The translations under genes were made by a program, and so were the position numbers. Positions 1-64,000 of a stretch of DNA of 64,000 bases are shown here, in pieces (positions within the stretch are counted from its first letter, which is position 1; each line of letters opens with the position of its first letter). The DNA comes from Strobilurus pachycystidiatus. Lineage: Eukaryota > Basidiomycota > Agaricomycetes > Agaricales > Physalacriaceae. Under the pieces are notes generated by a model. That model saw nothing but the letters and a program-made list of their open reading frames with translations. It did not search any database and was not told the origin of the DNA. Location of the stretch: positions 1-64,000 of the forward strand of contig JAHLMK010000036.1 of NCBI GenBank assembly GCA_019915135.1, in the 5' to 3' direction.

Positions 1-2780
1 AGGAGTCAGAAGGGCGAAGGAGGATATGAAACTGGGAAAGCTCACCCTAGATCCGGGCGGGGAGGTAAGTAATCCGCCATGAGCATCTATGTCTGGCCCA
101 TTATGTACACGCATCGATTACAGACATGGCGACTCGGACGCCATGCCGCCAATCTTTCGCCAGACACATGTCGGCATACGGAGCGCAAACGGCAATGGTC
201 ATGGCTTCGAAAGCGAAGGGTATGGGTGGGAAGTAGACCGTAGCGTCCATAGAGACGCTCATCCTGATCAAGAAGAGACTTGCACATGACGTCAATGAAT
301 CGTTAATTAACCAAGATAGATCAGCTTACCGTTCGCTGTCAAGAGCGGGGAGTCACTCCCGGCTTGCCACGTATACCCCCACCATCAAAAGGCAGATGTT
401 CGTGCCAGTATTGATGAGTGTCGGCGCGTGTGCTGACTCAGACCGATTGCGCCACAGATGGACCGGAAAACTCGAACAGTGCTAGGCGGTGTTCACCCGT
501 TCGTGGCAGACTAGTCCTAGATAGAGGACGTCAGATCGTAAGCGAGGTACCGGAAAATTTACGGTCCCCAAGGTAGGATATCGATATGAATCTAAAACTA
601 TCCAGCGCAATAGCGGTAGCTGTTGGTGGTCGCCGGACGTTATAGAAAGAGGCTGGACATCATCTGTCGCGACATAAAGAGAGGGACGGAGAAACTGGAC
701 GCACCACTGGGGAGCGCGACATTAGTAGCATATGGCGACGCCCCGCCTTGAGCTCGTCGCTGTACCCGCGGACGCGCAAGGCAGACTCGCCATAATCTTC
801 GGCACGTTGAAGGTGTCCGCGGCGCGGTTAGAGGGTACATTGTGCCCTGGATCATCGGTGAGTTGAGGATGCGCGATCAGTGTGTTGATGAAACGCACTA
901 AGAGCCACCGCCGGGAAACGTTTTCCAGCGCTCGATGTGCGATATACTCTTCCGGCGGCCCAGATCGCATCGAGTTGCCATTTCTGGCCTCAATAAGCTT
1001 AGATGGTGAACATCGAAAGACGACACACCTGGCTTTGAAAGCACAAAAGGTCGCACGCCGCCGTTCAAGCCGGGCATCCTCAGCGAGACGTCTCTGCTAC
1101 TGCTACTGCTGCTCCTGTTCCTCCTCGCCCTATGCGCGTTGCTGCCCAGCCTCTTCCCGCTTTCGAGTCTCCTTCTCCTGCCGCCCGTGCTCGCTGCTGC
1201 CGGGCCTCCTCTTCATGCTGATATTCTCCACCTCTTCTCTCTGACTCATCGCCTGCTCCTTAGTGAATTGCGTCCGTGGTCGGTCTTCCTCGAATGCATG
1301 GCGCTCTGCGGCGGATCGACTTGGCGTAAGATAGTGGTAGGCTTCGGCCGCCGTATATCCCTCGGCGCGGATAGATGGTTGGGCTCTCAAACGCGCCATG
1401 TTAGCCAAGTAATGGAGTGGCGCGGCCGCCGCCACGATAAACCGGCGTCGGACAGAGAGATGGGCGGTGTCGTCGTCGGATACATGGGGCGGACGCTGTG
1501 GAGATGTGATAGAGTTGGGACTCAGTGTGATGAAGAGCAGGAATGGAGAAGGGACAGTCGATCGCTGTGAGGAGATGCGCAAAGCAGAATCCGACGGATC
1601 CTGGCGCGCACCCAGCCCACAATTGAAAGTAGAGCGTGACCATCCTCAATCACGCTGTCGCCCTCGTCGTCGGTGTTGGACGGCTCTCCCTCAAAGACCG
1701 TACATCAGATAAGATGTCTTATCTGGTGCATGGTTTTCGGGGGCGGGGGATCGGGATGACATCGATGGAGAGGCGAAGTATGCAGACAACGCGCATGAGG
1801 TGCGAGTCCGGCGGCGAGCTTGGGTCGAATGGTCCTGGAGGCAGCTATGGGTAGGTACCTCATTGGAGGGCTTCTTCCGCGCGTAGATCCAGACCTACGA
1901 GCAAATCAGCAATGGAAACGGATGCGCCAGTGCAAAGCCGGCACATGCATACGGAAAAACAAGATGAACACACCTTGTTCGAGTACCCGCCCCCCCCAGA
2001 CGGCGCACCCGGGACCGACTCCGACCACGTACCCATCTACTTGTGGGGCAGAAAGTCCCGGCCCTCGTCGTCCAATGGTGAGGTCTGCGTCATCCTGCAG
2101 CCCCAAGACCGGCCTGGGATGCGCGCTGCCACATTGCTGACGATGAGGTGTCTTGTTCAAGTCCGTTGCCGCGGTAGCCAGCTCCGACGACACGGCGCTG
2201 TCAAAAACGCAGAGCGTAGTGCACGACGGCCGCCTGAAATAGGTAGAGACGCACGACTTGCATCGAGCAAGTCGTGGTCGGATGGCAAGCTAGCACAGCC
2301 ATCAATCAGCAATGATCGCAAAACCCAGCCATGGCTTGCTCTCTGCCATCCCTCGGCAACCTCGTCTGCTGACGCCGGGCCAACTGCGTCAACCCGTTCT
2401 CAACGCCGCCGTTCCTTCCGTATTTGCGACATGTCACAAGAGCTGAACATCAGACTAACTGAACAGCTTACCGGGGGGTTTTAGCGCTTACTTTTCGCGT
2501 AGCTCCTTCGGTAGCATAGAACACATGGACTCAACTACCCGTTTGCGTCCTTGGAGTATTATCTAGTTGTTTGAGGCTAAGATTACGCGCTCAAACAATG
2601 CTCACAACCACGAAAACACGGCGATTTTGGGGTCAGCCCCAGGTCAACGGACCTGGTCCCCGAGGTACCGATCAAAATCTGACATCACCACCGATCGACC
2701 ACCCCATAACTCGAGAACGTCGACAGATATGGACAAACCGCAAACGTAGGTTTGTAGACAGCCGTCTAATGAACATTTTG
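1..2780. other. No supportable gene
   Basis: GC-rich sequence with many short overlapping ORFs on both strands and none with a recognisable domain. The best candidate is the minus-strand frame at 1130-1582. It ends in a charged, Glu/Arg-rich, probably helical segment, but its first half is low complexity and has no clear intron or start context. I see no RNA gene or transposon end here. A stretch near 2240-2290 loosely resembles 52030-52060 (both contain GAGCAAG followed by GTGGTC and GGCAAG), so part of this region may be an old repeat. Confidence 0.4.
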
Positions 2781-2881
2781 GCGTGAAAAAAAAATGAGGA
2801 AATTCCGGGTGGATAAAGTTAAGTGCACAAAAGTGCCCATCAAAAGTGATAATGGTCCATTATCGATCGGGTATAAAACTA

Positions 2882-2934
2882 GGGTTTTTGCAATAGAAAA
2901 TCGAGCTTGATTTACTACAACACTACACTTGAAA
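2882..2934 (+). repeat. LTR scar, 53-bp direct repeat (copy 1)
   Basis: This 53-bp segment, beginning gggtttttgcaatagaaaat, is identical to 6894-6946 inside the right-hand LTR. Sequence on its left does not match the corresponding LTR sequence. It marks where the truncated pol joins a leftover piece of LTR. Confidence 0.8.
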
Positions 2935-4866
2935 TCTTGCATACTTCTTCATAGATTCCTGGCGGTATAGGTATGTTCTTTAACACCCAAGGAGTATGAG
3001 GTATTACTGGCATATCAACAGGCGGGAAGAAATCCTCTCTGAATTTCCCCTTTTCTGTTTCATCCCAAGCAAATCCTTCATTCTGTAGGCACATAAAATG
3101 GTCCAACAGTTTCCGTTCTTCCGGCCATAGAAAATCTCCAGTATGGTCATCTTGAATTTGTTCCCTACGTTCCGCTGTATAGCGTCCAGTTGGTACAAAT
3201 TCGGGCGGATTTTCCGATAACTGAGGCATATCTTTTAAGGGATCTCCTACAATATGTCGTTGAATCCGAAATTCTTCTGGTAAGGTTCCTAAATGAGCCT
3301 TGGTCTTCAAGTGTACGGGTTTATATTTCTTCGTAGCAAATACTCCCCGACTACTTCTTTCTTCCTTGATATTCGAGAGGAATTCCTTTCTTGCTTGTCC
3401 AACGTAATCTATAGGCATTGATACCTTGAAATTACTGAACACCTCTTCTAGTCCATTAGGTACTCCATAAAACATGTCCATGGTAGACATGGCTTTGATT
3501 TCTGGCAAGTCCAAATCTATTTTCTCTTTTCAAATATCGAACAACTTCTTAAAACCAAATACTTCTTTAGTAGGGAAATTCGAATTCGATTTACTAGGTG
3601 GTGTTACCATAAATGGTTCCACTCCTTGTTTCATAAATCGATACTGATTTCGAATTGGTTTTACTAGTTGATTCACTCTATCAGAGGATTTTCGAAGGTA
3701 CAGACTAGTTATTGCTTCTGGGTCAAACGTGTCCTGCCCACCATTTGGAACATACGTTTGCTTAATCTTGATTTCACCATTCAGACCCTTCTCAATCACC
3801 AATGCCAACTCTCCTTGATATTCGTTCAAGTCCTCGAGTTTGGGTGAAAACCCACGGGTTCAGCCTTAGTTTGATGACTTGGTATCTGACCCCTTGCATA
3901 AGTGGGTAAGGTCATTCTTTGGCCATTCCCTGGGTCTACAACAGTTACTGTGGTTAGACCGGCCGCCGACGTTTGTAGGCTTGTTTGAGACACAGTCTCA
4001 AACGGTCTGCCCAGTAGAATGTCATAGGCAGGATCTTGTAGAATGTGAAACTGAAGGTAATACACGATTCCTTCACAGTTTACCGGTACATTTCGCGCTA
4101 AGCCTAATGTTACCGTTCTTCCTTTATCTGCACTTTCCATAGTGATCTTAAAACTTGGGTCGTACGCTAAACCGAGCTCGAATGCTGTCTTGAGAGACAT
4201 CGAGGCAATCTGTGATCCACCGTCTAGGAGACACTCTTTTTGATTTCCATGGTTGATTCTTAACCATAGGGTTCTGAGGTCTACACTTTCTGGTGCCATG
4301 TACAACTTAGAGACATGGTATGGTCCTTGGAATTGCGTCGTGTTGAAAAATTGTTCTATAGGATCTTGTACGACTATTGACCCTTTAGGGACCTCTTCAG
4401 ACTCGATTTGCGAAATCGAATAGACATGCTTAGAGGTAGTCTTAACATTCCTTGTCTTTAACAATTTCTCTAGGTTCTTTCGCCACTCAATGTTAGTTGC
4501 AAGTAATTTCTCTGGTAAAAGTTCCTTCCAAGCTTCTTTCCATTGAGGATTTTCTTCAAAAAGCAAATTGATTTCCGATTTTCTTTTGTACGACTTGAAC
4601 TTTTCTATTTTAGGTAGAGTTGAATCTACCGTGGAAGATTTAGGTAAATCGAGTTCAATTTTTGGTTCTGGTTGATTAGCAGCGTCTTTTACTTGCTTTT
4701 CAACTTCCCCATCTTCTGACTCTTCGTCAGATGAACTGTCTTCTTCACCTTTATCTTCAAAGCTAACTTGCTTAGGTTGAACTGTTGTAGTAGGTTGCTT
4801 TGGTATTTCTACCGTGACCATCTGTCTTGGCCATATCGTCTTAGTTGGTACTGTGGTCTTAGGCAT
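2915..4866 (-). pseudogene. pol: Retroviral-type protease and truncated reverse transcriptase
   Basis: The first segment (4866-3826) has a charged linker and a retropepsin-like domain with LLDGGSQI in place of the classical D-S/T-G and a later DILLGRPF strand. It runs out of frame at about 3828, and the next in-phase protein continues from 3829, so one frameshift lies there. A TGA stop at 3530-3532 interrupts the following linker. The last part contains a proline-rich block (FFPPVDMPV, then IPHTPWVLKNIPIPPG) that resembles the entry into reverse transcriptase in agaricomycete Gypsy elements. The protein ends a few residues later, where sequence switches to the LTR-derived 53-bp repeat. No RT active-site motif, RNase H or integrase remains. 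Confidence 0.75.
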
Positions 4867-4970
4867 TTCGGTTTCGAATTGTAAACCGCTCTGATTCTTA
4901 TTTTGACTTCAAGTATTAACAGCGTATGAGCTTTCCGGTAAAGATACTATATCTTCTTCCTTCATCAAGC

Positions 4971-6740
4971 TCAGTTGAAACCCCCTTGATTGTGAGGTAC
5001 CATAGTATTTGCATACGAGGTATCCAAATGCATGTCTTCTGGTGCGAAGTCATCCGTTTGCCCAATAGTGGTTTGCGCTTTAACTTCTCGAAGACTATCT
5101 TCTTTGTACTTAAGAACCTGTTGCAAAGGTGACTTTCCACCAGCCCTTTCCTTTCTTAAAATCGGAAGGCCATTGTTGAAAAAGTCCCAGTTGGCTTCCG
5201 TAATCACTAGCCAACCTTCCGTTTGCAAGTCAAATCTTTTCTTACACTGATCACGCATATGACCAGGTTCTTCACAGAAAAAACAGCGCCCGGGTTGTGA
5301 ATACGACGTAGTTTGACCAGCTGGTACCAGACGGTTAGGGTTCTGCAAAATTCGAGTCGGATTTGCAGTGTTCCCTCCCGTATAGGGTATCTGGTTGGAT
5401 CTGTTTGTACCCATAGGCAGTTGAACAGTGATAGGTGCCGATTGAACAAAATTCAAGATCGAATTGGTATCTTGGTAATTCATTGTTCTCGCATTCAACA
5501 AGGAAGCGTTGATTGTATCAAGGAATCGTTGATGATTCTTTTGATTTTCTTCCTTCTCGCGCGCCATCTCTACTCGATCTTTTTCTCTAGCTTTTTCTGA
5601 TTGTATCAGGATATCCCTTAGTGCATTGAGTGCACTATTGGTATCCGTCAAATCTTCAGTCTTGACTCTTGAAGTACCGGTTTCTGTCTTGTGGGACCCT
5701 TTGGTCCTATAGACTGCCGTTTCTTCCAACACGCTGGTAATAGCGCCTACAACATTGGTGATGTTGTTGTACCAATCCGACACCGTTGTTGCTGCCGGTT
5801 TGTTGGTTCTTAAATGACCAGTAGTACTGGCCCAAACTGCATTTGTTACACAGTCTTGGATTCTTTCCACGGCTTTCTTGTCCGTGATTTCACCCTTCTT
5901 AACTAAGTACCGCAATATGTGCAATACTTCTCTTTGAAAAACATTCCACCTGTCTTTGTGGTCAACAGGCCGTTTTTCGAATTTGACAATAGCATCCTCT
6001 AGATCGTCTAGAGAATACTTGGTGTCATCTTTGCCTCTGTTATAGCTAGACAACAAAGCCGACTTGAATTCTTTCCACTCTCCTCTAATGAAAGTAGGCA
6101 TATTTAACCATTGGTCTCGAATGGTTTCTGGCACAAAGTTACACGCGATTTCAATCATCGTGCCTTCATCCGTAATACCAGACTCGCCAATGATTTGTTC
6201 AATCACCCTTAGAAAATCGGCTATGTTTTCCGATTTTCCATTAAAGTTTGGCGCATTGCTGGTGCCATACTTGGGTATCTTTTTGTCTTTTATGTCTTCT
6301 CTCCACTTCAGAGAAGGAAATTCATCGATGACTAGCGCTCGAACAGTAGTCATTCTTGGAGGTATAAACGTAGGAATGTTTAAAAGATCTTGATAGTTTT
6401 CTAAGGCTCGGCTTAAAAGTAGAAATTCGAGTTCGGATTGTTCAAGATCAGAATAACTCTTTCTAGGAGCTAATCTTCTTCGAATTGGCGGGGGATGTTC
6501 AGCTAATCTGCGAACTTTTTCCCGTACTTTTTCTGGTTGATCGTTGAATAGGGCTCCTACTCGTGGTCTGTTCTTTCTTAAACTTCTAGTTCCTACTTGG
6601 ACACTTTGTAGTTCAGATTCTTCAGGAGCAATTCGAGATCCACTAGCAACCGGTGGTGTTTCTGGGTTTGCGTCTAGTTGACTTCGGGTGTATTTAGCAG
6701 ACTGTCTGCCTTTCTTAGACGTTTTTGGATATAAAGACCA
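4971..6740 (-). pseudogene. gag: Retrotransposon Gag with CCHC zinc knuckle
   Basis: The reading frame from the first Met at 6353 encodes 460 residues: an N-terminal capsid-like helical region, a charged helical stretch rich in Glu, Arg and Lys, then one zinc knuckle, CFFCEEPGHMRDQC (C-x2-C-x4-H-x4-C), near residue 360. Gag forms the particle and binds element RNA. The same frame stays open for about 125 codons upstream of the first Met, to near 6740, and that part reads as normal protein, so the original start is probably upstream and lost or non-canonical. The protease frame follows about 100 bp downstream in the same direction. I call it a pseudogene because the element lacks the rest of pol, although Gag itself is not visibly broken. 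Confidence 0.75.
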
Positions 6741-6770
6741 CCGATTTGGTTGATCAAAATATAGGACCCC

Positions 6771-6786
6771 CTCGCGGTGGGCTCCA
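6771..6786 (-). other. Primer-binding site-like sequence
   Basis: Minus-strand TGGAGCCCACCGCGAG lies 6 nt inside the LTR edge. Its complement ends in CCA, as a tRNA 3' end does, which fits tRNA-primed reverse transcription. The tRNA species was not identified. Confidence 0.5.
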
Positions 6787-6792
6787 AAAAGT

Positions 6793-8600
6793 TGATGTGC
6801 ACGTTATTTTAGAGGCGTAGAATCACACCGAACAAACAACACAACTCTTAATACTCTGAATGAGAGTAAGGTTTCTGCGGTTTTTGGAATATTGGGTTTT
6901 TGCAATAGAAAATCGAGCTTGATTTACTACAACACTACACTTGAAAAACAAGGTTCTTGCGTAACAGAAACGTAGGTGTGCACAAAGTGCGAGTTTGAAG
7001 GGGGTGGTAGGGATTTTGACCGATTGACAAATCGTCTGGTTTTCAGGGAACAATACACAAGCCTCTGACTGAACTTAAACTATGCGACTTTCTCAATCCT
7101 CGCGCTGGAGGGATTGTATCAAGAACACAATAGTCTATTGCCACACTTAGTATGTTTCTTATAACCTCGGTAGGAGCTTATTCTTTGAGTTTTAGTGTTT
7201 GCGTGGGTTTTAGACCAAATCGTGCTCGAATTGCACTTGAACTCGCAAGAGGTTATGCTGGTTAACGCTTTTTGCGACTGAACGGTCCTCTCTAGGGAAA
7301 GGCTGGCTCAGACTGCGAAGTCTCTGTAGTGTCTCTAGGGAGATACTATGCTCAGAAACACCGCCTCTAGTACGTTGAATTCAAGGAACTTTGCTCTTCG
7401 ATTAAGTTCACTTTTGTTCTAAACCCTTGCTCTTAGTGCGTTAGGTTTGTTCTTTTGTTCTTAGGTTTGACTCGAATTCGAGTTTCTTTGGGTGCGTGCA
7501 AATCGAATTCGATTTTGTACAGAGTTAGATTACTACAGTAGAGCTTTGTGGGCTCGTGGCTGCGGGTCACTAAACTAAACTACTATACTGTATCGACACT
7601 TCTTTTATACAAACGGGTCCCTACTGTACACTAATCTTAACTTACTAACTAATAGCCACTTGGAGTTAATTTCCGCGCTGTAGACATCAGTCTAGGCGCT
7701 TCCATTTCCTTATTATGCCAGTTTACTCATGACAAACCCTCTAGAGTTGATCCACGTTGACTAATTTCAAGCTCGGATTGCAACATCCTTGCGTGCTATC
7801 GGTCGAATCTATCACATGGGGTTCGTCTTCTCTTGGCTCTTAATTGTTCTGAATGCTTCTTTGCGACTCGGATTCTTCAGATTGCGTCACCAATTCAGTC
7901 TCGATTATCTGATTGAGTCTAGAGCTTCATTTCGCTTAAGAATCCACTCTAAGATCCATGATAGATCGTTGACTTGTTGTTTGCAATCTGTCTGCTTGTT
8001 CCAATCTCTACTGATTTCAGGTCAGATTTAATCACCTGAGATCTGAAGAAGCTTGGCTTCTTGATTCTTAACGCTCTTGGCATACTGCGGATTATTCATG
8101 AAGAACACTTGATCATCTTTATCTTTATTGGCTTCTTCGAATAGCTCGGCTGTTACTCGATTTTGTGCTATCGTGGGTTCTAGACTTAGAATTCCAAGGG
8201 GATAGTTGTATCTTGTGATAACATTACTGGGCTTTCATCCCCATTTATGCTGACCTAGACCATTCTGTAGCTTAACCCCATTCTACTTATCATCAGGAAG
8301 TGAGCTAATCGAACTCTAATCGTCTATGAACAACACTGACAAAGTCGAGTCCGAATTACTTGGAACTCGAGTTCGTTTCTTAGACGAGTCCTCTTTAAGA
8401 ATGCGTACGTGATGTTGACTTGATAAATCAAGTGGGCACTTTGGATGGTGATATTCAAAGATGAATTTCTCCTGGAGGCTCATTCTTGCCCTAATGAGGT
8501 CTCCGTATTATCACTGGCAATCTTATGGTTTCTCGTTAGATGTATCGTGCATTTCGGCTTCGAGTCTTATCTAGAAATCGCAAAATTCTCGGTTTCTAGG
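6793..8600 (-). repeat. Probable 5' long terminal repeat
   Basis: On the minus strand the putative LTR ends ...CA at 6793, followed by a 6-nt spacer and a primer-binding-like site. The stretch up to about 8600 lacks coding sequence and is more AT-rich than its right-hand neighbour. It contains the 53-bp segment shared with 2882-2934. The outer boundary cannot be set because no full second LTR exists in this window. Confidence 0.5.
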
Positions 8601-8758
8601 CTCAGGCGCGCATAAAGCGTGTCAACGCCTCACAGATCGAGTATCAAACGCAATGCACCAGGCAGCGCTGTGTTTGGGACTACGGGAGGTAGATTGAACA
8701 TGAGTTTGTCACAATGGAACAGGATGATGTGTACGAACACAAAACTGTTGGTGAAACG

Positions 8759-9313
8759 TCAACGCGACTTGGAGAAGTCAAAGTCATTGGCACCTTGAGC
8801 AGCGGTTTGCCATTCCTTGTCTGAATTATAGACCTTTGAGAGTTCAATGGAGTTGAAGCGGTGCACACGATAGGACATGGAGGAAGGGTATTTATCCGCG
8901 GTTCGAAATTCACCTCTCTCAAGGCGATACAGTGCTGCCTGTGTATCCACCTCAATGACAGCAACGTAAAGAAATGACTGACAACGCACTGCCATGACCT
9001 CCGCGTCGGGCTCTCCAAATCCGCAGGCCACCCAGTAACGGTCGAAACCGTGAATGAAGCCGTCGATATCCTTTTTGCCTTGGATGGCTTCATGGTAAAA
9101 GCACTGTACAACATCCAGCGCATCCAATCCGTCTTGCCCGAAAGTCACAGAAATGTAAGCGGCAAAGTCTCGCTTGCCCGCCGGTATATTTTGTTGTCGA
9201 AGCAGGATACGTCCTGCTTCAAGTTGCGAGGGTGGAAATTCCCCTCGTCCGGGTATCCACCGCATTGCATTTGTTGATAGATGCGTAGGGAGAGCGCGCC
9301 CCATCGTGAACAA
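8759..9313 (-). CDS. Hypothetical 184-residue protein
   Basis: Single open frame beginning MFTMGRALPT. The composition is that of a folded soluble protein, with mixed hydrophobic and charged segments and several aromatic patches, for example HGFDRYWVACGFGEPD. There is no signal peptide, membrane segment or motif I recognise. It sits just outside the retrotransposon LTR and runs in the same direction. No introns are obvious, so it could be one exon of a larger gene whose other exons are not visible. Function unknown. Confidence 0.4.
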   Translation of the reverse strand: MFTMGRALPTHLSTNAMRWIPGRGEFPPSQLEAGRILLRQQNIPAGKRDFAAYISVTFGQDGLDALDVVQCFYHEAIQGKKDIDGFIHGFDRYWVACGFGEPDAEVMAVRCQSFLYVAVIEVDTQAALYRLERGEFRTADKYPSSMSYRVHRFNSIELSKVYNSDKEWQTAAQGANDFDFSKSR

Positions 9314-10340
9314 GAGACCTGTGATGGGCGGAAAGAAACGATGAATTGGACTAAACGCTATCTACCCACCACCATCCAGCACCCGGGTCCGCGGCAACTG
9401 CCGTCCGAGAGTTCGAGCCAGACAAAATACCGACCTCAAATTTCTGCTACATTTTATTTAGCGATACAAGACATATTTTTCGCGTGCTTTCAACGCTATT
9501 TAGGAGTTTCCGGATCTGGATGCATTGAAGGAGGAGAATTCTCGCAAACAAAAATTGGTCTGATATTCCGTGTGTAATAGATGCCTATACAATTGTCCTC
9601 GATGTCCAAAGACGTGTGTGCCCCAATCTGATCCTTGTCTGTCACAGCAATGTCGAACAACGCGTCATCCCATTCGTTCAAAGTACGCTCATTGCTCGAG
9701 CCTCTCATTCCTAATCCTCCTCCCGTTCTGACTCCGAACCCTCTCCACCCTCGATCTCTGACAGCTCCTTCTCGGGTGCTGACTGTGGTTGAAGAAGTGC
9801 CAGCCGGAGTGACGGAACTTCAACAAACACACGGTGTCGGGGCCATCGCCTGCGTCGCCCAGCTGCCTCATAGCAGCCTTTGTCGCTTGGTAGTCCCAGT
9901 AGTGTCACACCTGTCAACTTTCCGCCCTCGATCGCTTCCTGTTGTCACTGAAACTTTCAGTCAGAGGATAGGGGATAGAGGACTAGAAACCTACCTCTGG
10001 GCCTCTGCAGGGTCAGAGTCATTGGAAGGTGCGCCGACGTCTCGATACACCCTGCTACCTAAATCAAACATGGCCGTTGGGACTGTCCCCGTGCTCTGGT
10101 CTCGGACGGCACTTTGGTAAACCCCGCGGGCCAGCTTTGCCAGACTTTGGAAGGGTTGCTCTTGACGCCGTCAAGCAGCTGCTCTAGCGTCGACACGAGC
10201 TCTACGTGATCCTTCAAAGAGGAATTGTCGACCAGCTGTGCCCATATGTGGGATCTCTCATGGTGTCCGGTCTTCCATTCATACGCTGCATATCGCACCT
10301 ACAGAAGCTTCTTCAGGACATATCTATGCAGAGAAGAAGG
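9314..10340. other. No supportable gene
   Basis: Short ORFs only. A minus-strand frame at 10059-10298 (contains YEWKTGHHERSHIW) looks protein-like and could be an exon. A second minus frame at 9711-9917 ends in an acidic tail (EGGEGSESEREED). Neither joins convincingly to the flippase remnant on its right, and neither is recognised. Confidence 0.3.
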
Positions 10341-10344
10341 AAGA

Positions 10345-13300
10345 TGATACGCACGAGGGACAGTTCCCGTGTTCATCCCAACACACATATTCGCCGCGAA
10401 TATCGCAGCAACAGCAGTCGTTGCTCCAAAGTCGCTCACGCTGTCGATCCCTTTGTCCATATATAACTGTCAGCGCGCCCTCCCCGACCTGCCAGAGCGC
10501 GTAGGGTATGAGAGACACAGCCACACTCTGGTATAGGCCGTCGAACACGTACGCCCAGAACTTGGCGCGGGTGTACTCCAATTGACGGATGCCGCGGACG
10601 TATAACTGAGTGAAGGCCAGGCGGCGCGCGCGTTGATGTCTTGGTCGAAAGCTAACGATTACATTGTCAGAAGGATGCGAAAAGAGGGAGGGGGTTGTAC
10701 ACACCTCCGAAGACGATGACAGACAACGACATAAACAGAAGGTTGTACAACAGTATAACCATATACTGGTTTAGGTACGTCCCATAAAAACTACCCCAAG
10801 TCATCAGCGAAGAGACACAAGAAGGTAACAACTTCCGCGAACTTGTTGGTCGGCAGATACCAGAGCATGGCAAACGTTCGGAGAACGTTCTTGAAGAAAA
10901 CGTTGCTGTGCATATCCGCAATGCCCTGATAACTCCAGCGACCGTGTACGACAAGAAGCTTGACGAGAAGCGGAACTCGCTGAATGCAAAGTCGGCCGAC
11001 ATCGCTGCCTAGAAAGAGATGAGCATTGACACGAGCGGAGAGTGGACAAGTTAAAAAGTAGAGATACCCACCTGACTACTTTCAAGCCCGAACAGCCCAA
11101 TCGAGAGCGTCATTGCCTGCCGCCCTTCCTTGACCTTTGCCAATATTAGGATGTATATTATTTACACGCACAGAAGACGACTCACCAGCCTGGCAGTCTC
11201 CGCCTTCTGCACAGGACTTACCCGACAACACACGACCGTCTCGCATTGCGTACCCAAGTTTGAGAACATCTCTCTCAGTTCCCTTCCACTGCCTAAAGTG
11301 TCGTCAGTAAAAGACTTCGATAAAAATCTCATTGCGAGAACATACCATGCCCAAGCCCTTCCAAGGCGTGCTTCAACGTATTCCCTTCAATCACGGCCGC
11401 AAAGCTCGCCTTCGCATTCGGTAGGAACCCTCGCTCTGGCACGACAGTCGGTGGACCAAGTACCTGTGCAATCTTGTTCAGCCCGCCTTGGATCTGGGCG
11501 CGCGCTTCTTCAAAGGACGCTGCGGACCAGTGACAGTCAGCACCAGGTATGGAACGACACGAGGAACGCACCAGAACCATCAACCCCATATCCGCCTTGA
11601 GCAGATTACACGAGTATCTGATCTCGATTGCGGTCTGCAGTTTGTCGCCCGTCAGTATCCACAGCTTAATCCCTGCCCAAACAAGTGTCTCGATGGCCTT
11701 TGGGACGCCTTCTTGCAGCTTGTCATCCCATGCGACGGCACCTAGCAGAGGATTAGCAAGTGTCCGTTCCACGAAACCTGTGGGTACTTACCCAAGACAT
11801 GCAGCTCTCTCTCCACCAACTCACACGCCTTCTCAACGTCTGCCTCCCTGTCCTGGTTGCTCGTCACCGCCTGCTCATGTGCCTGCACCCGATGTTCTAT
11901 TCCTCCTCTCCGAGCTCCCGAGAAGGGATAGACAGCATCCAAACTCCCCCGTTGGCGAAAGCGTCCATGTTGGCACGAGTGCGCGCCTTGATACCCTGCG
12001 TCGACATCTAAATGTTTTGCATCAACGAAGGAAAGAGAAGAAAAGCGTGAGGAAATTGGGAACCAACCTTCCTGAGCAACACACGCCTCCACGTCTCCCC
12101 TATGCCGCGTTGCCAGCCTCTCACATATCCCACTATCCGCGCCATTACATCGATCTTGCTTTGAGTTGACCGGAAGATCGTAGACATCCTCTTCCGCGTC
12201 GAGTTGAACTCTTGAGGATTTCCCAGCGTTCGGGTTTTGCCCTGGGGGGTCCAAGTATTCATTCACCCAGAAGGAAAAGGAAGATCGACAGACCAGGACC
12301 ACCACATCAACGCCCCGCTTCCCCTTCTTCATGAACGGGAAGGGAAGCCGACATCCCTAGCAGCACCGCCTCATCCGGCAATTCGGCCTTGTAAGTTAGT
12401 AGTCCACTACGAGAGTGTCAGTAAGTAAAGAACGAGACCATTCGCGACAAGACCGAACGAAGATGAAGGAAACTCACCCCTCTCGTTCCTTCACAAGCAT
12501 TGTATGACAAAGTGCCAACGCCCTAAAGAACTCCTTCAACAGCTCAGCCTGCTCCTTCCCCTCGACGCGGTCCAGCACCATCTGCGGCAAGATCAACGAC
12601 AGCTTGTCTTCCTGCAGGTACCTTAACTAAATCAACATCCAAACCCAAAAGCCCCAATGAAGGTATAAAACGCACGCACCGGTTATCAACCGCCCTCCCC
12701 ATCGTCACCAGCATCTGGCTCTTCAGTGCCGCCAGCTTCGCATCCAGGTCGTCGGCGCTGTTTTTAGAGCCATCCCGGAGCGCAGCGCCCTTCATCGCCT
12801 CCGTGACGCCCTCGCCGTAGTTCCGCCCCCCCCCCCCCCCGACGCTGCATTTTTGAAACTCCATCACGTTCTGGGGCGTGGAGATGTAGGTGAGAGAAGA
12901 ACAAATAGGGTAATGGGTTAGGGAGACCCACCTGCGTCAAAGTTCCGGTCTTGCGGCTGGAGACATGCTCGATCTGGCCGAGATCGTCGCTGATGTTCCA
13001 GGTCTTGGGTACGCAGGGAGCGGGGCATAGTAGAGATCCAAGTTTTGTGAGTTTAAGCTTTGGTAGGCGTTAGAGAGGAAGGTGGGGATGGAAGGAGGAA
13101 GATGAACTTGAGTTACGCACTAGGCTTGGATACTCTTGCCGATCTCGATAGAGATGTACAGGGAGATGGGCACGATGTGACGGAACACGATCAAGCACGA
13201 ACTGTAAAGCGTTAGTATCACACATGCATGCATGCCAGAGTGGGCACGTACACAAAAGTGATAATTGCATTGACGGCACTGATATCTGTCGCCTCAACGT

Positions 13301-13870
13301 CGAGCTCAAAGTAAGTAGCACTCGTCCCGCTCTTGGCATCCTAGATCCTGTTGAACAGTGCAGCGATCGTGCACATGCTAATGAGGACCACGGAGTTCAC
13401 TGTCGCCACCGCGTCAGCTACCATCGTCCATACCAAGGCTAGTGATCCACTCACCAAAAACATTGAAATTTGTCTCCCGCTCAATCCTACTCCGCTTGGG
13501 TCAGCGTCGCGCCCTCGTTCTGGCCCGTGTACACCACCAGCCCCACCGCCCACTGCGCGTTCCGCAGGATGCACCCGCGCAGCAGGAGCTTGTTGATCCC
13601 GACCGTCTCCGTGTGTTTGGCGTAGCGGATGACGCCGTGGTACACATCCAGCACTGCGTGCGGCGCCTCGGAGTCGAGGATGAACTTGCTCCGGCCGATG
13701 TCCTCCTCGCTCTGGATGCCCATGGTGCACTTGGCGGGAGCCGCGGCCTGAGGTTGGTCTCGCCATTGAGTTTCTTGGTTTTGAGGGAGCAGTTTGCTGT
13801 CTGGGTCGGAGGTGGACAGGACGAGTGGCGGTCAAGGTAGCAGAGGATAAGCAAGGAATTCGCTGCGCTG
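10345..13870 (-). pseudogene. P4-type ATPase (phospholipid flippase), inactivated
   Basis: Reading right to left, pieces appear in the order of a P4 ATPase: KKLNGETNL (actuator-domain region), a segment with LLLRGCILRN and VVYTG, the phosphorylation site, [14 protein letters not shown] followed by WILTGDK (hinge), SADFAFSEFRF, and C-terminal membrane segments including YVRGI and LEYTRAKFWAY. Such enzymes move phospholipids to the cytosolic leaflet of Golgi, endosomal or plasma membranes. The phosphorylation motif reads SSRKTGTLTQ: the catalytic Asp codon is CGC (Arg) at 12953-12955. A one-base deletion after SEFRF (near 10957) shifts the next transmembrane block, and further frame changes occur. 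Intron-like GT-AG gaps persist between blocks. The N-terminal part before KKLNGETNL is absent, the copy ending where F-box-like sequence begins. A 15-base C run at 12826-12840 lies inside it. Confidence 0.85.
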
Positions 13871-14074
13871 ACAAATCATGATCGCTACAGCCTACTTGAT
13901 TGATGCAACGTCAGCCTCATTACTGCCGCGGTCCCCCTATTCATCACCATGTAGAGCTCTTTGCTTTTGGTGCTATTTTCTGGGCGCTGTGGTGGAACGC
14001 ACATCAAGGCTATGCTCCTGGTGGCGCAATCTCGTTTCTTTTCTGTTTTCAGTTCTCAAACCCCTTCGTCTGTG

Positions 14075-15112
14075 GCCGGCCGTTCGAGTTTGTGGACCAG
14101 GCCCATCTTCAGGTTTGATGTCGATGGTCGAAATGCACAATCTGAATTGCGACTCCTTGATGTCTACCTATCACGCTCCTACGATCTTCCTCTTTCTGTG
14201 GATCTTTTACACTATCACGATACAACATTGAAAACCATTTATAACCAGTACACCTTCCCCATAATAGTCCGTACTACACCACGGTGGCGCACCTGCGTAC
14301 TCGATATCCCGTATGAGGCATATTCCCACTTTGACCCTGTCAGATTCCCCTTCAGACTCCTAGAGTCCGCCGACATAGCCATCAGGCGGGGCCGGAGCTC
14401 GGAGTCGATCGATATGTTTCTGTATGCACCTCTACTGCGTACTTTTTCATGTAGCGAAGGAACGCTAGAGGTCAAAGAATTCCTCCTGCCGTGGCATCAG
14501 TTTGAGCCTTGAGGCTTGGACCATTTGCGACAACTCTTACCACCTCGACACCTTCCGTCAAGTCCTTGAGATGGCTCCGCGTCTTCGCTCGGCGTCATTC
14601 ATGCTGTTGGTGGCACCGGCGTGCGCTCCTCCATCACACACCGATGCATTTCCATCCTCTTCCTCATCGGACACGAACAAACCATCTTGAGCGCACTCAA
14701 ATCTACGCACCTCCCTCGCCTCCATACATTGCATTATACTGATCACCGCATGTGCTCTCCCCTACCGTCTCATATCGGACTTGTCATTCAGACACTCTCA
14801 ATCTCGGTCAATGAGGACCGCACAGCCCTTTTGGCATCGACGCCCAATGTCCGCAACCTGGTGATTCATACCGACACCACCCTGCCGCGGCTGGAAAACC
14901 TGACGCTCGCAGGAGACCGTCGAATCGTCATCCCACCGCAACTGCTGTTAACTATATCCCGGAGACGCGCTGGTACAGATGGCATTGCCAAACTGAGGGA
15001 GGTCACAATTTGCGGGGATCTTCAGTTTATCGAGGAAGGGGTTGAAGACTCGTTTGAGGATCTCCGAAGACAGGGCATTGTGCGTTTCTCTGACGTTCCT
15101 ATATACGAGTGA
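14075..15112 (+). pseudogene. F-box/LRR-like protein, C-terminal part, frameshifted
   Basis: The plus-strand protein reads as leucine-rich repeat-like text (RSASFMLLV, LPRLHTLHYTD, PSHIGLVIQTLSIS, LPRLENLTLAGDR, ending near SDVPIYE). This resembles the C-terminal half of agaricomycete F-box proteins, which recruit substrates to SCF ubiquitin ligases. Three successive frames are needed: one frame shift lies near 14511 between HQFE and EAWTICD, and another near 14640. I did not find the F-box itself. The family assignment rests on overall pattern rather than a diagnostic motif. Confidence 0.45.
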
Positions 15113-16640
15113 TGCATGCTGGGTCGCATGCTACCTATACATCTTGCACTTGAGCTTCCTTTCACACAGTCGGTCTGCGCTAGCCCGTGTTTTCAGCCCA
15201 TAACACGCACCTCTTGCTCATTCGTATCCCTATCATCACATTTTCCTGATGGACATGCCCGCGTCCGAGCGCCTTGCCACTCGACTCGAAGCTCCCTCGG
15301 CCCAACCTCTTGCCAACACAGTATGCGAGAGCCTTCTCGCTTTGAACGATTTGACCCATCCTTATTGTCACCTACGGCGATCCTACCCGTCCTTCCCCAG
15401 CGGTACGAATGACCTCATGGGAGCATCTTTCGCTTTGGGACGTACTTGCTACTCTGCCAGAAATCCGTCTATGGCAATGTATGCCATCGTTCAGACATCT
15501 GAGTAGGTAGCAATGGAGGGCTCTGGTGCTGACGTTAGCGAGTTCATGGAAAGCAAGATTTGTGCAGAATTCCACCGGAGACGGCAGAGAGCAATGGCCA
15601 CTAGTTCATCAGATGATGATATACTCTTCGGCCGTGTACATAGTACTTGCGGGGCACTGGCGTACACCACCTATAAGTTCGGTAGCAAGAGTACAGACGA
15701 TTGTGTATTGATGTCATCAAAAAACCTTATATGATACTCGTATAACAGAACTTCCCCACAATGGCGAAATTATCCGGACACCTTATTTCCAATTCGACGG
15801 TACCACTGGCATTGTACCTGAGAGATAGGATTGCGAATCGACCTTTCTAATACAACGGAGCTGCATGGACGTCTAACAAAGCGTATTTGTGATTGTGGCT
15901 TTGTCGATATCTGTGAATCCGTCGAGGAATTCAACGTAGTACCGTCAACGTATTCGGACATAAACACACCAGCACTTTACTTGCCGCTCTAGACGCGAAG
16001 GTACTCGACGGCTCGGACAGTTCTGTAGCCGCTCGACCGAACGATCCGAACTCACTCTCAGGCGGCCGCATAATCGTAACACTGATCAAGGTTTAGTACC
16101 TGCTCGAAATCTGTCAAACCCAAAATCAATCAATCAGCTTTGCTTTTAGAATAGGGTCTCACCATCCTCCGTCAACGGCCGAGGTACCCGCCCGTAAACG
16201 CCACTCGCATCGACGGGAAGTGATGAAGCCTTATCTACTCTGTCGATTGAGCCGTCCACGCGAGAGGTCGATCAAACGAGGCGAGTTCGTTCTTTACACT
16301 AACCGATCCAAGACTCTTCCTTCGGCAAAGTCGTTTCAGCCTGAAAATAGTGAAGAAGGACAAGATGGACTGACCTGGGACGAACACAATAGTGAGAAGG
16401 ACTTACCTCTGAACGGTGTCAGCCGCCACTTAATATACGCACGACCTTGTGGAGAGAGATAGTCTTACAATTGATGTGCTAGTAATGAGTCTACACGAAG
16501 CCCATCCAAGAACCAAACGTAAAAAACCGAAACCCTAAAAGAGAGTGATACTACTGCTCTATGTTGTGTGTGTAAAGTGAACGAATAGGACTGGGCGTTT
16601 ATAGCATTCGTAGATAGTCTGTCAATTCCTGCCCTCTCGT
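15113..16640. other. No supportable gene
   Basis: Short ORFs on both strands, the best being plus 15249-15506 (begins MDMPASERLATRLEAP) and 15513-15734. Neither is recognised and no intron chain links them. No repeat or RNA structure seen. Confidence 0.3.
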
Positions 16641-17560
16641 CTGCCGCCACTATGTACGAGAAGATCATCAGCCACGGGTTCAACACAACCTACGCGCCGA
16701 CAAACCGTCAGTGCCCACAGCGAGGAAGAATGGGACACCACAAACTCACAGGCAACAAGATATGGAAGCCAGAAACTACCGACAACGGCATGATCAGCGG
16801 CCAGGGACAGAGGTATTCGCCACTAGTCTGCCAACAGATTCGAGTCGAAGATGATCATAGCGTCGATGGCGAAGAAGGACACCGAAAGCGAGAGCCAGAA
16901 GCGTCGAAGAATACGAGGAACTGGACTCCAGTTAGTGATATAAATTACACGGTCGAAAGGAAGTTAATGGACCTTCGATCCAGAACGTTGACTTCTCCAT
17001 TTCCTTAACCGTCGAGCCCCATGTCCTGACGCATGCCCATCAGCACGTTTTACCGTACACTCGGCCGGTTGAACACTCACATGTTGTAAGAGAACAGATG
17101 CGCAGTCGAAACGTGGATGCTCATCCCACCAAAGAACACGAGGCTATGCATTGTTCAACGCTTGAAAAGAAAGAAACGAGAAGACGAAGTCACCGTCACC
17201 AGGAAGGCACCCATTTAAACTGGTCCAAAAACTCTGTAACATTCCTCCGTGTCCAGTCCGATACTCCATCAGCGTGAACGCAAGGTTGCACAAGAACAGG
17301 AACACGAATGTACATGCGAGCGTGATCTCAAAACTCGGCATGTAGAACTGGTCGACGTATGTCCTTATACCGAGGATGAAGTAGTGTACCAACGTGATGA
17401 CAGCGCTCGCAGTAATGCCGTCTACGAAGGATTCAATAGGCAGCCCGGAGAGGAAGACGAAGAACCCACATCATGAGAGCATGTATCCCATCATGACGAG
17501 CTTGTAGTGCACCGGAGCCTTCGACCAGACGAAAGTCCTCAGCTCTTGCTAATCGGTCCC
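16640..17560 (-). pseudogene. Family 2 glycosyltransferase, C-terminal membrane region, inactivated
   Basis: Right to left the minus strand reads KAPVHYKLVMMGYMLS, a TGA stop, FFVFLSGLPIESFVDGIT, then VHYFILGIRTYVDQFYMPSF, a hydrophobic segment, HLFSYNM, an intron-like gap, WGSTVKEMEKS, and ends NPWLMIFSY. This succession matches, from memory, the multi-pass C-terminal half of a conserved basidiomycete GT2 (processive, COG1215-type) enzyme. Family members polymerise or transfer sugars at membranes. The TGA near 17475 and several frame changes break it, and no N-terminal catalytic domain (DxD, QxxRW) was found in 17.6-18.3 kb. Named by pattern recognition only. Confidence 0.6.
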
Positions 17561-18273
17561 TTTCGCAACCAATTAACCAACGGCTTGGAAGATCAGGTCG
17601 TCACATCCTAAACAGAAACAAGATCAGGACGGATGGATCCAACACTCCGAGACTTCACACACCATATGCATGTTTCTGTACCTCAGTGATGTATGCGTTA
17701 GCGCAGGTGTGCCGAGGGACAAGAAGGTGAAGAAAGGATGGCTTGGGTGACCTGATGGAGAAATGAAGGGTATAGGAAGACAATACGCAACAGTTCCGAG
17801 GACATATGTCGGTCCCCATTACACGCCGTATCTGCTCCATCGACTGCAAATTTGGACACAGTGTTTTCCGGTGATACGATCAACATGGATATGAGGACAA
17901 AAGGGATGACTGGAGGCGAGATAAGGGGCGGCGACGACAGCAACGGCAGGCAATGAGCACGGTGCCAAGCACGATGGGGGCAGATGGCGGGGCAGGTGGC
18001 TAAGCGACGAACATAAAATCCTCCACTCTGTTCGTAGGCGCCAAGCGTACTCATTGCCGCCTTGCCAAGTCCTGGCGACAGTGCCAGCGTGCGGAACGGT
18101 GCGCCGCTCGGGCTGTCGGGGCTCGCGTGGAGCGGGCGCCGATTGAGTCGCGTCCGAAGCGCCAGGAGAAGATCATGATTGTCGTTGGGAAAGGATAGAT
18201 GAGGTGACATAATCACAATGACCGTACGCTGCATCGGGCATGTGCCCCTGAACTTGCTTGATTCCCCTCCACG

Positions 18274-20065
18274 ATGTCGTCTCGCTCCTCTGCCGCTTCA
18301 ACAATCTCCCGAACCCCCTTTTCCGAGCGTATCGCTGGCCAGCACGTGAAACAGCTTCCCACAGTGCAGGATGTCCTTGACTATACGGAAGTGGAGCAGT
18401 GGGAGAACATTCCCCACATCGATACAAAAGACAGACGGGCTTCCACTTTGCACCTCGCCGACGGTATTTTCCCCCCATCATGGCTCCCATCATGGCTGGA
18501 CAACACCCAACTACAAACGGCCGCGATGACCTTCGATACAGTATCCACCGGAACCACCACCGCGGTATCGCTCAGCCCAACCCCACGCAAACCGAAATCT
18601 ATACACAGCGGACGTGGTCTTCAGGACACATCCCTGTCGGACGCTCCTCACCGCACCCACCCGACTGCAGTAAAGCACATCTTCCAAATCATGGTGCAGC
18701 AAGAAGTGGGTGTCTCCGACGCCACAGTCGTGTGCCCTCTGACAGGCGAATCGTTTGTCCAAGCATCCCACTCCGTTTGCGTTGCCACTTCGGACGACAC
18801 ACGTGTCGCGTGTTTCCGTGTTATAGGCGGTTACTTTGACAGCTGCTCCCGTCTCATGTATCTCCCTTGTGTGTCCCTTCCACCTTTGCTTTTTCACTCA
18901 CCCTCTGACCATGATATTAGTCTCTCCCACCCAGCATGGGTTGTGGGACTGCAACCAATTTGCCGTCATTGTGACAGATCCCGTAATTCTCGCCGCCCTC
19001 GACGCCCATCTCGAATTTCTCCATGACTTGGAGCAGAAGCTGGATTTCAAGTATCTGGACTGGTTCTCCCTCATGCGCATGTACCATCCGGTCCTTGTGA
19101 GTACAAATACTTTTTTGTCAGTACTAGCTTGACGAGTTCGGCAGCATCAGGGACGTCCCTGCCACATCCGCTTCATTCCGTTGCACCGACTCAGGAAGAA
19201 AGTCTACAACGTCGCTACTGATGTGGCGCTCCCATACTACCAAGTTACGGCGACAACATTGGCCCACCCTCTCTTCCTCATGCTTCGTTTCATCGACACG
19301 CTGGCGGCGAACGATGCTGCGTTGCATGATTGGGCCCTTTCTGAGAACCCTCGGCCCGAAATCGACAAGTGGCTTCAAGGGCAATTCGGGGACTATGTTC
19401 CTGAAAAGGCACCCATGCAGGAGCTGGTGTCTTTCACGGTAACGGCCGCCAAGTACTACAGGCGTTTCGGCAATCGGCCAGAATGGCCTTGGTCGACTTC
19501 TGCCTCTGACCTCAGCTCCGAGCTGAGCTCAATGTCGCTCACGAGCACCGAACCTGATAACGGCTCGCTCGCCAGCACATATCCTCCTCCATCCGGTTGC
19601 TTATCTTTTTGCTCGAAGGGAGGAAGTCATCGAACCAGCAGTAGTAAACGGAGCCATGGTGGTGGAACTCAACATGGCGCAGCAAGGAAGGACATCGATG
19701 AAGATGACCGACGCGCTACTGGGACGCAACAGCCGTCAAGCGGGCTCACGCCCGCCCAGCAGATTGCATTCGACTGGAGGCGTGCGAATGGCATCAGCGA
19801 CCTTTTGGGCCTCACCGCCATTGATACTCCTCTCACTTCCGTCATCACAACCGACGACAGCACCCAGCAGAATCACCCGCTTCCTTCCATCCACCCCCTT
19901 CTCCACATCTCGCCCAGCATAGCACAAAGACCTACCAAAACGCGGGTCTGGCGTCGACGCGGCATCATTCTATCTCAGCGTACTTCGCCGCAGCCCAAGA
20001 GGGTGTCGGTTGCACAACAAGAATTCCCGAGTCGCGTACGCTCTCCTCTTGGACTGGCAAATTGA
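18274..20065 (+). CDS. Unrecognised multi-exon gene
   Basis: Three good coding blocks lie in order on the plus strand: from ATG 18274 (begins MSSRSSAASTISRTPFSE), a middle block around 18960-19098 (DPVILAALDAHLEFLHDLEQ, then FKYLDWFSLMRMYHPVL), and a last block from about 19180 to the stop at 20063-20065 (LRKKVYNVATDVALPYYQVT and onward). GT-AG candidates separate them (acceptor near 18926, donor near 19096). The last block has an alpha-helical first half, then a long low-complexity tail rich in Ser, Pro, Gln and Arg. I could not build one splice pattern that keeps frame throughout, so a frameshift near 18830-18930 is possible. No domain recognised. A nuclear or signalling role would be speculation. 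Confidence 0.45.
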
Positions 20066-20269
20066 CATGCATATACTTCGGGATCTTTTGTACCGCGTAT
20101 ATATCAATGAAAATCACCAGTACGGACGGTACCGCTCCGCCTCCACGCAAATAACTTCTGTTTATCTATCTCGGGCTTGGCCGATATCAAGCATGACAGT
20201 CTGACAATTTCCCGCTCGGGAGTAGCGCAGTTATGCATCTACCGGTGGGAACAATGTCCATGGTCGACA

Positions 20270-20930
20270 ACACTTTAAAAGAGGGTGTCTGCTCCCATCG
20301 CTCTCCCAATCTCTCCCTCCGGATGCACTGTCTCGGTGCGCGCCATTCACGCAGGACGCGGCACCGCCCTCGCCGTGTTATTCTTCACATCTGTCCTCCC
20401 GGCCACGAGCTCTACCGCCTTTCGATCTGGGCGTTCCTTGTCTCTAAGAGCATCATGCAACGGGCAAGAAGTTGATGTTTGACCTGGGCAAGAGCAAGGA
20501 CATGGAGAACCTCCCGCCTGCGTTTGAGAAGTTGACAAAGACAGTGTCGGATATGTCCGGCGGGAAGTATGAGATGATCATAGAGAAGGATGTGGCGACG
20601 CAGCTAAAGGAGGGCGGTGTTGCACTGGCCGATGTCGGTGCTGTCATCTGGAGGTAAGAGGATAGCGATACTTGTTCGAAACATCTGAATCGCTCAGTCC
20701 TCTGAAGCCACTATCGCGTTGATCGCGTCGGTGAGCTTCCTTCGGCAATTGTAGCATGGTGTTTAGGACTCAGAGGGGACTTTGCAGGCGATGTTTCGAC
20801 GTTTCCTTCTGGCACAGATCTTGTCATCCACGAGGATACGGACACACATACCTTTCCTGAATACGAGGATTCCAGGCTCAGTGCTCACAAAGAGCTACTT
20901 TCTGATTGGTGTGTGTAATCATTGAAAGGT
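20270..20930 (+). pseudogene. Metallo-beta-lactamase-fold hydrolase, broken active site
   Basis: The start is split over three frames: SAPIALPISPSGCTVSVRAI, then PPGHELYRLSIWAFLV, then GKKLMFDLGKSKDMENLPP continuing to ALADVGAVIWR at 20652. An intron-like GT-AG gap follows and then SHYRVDRVG. The layout fits fungal relatives of AHL-lactonase-type metallo-beta-lactamases, where the last block should carry the zinc motif H-x-H-x-D-H. Here it reads H-Y-R-V-D-R, so two zinc ligands are gone. Two frame changes in the first 200 bp and a stop near 20917 (just after ELLSDW) make this a remnant. Family members hydrolyse lactones or related esters. Confidence 0.7.
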
Positions 20931-20945
20931 AGACCGGATTATGAT

Positions 20946-21459
20946 GTGGACTCACCACGTAGTCTACCCATGCACCCATTGCTGCTCATTCTCATAGCCG
21001 ACCCGCCGCAAAGATACCCTGTTGTATCGTGACGGTTATCCAAGGTACGTCGGTCAATGTCATGCCAATCCGTCGTCGGGCAAAGCGAGGATGAGGCTTA
21101 GTGGCTGGGTGAGTCAAAATGTGGACTCACCGCGTTAGCTCGTGAACGGCGGGAACACGGCCTGAACGTCTATATTGCGCTGCGCGGGACAGACTGAAAG
21201 CGCAAGAAATCATCGGAAGGCATTGTTGAGCGGCATCTATGGATCCGTGAAGCAAGAGTGGCGCTCTGAAACCGCGTAAGTCAAGTGTAGACTCACCATC
21301 TAAGCCCGTGAGTCGATGAATCGAGTTGCCCGTGCGTCGTCGTTATTGACGACTGATTTTGAAACTTACAAGCACCCGAGTGCACGGACACATCTGTGGC
21401 GCGGCATAGAGAAGGCTGAGTCCAAGATGATCGATGACAGTGGACTCACTACGTAAGTT
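20946..21459 (+). repeat. GTGGACTCACCACGTAAG motif-rich repeat
   Basis: Four variants of one motif, near GTGGACTCACCACGTAAG, occur at 20946, 21121, 21283 (gtgtagactcaccatctaag) and 21440. The same motif appears in both orientations at 63793-64000. Short motifs scattered near element ends are typical of subterminal transposase-binding sites. No terminal inverted repeat or target duplication was found, so this is a repeat family of unknown type. Confidence 0.6.
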
Positions 21460-21488
21460 CATTGTGATCAAATGATCAACCCAGCCAC

Positions 21489-22108
21489 TAGGGTTCAAAA
21501 GTTCAGTTCAGTTGGGTTTTTTTCCAAGATTTTTAAAGAACCACAACTGAACTGTGATCTGACCTTACAGTTTCTCTTGCAACTCACAACTGAACTGCAG
21601 TTGCACAAGAGACCATTTTTGAGACGGTTCAAGCAATCAGTCAAACCGGTTTAACTGTCTGGGCAGTTTAACCGGTTTGAACTGGTTCAAGACCGGTTTT
21701 ATTACTACTCAGCTGCAAAATGAACTGCCCAGGAATTACACCCAGGCCATTCTGAGCCATTTCTACAAGACATGTAGCAAGGACCTTAATCACTGTGCCA
21801 AACAGACATGGTCCTTATGTTTTTTAGAGCCCCAGGAAGACTCTCTAACATCTTTCACCAAAAAAAAAACAAAATTGGGTGTCAAAAGACCGGTTTAAAC
21901 TGGTCTAAAACTGGTTAAACTGTTGTGCGGTTTAACCGGTTTAATCATTTTTTTCACAGTGGTGGGTTAATGTAGTGAGATGATAGAACTGTAAACTGAA
22001 ACTGGTCTTCAGTTCTTTTGATAAGGCCTTTGTATGTTGAACTGCTGACTCAGTTCAGGTTTTTTTCTAATTCAGTTGCAGTTTTGACAACTGAACTTTT
22101 GAACCCTA
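21489..22108. mobile_element. 620-bp non-autonomous hAT-type element (MITE)
   Basis: The ends are perfect inverted repeats of 20 bp (TAGGGTTCAAAAGTTCAGTT). They are flanked by a perfect 8-bp direct duplication, CCAGCCAC, at 21481-21488 and 22109-22116. An 8-bp duplication and a TAG-starting terminal repeat are hallmarks of hAT elements. The interior codes for nothing and is packed with two motif types, AACTGAACT-like and ACCGGTTTAA-like, in both orientations, as expected for subterminal transposase-binding sites. Its ends differ from those of the large hAT at 37896, so a different transposase is likely to mobilise it. Confidence 0.9.
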
Positions 22109-22199
22109 CCAGCCACTCCTTGCTCTTGAACCACCACCATCCCAGCACATACCGTCCACGCCGTCCGCCCACACGAGCCGGCCTCCTTCCTTCCGTCTC

Positions 22200-22801
22200 C
22201 ATGGCGCGTACAAAGAAGATCCTGACGGCAGAGGAATCGAGGACGAACGAGAGCGGCGGATAAGGAAGCACGTCCGGGAGAGGGAGGAAGCCGCGCAACA
22301 AGAAAAGGTGCAGCAAGAAGACGAGCAGTCTGACCAGGCCGGCAGCCAAGCAGAGGAGCAGGGTCGTAGGGAGAAGGAGGAGGCCCTTGAACGACGGCGG
22401 GCGACATGGCAAAAGTTGAAAGCAAGGTGCGCGAACCGTTTATCTTGCGTTTCTGTGCCCATTCGAATCACAGAAAACGGGCTGCGGTGCAAGCCGGACA
22501 ACCCGAAGACTACGCTACGCATCGTGCTCAGCAGAACGGTTACGCTGCTGCGTACCGCGCTTCCCAGCGTCCCCTCCTATGTTCCAAAAGCCAGCAGCGA
22601 CGTTATCGGCGTGTTGCATCTAGATTTCAACATATGAACCATTCATCAACATGTTCTAGGGCGAATTCCACCCTTTTGTCTCGAAGCGGGCGGCTCCAAC
22701 AACCAGAAGATTACGACAACGCGGCGTTGCGCGTTCTTGAGTGGAATAACGAGCTCAAGAGGGAGCGTTGGCGGCGTCTTGTGGCGGGTGCGCAAGATTA
22801 G
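22200..22801 (+). CDS. Fragment of a charged coiled-coil protein
   Basis: Open frame with a very charged helical run (EDERERRIRKHVREREEAAQ, later EEQGRREKEEALERRRATWQ). A 47-bp intron follows (22427-22473, GTGCGC...CAG), then a basic Gln/Arg-rich second exon ending at the stop 22799-22801. The only nearby ATG (22201) lies in another frame, so either the start is lost or a one-base shift occurred near 22233. It begins about 90 bp after the hAT miniature element, whose insertion may have removed the promoter. Function unknown; the composition suggests a coiled-coil, perhaps nucleic-acid-binding, protein. Confidence 0.4.
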
Positions 22802-23558
22802 ACAAGCATCAATCCGTTTCATTATGCATCATTCTCAGTAGTTCATGTCTATCTACCAGAATAACTCCGTTTTTTGTTCAGAACGCGCCATCGAACGTGC
22901 TATTCAGATAGAGGAGCAGTGGACTTTCTTCGAGCAGTGCTTGAATGTCTCCGCTGGCATGGCGTGGTACCGGCGGTCATAGATCTAGCTTAATGAGACG
23001 CATGCACACCCATAATATGGCGAGGGCATGTAATTCTGATAGTGATTATACGTATACTCCGATTGACCAATCAACATTTCTGATACGTGGCGTATTACAT
23101 ACTGCTTGCCTGCATTGACGTCGCAGCAATCCGTGTCAATTTCACGTTTAATTGTGGATCATATACTGATAGTACTACCGTATAGTACAAAGAGGGGACT
23201 TCGGTGAAGCAAACAAAGAGTTGCAGTGGAAAGGTACAGAAAGGAATCAACTTCGGGCGCAGGGGGTTGGCAGCACTGGCAAATTGTACTATGTAAGTAC
23301 AATCTACATGATCTGTCAATCTACGTTATTGCACCTTTATGTAGTTATGTTTTTTTTGGCTGCCAAGGCCGACGCGCCTTCACCATGCACCGTCAGCCTC
23401 GGTCATGCCACACGACGAGGCATCCGACGACAGCTCGATAGTAAGTCTACATACCTTTAGTGCAATTCAGTCACCATACTACGTACTACCCGCGTCCATC
23501 TCTACCTAGAAATACAGATACAACGCTCCGAGTGATTAGACCGATGTTATACCCTACT
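22802..23558. other. Intergenic, nothing recognised
   Basis: Short ORFs only, no intron chain, no inverted or tandem repeat noticed. Confidence 0.4.
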
Positions 23559-25928
23559 CTAGAACCCCAACTGCTCAACAAAGCTCTGCCACGTCGCGTT
23601 CAACATCGGCGGACTCCCGCTCACACTGCCCCCAAGGCTCCCAAACCCACTCGGCGACCCCATATTGAAAGATGCTATCCCCTCATCCTGTCCTTGTCCG
23701 ACGCCTCCTCCTCCTCTTACCCCACCCCCGTCAACGAATCTCCCCTCCGTCCCCCCAAAATCCGCCGCATCAGTAGCAGTCAGGTCAAAGTTCATGTCAT
23801 CCATTATCCTCATGTGTGCCGTGATCGTTGGGTGCACATGAGGGACTGAGGGCGGACTGCGTTGATTCGGCGCAGTAGCAGCTGAAGCCAAGTCGGTCGA
23901 AATCAAATGCGTCTTCCCGCCTATCCTGTCCAGCTCTGTATCGTTTTCATTCCCCACCCCGACCTCCACCGTGTCGTGTGCTTTCTTCTTGAGAGAAAAT
24001 ACCGTATCCTAAAGACAATTCAACTCATTAAGAAGTGTCCGTGAAGCGGTATTGGCGACTCACAAGCAAGTTTCCAGCTGGTCGACACGTCGGCGCAGCC
24101 TCCTCAAATAACCCCGCTAACGTATCCAGGTCCGCCAACGAGGGCTTCGTCATCTTTGATGCAGGCGCCCGCATTACTAGGATACACATCGCGACCTAGA
24201 TAATAGCTCAGACATGGGCTCAATGATAACAAAGTTCGAAGCAAGCTTACCGCCCCAGACAACGCATGACTCCAGACCAGATTCACCCTTGCACTCAAAG
24301 TGGGCGAGTTGAGCCTCACCATCCTCAGACCCTGAATTATCCGCCATGCAGATCGATACGTCGACATGACAGATGGCAAATGTCTATGCCTCGTCAGGTC
24401 CTGCGGTTGATCCTGGAGGGCTTGCGCAAAATACGCTCGATGAAGGTGCAGGAGGACTAGAAAGTCGATTAGGATAAGAGAAAGACAAGAGGAGAGTGAC
24501 ACAGACCTGTCTCCTTGTACATCAAGACCAGCCACCTCTGCATATAGTGAACGAGCCCTGGTCCGCAGTTGGCCCACATGCTTGGAGCCCTTGTGGCACC
24601 GGAAAATCTCGAATCTTTTTGTCGAGCTCAAGGACGACGTTGTACGATGGGAGTTTTGAGCCAAAAGCGGTAGACATGACGACGTGTACGAGTGTAGTGT
24701 ATTGCCGTAACCATGAGTGGACTAGATAGAATTAGCGTCACGAATGCAGAAGATTGGGCGATTTACACCCAGATTCCCGCGACCCATCTGGTTGTACGGT
24801 CTCCGGTATCAATGGGCAGCGGACAGTCGATGTATTGGCTAGACATAACGGGCGGGCGACCGTATTGGAAACTCTGAACCAAAGCAGCTCAGCTGGGAGA
24901 CGACAATGAGCAAGCATACCAACGCTAACCTGCCACACATCAGATGTATACAACTGCCAGAACACCCTCCCCCGCCTTTGTGCATGAATCTCGTTAAGCT
25001 TCCATCGAGCACTATTGAGATGAAGACCAATCTGGAGGTTTTGCGTCAACGAAAGAAAGCATGACAAGGAACGGAGAACGTACACTTTGACCCACCCTCA
25101 CATCTGTGCCCAAGGTCGTCCATGTGATATTGTTGCTCAAGCTCCCCCAGTCTGCCAGATCCTGATATTGACACATGTGTATCTGGGGCACGTTAAGCAT
25201 GGCTGTTTTCGTGTGGGATTGACTCACCGTTGCCTGAATTGCATACAAGGTTGTATTCCCATTTATCGACGAAAACCCAAGTGCGGCTTTTTTAAAAGGT
25301 GATAGTACTCCTGAGCATCGACCGAGGACGAGTGTTTCTCTGGACCAAAGAGACATGCGAGGCCAAAGACGATGAAAAGAAGTGCAAGTTTATGATGACA
25401 TTCTGGTGACATTGTGTGGAACGACCTATACAGTTGTGAGCTGCGAGCGATAGACGAGGATGGATAGGCATACTCTGTTTGATATACGGCGTACAGGATC
25501 TCGTCGAATGATTCCTTTCTTGGAACGGGCGTATGACTGCAAAGTTGTAAGTCTAACGGAACACGTGAAGGCGAGGCGACAAACGCATATCTTCCGACCT
25601 CCAAATACACTTCACACGGTCTAGATGCCTCCAATAGCGGGGGAAAGAGGCTAAATACCTCCATGCCAAGTTTGTGATCCGGCCCCGTCGTGTCGGCACA
25701 ATACGACTCTATTACCTTCCTGGAGACACGAGGAAGGACAAGAGTTGAGTCCGATTGCGGTTTCGAAAGGACGCGAATGAGATACTGAGCAACGATCAGA
25801 CAGAGAAGAGACAGTGGGGTGGACAAACCTCTGAAAGAGCTGTCTTGCCAAGAAAATTGGATTCCCCATTCAGGCCTGTCATTGCCAGCATTTAACATGT
25901 GCTCGTGGACACTGTGGTTTGCGTACAT
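23559..25928 (-). CDS. Fungal-specific transcription factor (fungal_trans type)
   Basis: Minus-strand exons read in order: 25928-25263 (GPDHKLGMEVFSLFPPLLEA, SIARSSQLYRSFHTMSPE, HHKLALLFIVFGLACLF), then QIGLHLNSARWKLNE and RRGRVFWQLYTSD near 24980, then LLHLHRAYFAQALQDQPQDL and ARVNLVWSHALSGA near 24250-24450, and a final exon to 23559 with a Gly-rich tail ending SFVEQLGF. This is the regulatory domain found C-terminal to Zn2Cys6 DNA-binding domains of fungal activators. GT-AG gaps between the blocks are consistent with introns. I did not find the Zn2Cys6 cluster upstream of 25928. The stretch 25600-25870 looks readable in more than one frame, so 5' damage or truncation is possible. Target genes cannot be inferred. 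Confidence 0.6.
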
Positions 25929-25929
25929 T

Positions 25930-26650
25930 CTTGTCGCAGCACAGGCGCCAACATTCTGCGCACGAGGTAGGGCTGTTTGAGTGTGAATTTAATTTGCGAT
26001 TCGGCAAGAGAGCGCTGCGTACACACGGCTGGGTTTCCTTTGAGGCTTGTCGTTTCCCTGGTTCTTGGTCATCGCGAGCAATGGGTAAGCAATGGTATAT
26101 GGAACAGTATGTCCGGCAAAGAGAGCTTGAGGAGGTGAGGACCGTTGTGGCAGGCAGACTAGGGGCGGACGGGCGTGGTATGCCAGCAGAGAGTCGATGG
26201 TGGTGGCTGGAGGCAAGCGTTGTGACACCGATTTGCACATCAAGTTTTGCGATCTCTGGCGCACGTGGTGACAGTCCCACGGTCGCGCTTTTGGGCGTCT
26301 GCTATAGTCCCCGCATTCACGCGTCCGCGGATCCTGCCCTTGACTATGCACTTATGGTCTTGAGCCTCTGTCTGCTCCAGCATTTTGTGCTAACAACCAC
26401 AGCCGCAAAAAATTTCCAACGCGGACTGCGCAACGCAGTCTGACAAATCTAGAGAATACTGTGCTTCCAACTCGCAACCGTTCTCACTCTAAGATTTATC
26501 TTCGCATTGTCGTCCCCTTACTCCAAAAAACAATTCCCCAGGCAATATCGACGATCTTTCGACGGAGTGACCATCATCTTTCCAGGATTATTGCACTTGA
26601 AGCAGATTGCTCTAGCCTCTAAGTAATCTCTCAAAAACCGACTTCATACG
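25930..26650. other. No supportable gene
   Basis: A 174-residue plus-strand ORF at 25919-26443 and minus-strand ORFs overlap here. None has a recognisable motif. If the transcription factor were complete, its zinc cluster should lie here on the minus strand; I looked for a C-x2-C-x6-C pattern and did not see it. Confidence 0.3.
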
Positions 26651-26679
26651 CAGGTCCTGTTTGCTTCTCAATATTCTCT

Positions 26680-27040
26680 TCAGTGCTATCAAGCCTATTT
26701 ACGAGGTCATGCAAGAAGAGAATGAACCGGCCTGTCAGTACACCGACTCCATCGCCAGTCTTCCTGAGTACGCCCAGTCTTTGCATCTCTGCTTATGTTT
26801 GTATATTGGTACTGAAGTTGGTATCAAGAGGTACCAGCTTTCTTTCCAGAGGCCGAGGGCAACGTATTGCAAGTGCTCGCGCTTTATGCAAAACTACAAG
26901 GTTCTCTTATTGGATGAGGTCCTCGACTCAACTACTCCGAGAACGTCGTCCAAGCTGGCGCTTCACCAGGCCGTTCAAGGTCGCACCACTATCGCCATTG
27001 CTCGCAGATTATTGACCATTCAATATGCAAACAGAGTGTG
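26680..27040 (+). pseudogene. ABC transporter nucleotide-binding domain remnant
   Basis: Pieces in two plus-strand frames follow the C-terminal half of an ABC ATPase domain: TEVGIKRYQLS, then the damaged signature LSRGRGQRIASARAL (normally LSGGQ...QRIAIARAL), then YKVLLLDE (Walker B, with the catalytic Glu) and AVQGRTTIAIARRLLTIQ (H-loop region, His changed to Arg). The normal ATSALDS D-loop is altered. The pattern is that of full or half B-type transporters (multidrug or pheromone export). No Walker A or membrane domain is present nearby. Confidence 0.75.
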
Positions 27041-27049
27041 TATCAATTC

Positions 27050-27690
27050 TTTGACGTGGTAGTGTGTGGCGCGACTGGTATTATCGTTCCAATCACTTAT
27101 CAAGGACGACCGTGCCAGCGAGTCCGATATACATATTCGGTAGAAAGGGAGATTACCACAAGTGCGTTCAATTCCAGGGGCTCAGTAGGCGGGATCAGCG
27201 ATACTCAGCGACGTAGGGAAAACATCACGGTAGTACATGCCCTTTCTTGACTTTTCAACCCCGTAGTTACGTTTTCAATGCTTATGACACCTTGTCTGTG
27301 CTCGCTTAGCGTGGAGCCACGGACTCTTCTTCGCAAGTTCGCCAAGGTCCAACAACAGAATGCTGCGTGCTGACGCGGGGCAAAAGGAGGAGAGCGCCTC
27401 CACAAGCAACTCCGCGCGCAGTAGTACCCTCAAGCGGCAATGTCAATCAAGGTTACAAAGGAAAAGTACATATACAACGCCTAGAAAGCAGAGAAAATAG
27501 TGTATGTGTATCGTACAATGGTCAGAGTAGATGATAAACGTATATCGTTCTAAGGGGCATTCTCTTCCTTATGCTGGCGCACGATACCAACCTGACCTCG
27601 CTGGTTATCAATCGAAAGACCTACATAACTAGATCAGTCTAGCTCTCGACGCCTGATAAGATTTGCAAACTCACTGTGTGTAGCGGTTGA
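27050..27690. other. Intergenic, nothing recognised
   Basis: Short ORFs on both strands without motif or repeat. Confidence 0.35.
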
Positions 27691-28090
27691 GGTTTTGTAT
27701 ATCCCGATTGAGACGATTCGACAGCTCAAACATGTTGTTTCTACGGAAGATCAGAGGGATATCGTGCGAGAACCAATACGACAACACAGACCTGAGCAAG
27801 ATGATAATGAACTGCGCATTCTTTGTCCTATCCTTGATATAGTTCGCGACGATGGACACGTTCTAGAGGTCAAGAGCAGCGTCAATCTCGTGACTCGTCC
27901 ATGAAGTAAAGCGGGGTGGGCTGTGTCGGGTGAGAACAGTACCCAAACCGACGACACATGAATGTTACCTTGTAGACATGGAGAGCAAAGACCAAGGCAA
28001 GGGAGTACCCGCGACGTAGTGTGCGTGTGTGATGGTGGACGCAAGCAGCGGAAGAGGTGATTGCCTCTTTCGGGATCACCGTTTGATTGA
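27690..28090 (-). pseudogene. SMC4: SMC4 (condensin subunit), C-terminal remnant
   Basis: The minus strand reads YSLALVFALHVYK, an intron-like gap, TPLYFMDE, a short insertion, an in-frame stop, then NVSIVANYIKDRTKNAQFII, a second GT-AG gap, and NNMFELSNRL. These are the Walker B/D-loop and C-terminal ATPase-head blocks of the condensin ATPase SMC4. An extra base after NNMFELSNRL throws the last exon out of frame, and the extra residues after TPLYFMDE disrupt the DEIDAALD region. SMC heads bind and hydrolyse ATP to drive loop extrusion during chromosome condensation. Only the end of the gene is present, so a functional copy must exist elsewhere. Confidence 0.75.
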
Positions 28091-28350
28091 GACACGGGTT
28101 GTCTCTCGACTACCATGTATGTTGTTCGCTGCTTTCATTTGGGTTCTTATCACTGACCTTTCTCGCGTTGAGAATTCCCGAGACCTGCGCGTTTGACTGG
28201 CGTCTCTCCAAACAAATTGCAACACGCGTCGACTTGAGGGTTGCAGGCCGTGAACGTTCTTGACGTTACACCGCCCGATGTCTGATTTTCTCCGGCCTGC
28301 GGCGTATCAGCTTCATCAACGGCCCCCACAGACAGATGGCAAACATATAT

Positions 28351-28462
28351 GTTATAAATCAGAAATTACGACAGCAGATGTGAACCACGTATACAGCATC
28401 CCCACGTTATGAATCAGGAAATTACGACAGTGGAATGTGAGCCATATATACAGCATCCCCAC
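28351..28462. repeat. Two-copy 55-57-bp tandem duplication
   Basis: Two adjacent units begin gttataaatcagaaattacg (28351) and gttatgaatcaggaaattac (28406), and each ends near cagcatccccac. Units differ at several positions, so the duplication is not very recent. Confidence 0.8.
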
Positions 28463-28518
28463 GTCCTTGAGTGATAGGAGAATCGTTCTACAGAGGCCAG
28501 TGAGTCATCTCACAACGG

Positions 28519-29468
28519 TTAGAGCTCAGTAGGAACGTACTCAAAGACCGCAAATTCAGCTAAACGGGCGGCGATGGAACATAGACCTGCCGACGAGTAC
28601 CTACCTTTGGGAAGATGAACTCAGTCCAATCATTACCTACTCCGTCCGCCCTCGTCGCAATCCGGACTCTGGTGTCCGGTAGGACAATCAGTGTCTCCAT
28701 GGGTTGCCAGATATCGTCTATCTCTGCTTCGACGGCCGCCTTTTCTTGCCAATTTGGCCAAATATCGTATTTGCTACCGCCTTGCGGAGCGATGAAAAAC
28801 GTGCATAGTTTCGAGTTGGTTAGGGGATGTGAAGTTTGCCAGAAGATGTTAAACGGGGCGATTTTGAACTCCCGGAGCGTGAGAAAATCGGACGGGTAGA
28901 CATCCTAACATACGCGTGAGGTCGCTTCATAGCAGAGGAAAGTAGGACGTACACCAGTCGGGACCACAATGCATGTGGTGCGGATCTCCCGGAGTCCATC
29001 GACAGCAGCTTCCCAGCTGCCGTAGTACCTCACCGAGTCGCAGAAGGCCTTCCGATAAGCCTCCGGACTGCGATCAAGGGAAGTGTGGAGCATCGTCAAC
29101 AGGAATTGGCGCACGTCCGGCGGGGGTGGCTGGACGTTCTGGTCGACGCATGAAACAGAGGCTTCGAGCGTGAAGAAAACAGACACTGACATCGGGGGCG
29201 GCAAAGTCCTCAGAGCCGCCAGGGTTACTTAAATACGTTTGCGCCTCGTCCGTAAGATGTGTGACCGTGCGTGGGTCGAAGTGGGCGGCGCGACGATTCT
29301 TGGCCGGATTAAAGGGGTTCGTCTGGTCAACCTGGTCAACGCATGAGTTAAATACGGAGACAGCTAGCAGATTACACTGACCGGCTTTGAGGTCTGCTGC
29401 CCTCTGTGAGTGGAACACAGTAAGCTAGAAGCTGGTTGAGGCTGACGACGTTTGTTGTTTTGCTTCAT
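28519..29468 (-). CDS. Intact five-exon hypothetical protein (244 aa)
   Basis: Exons on the minus strand are 29468-29382, 29331-29191, 29138-28953, 28904-28605 and 28539-28519. All four introns are 48-65 bp GT-AG, each exon length is divisible by three, and the frame stays open to TAA. The start reads MKQNNKRRQPQPASSLL, a basic N-terminus. The middle has PPPPDVRQFLLTMLHTSLDR, and the long fourth exon reads as a compact domain (KIAPFNIFWQTSHPLT, CTFFIAPQGGSKYDIWPNWQ). No signal peptide or membrane span, and no family recognised. It is one of the few undamaged genes in the window, which suggests it is still under selection or is young. Confidence 0.75.
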
Positions 29469-29469
29469 G

Positions 29470-31660
29470 GTGGTGGTTGCAGTCCAAGACATGAAACGAG
29501 TAAACATGAATAATCAAAGACACCTATTAATAGTATTAGGTTCGGTTTTAAGGCCCTTCTCCGATTGGCTGGCTTGAGCACGAGTTCAACCTGCTGACTC
29601 TGAGGCCATTCAACAGGGCGGCCACTACCTAGTACCCGCTATCTCTACAACGGGTACCAAGACTTCCTTTGTTTCCTGGAATTTGGAGAAGCTCTAGACC
29701 GATAATGTGACCCAGCCGTCTTGGTTGAGGTTCCCGCCCCAGTCCCGCCCCTTCGCCCGCGCCAACTCTGCAAGCTTCTGGCCGCATACTGAATTCCATT
29801 CAAAGCAGGAGAACTGCTTCGGAAGATGCAAAGGACATCAGTGCCCAAACGAATCTGGTCACGTAATAATTATATCGACCCTGTGCGATTTGCACGCGAG
29901 GGAAACACGCCACTTGACCTCAGCCTTTCAGGCGGGCGTAATCTCACTATTGACGTAGTTTACACATTCATTCATCCATTATTACTCAGCACGGACCATT
30001 CCTGATCGCCGGACGCTAGAGTACAGTAAACATGATGCACTCAAGCCGTCGTCACCATGTCGGCCTCGCTGCGCGCTTTCAAAACAAGACCGGTCCAGGA
30101 CTCTTCGCCGTGAGATAACTGAGTCGGACGACCGCGCCGGCGTTCCGCACATCGAGGAGCCAGTCCAACTTGCACTGTCCAAGTCCATTCACCGAGGCAT
30201 CTTGCACGGTGTCGACTCATTCTCTGCTGGAGCCGTTCTTTTCATTGCTGACGAGCGGACAAACCGAACTTGGTGCGCTCAGAGCAGAGAGGCTGTTGAA
30301 TCAACCAACCCCGATAATCTATTAAACATGGCCGTCGTGTGCGAGAGTAAAGAATGAAAAATAATACATCATATGGAGTCGGTAAACCCAAAGTTGCCGG
30401 AGGCAGCGTACAGCCCAAAACATCTCGTCCCCTGTCAGTACAGCGTCCAGGCTCCTGGAGACTAGCCACAAAAGGATTTAGTAGCGCCGTTACAGAGCAC
30501 GGAGTCACTCGGACCTTTTTCATCTTGCCCTCCTGTAAAAGCTGACTTGTCGATCAAGTCCAATCCTCTGACAATGCTGGTGCGGCGATTGCCCCGCCAA
30601 TGGCAACGGACTCAGGTACCGTGCTGTGGAGGGACTCCTGGCGGCGTGCTCTATATACACAAAGCCGGTGGAGTAGTCGAGAATGTAGTCTTGGCCCCAG
30701 GTCAGACTGAACCCCATTACCATAGGGGCAAAGATAAACCGGCGGGGATTGATCACCAAGGCGGGTGGCATCATTTGGAGGAGAACAGCTTGCTGTAACG
30801 ATACATTCCAAATCGTCATGCCTGGGAGCATAGGGGCCACCACCCAGACCGCCCCTGGACCTGGAGTGTACTGCTCGACGTACACAACACAGCTCTGTAA
30901 CCCTGAGCGTTGCAGTACAATGCGCTGATCCCACGCCCTGAGGGCTTGTGGACGGGCCGTATGGGTGATGTAGAGGTCGTTTTGGCATTGCCAGGCATGC
31001 AGCAGGCCGGACGATCCTAAGAACCCCCCTCGATGAGCGGGTATCAATGCTGGCGGTGGTAGCGGTGCTGCCATCGTGGATAACGAGGGCGTGGTGGGCG
31101 ATGTGAACCAGAACAGGTGAGCGACATATGTCTACTAAGCTTAAAGTACTGATTCCACGCTCATGACTCGTGAGGGTAGTCTCGTAACCCATCAATGATC
31201 AGGAGCCCAAATATGCCGGACTTAGAACCGGTCCGATTACTGACGTGCATATATTGCCACAAAGTCACAGTCAAATGAGGAGGCGGCCGACATACCTCGA
31301 AGACAGATAGTGAAGTGGCCAATGTTTCTGCACGCATGGCCGTACAAGGTGACATAGATCATGGATGGCGCGGTGGCGGAGTGCTTGCTCGCGAGGAGGG
31401 TAACTTATTACGATTACACTACGACTCCCTACCTTATTCGTGTCGCATAATGAACCGTTCCTTTCAGATTTGCATCCAACAAATTACTTGTATTAAGATT
31501 ACATTCGTGTCGTCTAACGGTTGTACAGAAGCTAATATAGATAACTATCTGCAGTGAAGACATGCACCGCCCACAAGACGAATTTGCCGCCGGGTCCCCC
31601 AGCCCCCACACCAGCAACCAAGCCCACTCGCGCCCCACCGCCCCGACAACCCTCGCTCCC
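29470..31660. other. No confidently supported gene
   Basis: A 184-residue minus-strand ORF at 30520-31074 has hydrophobic stretches, and an overlapping 213-residue frame at 30554-31195 competes with it. Neither is recognised and both are probably chance. No repeat boundaries seen. Confidence 0.3.
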
Positions 31661-32346
31661 CGGATCCCTCTGGCGGTGCAGTTGTATCCCGTCATCCGTC
31701 GCATGAGACGCTGCAAGTGAGATCTCAAGACCGCACAATCCCGCGATGAATCAAAGCGCGGCAGGTATTGTATTTGCCCGCCCGTTAGAGTCGAAAAGAT
31801 GCCTAAAAAAGGATGAGTGCGTATCTACGATGAAACACAGCCACACACACCAATTGACCCAACGTCGATGTACTTGTCCATCGTCAAAAACATACCGACC
31901 CCAATGCCTTCTTCAGCGCATTCCTCCCCTATACGTGTCCAAGCCGGATCGCGAGGCTTGTACAGCGTCTTCTCCTTGTCGGTATCATAGAGTTCTGACT
32001 CTGCGACCTTCCCAGGCAAAGCGCCATCGCCGGCTTGCGGAAGTAGGTTTTGAAAGAGAACAACATGGCCGCCACGTCCTGCCTTGTGCTTAGGTCAATT
32101 CGGTGCCAAAGCAAGTGCACGTTGCTCACCAAGGCCGGCTGACAGACACGCAGAGCCGAGCCCAGGGCAGATTCCAGGAGGTAAGAGTCGGCGAATCGTT
32201 CGGGTAGACTGCGGAGTAATGTTGATATCGACTCCGCGCGGTCGGTTGGCGACACGAAGAGGCCGTGGTGGAATGGGATAAAGACTTCATCGAGGTCTGC
32301 TACTACTTGCATGGACGGTATATCGGAGGTAAGATCGTAAAAATGA

Positions 32347-33023
32347 CACCTGTAGCTGTAGCAATTTCTATAAACTCCTGGCTGTAGCCACAAGAAGCTG
32401 ATTTATCCTCCCTGGCAAAGCCAGGAGCCTGGCTAGAGCCAGACAGATGAAACCACTACGAAGTCATGTGATAGGTTAGGTTAAAGTCATGTGATCAGTA
32501 TTAATACACTTAAATATTCAATTACATAATTAACCTTGTGTTATTGTATATAAAGGCTTAGGTTGCGATGAGCAACCTAAGTCTGATTTAGAATAGTGTC
32601 TAATGTAGACCGGTTAGGGTTAGGTTAGGGTTGGTTAGGGTTGTCTCGGGGGTTTGAAAACGTTTTTCTATGAGGGGAAGAATGATGAGAAAATAATAAA
32701 TAGGAAATTAATTGATTTTATGGGCTGCCTATTATGGTAATTGTCCTACTCTGTGGCTGCTTCAAAATGCAAAACTAGATATCATGACATCAAATAACTC
32801 CTACTGTTGTATGAATATCTGATAATATTGTTAAATAAATCACAATGCATAATTGATGTTATTATTAAGTGGGTTATATTTTAATATAAATATCCCTGAT
32901 TGCTGAGTCAGCCGACTTTCAATACGACACTCCGCTAGGCTTCCTGGCTAGTGCCACGTTAGATAAATCAGGTTCTTCTGGCTACAGCCAGGAAGAAAAG
33001 GCAAAATACTACAGCCATGGCTC
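32347..33023. mobile_element. 677-bp AT-rich miniature element inside Sec24 remnant
   Basis: Flanked by the 7-bp direct duplication AAAATGA (32340-32346 and 33024-33030). The termini are imperfect inverted repeats sharing GCTGTAG close to the edge and TCCTGGCTGTAGCCA slightly inside, with further similarity (GATTTATC) beyond. The interior is AT-rich and codes for nothing. The insertion interrupts the Sec24 reading frame at His-Phe. A 7-8-bp duplication would suit a hAT-like element, but the terminal repeat is too degraded to assign a superfamily. Confidence 0.8.
32612..32642 (+). repeat. Interstitial telomere-like TTAGGG cluster
   Basis: Degenerate TTAGGG units (ggttagggttaggttagggt, then tggttagggttg) lie inside the miniature element. 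They match the common fungal telomere repeat, but the run is short, imperfect and within the transposon, so it is not a chromosome end. Confidence 0.6.
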
Positions 33024-33189
33024 AAAATGAATGGCCTTGTTGTAGGTGAAGATGGCGAGCTGGCTGGCCGGAGGGAAACACGCGTTGTTGCCGTACAGAA
33101 TGTCCATGAGCTCTCCGCATGCGGTGGCGAGCGCGCCGGACTGGACAGCGCCATGCGACACATCGAAAGCAAAGATGTACATAGTTCAA

Positions 33190-34060
33190 ATTGGAGTTGA
33201 CGAGTACAACGCTTATTGTTGCGACGTGACTTGAAAGATGAGGTGCGCAACGAGCTCAACGGCGGGCCGCGATGACGACGTACTGCAAGAGATCCACGGG
33301 CAACAGTGCCTAGCCCCGCTCCCTGATGAATATTTTGCCTTTGTCGTCCGAGATCGACATCGTCCAGTCGCTGCTCGTCGGGTCCAGGCCGTCCGACGGC
33401 ACCAGTGTCAGCCTGCAGCGAGTGATCAGCATAGCGCTTATGTCGCAGAAGCAGAGAAGACAGAGAAAACAGCTGAGGATGCGCCAGCTCGCCGGCGCGT
33501 ACGCCAACGCGTCCATCACTGCCTGCCCTTTTCCGTATGCATCGCCACGTCGACCCCACCCATTTCCAGCCTGTCGATGTGGGTCCCATTGTCCATTTGG
33601 ACATCCTTGGTTGACAATGGTGGCGCCTGTGTCATCGAAAGACAAGGCAGCGGGACGAAGGCGGTGGGGAACGCGGGAACGACGGCGGCGGCGGCGGGAT
33701 CTGCATCCAGGCGGCGACGAGCTCGGCATGTGAATAGACTGACGCACCTGCGGGGTTGTAATGGAGGGGTCCGTGGCGGAGAGGAAGTAATCACACGACA
33801 ATGACGGTTGCAACAGGGGCGTAAGGAGTGTGCCAAAGACTTACGTGGTCCCGGCGCCGGCAGATTCCGTAACTGACCTCATGGACCCGCCCGTTTCTTT
33901 CTTTCCTTTGCCCCGCGACCACCCTCTGACTACGTTGTGTCCGTCGCAAGGCGATACACCGCGTTTCGAGGTTTCATTTTACATTCAAGCTGCATTGCCA
34001 TGGAGGTACAGGTGAGTGTGTTGTCAGACACGCGGGCTGTATTGAGGCAAAGTAGGCGAG
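33190..34060. other. No supportable gene; holds a dispersed short repeat
   Basis: Overlapping ORFs of about 100-190 residues on both strands, rich in Arg, Ser and Ala, look like chance frames in GC-rich DNA. At 33912-33990 is a segment (gtccgtcgcaaggcgataca) repeated in inverse orientation at 47870-47950. I could not extend the Sec24 remnant upstream into this stretch. Confidence 0.35.
33912..33990 (+). repeat. Dispersed repeat, copy 1 (partner 47870-47950)
   Basis: One frame of both copies encodes a similar peptide (here LTTLCPSQGDTPRFEVSFY, there LTTCCPSQGDTTRLEVPFY). DNA similarity covers about 75 bp. It is possibly the edge of a transposon or a shared exon of a multi-copy gene. Confidence 0.6.
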
Positions 34061-36430
34061 ACTCCAGAAACCGGATGGGTTACGACGATCCGCCAGAATT
34101 TCTCAGCAAGGTGCGCACCCTTTTCAGTTTTCTTGTGAGCAGAGATTTTATCGCTCACAGGCACTGTATCCTATGTATATCCCGCCCGAGGCGGGGTATC
34201 TGCAACGCGACGCCGCCTGCAGCGCAAGATTTCGGATGACCTGACACGCGATTTTCAACCTGGGGACCACGGGGAAGACGCAGTGATGTGGATCACGCCT
34301 AATGCTGCAGGCGTTGGTACGGAGAACAACGACCCAAGTCCAAACTCTCTCTCAACAGTCCAGCCCCTCATATTGTCACCACGCTCGTTGGCCCTCACGG
34401 CACGTAATGCGTCGAAGTGGAGGTCGTTGAACCTCCATGCTAGAGAAAGTAGACAGAAATTGATGGCGCGTTGGCGCGACGCACTACAGCAATATTTTTT
34501 TGATGTAAGTTTTCCGCCGCACTGCCTTTGTCAAATTGACTTATCGTGAGCCACGTACAGAATCGTGGCGCCGATACACCAGGGACGGTGGCAGTTCTTA
34601 GAGAAATGCGCGCATGTCGGGCCGCACATAACCTCGCTGGTTGGGGTGATGACTTAAAGGTCAGGCTTTCTATCCACTGGTGGTGGGTGACTGACATCCG
34701 TGTTAGACCACGGGCCTTGGTCGCATGATTGTATACATTGCGGATGTTCACTACGAACTGCAATTTCATGCAAACCTTATTCGTTCCTTCTCACTACACA
34801 GATGGAATTTCACATTAGCCGAGTGTCTACACATCTGGGCACCACCTAGTTACGTTCCGTACTCTTTGCCTGCGAGGCTGTCCGTATTCACTGAGGTAAA
34901 CCCAATTTGTTGCATGTGTATATTTTTTAATCTCTGTTCACAGCTTCGGCCTCGTACTCGCGCAATATTAGACCAAATTACTCGCTACGTGCCCTTCCTT
35001 AGCGCCCCAGAAACGTGCTTTTGCTTTGCAAGCACCGAAAACTTTCTGCGCGTGTGGAAGGAGTATGTAGTCCCGGCATGTATCGCGCAAGGGTTGGATG
35101 TATGTGGACGGTTGTCAACAAACCAAGTAACGCTAACCGGTTCAACAAAGGCTTTTTTGTCCGATGAGATGTTGCAAGACCGCTACCAGGAAATACGAAG
35201 ACAATCATACACGGATGCATGTATTAGAGATATGACGGACAACGCCATGATTATCCATATCCTCCGGCTCACCCAGCGAAACCACGACTTCAATAAAGCA
35301 GCACTAGCCGGACGTTCACGCAACCACTGCGTTCGTTGCGCTCACCTATCCTCCACCGACCCGAAACGTTGCATTCGCACGGTGTTTGTATACAAGCAGG
35401 ACACTACGGACTTAAATGGGAAGCTGTTCGTCAATTTTGATAAATCCCAAGCGCCGTTCAGTCACAATGTAAACTCTCACATAGTCGTCATTGGCATAAA
35501 CTCAATATTTTCACAGTGCCCAAAACCGTTGAAGACGTTTGATGTACGGACGGTGACAGATATGACATACATCGTCTCTCGTCCGGATGTTTTGCGTACG
35601 TGTGGGCGAGACGTAACACATCTCATCGACAAGGACAGCGGCGCTATGATTGGCTCAATCGAGTACGAACCTTTCTCCAACTCTGCCATGACCGACATGT
35701 TGCACGTCCATGCACAAATGGAAGAAAACGGAAATATCAAACGTCGTGCCTCCATGCAAAAAGTGGACAGCGGCCCAATCAACGCTTCGGGTTATCGTGT
35801 TCCTCAAGGCGGCCGTCCTGGTGACTGTTACACTGCTCACCCCGGTACTCTTCTGCCCGACAATCCCATGAAGGCCTACGCCGCCATCGAGCGGAATTTT
35901 GGGGTTGGTCAGGTAGGAGTGTCGTGTGAGATCAATGATCATACTGACGGTTGAGGTGCAGTGCGTTGACATCATAATGCTGGGCCTCAGGTGTATGGCT
36001 CCCAATCTTTTCCATGCGTTCAAGGACAGTCAACACGCAGCGCATACCTTTCCTCTCAGCAAGTACGGGGTCACGGCATATTTTGCGTGGAACTATATAG
36101 TTCCTCAGCACCGCGATAGTGACGACACTTGGTCGGTGGCTGTTCAACTCGAGAAATACGCGCCCCATGAAGAATGGAATTTCGCTTACTCGGAATACGG
36201 AGTAGTTGTCCAGACACAATCGAACATGCTATGGCAAGTCAGCACTCTCGTACAAGGAGCGGGGTCTGACGTCTTCCAGGGCCTTTTTTGCCGGTCACTT
36301 ACATGGTACAGTCGCACCGAAAAGACAGACGGTGCAAGATGGCAAAAAGAATTGACATGGGATCGGAATTGCACTGCGTTCCAAGGATGTGAAAGAGGCC
36401 ACAAAATACTGGGAATTATTGCAGCGATCT
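34060..36430 (+). pseudogene. 2-oxoglutarate/Fe(II) dioxygenase-like gene, recently damaged
   Basis: Plus-strand exons are about 34230-34504, 34561-34659, 34707-34895, 34944-35912 and 35962-36237, all with GT-AG introns and consistent phase. They encode over 550 residues, including YIADVHYELQFHANLIRSF, RWNFTLAECLHIWAP and FDVRTVTDMTYIVSRPD. Near the end, YIVPQHRDSDDTWSVAVQLE offers an H-x-D iron-binding pair, and the next block reads FFAGHLHGTVAPKRQ, an H-G-T like the distal His of 2OG/Fe(II) oxygenases, including TET/JBP types. Reaching that block from the preceding exon needs a one-base frame change near 36279. A TGA follows soon after, and a frame change also seems needed near 34130-34200. 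The copy is therefore probably dead or mis-assembled. Substrate unknown; a DNA-base oxidase is only a hypothesis. Confidence 0.5.
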
Positions 36431-36439
36431 GAAGATCGG

Positions 36440-37105
36440 AAGCGGGAGTGGTTACATTAAAGGAGGGAAGTACAGAAGGTGGCATACTTCGTAATTGTAG
36501 ACTTTTCACAAACAAGGAGTCTTTTGTCTTCAGCAGCCAGCTCCAAACCAGGAGATGTAGTTAACAAGGAATAGTCAAACTCTCTCAACATGCTAATATT
36601 GGAACGTCCGCGACTTCGTCAGGAAGCGAGCTATGAATGCGCCTTAGCCCGGGGGGTCTTGCTGTGGTATGTGTAACGATGAGGAGAAACACCGTCGTGG
36701 AGAGGATTGAGAGTGTGAAATCCGTGCCGGTGCAGGAAGTGCCAGAGCACGTTGTTTGGGAAAAGGGATGGGACGACGGGGAGAAGTGGTGAAGTGTAGA
36801 CGTCTTCATTCATATCGACAACGCCTAGTTGCCTATCCATGGATCATTGGATTCGTAGTCTCTGTATCTAATATTTACTTCCGTACTACTGGACACACTT
36901 ATGGAGGGAGCTGCAATCAAAGACGTGGGCAAAACATGTCACCCTATTGCTACACAGACATACGCTACGTACATCTATAGAGCGTCCCAATCTAAAAGCT
37001 ATGAATCTACCATGCGGATATGATATTGATACAACGACCGAGCTGCGCCAGTGTCGTGAGAAGTGCGTCTCGAATTTGTCGACGCAGGAGTCTTTGTGTC
37101 TTTCT
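36440..37105. other. Intergenic, nothing recognised
   Basis: Short ORFs only. No clear repeat or terminator noticed. Confidence 0.35.
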
Positions 37106-37109
37106 GGGA

Positions 37110-37453
37110 AAGATGAAGGTCATCATCGAGAGATTCGCAGGTGCAGAAAATGATACCCACCGAAAGAGTCCTTTGGATCGCACGAACATCGGCCTGTCGT
37201 CCCCTGGTCTTCCTGTGGACGGTGCTGGAAGTGTTCGTGGCAGTATCCTATGTCGCAGAAGAAGTGTATCTGGTCGCGAAGCGCAAAGATGGTAGCGGCG
37301 ATCAAATGTATGGGCGCATCGCCCCAGCACTGCCAATCGTCAATACGGAGACAATGTTCCATCATAGAGAAGACGCACCTCGTAGTAAAGCCCTCATTAT
37401 TCTCCAGATAATTGAAGAGGGTCCTGATATTGCTGCGCCAGAAGTCGAGATCT
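37110..37453 (-). pseudogene. Alpha-1,2-mannosyltransferase (GT15, KRE2/MNT1 type), 3' part
   Basis: The minus strand reads DLDFWRSNIRTLFNYLENNE, GFYYE, a 49-bp GT-AG intron, CWGDAPIHLIAATIFALRDQ, IHFFCDIGYCHEHFQHRPQ and CSCDPKDSF. This is the C-terminal catalytic region of KRE2/MNT1-family enzymes, which extend O- and N-linked mannose chains in the Golgi. The usual FYYERWGDAP has Cys for Arg. The upstream half lies at 45604-46430: the gene is split by an 8.15-kb nested insertion flanked by GAGATCT. Confidence 0.85.
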
Positions 37454-37895
37454 AGACATGACCACGAATAAGGAGTAAAGGAGAATATTCATGAATATAT
37501 TCTTAATCTTATTCATGAATATGAATATGACAAATATATTATATTCGTGAATAAGAATAAGTTGACGAATATAGAATATGAACCTTTAAGTTCACATAAT
37601 CCTCAACTCATTCACGAGTGTCTGACAATACTGAATTCACAGTACTAAAGACAAGTTTATGATAAATTTAGATGCTGTTTGAATGATTTATAGGTCATTC
37701 AATAACTTTAACTGTGGATTATACTCGTATATTCGTGAATATTCATGAATAAAAGCGAAATATTCGCAGTGAAGATTAAGTTGACAAATAAGCTTAAGAG
37801 TATATTCATGAATAACAATTATGACCCTTGGAGGGGGGATTATTCGTGTGCATGAATAAGAATATACTCGAATATATATTCGTGGACATCTCTAT
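37454..37895. mobile_element. AT-rich miniature element inserted in the GT15 gene
   Basis: About 443 bp once the nested hAT is removed (37454-37895 plus one base at 45603). Termini share AGA-ATG-CCACGAATA (left AGACATGACCACGAATA; right, inverted, AGAGATGTCCACGAATA). The host gene carries GAGATCT on both sides (37447-37453 and 45604-45610). The interior repeats the palindrome-like motif ATTCATGAAT or ATTCGTGAAT many times. The hAT element inserted into its right terminal repeat. Confidence 0.7.
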
Positions 37896-38110
37896 TAGAG
37901 TCCCCAACGAGTATATACCCGAGTATCGCAATACCCTACCTGCAAGGGATTCACACACTCACAGTCTGGCCCAACCCATACCCGTTACCCGAGTACAACT
38001 TAAGCGGGTACGAGTATGGGTAAGTAACGAGTATGATGAATATATATCCGGGTATCACCCTACTCGAGTATTAGAGCAGGTACCCGGCGAGTATACACGT
38101 AAAATCAGCT
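37896..38110. repeat. hAT left terminus and subterminal motif array
   Basis: Starts with the 17-bp terminal repeat. It is followed by about nine copies, in both orientations, of a motif near TACCCGAGTA (for example tacccgagtatcg, gttacccgagtac, actcgagta, cgagtata). The matching right array is at 45420-45594. Such clusters normally bind the BED zinc finger of the transposase. Confidence 0.8.
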
Positions 38111-38210
38111 ATGTAACATGGTGCAAGTAGATATAAAGCCGTGAATATATAACGAAAGTCTTAGCTGGTAATGTAGTAGTGATATGAAGAATGTCTGTAC
38201 AGGCGCGAGA

Positions 38211-41200
38211 TTAAGTAGCGTCAGTAACGACGGGGTCATCACGCTTCCGCTTACGCTTATCATTGAGTACCTTGATAACCTTGTTGACAGGAACGTGACC
38301 GTCCTTGACCCAACCGTTCATCAGCGTCTGCGCTGCCGTCGTCTGTTCCTTGAGATTATGGCGTTTCTTCGTCACATTAAGACCACCGTGCGAGAATAGA
38401 CGTTCAACATCAGTTGACGCAGCTACAAATTATATCAAACAATGGCAAGACATAGGATGGCCACAACGTACCTGGAGCAGATATAAAGTCGCAAGCCATC
38501 TGGGCAAACGCACCACCTGGTGTAATCTCTCGTTCACCCTCCTCGGGAATGGGATCAAGCAGATCGTAGAAGTAGCGAAGCGGGTCGGAACATGTGAAAC
38601 ACGGAGACGACAGCCAGTCCTCAACGGGATTAGCAGTATATCGGGTGTCCGCGGGCTTTGCGCGAAGGAGTTTTTCGACAGCACTAAGCGGCTCGTCAGT
38701 GGAAGTGGCGGCAGGTATGGCAGATGCAGAGGTGGTGACGCGGGGTCTGTAGTACGTATTGTATGTGTCGCGCATGATGTTTGAGGCAGTTACGATCCAC
38801 TCCACCTCCCAATTGTGAGCACGGAACCATTCAAGTTTTTTGTCCGGGCGTAACACTAAAGATAAGTTAGCATTTGAGAACCGGGATAAAGAAAGAGACG
38901 TACTCATTGCCATGCGTGGCATTATGCTGTCGTCCGTGAGAGCATAGTACTTATTCAAGATGGCGCGCACACGCATAGCCGCATAGCGAATAGCAAGCCT
39001 GTATTCACCCTTGAGATTGGCGATGACGGCTTCGTAATCGGTATTCATGGCGTCCATGAGAGGTATGATGTCGTGTAAGAGGGGAACGGCGGACTTGGAC
39101 ATACGTTCCGTTATATCTATGAGGGGCTGTCAAAGGATGAGGAGAATGTTAAACGGACAACAAAACAAACAAACCTTTGAGAGAGTGTGTAGCTGTTTGA
39201 GGAAGTGCCAATCCTCCTCATCTAAAGCATATCGCTTTAATGTGCGTGCTTGCTTCTTCCCCTTGCCCTTGCGAAGAGCCTGGCACATGGCATCAATGGC
39301 GGGGCGAAGTTCAAGGGCACGGGCAATGACATTGGTGTGGGTGTTCCAGCGAGTGACAACGGCGCGGATCATCTTGAGGACGGCAATGCGCTTCGCTTTG
39401 CACATTTCTGCAAGTTCGTTCTGGAGGGCCTGCTTGTTCCAAACACGACGGCCAAACTTGTACAACTACTCAAGAATTAGTGAGGCATGAGCGCGCTGAT
39501 GAGGTTACATACCTTCGTCAAGACGGACTTCCCATACGCAATTTCATCCTGATCAACATCCTGCAGCTCCTCAAGGCCAAAAAGAATATCGTCGAGCTCC
39601 TCGTCAGCCATATCCTGCATCGCCTTTTGCAAACTATTGAGGACGGCGTCTTCATCATCCTCCTCGCGGTTGGGTTCCCCGCCAGCGTCCTCTTCATCAT
39701 CCTGATCGCCATCTTCCTCAGCTTCTTCGCGTGAGAGTGAGAAAGGATCCTCTTCGTCGGGATGGGTGTCGGCGTCAGCATGCTCGTCGACTTTGATAGC
39801 TTTTTTGGTCTTGATGAAGGTGCCGTAGATGGCTTGACTGATGAGGTTGCATATATGACCAGCACAGCGGATGCGAGTGTCAGACCCAAAGATATGGTTT
39901 GCTGGGAGCTTGAGGTTCATGGCCGACACGAATGTGTTGTTGTTCGAGGCATTGTCACCCGCCGAACTCAACAACTACGAACTAACGTAAGAACAAGACC
40001 AGAGGAATAGAGAAGCAGCGTACCCTGTCAAGAAGTTCGTACCAGTCAAGCGCGTCATACGCAACGTCGGCGAGATAGTCGCCAGTGTGTGATTTCTTAA
40101 GCCTGAGGGGAATGTTAGAGAGGGGAGAATGAATTGAACCAGGATACTTACGGGAGCATATCAAGACCAGTTACGGTCATCTTTCCTTTGTAGCAGAACG
40201 CCACCAGCAGGCCGAGGACATCCCCGCCGTTGGGAGCCGCCCATCCATCAAAGATCAGATGCAGCGCACCACCAAATGACTAGGGAAATCATGAGTATTG
40301 TCCATTCGAAGGCACGGGGGATGAACGCACATGTAGAAACTTCTTCAACTCATCCTTGGTCATGCGAGCGATCTCGTTCAGATCCGAGGAGACCGTAGTT
40401 GCGCACGGGATCAAGGCGGCCGCCTTTGCGTCGAACATCTCGATAATCTCGCGGAAGGGACCATCCTCGCAGATGAGAAATGGACGATGATTGACGGCGG
40501 CCCATTTGGCGAGCAGCCACCGAAGCTTGCCAGTGGAGAAGGTACTCCCCTTTGCAAACGCCTCGACCGTCGTCTGCGTCTCGCCAGCATCTGCAGTCTT
40601 CTTGGCACGGCAGTTATTGATGTGTTTGTGGAGATTGGAGGTGCCGTAGTCGTTGCATTTGCGATGCGCATAGGTGGACTCGTCACTAAGGGTATGTTAG
40701 CAGCCGGTCAGATACAAAACAAAGATACGCACTAGCGACAGGTGAATTCTTGATACCAGTCAAAGTCACCGCGAATTTTCATCCAGCGGATAAGAACGGT
40801 TTCCTTCGGAAGAAAGTGCTTGTAAGCGGCGGACGTCCAAGAAGCATCCTCTGGAGGACATTAGTATGTAGCCTTGAGGGAGACAGACAAGAGCTTACTC
40901 ATTGCTTTCTCCAATTTGACACGCTGCTGAGCGCGAGTCTCCGGCGCAGACGAGATAGTCTCTCCATCCTCTTTGTCGTCTTCGAGTATGATGATTGGTT
41001 CGGGAGTGGGGGTTGCCTTCCGCTTCTTGCGCGCCTTGGGGCGCTTCTTTACTTTACTGGGCGCCGCTGTGTCGTCGTCTTCGAGATCGGAGGCAGCTTT
41101 GTCGGTAAGCGTCTTCTTCTTACGTTTCGCGGCGGGTGGTGGGTCGGGGTCCTCTTCGCTGGATTCTGCGTCGGATCCTGCGTCTGAAGCTGGTCCGTCA

Positions 41201-41265
41201 GCCGGCCGCTTGGCGCGAGGAGCGGAGGTTTTCTTTTGGGAAGATAGGGAGGCGGAGGGTTTCAT
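38211..41265 (-). CDS. hAT-family transposase (872 aa, ten exons)
   Basis: Minus-strand exons: 41265-40899, 40850-40733, 40685-40331, 40279-40152, 40102-40024, 39974-39513, 39465-39175, 39126-38904, 38855-38472, 38422-38211. All nine introns are about 46-51 bp GT-AG, and the joined frame is open to TAA. Layout: a Lys/Arg- and acid-rich N-terminus (residues 1-120); a BED-like zinc finger (C160, C172, H181, H183, C187); the RNase H-like core with IFDGW (Asp 291) and AGDNASNN (Asp 356); an acidic insert (about 395-450); and a C-terminal hAT dimerisation block STDVERLFSHGGL from about residue 803. It cuts and pastes DNA bearing the element's terminal repeats. The presumed catalytic Glu lies between residues 600 and 730 and was not fixed. 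No internal damage was seen. Confidence 0.9.
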
Positions 41266-41671
41266 TTTCCTGCGGCGGGTACGTTTAGTCAGGTAGAGAT
41301 ACGCGAGGGGGGTTATACATACATGAGAACGAGAAGTCTATGAATGAACGTGTCCGGAAATGAATGGAGCGACCTATGGTGCAGGTCAGGAAAAGTCGGA
41401 GGCGGGCGGTGAAAAAAAAACATACCAAAGGGCGCGCAAAGATTAGAGAGGTGTATGGTAACAGATGCGTTGATAGGCCAAAGGATAACTAGAAGATAGA
41501 TCAGAGCGTCCCAGTAACAATGTGCGCCACATACCGAGTTGCCAACGCTGACACGCAAAGTGCCGCTGGACGAGCTAACCCGCCCCTACTCAGATCCTCC
41601 CACCGAGTCACTCAATGCCTGCTGCCCTTCCTCCCAGAATTCTCCCGCCCTTGAAACCGAACCCGACAGCA

Positions 41672-42181
41672 ACAGACGATAAGTCTGCACTGGCAATGAG
41701 CTGAACTCGGCAATGAGTCGAGTTCAGAAGCTGCAGCGAAGATAATTCGCGCAGCTGTGAGGGTACGCACCACTGGCAATAAGTCAGTGGCGGGCCAAGA
41801 GGTGTTGAGAAGGGGGCGGCGGGGCGGTCGTGGTGGGAGTATGCCTGAAGAAGGGATCGGGACTCGAACGTTTCAAGTCCAGCTTGCCGAAATGCCGTGC
41901 CACCAGCCACAAACAAATTTGTGGCTGGTGGCACGGCATTTCGGCCAAGGCGTGCACAGGACTTGGACGTCCTAATCGGGTCCATCACCCATCTCTGGTT
42001 TCTGCCCACCACCATCCCGCCGCCCGCCCCGTCGCCTCTGTCCTTGCTGACGCCGCCCGTCGTCACTGACTTATTGCCAGTGGCGATTCCTCTCATTGCT
42101 GCGCGAATTATCTTCGCTGCAGCTCCTGAACTCGACTCATTGCCGAGTTCAGCTCATTGCCAGTGCAGACTTATCGTCTGT
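41672..42181. repeat. 510-bp palindromic fold-back inside the hAT
   Basis: The outer arms are 84 bp with one mismatch (left starts ACAGACGATAAG, right ends CTTATCGTCTGT). The core at 41886-41945 has two perfect 28-bp arms around a 4-nt loop (caaa). Arms between are partly conserved. The phrase GGCAATGAGT or GGCAATAAGT recurs in both orientations. It lies between the divergent starts of the transposase and the accessory gene, so it also occupies their shared promoter zone. No target duplication was found, so it may be a nested fold-back element or a built-in part of the hAT. Confidence 0.85.
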
Positions 42182-42687
42182 CACTTTGCCGCCGCGGACG
42201 CTCATTCTCCGGACAATCGGGATCGGACTGTTATTGGTGGCGCGGAGGGCGGCCCTTATTTTGATCCAGGTGCGTACCTTTCCTATTTGACCTGTATGGG
42301 CGCGTGGGCGTCAACTGATTCGATCGCGCCTATCTGCAGCTCCCATCGCGCCCACCCCACAATCTGGTATGTACATTTACGCATCATTGTCCGTTCAATA
42401 ATGGACTCATTCCCACCTCTCATCATTGCAGAACACCGCGCTCGCTCTGGACATATTCCGAAGAACAGATTGTACCCTCCTGCTGCCAGGTGCGTCTTTG
42501 ACAATGACATCTCCGTAACCCAACTTATAATTGCCAGTTCACTGCATTCCTTTGGCGCCGAGGCGGACCATATTAAGTCGGGCCTCAACACACCACACCA
42601 ATATTCCCGTTTCTGTGCGTATTTCACTCCCACCAATTCGCAGTTCAAACTAACACTTATTCTGCTAGATTATCAACTCGCTGCACC

Positions 42688-45078
42688 ATGTCCAGCTCCT
42701 CATCTCATCCCGCGTCATCATCCACACCCGCCGTCGCCAGCGCTTCACGTGTCAGATACGCCCCGCTCAAGTCTTACGAGGGCAAAGTGGGCTACTTCGA
42801 TGAAGCGGAACGCATGTTCATCACCTCGCCCAATTGCGAGTACATCGAGCTCCCGCCATATCCTCGCGAAGACCATACGACGATGATGCTTCGGGACCGA
42901 CATTTTGGTCACGACGACCCACTGTATCACCCTCAGCCATTTGACTATTCCGTCGCCCATCTAGCCCTCATCCGCCACCCCTCCAAACTCCAACATACAG
43001 ACGAACTCCTGTGGCACCTCCCAGGAGAGTCCCATTTCGAGCGCGTCAAGCTGGGAGACGCCTCGTCTGGTCTTGGTACCATTGACCGCCCATTTTGCGA
43101 TGTTTTGAGGGATCATTGGCGGCGAGTGAAGAAGCGCCTTGCAGAGGAGAACACAAAGCAAGCGGGGACCGACGACCAGGGCAAGCTGATGAGCGATCCG
43201 TACCTGCAAGACGTTTTCCCTCGCATGAAGTATCTTGCGGGGCGCCTCGATATACCTTCCAGTTACGACGAAGCAGTCATGGTGTGGTGCATGCTCCAGC
43301 GGCTCATCCTCGAGGTCGAGGCGCGCATGACTTGGCTGCTCGAAGTGCGGGCCATCTTTCGCGACGTGACTGCGAAACGGGTTGGTGTGCGAAATGTTGT
43401 CGGTGCTGTAACCGACCAGAAGGACATTGCGGACAGTTTGTATCGAGTATGTGTCTCTTTTGTCGATGTCTGGGGTTTCACTAATCTGATCCTTAGGCCG
43501 GTGTTCCTATCTGGCTCTGTCGGCCCATTGGTGCTGAAGAGGGTGTCAGAGTCGACAGCTGGGTGACGTACCCGCCGGACATGCGCCCCAAGGACTTCGT
43601 CGTCTCGTACAACCATGCAACTCCTCCCCACCCAATCGTATTCGAGGGGAGTGTTGCCTCTCTCGAACGTTATCGCGGCATGGCACACTACATCAGAAAG
43701 CTCGCCTCACCACCCGACTTCTTCTCCAACAAGAGTGGAGTCGCCATTCTTCCTTCGTTGTCAACATCTTCCACCACCACCACCTCCAAAAAACGAACTT
43801 ATTCGGCTCGGTCGCGTCCTGCTTTGACGTCTCCCACCGTCCCCGATTCTCTGCCATCCGCTGCAGGACCTTCGCGTCTGAGATCCACGGCCCAGAGCCA
43901 CACACCATGTAAGTCTTGATCTATTCAATGCTAACCTAGCTAACTCGAACTTTGCAGATCCACTACCTCCGCGCCCCACTACCCTCAAGCCGAAAGGACC
44001 GCCTACCCTTCAACGCGATAAGTTCGTTGATGTCCACACGCCTCTTATGCCCCGTTCGGTTGGAAGTTGGACGACAGCTCTGGGTCGCGTCAAGGCGGAT
44101 ACCGCCCATTCGCCGCGAGTCATTCCTGCTGAGGGTGTCAATGCCGGCTACGCTCTCCCCGATCCCAACGTTATCGCTGGCGTCGACAAGGACCACACGC
44201 GCGGGTACATGTTCACCGCCTATGTCCGGCTTCGGCACATCCTCCACTATCGCATGCAGTCGGACGCCTTCGAACCTTTGAATGCCATGGCGTGGAGGCG
44301 AATTCTGGGCATTGAGCTCCACCCAAGCGAGGGAGAAGGGCGGTCGAGGGTACAACATCAGGAGATGAAGAAGGATCTGTGTGACTGCATCGAGAAGGGC
44401 GGTCTTCAAGTGCGTAATTGCTAACTCACGGAATCATTCCTGATCTTTTTGCAGGGTACCGTGGACATCTCCAACCTGAGACACTCCCTCGTTAATTGGC
44501 GCGGGACCGAATTGGAACAAAATCGAGTTCCACCCCCCCGGATCGGCAAAGAGATCCTTTGGGAGCTCTTCGAGATCAATTTCCGCGTTGAGCTCCTCAC
44601 CCTCGACCGCCACTGCTACACACTCAAACCGGAAGGCTTTGCCGAGGCCGTCATGGATGTCGATGTCGACGCAGGGGAACCGGAGCCGGGAGAGTATGTG
44701 GAGAGCCAAAGCTTTGACGACTTGGATGCCTCCTCCCACGCGGATCGACAACTTCGAGTACTCGGTGCCATGAGTTACTGGGAGAGCAGTCTCATCCCCG
44801 GCGTTTTCAAGGACATCGAGGACGAGGGATTCGGCTCGCAGTGGCATCCGGAGCGTCGACGGGCATTCGGAGACTTGTTCCGGGTGATGCGAGGGTGGCG
44901 TGGCGTTCCCGAGATGGATGCAGCCACGGTCAAAGCAGCGACAAAGTGTCTCGGGGAGAGGTCGCTGGACCTTGGAGAGCAACTCGTCGCCGAAGACCGC
45001 CTGGCCCATCATTACGTTCGATGCTTCTATAAGATCTTTGGACGTCCACCTCTTGTACCACACGGCCTCCGCGATTGA
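42688..45078 (+). CDS. hAT-borne accessory gene, unknown function (748 aa)
   Basis: Exons are 42688-43446, 43497-43908, 43958-44409 and 44455-45078, with introns of 45-50 bp GT-AG and an open frame to TGA. Start context: ATG followed by a Ser-rich N-terminus. The first 340 residues look globular, helical and tryptophan-rich (YDEAVMVWCMLQRLILEVEA). Next comes a Ser/Thr/Pro/Arg-rich linker, then a second globular half (YALPDPNVIAGVDKDHTRGY, WELFEINFRVELL) with an acidic patch (DVDVDAGEPEPGE). No signal peptide, membrane span or catalytic motif recognised. From memory it resembles an uncharacterised multi-copy agaricomycete family. Its position inside an intact transposon, transcribed away from the transposase, suggests a job for the element (regulation, target choice or host defence), but that is inference. 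Confidence 0.85.
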
Positions 45079-45290
45079 CACTACACTTTACAGACTTTTT
45101 TTTACTTATATCTTGACTCTTGGTCCGCTACCATTACGATACGCATACTCGTCGCCTCTACGCTCCGCCGGCGGATTTATATTTGTATTATTACTACATG
45201 TGATCTTGGACTTTCGAATTTTTTTTTTTGTTAATGGCTTGATAGAAGAACAATGTCATAACTTATTGCATGTGGAGGCAAGGCATTCAT

Positions 45291-45387
45291 CGCCGTTTGG
45301 CCTAATGGTAACACGCCCTCGTCTGTTGGTTCTCAACGTGAAAATGGCTGGAACTCTGCGGGTTCGATTCTCGTAGGGTTCATTTTG
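45291..45387 (+). ncRNA. tRNA-like sequence with Pol III A and B boxes
   Basis: Contains an A-box-like TGGCCTAATGG at 45298 and a B-box-like GGTTCGATTC at 45361 with a plausible T-arm, then TTTT at 45383. The 5' and 3' acceptor strands pair poorly and the anticodon arm is irregular, so this is not a normal tRNA. It is more likely a tRNA pseudogene or a tRNA-derived short element. It lies inside the hAT, downstream of the accessory gene. Confidence 0.35.
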
Positions 45388-45419
45388 TTACAATGCCTTG
45401 GGTCTACTCACAATACTAA

Positions 45420-45594
45420 TAAAAGTGGGGCAAGTATCAACGGGTATCCGGCAGACCAGCCTCTTGGCCCGATACTTACTCGGTACCCGGGTGTCGCATA
45501 CCCGAGTATTCTTTAGCACCCGAGTAAGGGTCTACCCGGATAGAGGTGTTGTACTCGGGTATACCCGTTTTCGCAGCACTCGTTGGGGACTCTA
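45420..45594. repeat. hAT right terminus and subterminal motif array
   Basis: Mirror of the left array: repeated CCCGAGTA/TACTCGGGT motifs (for example catacccgagtattc, gcacccgagtaagg, tactcgggtataccc). It ends in the inverted terminal repeat at 45578-45594. Confidence 0.8.
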
Positions 45595-45603
45595 ATCTCT
45601 ATT

Positions 45604-46430
45604 GAGATCTGCTACCGAAAAGTTGCTCCAGAGTGTGTCGTAACGTTAATGCCAATGCTTGATGGGAGGAAGAAGGAAGGCTTGCTTACAACGGCACCGT
45701 TTGTATGTTGCTCCGCCATCTTTTGACCATGATATTTTGAGGATCAATGTGTCGCGGATGCAATGCAACGAACTCTTTCCCGGTACTCCATAGCGAGGGT
45801 ATGGTCGCCTCCCAATCCAGCAAAGAGATCGTAAAGCCTTGACGAAGTTCAGAAAGAGCAGTAAGGATCAGTCCAAAGACGGGACTTGCCGTATATCTTG
45901 TCGTTCTGTTGCATTTATAGGAACAGGTTATATTGGATGTTGCAGAAGTACCGGACGTCCGACCTGTTCTAATCTTAGTATCCTGCTTCTCATCACTGAG
46001 ATGGCCATGATTGAACGCACTCGACTCTAGTTAGGCATCAGTCAGCGGCGATGTCAAGGAAGATCAAGAACGCTGTACCCACCTGCAATAGAACTTGTAC
46101 GGATTCAGAAGTTCGTGATGGAAGAAGAACTGGACAGGTATCAGCGTCCTGCGTCGGCCAAGGTGGTTGAATACACGCACCCGGAGTTGAACCGACACAT
46201 GTTTCGATACGTGTTCCAAGATCAGTCGCTGGACTGGCTTGGGGAATCATCCTCCTTGCGAGACACTGCCTATAGCAGGGCGTCAAAAGGGATTTGGTAA
46301 GCGAGGAAGGATGGGAGACGCACCACCGTAAATGATCCGCGGCGCAACCATTCTCATACGGGCTTTCTTCGCGCGGTCCTTGTCGATCCCGTTAGGTTGG
46401 ACCCAGTGTGGCGATGGGATGAGGCCAAAT
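45604..46430 (-). pseudogene. Alpha-1,2-mannosyltransferase (GT15), 5' part
   Basis: The minus strand gives FGLIPSPHWVQPNGIDKDRA, RIIYGG, an intron-like gap, YRNMCRFNSG, a second GT-AG gap, FFFHHELLNPYKFYCR, then a TIPSLWS segment followed by KEFVALHPRHIDPQNIM, and WSNFSVADL. This is the N-terminal to central part of a KRE2/MNT1 enzyme. Stops and frame changes occur in the middle (near 45890-45930). WSNFSVADL at 45604 continues in frame into DLDFWRS at 37453 when the insertion and one GAGATCT copy are removed, so both parts are one gene. The frameshifts show it was or became a pseudogene independently of the insertion. Confidence 0.8.
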
Positions 46431-46719
46431 TGGAGCAGAGATCACGTCAACACAACAGCGCGTCTCTACATGGGATTAGGCTTGACGCTTCAAGAGAGCA
46501 CTCAACGATGCCGGGTGCAATGTTGATTGCTACCCAGGACGGGTTCTGTGAGAGGGTTGTAGTCAGGGACTCCGACAGGCATGGGAGATGAGAATGGCAG
46601 CTCACACCCTCAGGCTCTGGCAGGCATCCAAACGTTGTTGCGCCACGCTCTAAAGCCGGTAACCGTTCCTTCGTGTTCCAGCACCCGCCTGTCGCTCCGC
46701 ATAGCTGCCATACACGAGC

Positions 46720-47010
46720 AATCTGATACTCCAGGCCGCGACAAAATGGAAAAGGGCCACGGGAGATCGCGCTCTTTCATGTTCCAGATATCCGCAGGAG
46801 TACCGGGGGTAATGGCGGTATCAGCCGCACAGAAACATCCAAAGACGAGCAATAAGGACCGTCTCGATGTTCTTTGCTATTGCGATGGGGATTGACCACA
46901 CGGAGAAGTGCGCATAGCAGCCGAGGTAAATAGAGTTCCGGCCAACGAGATCGGAGAGCGGTCCCAAGTACACCGGGACGACGACTAAGAGGCTGTAAGG
47001 TATTTAGAAC
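46720..47010 (-). pseudogene. Major facilitator superfamily transporter remnant
   Basis: The minus strand reads LLVVVPVYLGPLSDLVGRNS, IYLGCYAHFSVWSIPIAIAK and ADTAITPGTPADIWNMKERD. GPLSDLVGR is the loop 2-3 signature of MFS permeases, and the last block resembles the TM4-5 region of drug:H+ antiporter-type members. A stop and frame change separate the pieces. No other helices were recovered. Confidence 0.5.
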
Positions 47011-48250
47011 GATTCGAAGAGGGCAAAGATAGGAAAGAACGCACCGTTGAAGACAAACATTTTGATTTGACCAATACCAGTGGCAACACTGAACTTCTCG
47101 CACATGCCCGTACTACCAGTGGAGAAGGAGGCGGTGGCGAGATCACTAAGAGAGTATCAGCATGCAAGGACCATCCGAACCAAAGAGTTGGAGGATGTAC
47201 ATGGAAATGTATGATGCGCTGCTGCTTGACATGAGACCACTGCAGAGCCCGAGCAGTCGCCAACGCAGGATATTTGGAGCAAAAGATCATACATTCATAG
47301 GCTCCTTAAGGCCGTTCGCCTTATAAGTAGCAAAAACGGCAACATCTGGGCATCGGGCTTGCCAGGGATGCAACCGCTGACGGCAAAGGTTGCAGGTGTC
47401 TGCCTCGCCGAGGTAGGCTAGGAGTCCGGACGGCCTAGGTTGTTGTAGGTGGCTTCTGAGGAAGGGAGATCCGCTACACAGAGTTTCAACATTCAACTGC
47501 TTCCCACGACGGGTAACGAAGCCACGCACACAAACGATCGTACGAACGGTTTGAGTGGCCCCAACACCTGGTTTACACCCTCCACGGTGTCCGTATCCAC
47601 CTAGTTCCCGTTTATGGACCAAATTGAGCCTGACGTGGTAAACAACAGCGCGTGGATTGGGAACGCAGGGACATGAATCTACACGGCTGTCAGTAAAGAT
47701 AAAGAAACAGATTCAAAGGGACAGCTGGCTAGGAGGGGCCAGAACAGCGGCAAGTCTCTTTGCCGAGGACCTCCCAGAGCAGCCGTGAGACCGGTGCGCG
47801 AAACGTGTGCAGACTTACCGAGAGTGCTCAGTGGGAGATGCCGACTCAACGTCAATGTTGAAGTAGAGGCTGTCCAGGGTAGAAAGGTACCTCGAGACGC
47901 GTTGTATCGCCTTGCGACGGACAACACGTAGTCAGAGGTGGCGGTGGAGAGAAAGTTGGGAGTTTGCAAACCCTAGCCATCATTTCCGCAGGAAGAGGCC
48001 ATATGGTGATCGCCGAAGTGACCGGCGACACTTCGGCAGCCAAAGTGCTGAAGTACAAACAGTTTCAATTACCCCGCCTTTGAGCTTCGCGTCGCTCTTG
48101 TTCCTCCTTACTCCTCACCGCCATCCTCTCCTTCTGCGACGACCCCCTTCCTTGATCCCGCCTTTACGATAACTCATTTGACGACAATTCACCATCATTT
48201 CAAGACTTTCTTTCCTTCTACAACGACACACATCTCCATATACCGGCGCA
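47010..48250. other. No supportable gene; dispersed repeat copy
   Basis: Short ORFs only. Positions 47870-47950 (minus) repeat 33912-33990. The last 100 bp is pyrimidine-rich and may be the promoter of the gene starting at 48252. Confidence 0.35.
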
Positions 48251-48251
48251 C

Positions 48252-48991
48252 ATGGCCATTCAGTCGAGACCCATTCGCGAGGAAGGCGACAATGACGATG
48301 GGAAGTAAGTGTTATCTGCTCAAGCTGTCTATGACAGTTCTCAATGGATGTTACAGCGTGTCTGGTACAGATTATCGCATCTGCAACAACTGTAGAAAGC
48401 GCATACCCTTCCGCACTATCCAGAGTAATGCCCATGGCAATCAGGGCCAGCGGATGGCCTGCGTAAGTCTGCCTCTTCATGCCGCAAAGCTATCTAACCT
48501 GTTGCCTATAGTGCTTTGGAGTCAACTCGGAGACAGGCGTCTCATGCAACTTCGTACGCCGCCCTACAAAGCGACGACGACGTTCACGGTCTCACTCGCG
48601 CTCTCTATCCACGCCACCTACCGTCCCAGCATCTCTCTCGCAACTGTTGCTTACCATTCGCATTCCTGGCAAAGGCGGCAAGCCCGATCACGTCAAATGT
48701 CCAGATCCTCGCTGTGGCAAGGCTGCTAACGCCAAGTGCCTATACCACTGCTGTGCTCGGCACTGCCGCAAACGTGGAGGTTGCAACCTCCAAGGACATG
48801 AGGGGTTGCCATCCTCCTCATCTCAGTCGTCTTCTGGCCCTCAGCTGCCTCGACCTCCGGTGCCACACGCACGCGCTCGACCATCAAAGACACCGCCAGA
48901 TGGTTTGCCATCCTCGTCATTTCAATCGTCCTCTGACTCTCATCCAACCCGACCCTCAGCACAACGGACACCACGCGATCATTCTCCTTAG
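48252..48991 (+). CDS. Cysteine-cluster (zinc-ribbon-like) protein, 212 aa
   Basis: Three exons (48252-48304, 48357-48462, 48512-48991) with 49-52-bp GT-AG introns and consistent phase, ending in TAG. It has two Cys groups: CNNCRKRIPF near residue 26 with later C-C residues, and a second run CPDPRCGKAANAKCLYHCCA followed by RHCRKRGGCNLQGHE, giving Cys/His spacing suited to zinc binding. Between them is an Arg/Ser-rich segment, and the tail is Ser/Pro-rich. From memory this layout matches multi-copy agaricomycete proteins found with DNA transposons. A downstream frame (49019-49180) may be a detached later exon of the same family. Predicted role: DNA or protein binding. The link to a specific transposon is not shown here. 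Confidence 0.65.
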
Positions 48992-51900
48992 GAGCCCTCT
49001 CCTCCCACTCCTGATATTCAAGCGCCCCCTGCTGCTACTCGTCGCCAAAAACAACCATCTGGGTTCACGGATCCTACACCGAATCCTCGGTTTGCATCAC
49101 AGATGCAGAGCGCATTTACACAAGCTACTTTACGGCACCAAGAGGATGCACCCCATGTCACCATTATTAGCCTTTTCTTGGGTGATTGCCACTTTTCCAA
49201 AAGCCTCCCAGGTAGCCCACTTGCACAGCCACATGATTTCCCTTTATACCTCTGCCCAGCCTCTGCCAGTGCCTCGACCGGATTGAGCTGTAATTAGGGT
49301 TAGGTGCATTCTTCACTATCCCGGAGATTCAGAAATGAATATATCTTTCCATAGCTGATTCAGCATGTTCTATCGGGCCCAGGATATAGATACATGCATA
49401 TATTGATGATATATTAGGTGACACGTATTTGATGGAAGGCAGGGAGCCGCCGTGCGCTGGATGCCGATTCCCATTTTGGATGTACTTTTGAGCCACCCCG
49501 CAGCAATCATCGGTGAGGGAGCTCCCCCGACACCACGCAATCTCATTTGCACGATACCCCCACGCTGACGTCCCTCCGCATACCTGCTGCTGAAGCAGCC
49601 ATTGGCTGGCCTCACTTGTATCCCGAATTGCCGCCGACACCCAACACACGCTCCCGGTATGCCCCCCCCCCGACCCGGGTCTCCCCCACCCCCTCGTTGC
49701 CGGAAGCCCGCCATTTCATCCCATCCAGCTCACACTCCCAGCCCGTTGATGAGCTCTTTCTCGCATCCCGTATCCCGCATCCCACACGCCGATCGTAGCC
49801 CTGCTCGCCCCTCCTCCGGCTTCGCTTACCCCACCTCTTCACCCACCCTCCCCCACCCGTTCCCCTTCCCCATTCGCGTGCTCCCCCCGCACCTTAGCGG
49901 GCATCCACCCTTTCACAAGGGTCGTATGATCGAGGTGCAGGACGGATGCGGGATCGGCCTAACGGGATCGGGGAGATGTTGAGAATCATGCCCGACGATC
50001 AGCCCCTACACAACTGTGCAGGGGCGCTCAGCCGTGCATGAAACCTCGTGCTTCAGGTAAGCTGACGACGGGGGATACGGGGACTCGCGGGTGGGGAGAG
50101 GGATGCCGTATTTCCCGGGGGCGGACGAGGAGTGAAGAGGATGCTGAGGGTGGTTGAGGCAATAAATGGGGCCGTCAACGTTGCTGGGGGAATAGAAGAG
50201 TCGATGGTGGAAGAGGATGGTGGTGAGGGTGGTCAGATGGTTGCGAAGACGGTCGTGCAATGGTGATGGGGCAGTGGCGCGATGGTGTAGTCGGTGGCGG
50301 TGTCGTAGTCGTCGTATGTGCGGCGCTGACGTTATCAGCGAGTAAATGACATCCTCGATGGCGTTGTTGTCACAGAAGTTGCCGTGCAATGCGGGCTGCG
50401 GGGGCGACGATGTCCGCATGGATGGGATGGGCAAAGTGCGAGCGTAGTAGTGGCGCGGGGTTGGGCGACGTGGAGGTCAAAGCTCGGCGCTGCAATTTGT
50501 CGACTAGACTATGGAAGAGTTCAAGAGATGAAATCAGATAGAAGTAATCCTGGAGCGAAAGGCACTGCAGGCCAGGTTGAGTGGAAAAAGAAAGAAAAAA
50601 CTCACCAGCGCGGCATGCTCGCCAGCAGACGAGCAGTGCCATTTCCACCGGCCGCCGTCCTTGCAGAGGCCTCTTCTGGGGTGCGACGGTGCTAGCGCTG
50701 CTTGGCGTTGACTTTCCGAGTCGACGGCGCCGATTTTCCTTGAGCTGCCCGTTGGCTGGGGCTTACGCGGCAACGTGTCCGTATGCTGACGATCCGTGGC
50801 TCAATCAGCCGCGGCAAGCCAAAAAATATCCGTAGGAGGGGAGGAGGCGCAATGGCCAGACGGCGGCGGCGGCAAACAGTCCAGCCGGTAGTCGTCGTCG
50901 TGGTTGAGAGTCAAGCAGTAGGTCGCCAAAGCGTGCGATCGTTGTCCGGCCAATGCCGGATTTCGAGCGCGTTGCATCGTCGACGTTATCCACGACGTTC
51001 TGCGCACTGTCAACACCTGAGATTCTGTGTACCGCCTCTTGCATTCACTTTGAATCACCGAAATAAATTGAGGCTTTTTCCGATTTAATTCGCCGCCAAC
51101 ATTGAATCAAGCGAGCATATGAATACATCTCGTATGAGTATGTGTACCTTCTCCCTGCCAAAAGGTAACATTTTCAGTATTTTTGGTTATCTTAGAGCCC
51201 GACGTGTTCTCAGATATGCGCCCCAGCTCCGCTCACCGCCGCCGCCTCCGTCGTCGCGCACGCCGCCGTTGATCGTACCAAAACTCGATTTGTGGAATTT
51301 CGGTCCGATGTCCGGCTATCAATTCTCGACGACGATACGGCCTCTGTCGCCGCTATCTCTGTATATCGGCCTCGGGGGGCTTGTTGGAGAATGCAAAGTG
51401 GGTCGCCCGGGTGACCGTTCAGAGCCATGGTGCCAGATTTTTGAGCCTTTGCAGACACAACCCCATCATACGGCGCAGAGCTTTCCGTTACGGCGCGGGA
51501 AGTCCAACAGGACCACCCACATACCGTAAGCGGAAATGCCATCGAGATGGAACTGGCATGCAATGGGGAATACAGGTCCCGGGCGGTTGGCTGATGGCCG
51601 GAGCGGAGGTGTGGGGATGGAAATGGGTGGGTGCCTCAATGAGCGCTTAGCGCTTACCCCGTGTGTAGATTGCCTGTAAGCAAAAATCAGCCTCGGAGAT
51701 GAATAAACCAGTTCAAAACTGACGTGCACAGATTTGAAGAAACACACCTTGAACGAGCGCGCGCCGCGCCGGGGTCAGATCAACAGACCCCGCCCATATT
51801 CTGTACATCAAGGGGCGGGGTAGCGCGCCGTTTGAACCAGTGCACCGTCGTCGTCGTCACGCCGGTCGTCGTCGTCGTTGTTGCCCTGTGCTGCCCATGT

Positions 51901-52640
51901 TGGTGGAGCTTACACATCATGCACAAGTTTGTCGCCGTGGTGCAGATGCAGACTGTCCAGCCCTACGAAAGCGTAGAATCCAGGACTTGTTGGTGTTGGG
52001 GCAATGGGGGCGCAGGGGTGACACAAGACTGCATGAGCAAGTTGTGGTCAGAGGGCAAGTGCCGACAGCACAGCCCTATGCGAATTGGGATTCAGGCACT
52101 AAGCTGCGATCAGCGCTCTCGTGCATCCCCATCCCGCCCATTGACTCCCAGTCGATGAATGACGGCGGCAATGGGCATGTTGACTGCAGACATGTGGTGG
52201 CTGATGCTGGAAGCAGAAATTTTCCTGACCCAGGGGCCGGGGCGCGCATACATTCTGGGACCGGGATATGCCGCAAGCAAGGTGAGCGCGCCCAATTGAG
52301 CCCACCCATTATATACCGTTTCGAGCTACTATTGAAGTATTATTCCCATGGATTTTTATGAATATTAGAGACCCCAGCCTGCCCAAATGGGCGGCTGAAC
52401 CAGCATCCAAATGAGGCAAGTAAAATGTGTGGCTGTGCAAGTGGCCTACCTGGGAGGCTTTTGAAAAGGTGGCGATCGCCGGGTCTGTGAGGATAATAAG
52501 TGGGGCACCGCCTGGAGGATGCTCAGAAGAAGCGATGAGCTGAAACAGAGCGTCAAGTATATGAAAAGGCTCTTCGTCAAACAGTGACAATCATCGGCTG
52601 GACAGAGGTACAGTAATCATTTGTCGCCTGTGTTCCCCCT
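48992..52640. other. No supportable gene; partial repeat copies
   Basis: GC-rich with long overlapping ORFs that compete in several frames. The segment 49187-49262 (plus) is repeated in reverse at 52385-52490. Both encode IATFSKASQV followed by a His-rich stretch (HLHSH), which suggests two decayed copies of one multi-copy family facing each other. A low-complexity CGTCGTCGTC-type stretch lies at 51845-51880. Confidence 0.4.
52385..52490 (-). repeat. Inverted partner of 49187-49262
   Basis: The shared stretch begins with caaaagcctcccaggtag and continues cacttgcacagccaca with a few mismatches. Confidence 0.65.
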
Positions 52641-53165
52641 TCTGATCTCTACCTTAGAATGACGACGAGCCCTCTATCATTTCTTATCAGGATATACCAA
52701 CGTGGCCACTCGTTGCAATTTCCTCTTCTATTCTCGAGGACCTAGCCTTTCCGAAGCCTGTGAGACTCGTCAAAGTCTACAATCAGACCCGACTCGTCTG
52801 GGAGACGGTCAATGTCGGCTTCGTCATCAACTCCCTTCCCACAAACATTATCTACGTTTAAGTAATCTCTGCACGTAATTTACTCGATTCCGCTATGCCC
52901 CGGTTCTAACCGCAACAACAGTGGGATGTCTCTGATTCGGACGCGCATCCAAGACCCTCAGTCCGCCTATGCACCAAACGACGACCAGGATTCGGACTCT
53001 GACTACCGCGGCATCAACCCCACGCTCTGCTTGCGCACCGTCCGTACGGCCGCCAGCGCCATCGCCGAGATTCGTACCCGCCTCCTTCGCTTGCTCCGTC
53101 CTCTCGGCCAGATCGAGCATGTCGTCAGCGAAGGACCCCGGATTATACCCTATGGACCTTGATAC
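52640..53165 (+). other. Protein-like fragment, unassigned
   Basis: The plus strand reads VKVYNQTRLVWETVNVGFVI and SLPTNIIYV before a stop near 52862. A 21-nt stretch near 53103-53123 is identical to the flippase remnant just before its phosphorylation site (about 12956-12980), so a second scrap of that gene may be present. Evidence is thin. Confidence 0.25.
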
Positions 53166-53170
53166 CAAAA

Positions 53171-53285
53171 CCGGACACGGAGGCGTAATTTTGGGCGGTA
53201 ACTCTCAGGAGACATGGGCGATTTTTTTGACCTGGACACCGATTTCTTGTCCGGACATGGAGAAATTTTGGCAGTAACCTTCAGG
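53171..53285. repeat. Two imperfect 80-bp tandem units
   Basis: Units start ccggacacggaggcg (53171) and ccggacatggagaaa (53251). Each carries aattttgg and gtaac close to the end, then a short c-tcagg. Confidence 0.6.
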
Positions 53286-53335
53286 CGAAAATCCGGATAC
53301 CGATCCTCAAGGCCAGGCGCAAAGACTATCTCAAG

Positions 53336-53416
53336 GCGGGTGGTTGAGTGGTCTGAGCAGGCTATCAGCACCCTCATTTTGTGTTCCCTTATCGGTTCGA
53401 GTCTTTTAGCTCCCGC
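53336..53416 (+). ncRNA. Degenerate tRNA-like sequence
   Basis: An A box TGGTTGAGTGG at 53341 and a B box GGTTCGAGTC at 53394 sit between complementary GCGGG and CCCGC ends 81 nt apart, the length of a Leu/Ser-type tRNA. The T stem pairs badly, so I regard it as a tRNA pseudogene or SINE head. Confidence 0.35.
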
Positions 53417-53646
53417 TTTGATTTTCGTGAGGATATCCCGAGTCCAGTGCTCATTGGTGCTCCCAGTATTTTTGCTTACAGCAATCTGGAAGCATCTCTT
53501 GTATTGTATCTCTGTGTTCTTGTCCATGTCACTAAGCACCAACTATCTAATATTTTTCACGATCGACACCTGTTTACATCAGCAATTCTTGACTCGATCT
53601 CTTCAGACATTGATGACTAGCGCCGCCCTCGCCGACCACACCAAAA

Positions 53647-54273
53647 ATGCAAGTTGATATTGATATTGCTGCCAACGAAGATAGGCCCTTCCGTGAGGAA
53701 GATTGGTTTGGCAAACTGTACCCGACAAAAAATACTCCTCTCCCAGTCCAATGGGCACACAATGACCTATACACTCTTCCATGGAATGCCCTCATCCTAT
53801 TCCCCGCCCGCGAGCTCACGCCAATCCAACTCATGGATTTTCCAATACCCTCCCTGTCCTCCGAGTTCATCGCCACCCAGCCCAAGCTGTGGTTCAGCAA
53901 GGATCTGCCTACAACAGATAGAAAGCTGTTGATGCGTCGTCCTGTTCCAAGCTTGGACTTTATCACAGCACTCGATCGTGAATTTGGAGATGCATGGTTT
54001 GGTGGGAACAAGTCAGTGTTGGACCATCGTTACAATGATGGACGAGACCGCTTTCCCCTTGCTCACACCGGTCAGGCTGGGACTTCAGATAAGTCTTTCC
54101 TTCTCACTGACCAGGTCCAGCAACCGCAAGGACTTGGGATTCGGGCTCGTTACAGCTCATGCGCTTGTTGTATACCATCTCACATCATTCCAGACCCTCG
54201 CTGGCGATGTTATCAAAGATCCGACCGCCCACTCGCATCGGTCTCGAATACCTTCAAGTTGACGCCAACGTAA
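53647..54273 (+). CDS. Hypothetical ORF, 208 aa
   Basis: Begins MQVDIDIAANEDRPFREEDW, and the first 150 residues read like a real protein (YTLPWNALILFPARELTPIQ). A downstream frame (54159-54490, contains YLQVDANVTALQRLCADKDV) may be the next exon. No motif or family recognised. Confidence 0.4.
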   Translation: MQVDIDIAANEDRPFREEDWFGKLYPTKNTPLPVQWAHNDLYTLPWNALILFPARELTPIQLMDFPIPSLSSEFIATQPKLWFSKDLPTTDRKLLMRRPVPSLDFITALDREFGDAWFGGNKSVLDHRYNDGRDRFPLAHTGQAGTSDKSFLLTDQVQQPQGLGIRARYSSCACCIPSHIIPDPRWRCYQRSDRPLASVSNTFKLTPT

Positions 54274-54894
54274 CTGCTCTCCAAAGACTCTGTGCGGACA
54301 AGGACGTAAAGTACGAGAATGCTGTCCAGACCTTCGACATAGGCTGGTTTCTTTATATACATGAACCATTGTTCACCGTGTCTGTTTGTATAGTCGACAA
54401 GCCCTTCGTACAAGCCAAAATGGATTCGAAGGAAGCCCTGGACGACAGTCGGCGCACCATTGACGAGGCTGAACCGGCCATCAAAGAGTAGCACCTTTGG
54501 CAGCTGCCGACGTTCACTGAACAATCAGCATTGTTTTCGGAGATCTCACCCTCCAAAGTTGCCGCCGTGCTCAACATGGATCATCTTGCAGTCTTCAGTG
54601 CAGCAGGGATTGGGGAAGCCGGTTGAGTGGTTGTACAAGATGGACTTGTCTGAGACAAAGGAGGAGTGGGTAGAGGCCCACCATAGTCAGCAGATGGGGA
54701 TGAGTATACATCGCACTTCAGCTCGGCGCCGATAGTCTTAGCTCGTCATTCCTCTTGACTGTGTGTGGCTGGAAACGTGCTATCAGTGTGTTCCATGGCT
54801 AGAGGAGTTGTTGCTGGATAACAACCTCAATGGGCGCGACATAGGGCAGAGCTAGAAGTTGTTGCTAATTTGTGCGTAGCTCACGGCCTCACGA

Positions 54895-55460
54895 GTGTTA
54901 CTATTGTGGCAAATATGCATGAATCCGCTCCCTGTCCATTCGTACCCAGCTGGCGTCATCATAGTAGACACTGAGCAACGGCTCATCAGTACAGGTAAGG
55001 AAGCTGGCAAGGGAATGCAGAACTTTCGTTACGCACCAGCTTGGGACGAACTGTTGCACATCGTCAAAATCCATAGTCCTCGCGCCTTCAAAGCTATGAG
55101 CGAGCATCTTCCAATGCGATCTGAGCGTAACTTTTGGTCAGTCTTTGAAAAATAACAACGGGCGACTACTGACTGAGCGCACAGAGAAAAAGAGTCGTGT
55201 ATTCCAAAATTCCCGATGGAGGTCAGCGATCGGACTTTTGAGCTTGTTGAAGAGCATCTAGCATCGCTGCATTATAACGGGCCAGTCGGTCTGAGCTGCG
55301 ATGACACCAAGCTCTTTAGCGCTCTTCATCTCTACTGGAGTAAAGACAATAACTGTCATTACCTTGTTGGCTCAGCGGATGGACCAATCAGAGTTGCAGA
55401 CCCAGATCAGATGAAGGAGGTCTTGGAGGAGGCAAAGAAGCGGAAAGCAACAAAGGTCTG
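54895..55460 (+). pseudogene. Fragment of a multi-copy agaricomycete protein family
   Basis: The first exon reads YRLISTG-like text, then FRYAPAWDELLHIVKIHSPR and ending LPMRSERNFW. After a 47-bp GT-AG gap comes KFPMEVSDRTFELVEEHLAS, LHYNGPVGLSCDDTKLFSAL and RVADPDQMKEVLEEAKKRK. From memory this matches the N-terminal part of a widespread agaricomycete protein family that may be transposon-derived. The rest, normally several hundred residues, is missing after 55460. Confidence 0.45.
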
Positions 55461-55539
55461 TCACCCGGCGTCAACGTATATGAGCGTACATGGCGAACAA
55501 GCTAACAACCGCATTAGGTCCGACTCTGGGTTCTTACAG

Positions 55540-58300
55540 TAAACTACACCGGAATAAATCAGTCAAGTAGTGAGAAAGACAAGAAAATGCGAACACACCA
55601 CTACCAGATTGTTCTGTGGCATGCCCTCCGTCTCCGTAAGAATCGACCTTGGGGAATACTGGGTCAGATGTCCGCGAGCCCGAGATTGACGCCGTTAAAG
55701 TCAAGTCGTGTAGCATCTCAACGACCACATGGTCGTTGGTTGCCCAAGAATAACCTGCATCCGCAAAGTAAGCATCAATGACGGTGCACATTTACAGCAC
55801 CAGATATTGGACGCACCACGGGGAAAGTCGATAGCGATCCCGTTGCTACCCAGGCGTGTAACGGCACAAGTACTACATCTGGTGGTCTGCCGAGCACTGA
55901 CCTGTATACTACGAGGCAGCGTTAGTCAGAGCGTAGACGTATAGCGCGAGAAACTGGGCGCACCGGCGTAGGTACCTGCGAGATGTTGACGGGTCCGAGA
56001 TTTGTTAACGGAGACTAGAGAAACGTTCGTCAGCTAGAATTCTCAGTGCAAAGGAGTCAGTACTTACCTTCATGATGGCCAACAGAGGCGACAAGCTGGG
56101 GCAAGGGCTTGGGTACAAGTACACCCTTGCAAGTCGACCTCAACGGATTTCTAAATGTTAGCTGGCGTGATGGCGCGATGAATCAAGCGCGCTCACCTGC
56201 ACAACACTAACTGTGCTTCAGAATACATGTCTCCTCCTCCCGCCGCGCCGTAGACCAGCCTGTAGAGGCTTAATTAGCCTGAGAGCAATATTGTAGAGAA
56301 ATTACAGACGCACCCACGCGACGACAGTTGGTGGTGACAGACCCACACCACCGTGTTGCGTACCGACTGCTGCATCCGTGTGAGAGTCGCCGTAGAGAGA
56401 TATTGAGTCCACCGCCGTCAACGAGACGGACGGTGTTGAGTGCGCGGACCGGAGTGGTATGTTGTGTAAGACGGCGGGGAAAGTACAGAGGTGCTGAGAG
56501 GTACGAATGGACTTGTAACCGCCGGTTTCGCTGCAGTTGGCAGCCGTGGACCTGGTCAATGAGGGAGCCGCTGTCAAGACCGTGTCAGTAAAGCATTAGA
56601 GCCCAGGCATGTTCAGATACACACCTCTTGGGGTCTGTCGTTGAGTAATGCTTGAAGACGTATCAGGCATCCAGAGAGTTGTGGAGGTCGGTTTGAAGTG
56701 GCTAGAAGCGCGGGAAGTCAAAGGTCAGTAAGAAAACAAGGTGAACAAAATAAGGAGACTTACTTGGCTATGTGCTGTTTATATGGTTGAGGTGTCGCGG
56801 GGACCGTTTCAAGGCCTCGAAGAACAGCGATGACCATCCGCAGATGTCGTCGACCGTTCGCGGAAGTCCTCAGGAAGTCGGTCTTGAAGTCTTGCACTTG
56901 AAGAATGCCAGTAAGTAACTGTGAAGAAAAAGAGAGAAAACAAGCCTCACCAAGAAGAGCCCAAGCAAGTGCTTGAGGAAATGAAAAGGGCCATGAGCAG
57001 GAGCGAACAAACTGTCGGAGATGGTAAGAGAGAAAGACTGGATGTGACCCAACGTCATATGCCTGAGCGCGTCGCGTCTGGGAGGGCGGTGCTGCCGCCC
57101 ACACCGTGTAGAGAGTGAGGAGCTCGTAGGATGCATGTGATATGAAATGGAGATACAGTTGCAGAGGGTAAGAGAAGTGGGAAGGAAGGAAGGAAGAGAA
57201 GGCCGATGCTGTCCTTCTCCTCGACCTCCCCTTCCTTTTATTCAAGCCATTCGGCCGGTCTAAGCTGCCCGTCACGCAGGGAAACATTTCATCAAACCGA
57301 TCAAAAAGTTTCAGGCGGCCCTCGCACCAGGAACTTCTGACAAGTCCTGATACCCGCCTTTCAGCATCAGGCGCGGATTCGTATTTGCGTAACTTACCTG
57401 AGTGTCGTACGTCTCCTAAGTGGCGTACCCATTGGGTACTGGGTGTAATACATAACCTAAACAAAAATCTAGAGCCGAATCTACCGAAGATGGACAAACT
57501 TACCGCGTTGTTCCCGATGTACCCGTTCGTGCTTTCCATCCACTTCTGTATCTTCAGAAACTCAAAATGCTTAGATCTTGGCACAGCCTCAAATCCCCGC
57601 AGTACCCCTGCACGTCTGATGGTCTCCAGAAGGACCGTCAACACAAATACTTCAGTGATGCGCAAACATACCCAAAGCTCTGCGTCGCGTTTGCCACTAT
57701 TCTGGGCGCGGGAAGGGTTCGCAAATATGATATTAGGTCCTTGGATACTGATGCGGCGTAATTCAGTGCCCGCCAAGACCTGAAGAAGTACGTACCGTTG
57801 GATCTAAGTCCAGTCCAGTTCCTGTATTGCAACTCCAACTGTTCGTAAGAAGGGTTCAGCGGTCAAAGACATAGATGGGATGAAGTATATACATACATAT
57901 TGAGATCACCAATGTGCGAAAATGAGAGCCAGAGGCAGAGCAAGTGAAGGGAACGGAGGACAAGGTAGCTCTACCCCGCATCCCTGGGCTCAGATAAGAT
58001 GAAATCGCGCATCATAGGCAGAGATCGCCATGACGCATACGTGAACCATCGATAGCTCAGGGTCTAGTGAGCGAGCAGGCGGTAACGAGTGCAAAAAAAC
58101 GCGTTCGCAGCGTCTTTTCCGTATCGAAAACCATCGGAATTTGTATTACGTAAGCTGTTTTATACCATCCAAGTAAAATAGAGTCTCCCAGAGGTCGCCG
58201 AGGCTGGGAAACGTGCCAGAGGGACTCGGAGAGGTGAGCGAGCGTGCGGAGGTCGTAGCATGAGTCCAAGTTGATGGCGATCACTTGGCATGCCCAGAAT
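55540..58300. other. No supportable gene
   Basis: The longest ORF, minus 56760-57776 (338 codons), changes character along its length and runs through several GT-AG-like junctions, so I take it for a chance frame partly overlapping decayed exons. A palindrome gggcggtgctgccgccc sits at 57084-57100. Confidence 0.35.
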
Positions 58301-58305
58301 AGATC

Positions 58306-59356
58306 TTGACCTGTTACCACGATGTTTCCCTGCTATTTCCGAGGCCGCCGCACGTCTGGAACGTCTGCCCAGTGCGACTAGCGGGTTTCATGAGCGGCGC
58401 AAATTACTCACTTGAACATCAACAGGCGTACCCTGGTGACTCGGGAACTTTGAGTCCAGGTTCTACATATGCTATCGCGAAAAGAATTGGACCGAACGGA
58501 CGCGCTGATGTAAGATTTTTTCAGGTTGACGTTGAGGAGGTTCCAGTTCATCCGTAAGGTGAACATGTGCTCTATCGGTAAGTCCGCGTATGTATACGAC
58601 CGGTTTCTGGACTTTTACAAACTTTAGTAGGATATCCTATAGCAACTTGGAACACATTTTCGGGGCGTATTGGACGAGGTACGAACAAGTACTGCCCGAA
58701 AGGTGTTTTTGAAGGCATGGTGAGTGTTGTTTGAAGTCAGGTTAGTATTTTGTTAAGCTTCTCATTTCGTGGCGTTGAGAATTGACAGATAACGTTATAT
58801 TTCAAAGTTCTATCGAATGACAGGGTTTTTACTGCGCTTAATCAACCAGGGATTACGTGCGCATATGGCACCTTGTCTTCGGGAGTCCCAGAATTTTTCC
58901 TAGAGCTAATCCGGACCTCTTTTTCTCTCAAGCTCCATCCGCTTCCAACTTCTCTGTCCTCTACTGCTCGTATGCGCAGCTCCAAACCTCGCTGGCACAT
59001 TAACTTGGAGGTCGCGCACGCGCCGTGGAATGACCCTACGTTGATCGTTAACGTCGGAAACAACGATTGCAATTTGAAGTATGTACCTGTCACAAACTTT
59101 GCATCCCTCGTCTAACGCCGGTATCCAGTGCGTAGCGAGTCCGATATTACGCTGTCCTGAATGTCTGGCGGCCCTTGGTGTATTTTTTCTAGGCTCTCGT
59201 ATTGCTGCCCTTGAGGATTGCGAAGGTGGCGCGGTGTGCGCCACATGGTCGTACATCACTGTTGTTCGTCCTGTCGTCCACGCCGCCATTGTCAATGACG
59301 GAGAGGGTATCCTGCTGTTGAAAGAGGAAGGCATTCGGGTGCCGTGGACGCCGTGA
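58306..59356 (+). other. Possible decayed gene, plus strand
   Basis: Protein-like blocks at 58410-58557 (SPGSTYAIAKRIGPNGRADV) and 58860-59080 (WHINLEVAHAPWNDPTLIV) may be exons of one gene. The connecting frames hold stops, and no family is recognised. Confidence 0.3.
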
Positions 59357-59524
59357 ACACGAGTTCCAGAGAATACAAGGTAACGTACTTTCAAATTGTT
59401 CCAAGGCCGTGGTCAATCCTGAAATTCAATCAGATCTAGATCAAAAAGGCCGTGTAATGGCAGTTGCTGTCCGCCTTCGATGTCGTATGATCTGTCTTTG
59501 TCTGGAAAGGGAGTTCGCAAGGTC

Positions 59525-60436
59525 GGGCGGCGGAGCCGCCCTTGACCATCTGAGTCGCCGACATCGGGTGGAGAGCTGGTAAAGGAGGCTACCAAGGACG
59601 GTGAGTAGCTGTCTAAGCATAGTAGAAGTGATTTCGAACCCTGGAAGCAACGTTAAGTCAGGGTGAAGAAAGGTAACGCACCTTTGAAATCGGAATTACT
59701 AGCGGACTAACGTTACGCTGGCAGAGATGAAATTCAGAAATGTTCTCTGGCGTCTCTGGGCCGTGCTCCACGTCGTTAGCTTGGCTGTCAGACACCCGGT
59801 TGTCGGATTCGCGTAGTGTGGCGCGTCGGCCTGACTTGGAGGTTGGTATCACTAGGGGCGCGGCGCAGCCGCGCCAGAGCTTGCGAGCAATTGTGACTTC
59901 TGATTCGCGGCAACAGGGAGCCTGGAATATAATCTCAAGGAGGGTTAATAAAGTAACGTACCTTTGCCAATGACCTTGTTTCCTCGATTGATCCCGGTGT
60001 CCAGTCCAGATCTGGACAACTCCGCGCGGATGAACGGGTCGTTCGCCGCAATTTCGTTCTAGAAGAAGAGGAACCGGCACCATTGCGAACATGAGGATCT
60101 CAGTTCCGAAGTCGGTGATGGGATGAACCGCGAGGAGGGCGGCGAAGCCGCCGTTCAGCAAGTCTACCGTTGATAGTGAGCTCGGAGGTCTTGAATATCT
60201 GGTAAAGCTTACCTTATCTCCACGCAACGCACTCGAGCACTGACCTCAATGTTAGTAGTGATGTATGTACTGTGCAGAAATGACGATTGAACTTACATTT
60301 CCGGGACCTAGGCTCCGAGAAAATGAGCCAGTGCCAGTACAATATGGCAGGACCTCAAACAAAGCCCTGAGTGAGTTCAGGACTGTTTAAGGGACGTGGA
60401 AAGTGTGTCTTGAAGGCGGCAGGCGGCGGAGCCGCC
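59525..60436. repeat. Spaced GGCGG...CCGCC palindromes
   Basis: GC-rich inverted repeats recur at 59525-59541, 59857-59875, 60138-60152 and 60422-60436, about 280-330 bp apart, with a related one at 57084. Each is a short hairpin such as ggcggcggagccgcc. The sequence between is only weakly similar. aaaggtaacgcaccttt-like junctions at 59672 and 59948 add to the impression of a decayed tandem array. Confidence 0.55.
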
Positions 60437-60839
60437 ATTTGACGCTGTACAGCGCTGTACTCGCAGCGTAAGCGTTTATGCCGTTGAGTCGGCGTCGTAT
60501 CTGACTAAAATTGTCAGACATTGAATATGAGTTGGTCAGTGGACGTACCAAGGGCGCAAAGTGCGCCACACCGTGTCTATCTCCCGAGCCCGTACTTGTC
60601 CCGACCTCTCCTCTATTGCGTTCGAACGGCGCCGTCGCTGGGAGTACGATGCGCACCATATTGATGCGACCCTGAATGTTTCTTGGTGACCTTCAAATCG
60701 AGGCTTAAGTTGGGGAAACTGTTTTACTACTGTTTTGAAGTTCAGCGGAAATTGAGGGCCAAATCTCAGGAAGAAACTCACCAGTTTCCAGAATTCAAAA
60801 GCCGGCCGGCGAGGCACGTCACGCCATGGGACCGCAACG

Positions 60840-62420
60840 ATACGTGATGTGGCGTTGACTTGGCAGACTGCGCGAGTGAACTGGCGAGAGACTGTGTGCC
60901 TGGTAAGTCAAAGTGAGCGTAGAAAGGAGCGGAAAGACTCACTGTTTATTACTAGATATCTCAGCCTCGCAGCGGGCAAAGTCTTGCTGCAACTTGAAGG
61001 CTTTGTGCCCCATGAATCGGGCACGCTATCGTCTGCTGTAAGTATAAGGAAAGGAGGGCAGAGAATGGTGAGCATACCTGTCACATCTGAGCCCGTCGTT
61101 GTCCTGACCGCTGTCGAAGAGCATGTGAAGGTGGGAAGGAACTACATATTGAGAACTGCATCAGCAACTCGTCCTGATCGGTTGCCGAGGTTGTCAGGAG
61201 GTTGTTGCCTGCCAAATTTGGCCGAAAACCTCAAAACCTCGCAACCTATGTCCAGAAACACCACAACCTCACCTTGGGTAGCTCAAGCACACAGGATCCG
61301 TCTCGCATCCCTCTTATATTTCCACTTGCCAACCTTTAGAAATACATTCAAATGTTCCAAATTTAAATTGGCATTGGTGGTGAATGAGTGACAAAGCCTC
61401 ACGAAGGCCTACAAAAATTGACCGGTTTTGCTGATGTGTAAGCGGTCTTTTGCCAGCTGAGTTGCCCAGAAACACGCTGATTCTCTTGTAGCCCGCGCTC
61501 TCCTCAACACTTCTGCAAGATGGCTTTCTCTGCAGGACCTTCGGACGACGCGATGCGCCTTGCAGACGTTGACCGGTGCTGGTACGTTCCTGCTGTTGCG
61601 TCTTTTCCCCTCTCCGCGCTCGCCGCTAACCTCTTTTCCAGCCCGCGTTCTTCCGCTGTTATCCTGCCAATACTATGACTCTCGGGTCTTTTGCAACGCC
61701 ATCCGCTGTCAATAACGTCTAACAGCACTACTGAACTGGCGTGCGCAACGTCTCAGACGACGGGAAACATCTCACGCTCATCAAACGCAGCGTTCGCCGA
61801 CGCTCTAGGGCCCAATACGTCGTTGAATCGCGCTGCCATGGACCCATGTTCAGCACATCCTCCCCGGCCCAGAGCAGCCGGTGGACTCAGTATTCTCGCT
61901 CGCTCATTTGCCCGGACACAGCGCTGAGGCAAACCGTCGTTTGCGTCGTGGTGTCTTACCACCAACTGTCACCAAGGTAAGCTCTTGAACATTTTCCTCA
62001 TACTCTCGACAATGCTGACTTTGGGTTGTCCTATTTACTTCAAGGCTTTGCAAGCCTCAAACGCCCTCACCCACGCCCTCACCCACTCCTCAAGACTCGC
62101 ATTCGACTGTTTCTTGAACGGTCAAATCACGCAGCAAGGTGCGTTAGCATTGCTTCGCCCGAGTATTGACACTCAACAACAACGGCTCCGGCATGAACGA
62201 CCGGCCACCGCGATACACATTGACTGTTTCAACAGTAACATTGTGTCATTTTGCCCCGGCTTTATGATTACCGCCGTCGTGGACACCGAATGGAGGTCGG
62301 GGCGGGGGGATTTTGACCGGTGACGGGGAGCAGGCTGGCGTATCATTGGCAGAGAAGCGGCTGGAGTGTGTTCCTAAACTCTTGGGCAGGGCGACGGCCT
62401 GTAGAGCTCGCGGTATGTCG
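60840..62420. other. No supportable gene
   Basis: Short plus-strand ORFs with possible small exons (one from ATG 61520, MAFSAGPSDDAMRLADVD). No domain or repeat recognised. Confidence 0.3.
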
Positions 62421-62423
62421 TCT

Positions 62424-63377
62424 CCTTCTGTCAATTTTCATGCCCTTACTGAACTCTCCAACCAAATCACCGGCTTCTTCAACCGCCTCGAGGCGTCGCG
62501 CAAGTACCTCTTTGCGTCCGTCGGTGTGCTCGGGACGAGCAACAACTCGCTCATCGAGGGCGCGATGATCTGCAGGGGAGACAAGTCCGTGAAGGCGGCG
62601 CAGGAGTTCCACCACACTTCAGAAGACCTGAAAATCCTGGGCATCAGTACGCTGTCGTCGGGATTCACGACTCGGCCTCCGGACAGGGTTGCATGCGGCA
62701 AGACCGACACCAACCGCCTTGCACGCCGGCGACGCTTCTGATGTGGAACCTGCCCGTGTGCGTGGGTGCAAAGCCGGCCACGATCGCGTACATGTTAGCA
62801 GAGAGGTTTGGACCGCTATGCTCGTATCACCGTTCGTCCTGTCCTCCTCGCTGCGTTTACGTGTTCTCACTTACTGTAGCCACGTATAAATGGTGTCCCA
62901 GACGATACGCTTACGCCTCTTTCCCGGACCTCGAGACTGCAACAAAGGTAGTAGCTGCGACGAAGAGTCAACCCGGCGTGCGGCTCCTCGATCATCCTTT
63001 AGAGGCGAGATTCGATGGCATAAACCGTCTACAAGTTGGATTCCCATTTCGTGCGTTGACCGTGCATTTGACTATACCCAGCAATGCTGACCTCCTCTAC
63101 GCCGCTAGTACGCATCGAGGCGCCGTGAGTGGCGGATAGCTCCCCTCCTAGCATCTACATGCACACCCTCCCCGTTCCCGTCATAAACAGTGCGCGCAAG
63201 CATAAACAATCGCTCACGAGAGCAGGTGCAGCTCAAATACAACGAGAAACCGCGACTTGGGGTCTCCTGGACAACGCTGGATGGCAGCCGCATGAGATTC
63301 AGTTCGATACGAGAAGGGTCATGAAGGATCCTCAGACGGAATACCAGGATTTGATGCGGGAGAGAATGCCGAAGTAG
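62424..63377 (+). CDS. Unrecognised gene with weak RRM-like segment
   Basis: Three frames carry protein-like sequence in order: VNFHALTELSNQITGFFNRL and SNNSLIEGAMICRGDKSVKA (to about 62690), LLMWNLPVCVG followed by RRYAYASFPDLETATKVVAA (62730-63050), and GLLDNAGWQPHEIQFDTRRV ending MRERMPK at 63377. The middle block is faintly like an RNA-recognition motif (a YAYASF strand with an acidic helix after it). I could not prove splice sites joining the blocks, so this may be a decayed gene. Confidence 0.35.
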
Positions 63378-63792
63378 TCTTCGTGAGTTTTCCTGTTCTG
63401 TTTCCTTCGTGGTTTCGTGCTGATGCTTTTGTAGTCCTTAGACAAAATACGTCGCCTGCTTCGGGAGGAGCAAGCCCATACTTTACACGGACATTGCTCC
63501 TTGAGCCGTAGATACGCTGCAGTATAAATCCACCCCTGCCGCACTGTCGTCGTACCTCGATATAGCATAGCGAGATCTAGTGATGCAGAGAAGAAGGGTG
63601 CAATCCTCTTTCGAGGTTTCGTCTCGGTCTCCTTGTTATTTCCTTGAATGCAGGGTACGTCGTATCTTGTTTATTTACAACTACCTCTTATGTTACAAAT
63701 GAGATATGGGAGAGAGAAATTTGCCCAGACTACATACTCGACAATTTCTGGAGGATCGAGCGACCTGAAATCGTTTATTCGTCGTAAGGCGG

Positions 63793-64000
63793 ACTTACGT
63801 GGTGAGTCCACACTTACGTTGGACTCACCCACGGACTGCTGTTTCTTTGATTTTCACCGCCGACAAATGGTGCCATATTGCTAGTTCACACTCGGATAAC
63901 CCTCAAGACATATAAGAACGCTCTTGAACCCGGTTGCTTCTGTGTATGAACGGGAACGTGCCTCTGAGTGTGGACTACGTGATGAGTCCACAATCTTATG
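63793..64000. repeat. GTGGACTCAC motif repeat at window edge
   Basis: Copies at 63793 (acttacgtggtgagtccac), 63812 (acttacgttggactcaccc) and 63970 (tggactacgtgatgagtcca) match the family at 20946-21459. The element continues past the window. Confidence 0.6.

What the first reader, a model, noticed from the sequence alone, without database searches (positions are those of the whole stretch)
37896..45594. Intact two-gene hAT transposon carrying an unknown 748-residue protein
Seen: 17-bp terminal inverted repeats, a perfect 8-bp duplication ATCTCTAT, a ten-exon transposase with all phases consistent, and a divergent four-exon gene also without damage. Known: hAT elements usually encode only a transposase with a BED finger and a hAT dimerisation domain. 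Inference: the second gene is a co-mobilised accessory factor. That would make this a composite element class in which an uncharacterised fungal protein family travels with a hAT transposase.
Basis: partly seen in the sequence, partly recalled or inferred. Interest (0 to 1): 0.85.

Follow-up and report, generated by a model that had tools for sequence, protein, structure and literature searches.

The report
Two-gene hAT transposons sharing a cassette
A mushroom genome holds a family of jumping genes that carry, besides the usual jumping enzyme, a second gene of unknown function inside a conserved cassette that appears to have been swapped between distantly related jumping genes, which suggests it gives them a general advantage such as escaping the host's silencing.

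Summary
Window 37896-45594 is an intact 7,699-bp hAT element: 17-bp perfect TIRs, perfect 8-bp TSD, a ten-exon 872-aa transposase and, head-to-head, a four-exon 748-aa second gene ('acc') with no Pfam match. It is a class, not a one-off: seven TIR-to-TIR copies of the family in this genome hold both genes, five with distinct perfect TSDs; three elements of two other subfamilies, with ~33% identical transposases, hold both genes between their own TIRs and TSDs. Of 31 acc loci, 27 have a hAT transposase head-to-head. Acc travels with a ~510-bp imperfect palindrome (28 of 28 genomic matches lie 5' of acc) and a tRNA-T-arm-like hairpin with covariation 3' of it; dN/dS of acc is ~0.12. Transposase and acc trees conflict at 100% bootstrap, so acc was probably exchanged between hAT lineages. 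Subterminal motifs differ between subfamilies while acc is ~80% identical, so a host-facing role is likelier than end-binding; the one old copy examined decayed mainly by CpG transitions, so I favour anti-silencing (inference). Relatives occur in Marasmius, Lentinula, Rhodocollybia and Cylindrobasidium; their context could not be tested. No solved fold was matched.

The parts
37888..37895 (.). left target site duplication ATCTCTAT
   Evidence: read directly; its first 7 bases are the end of an older MITE
37896..37912 (+). left TIR TAGAGTCCCCAACGAGT
37913..38120 (.). subterminal repeat array, motif ACCCGAGTA / CGGGTA
   Evidence: ACCCGAGTA in A only; other motifs dominate in B and D
38211..41265 (-). 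hAT transposase gene, ten exons, 872 aa, intact
   Evidence: PF05699 E 8e-5
41667..42190 (.). about 510-bp imperfect palindrome between the two genes; arms 41672-41792 / 42061-42181 93% complementary, inner perfect hairpin 41886-41913 / 41918-41945
   Evidence: 28 of 28 genomic places matched lie 5' of an acc gene
42688..45078 (+). accessory gene 'acc', four exons, 748 aa, no Pfam match at E<=10
45282..45388 (+). conserved tRNA-like element: A-box-like and B-box-like motifs (names recalled) and TTTT; hairpin 45351-45381 with a TTCRANN loop
45390..45577 (.). right subterminal repeat array
45578..45594 (-). right TIR
45595..45602 (.). right target site duplication ATCTCTAT

Best explanation
The element is an autonomous cut-and-paste hAT transposon that mobilises itself with its own transposase and carries an accessory cassette: a palindromic region between two divergent genes (probably a shared bidirectional promoter), the acc gene, and a tRNA-T-arm-like RNA element after it. 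SHOWN: both genes lie between TIRs and TSDs in several copies and subfamilies; the three cassette parts occur together and the two non-coding ones were found only beside acc; acc is under purifying selection; acc has a different tree from the transposases it travels with. INFERRED: recombination between hAT elements in one genome put acc, or the cassette piece by piece, onto other transposases. INFERRED, less certain: acc works independently of the element's ends, most likely by countering host silencing (CpG methylation/heterochromatin), with the palindrome as its control region and the RNA/B-box element as a pol III unit or chromatin boundary. I put about 0.9 on the two-gene class, about 0.8 on exchange (lowered from 0.9 on checking, because palindrome and acc trees also differ from each other), and about 0.35 on anti-silencing.
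For: Seven TIR-to-TIR family-A copies with both genes; TSDs ATCTCTAT, CTTCTGGT, CTTCTTCA, TCTAGTGT, AACCGTAC perfect in 5 of 7. L029 (TSD GGAATGAG), L030 (GTCTGGCT), L034 (GTACAATC) also enclose both genes. 27 of 31 acc loci head-to-head with a hAT transposase. Palindrome: 28 of 28 matched places next to acc; tRNA-like element: 19 of 22 within 270 bp 3' of acc. acc dN/dS 0.10-0.16 between lineages. Transposase tree AB|CD 100%, acc tree AD|BC 100% on protein and DNA; fourfold-site identity is higher in acc than in transposase for all six pairs among A-D. Dominant subterminal motifs differ. Hairpin: 4 of 12 pairs with compensatory changes, 0 of 500 shuffles. Old copy L016: 91 of 155 substitutions are C>T or G>A at CpG, as from methylation.
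Against: No direct evidence for function: no significant Pfam, PDB-sequence or fold match. 16 of 43 hand-merged hAT transposase clusters have no acc partner, so acc is not universally needed (several are fragments and at least one is probably the split half of a paired element). The palindrome tree (D+A2 88%, plus B 95%) and the tree of the first 245 acc codons (A2 with B and C, 99%) agree neither with each other nor with one block moving as a whole. CpG decay is general to methylated repeats and does not show that acc counters it. Marasmius oreades has an active hAT with only a transposase reported, MarorhAT-10 (PMC9674265), so hATs can move without acc. dS values near 1 and above are rough, and nothing shows that either gene is expressed.
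Confidence: 0.5

Rival explanations
1. Acc is a direct transposition partner of the transposase (end binding, synapsis, nuclear import or target choice), like the second proteins of MuDR or En/Spm (recalled).
For: Fixed head-to-head arrangement with a hAT transposase in 27 of 31 loci; both genes diverge from one palindrome. The TIRs of A, B and D are partly alike (TAGA at the start, ACGAGT further in on at least one side), and CGAGTA is frequent in the ends of both A and D, so some shared end feature exists.
Against: Acc is 76-83% identical across A-D whose transposases are 31-54% identical and whose dominant subterminal motifs differ; acc and transposase trees conflict, which a tight partner would make less likely.
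Confidence: 0.27
2. No exchange: one ancestral two-gene element diversified, and acc simply evolves more slowly than the transposase.
For: Same gene order and orientation in the 27 paired loci; acc under stronger constraint.
Against: Conflicting topologies at 100% bootstrap; fourfold sites are also more alike in acc than in transposase; palindrome groups A2 with D although A2's transposase is 74% identical to A's.
Confidence: 0.13
3. Acc is a captured host gene carried as a passenger without function for the element.
For: hAT elements can carry host fragments (recalled); one divergent locus on C20 has no detectable transposase.
Against: Purifying selection across subfamilies, intact four-exon frames in L029, L030 and L031, conserved palindrome and RNA element beside acc.
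Confidence: 0.06
4. Acc is a diverged TET/JBP dioxygenase or another known transposon-borne enzyme.
For: Fungal hAT7 and KDZ elements carry TET/JBP genes (PMC12730594, abstract).
Against: No Pfam match for acc at E<=10 nor for P0007, P0005, P0008 at E<=1; no significant Foldseek match for the model of P0007, though a missing match does not exclude a fold.
Confidence: 0.03

Closest known systems
TET/JBP-carrying DNA transposons of fungi, including hAT7 of rusts (Kojima 2025, PMC12730594; abstract, passages and section 25 read)
   Same: fungal hAT and other transposons carry a second, non-transposase gene that has passed between transposon lineages; proposed to help escape methylation-based silencing
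   Different: that gene is a TET/JBP dioxygenase, the hAT7 elements make 7-bp TSDs, and in the three hAT7 families whose layout I read the gene lies in the same orientation as the transposase; here 8-bp TSDs, head-to-head genes, a protein without TET/JBP match, and conserved palindrome and RNA parts
VANDAL elements with VANC anti-silencing protein in Arabidopsis (PMC5735166, abstract and outline read)
   Same: a transposon-encoded protein that relieves silencing, the role I favour for acc
   Different: another transposon superfamily (MULE, recalled); related VANC proteins act on different sets of elements, whereas acc is nearly constant across subfamilies with different subterminal motifs; anti-silencing is shown for VANC and only inferred here
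MarorhAT-10 of Marasmius oreades (PMC9674265, passages and section 9 read)
   Same: agaricomycete hAT with DUF659/dimerisation transposase and short non-autonomous derivatives, in a genome with CpG-methylated repeats
   Different: 3,396 bp; no second gene mentioned in the passages read
Hypothetical proteins of Marasmius, Lentinula, Rhodocollybia, Cylindrobasidium (P0002-P0012)
   Same: homologous to acc: P0002 E 8e-29 with the window protein, P0003 E 3e-38 with the family profile, P0004-P0012 E 4e-47 to 6e-25 with the L033 relative
   Different: 23-35% identical, unnamed, genomic context not available here

Membership tests
hAT superfamily | 8-bp target site duplication | tested here: met
   ATCTCTAT here; perfect 8 bp in 5 of 7 family-A copies and in 3 of 6 further loci scanned
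hAT superfamily | short TIRs of YARNG type (consensus recalled) | tested here: met
   TAGAG... at both ends, 17 of 17; L029 13 of 14, L030 and L034 12 of 14
hAT superfamily | C-terminal hAT dimerisation domain | tested here: met
   PF05699 22.8 bits, cut-off 21.4; subfamily B 32 bits; subfamily D 18 bits, below cut-off
hAT superfamily | RNase H-like catalytic core (D, D, E) | tested here: inconclusive
   hAT-like motifs FDGW, GDNASNN, TRWN and ERLFSHGG are visible (motifs recalled); PF14372 only weakly in subfamily B, E 0.008, below cut-off
hAT superfamily | N-terminal BED zinc finger | tested here: inconclusive
   no Pfam match
TET+ hAT7 transposons | 7-bp TSD | tested here: not met
   8 bp
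TET+ hAT7 transposons | TET/JBP domain in the second protein | tested here: not met
   by Pfam only: no match at E<=10 in acc; none of the 4 weak families listed for the 6 members of A1 at E<=1 is TET/JBP
VANC/VANDAL | anti-silencing activity of the accessory protein | not testable with these tools
   needs experiment
tRNA gene (RNA element 3' of acc) | recognised by tRNA finders | tested here: not met
   ARAGORN none in the window nor downstream of acc in A, B, C, D, D2, E; no Rfam tRNA match at E<=1 (family A only)
tRNA-like T-arm hairpin | 12-bp stem with TTCRANN loop kept by compensatory changes | tested here: met
   11 sequences taken from 22 places; 97% of cells paired, 4 pairs changed on both sides, 0 of 500 shuffles and 0 in slid controls; 'further pair types' was reached by 70 of 500 shuffles

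The most novel reading that the evidence does not exclude
The cassette (palindromic promoter, acc, pol III-type RNA element) is a portable counter-silencing device: acc is the founder of an unrecognised class of silencing suppressor in mushrooms, autoregulated through the palindrome and insulated by the tRNA-like element, and it spreads by being swapped between otherwise distantly related hAT transposons, much as TET/JBP genes spread between transposon superfamilies.
Probability: 0.22. Interest if true: 0.9.

Novelty: new variant of a known kind. Interest (0 to 1): 0.72.

Why it matters
hAT elements are usually one-gene transposons. Here a group of them carries a conserved second gene together with a palindromic region and a structured RNA, and acc appears to have moved between transposases that are only about a third identical. 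That makes it directly testable whether transposons in mushrooms share a common tool against host defence, and gives an unnamed protein family a genetic context. If acc does counter silencing, it is an independent solution to the problem that TET/JBP and VANC proteins address.

Tried and rejected
Rejected: a chance or decayed pair of genes (copies, TSDs, selection). Rejected: the tRNA-like element as a host tRNA gene or a SINE; its 22 genomic matches all lie on the 3' side of the nearest acc locus, 19 within 270 bp and three at 2.5, 4.1 and 20.8 kb. Rejected: microRNA matches to the inner palindrome hairpin (mir-582 at 32.8 and 31.8 bits against a gathering score of 84, and three weaker ones). 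By eye, B-box-like letters in the palindrome occur in family A only, so no boundary claim is made for it.

Limits: candidates scored were 60 of 139, 60 of 142, 63 of 180, 63 of 174 and 40 of 91, so counts of loci are lower bounds. The 31 acc loci and 43 transposase clusters were merged by hand; the C36:103590 fragment was counted with C36:112557. Of six loci scanned for TIR plus TSD, three gave a pair (L030 also a second, weaker one) and L031, L032, L033 gave none; L031 and L032 were cut short or interrupted. Subfamily C (L031) lacks the transposase C-terminus; A2 (L032) is a fragment with a stop in acc and one in the transposase. D2 (L034) has internal deletions in both genes.
Full report
OBSERVATION. 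Window 37896-45594 (G000:C36, genome of 51.8 Mb in 61 contigs) is bounded by perfect 17-bp inverted repeats and a perfect 8-bp duplication ATCTCTAT. The minus-strand transposase (ten exons, 872 aa) and the plus-strand second gene, called acc here (four exons, 748 aa), are both open throughout. The transposase matches Pfam Dimer_Tnp_hAT above its cut-off; acc matches nothing at E<=10. The insertion landed on the right end of an older 442-bp hAT-type MITE (37453-37894, TIR TAGACATGACCACGAAT). Rejoining the flanks restores the MITE end and its own duplication with one mismatch, TCGAGATC/TTGAGATC, so the pre-insertion site held a single ATCTCTAT. A search with the joined flanks (394 bases) gave 40 matches: the two window flanks and 38 others, all to the last ~180 bases of the MITE at 96-99%; none of the 40 matched the right flank elsewhere, but only 40 of 91 candidates were scored.

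A CLASS IN THIS GENOME. The left end finds 25 places; twenty regions were fetched. Full-length copies at 99.84-99.97% are L010, L011, L012, L015; L016 on contig 1 is 97.7-98.2% identical with two inserts; L009, L013 and L014 were covered in part. With TIR positions and gene positions there are seven TIR-to-TIR copies holding both genes: C36:37896, C36:104781, C36:128558, C51:4732, C23:554706, C23:571114, C1:4144277. Five have distinct perfect TSDs: ATCTCTAT, CTTCTTCA, CTTCTGGT, TCTAGTGT, AACCGTAC. Two do not: L011 (C36:128558) has the right flank of L012 but another left flank, probably a recombinant, and L016 (C1). The acc frame is intact in L010, L011 and L012, and L011 and L012 also carry a full transposase (870 of 872 identical); for L010, L013 and L015 the aligner needed gaps or an extra intron in the transposase, so small indels are likely; L016 has two stops in acc.

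OTHER SUBFAMILIES. Acc has 83 matches in the genome (60 of 139 candidates scored), which I merged by hand into 31 loci. Transposase searches with three queries merged to 43 clusters. In 27 of 31 acc loci a hAT transposase lies head-to-head, 1.4-2.8 kb away. The four without are C6:2253975, C6:1375430, C20:912977 and C4:2828221. The first ends in a TAGACTTGACCACGAAT sequence like that seen 3' of acc in L031, and three of the four have the palindrome described below. Of the 43 transposase clusters 16 lack an acc partner; several are fragments, and the C9:1107545 cluster is probably the other half of a paired, interrupted one. I fetched six further loci. In L029 (subfamily B), L030 (D) and L034 (D2), TIRs and perfect TSDs (GGAATGAG, GTCTGGCT, GTACAATC) enclose both genes. 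L031 (C) and L032 (A2) were cut short or interrupted and gave no pair; L033 (E, C20) has acc but no detectable transposase in the 5 kb upstream and no pair.

THE CASSETTE. Between the two genes lies an imperfect palindrome of about 510 bp that is homologous in A, A2, B, C and D (halves aligned). A genome search finds it at 28 places (28 of 28 candidates scored); all 28 lie 5' of acc within 1 kb, and 28 of 31 acc loci have it; on C20 and C6:2253975 only ~100-120 bases match. After acc lies a ~107-bp element with A-box- and B-box-like motifs and a TTTT run (names recalled). Its 22 matches all lie on the 3' side of the nearest acc, 19 of 22 within 270 bp and the other three at 2.5, 4.1 and 20.8 kb. 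I aligned 11 of these 22 places. The 12-bp hairpin with a TTCRANN loop keeps at least 11 of 12 pairs in each of the 11 (97% of cells), with 4 pairs changed on both sides (0 of 500 shuffles, none in slid controls); the count of further pair types was reached by 70 of 500 shuffles, and some rows are close relatives. It is not a recognisable tRNA gene. Its orientation is that of acc, so it may be in the 3' UTR or be a separate pol III transcript.

EXCHANGE. Acc is 76-83% identical in protein among A, B, C and D, while the transposases are 31-54% identical. Fourfold-degenerate sites are more alike in acc than in transposase for all six pairs: A-B 0.51 against 0.36, A-C 0.49 against 0.35, A-D 0.56 against 0.28, B-C 0.52 against 0.38, B-D 0.50 against 0.42, C-D 0.44 against 0.31. 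Maximum-likelihood trees with 200 bootstraps give AB|CD at 100% for transposase (354 gap-free columns, A2 beside A) and AD|BC at 100% for acc on protein (729 columns) and on DNA (2,172). A2, whose transposase is 74% identical to A's, groups with B and C in the first 245 codons of acc (99%) but with D in the palindrome (88%, then B 95%). So acc and transposase have different histories, which I read as exchange between hAT lineages; but palindrome and acc do not share one tree either, so exchange was piecemeal or the palindrome alignment (54-69% identity, perhaps with conversion between its arms) misleads. Few lineages were available, C and A2 are partial, and dS near or above 1 is rough.

SELECTION AND AGE. 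dN/dS of acc between lineages is 0.10-0.16 (B-E not computable, saturated), 0.19 within D-D2; of the transposase 0.13-0.42 where computable. The four near-identical A copies differ from the window by 2-5 substitutions. In the old copy L016, 91 of 155 substitutions are C>T or G>A at CpG, as expected if the element was CpG-methylated. In Marasmius oreades repeats are CpG-methylated and low-methylated MarorhAT-10 copies were the likely sources of new insertions (PMC9674265, section 9).

FUNCTION. Three homolog searches returned 12 proteins: P0002 (Cylindrobasidium), P0003 (Rhodocollybia), P0004 and P0007-P0012 (Marasmius), P0005 and P0006 (Lentinula), and P0001 (no organism given). None carries a precomputed Pfam label; of the four I scanned (P0004, P0005, P0007, P0008) only P0004 had a match, sub-threshold. 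An AlphaFold model of P0007 (pLDDT 77, pTM 0.74) has a mixed alpha/beta N-terminal part and a helical C-terminal part; there was no significant match in PDB or BFVD. Dominant subterminal motifs differ: ACCCGAGTA 5 times in A and 0 in B and D; CGGATC 10 times in B and 0 in A and D; TCGGAT 17 times in D, 3 in B, 0 in A. But CGAGTA is common to A (12) and D (8), and the TIRs are partly alike. A protein that is ~80% conserved across such ends probably does not work by binding the main motifs. Together with exchange between lineages and signs of host methylation, a host-facing anti-silencing role is my first choice; a transposition partner is the main rival. TFIIIC-site boundaries are known in fission yeast (PMC4502379, start of abstract in the listing), which is the analogy behind the idea about the RNA element; it is only an analogy.

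LITERATURE. Kojima 2025 (PMC12730594; abstract, passages and section 25 read) is the closest precedent: TET/JBP genes carried and exchanged by fungal DNA transposons, including hAT7 with 7-bp TSDs. PMC5735166 (abstract and outline) describes VANC. The searches listed no title or abstract describing acc or this arrangement.

VERDICT. New here: the palindrome and covarying RNA element that accompany the gene, and the conflict between acc and transposase histories. Function remains open.

Noticed in passing
window 37453-37894: 442-bp AT-rich hAT-type MITE (TIR TAGACATGACCACGAAT ... ATTCGTGGACATCTCTA); its last ~180 bases have 38 other matches at 96-99% (40 of 91 candidates scored). Its TIR resembles that of subfamily C, which may mobilise it.
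   Followed up: partly
L018-L028 and one search places: Short derivatives, many about 540 bp, share the TIR and end sequences with the window element but matched none of its coding part.
   Followed up: partly
G000:C36 and G000:C51: Contigs rich in hAT copies, some nested; on C51 two A right flanks lie 7,749 bp apart and are identical, like a tandem duplication, and L011/L012 share their right flank only, like recombination between copies.
   Followed up: no
L033 (G000:C20:908000-916800): Most divergent acc copy (47-69% identical by exon), open frame, only part of the palindrome, no transposase or tRNA-like element found: a candidate decayed or host-retained copy.
   Followed up: partly
window 41886-41945: Perfect 28-bp hairpin near the palindrome centre; by eye its core is among the best conserved parts in the subfamilies aligned.
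   Followed up: partly
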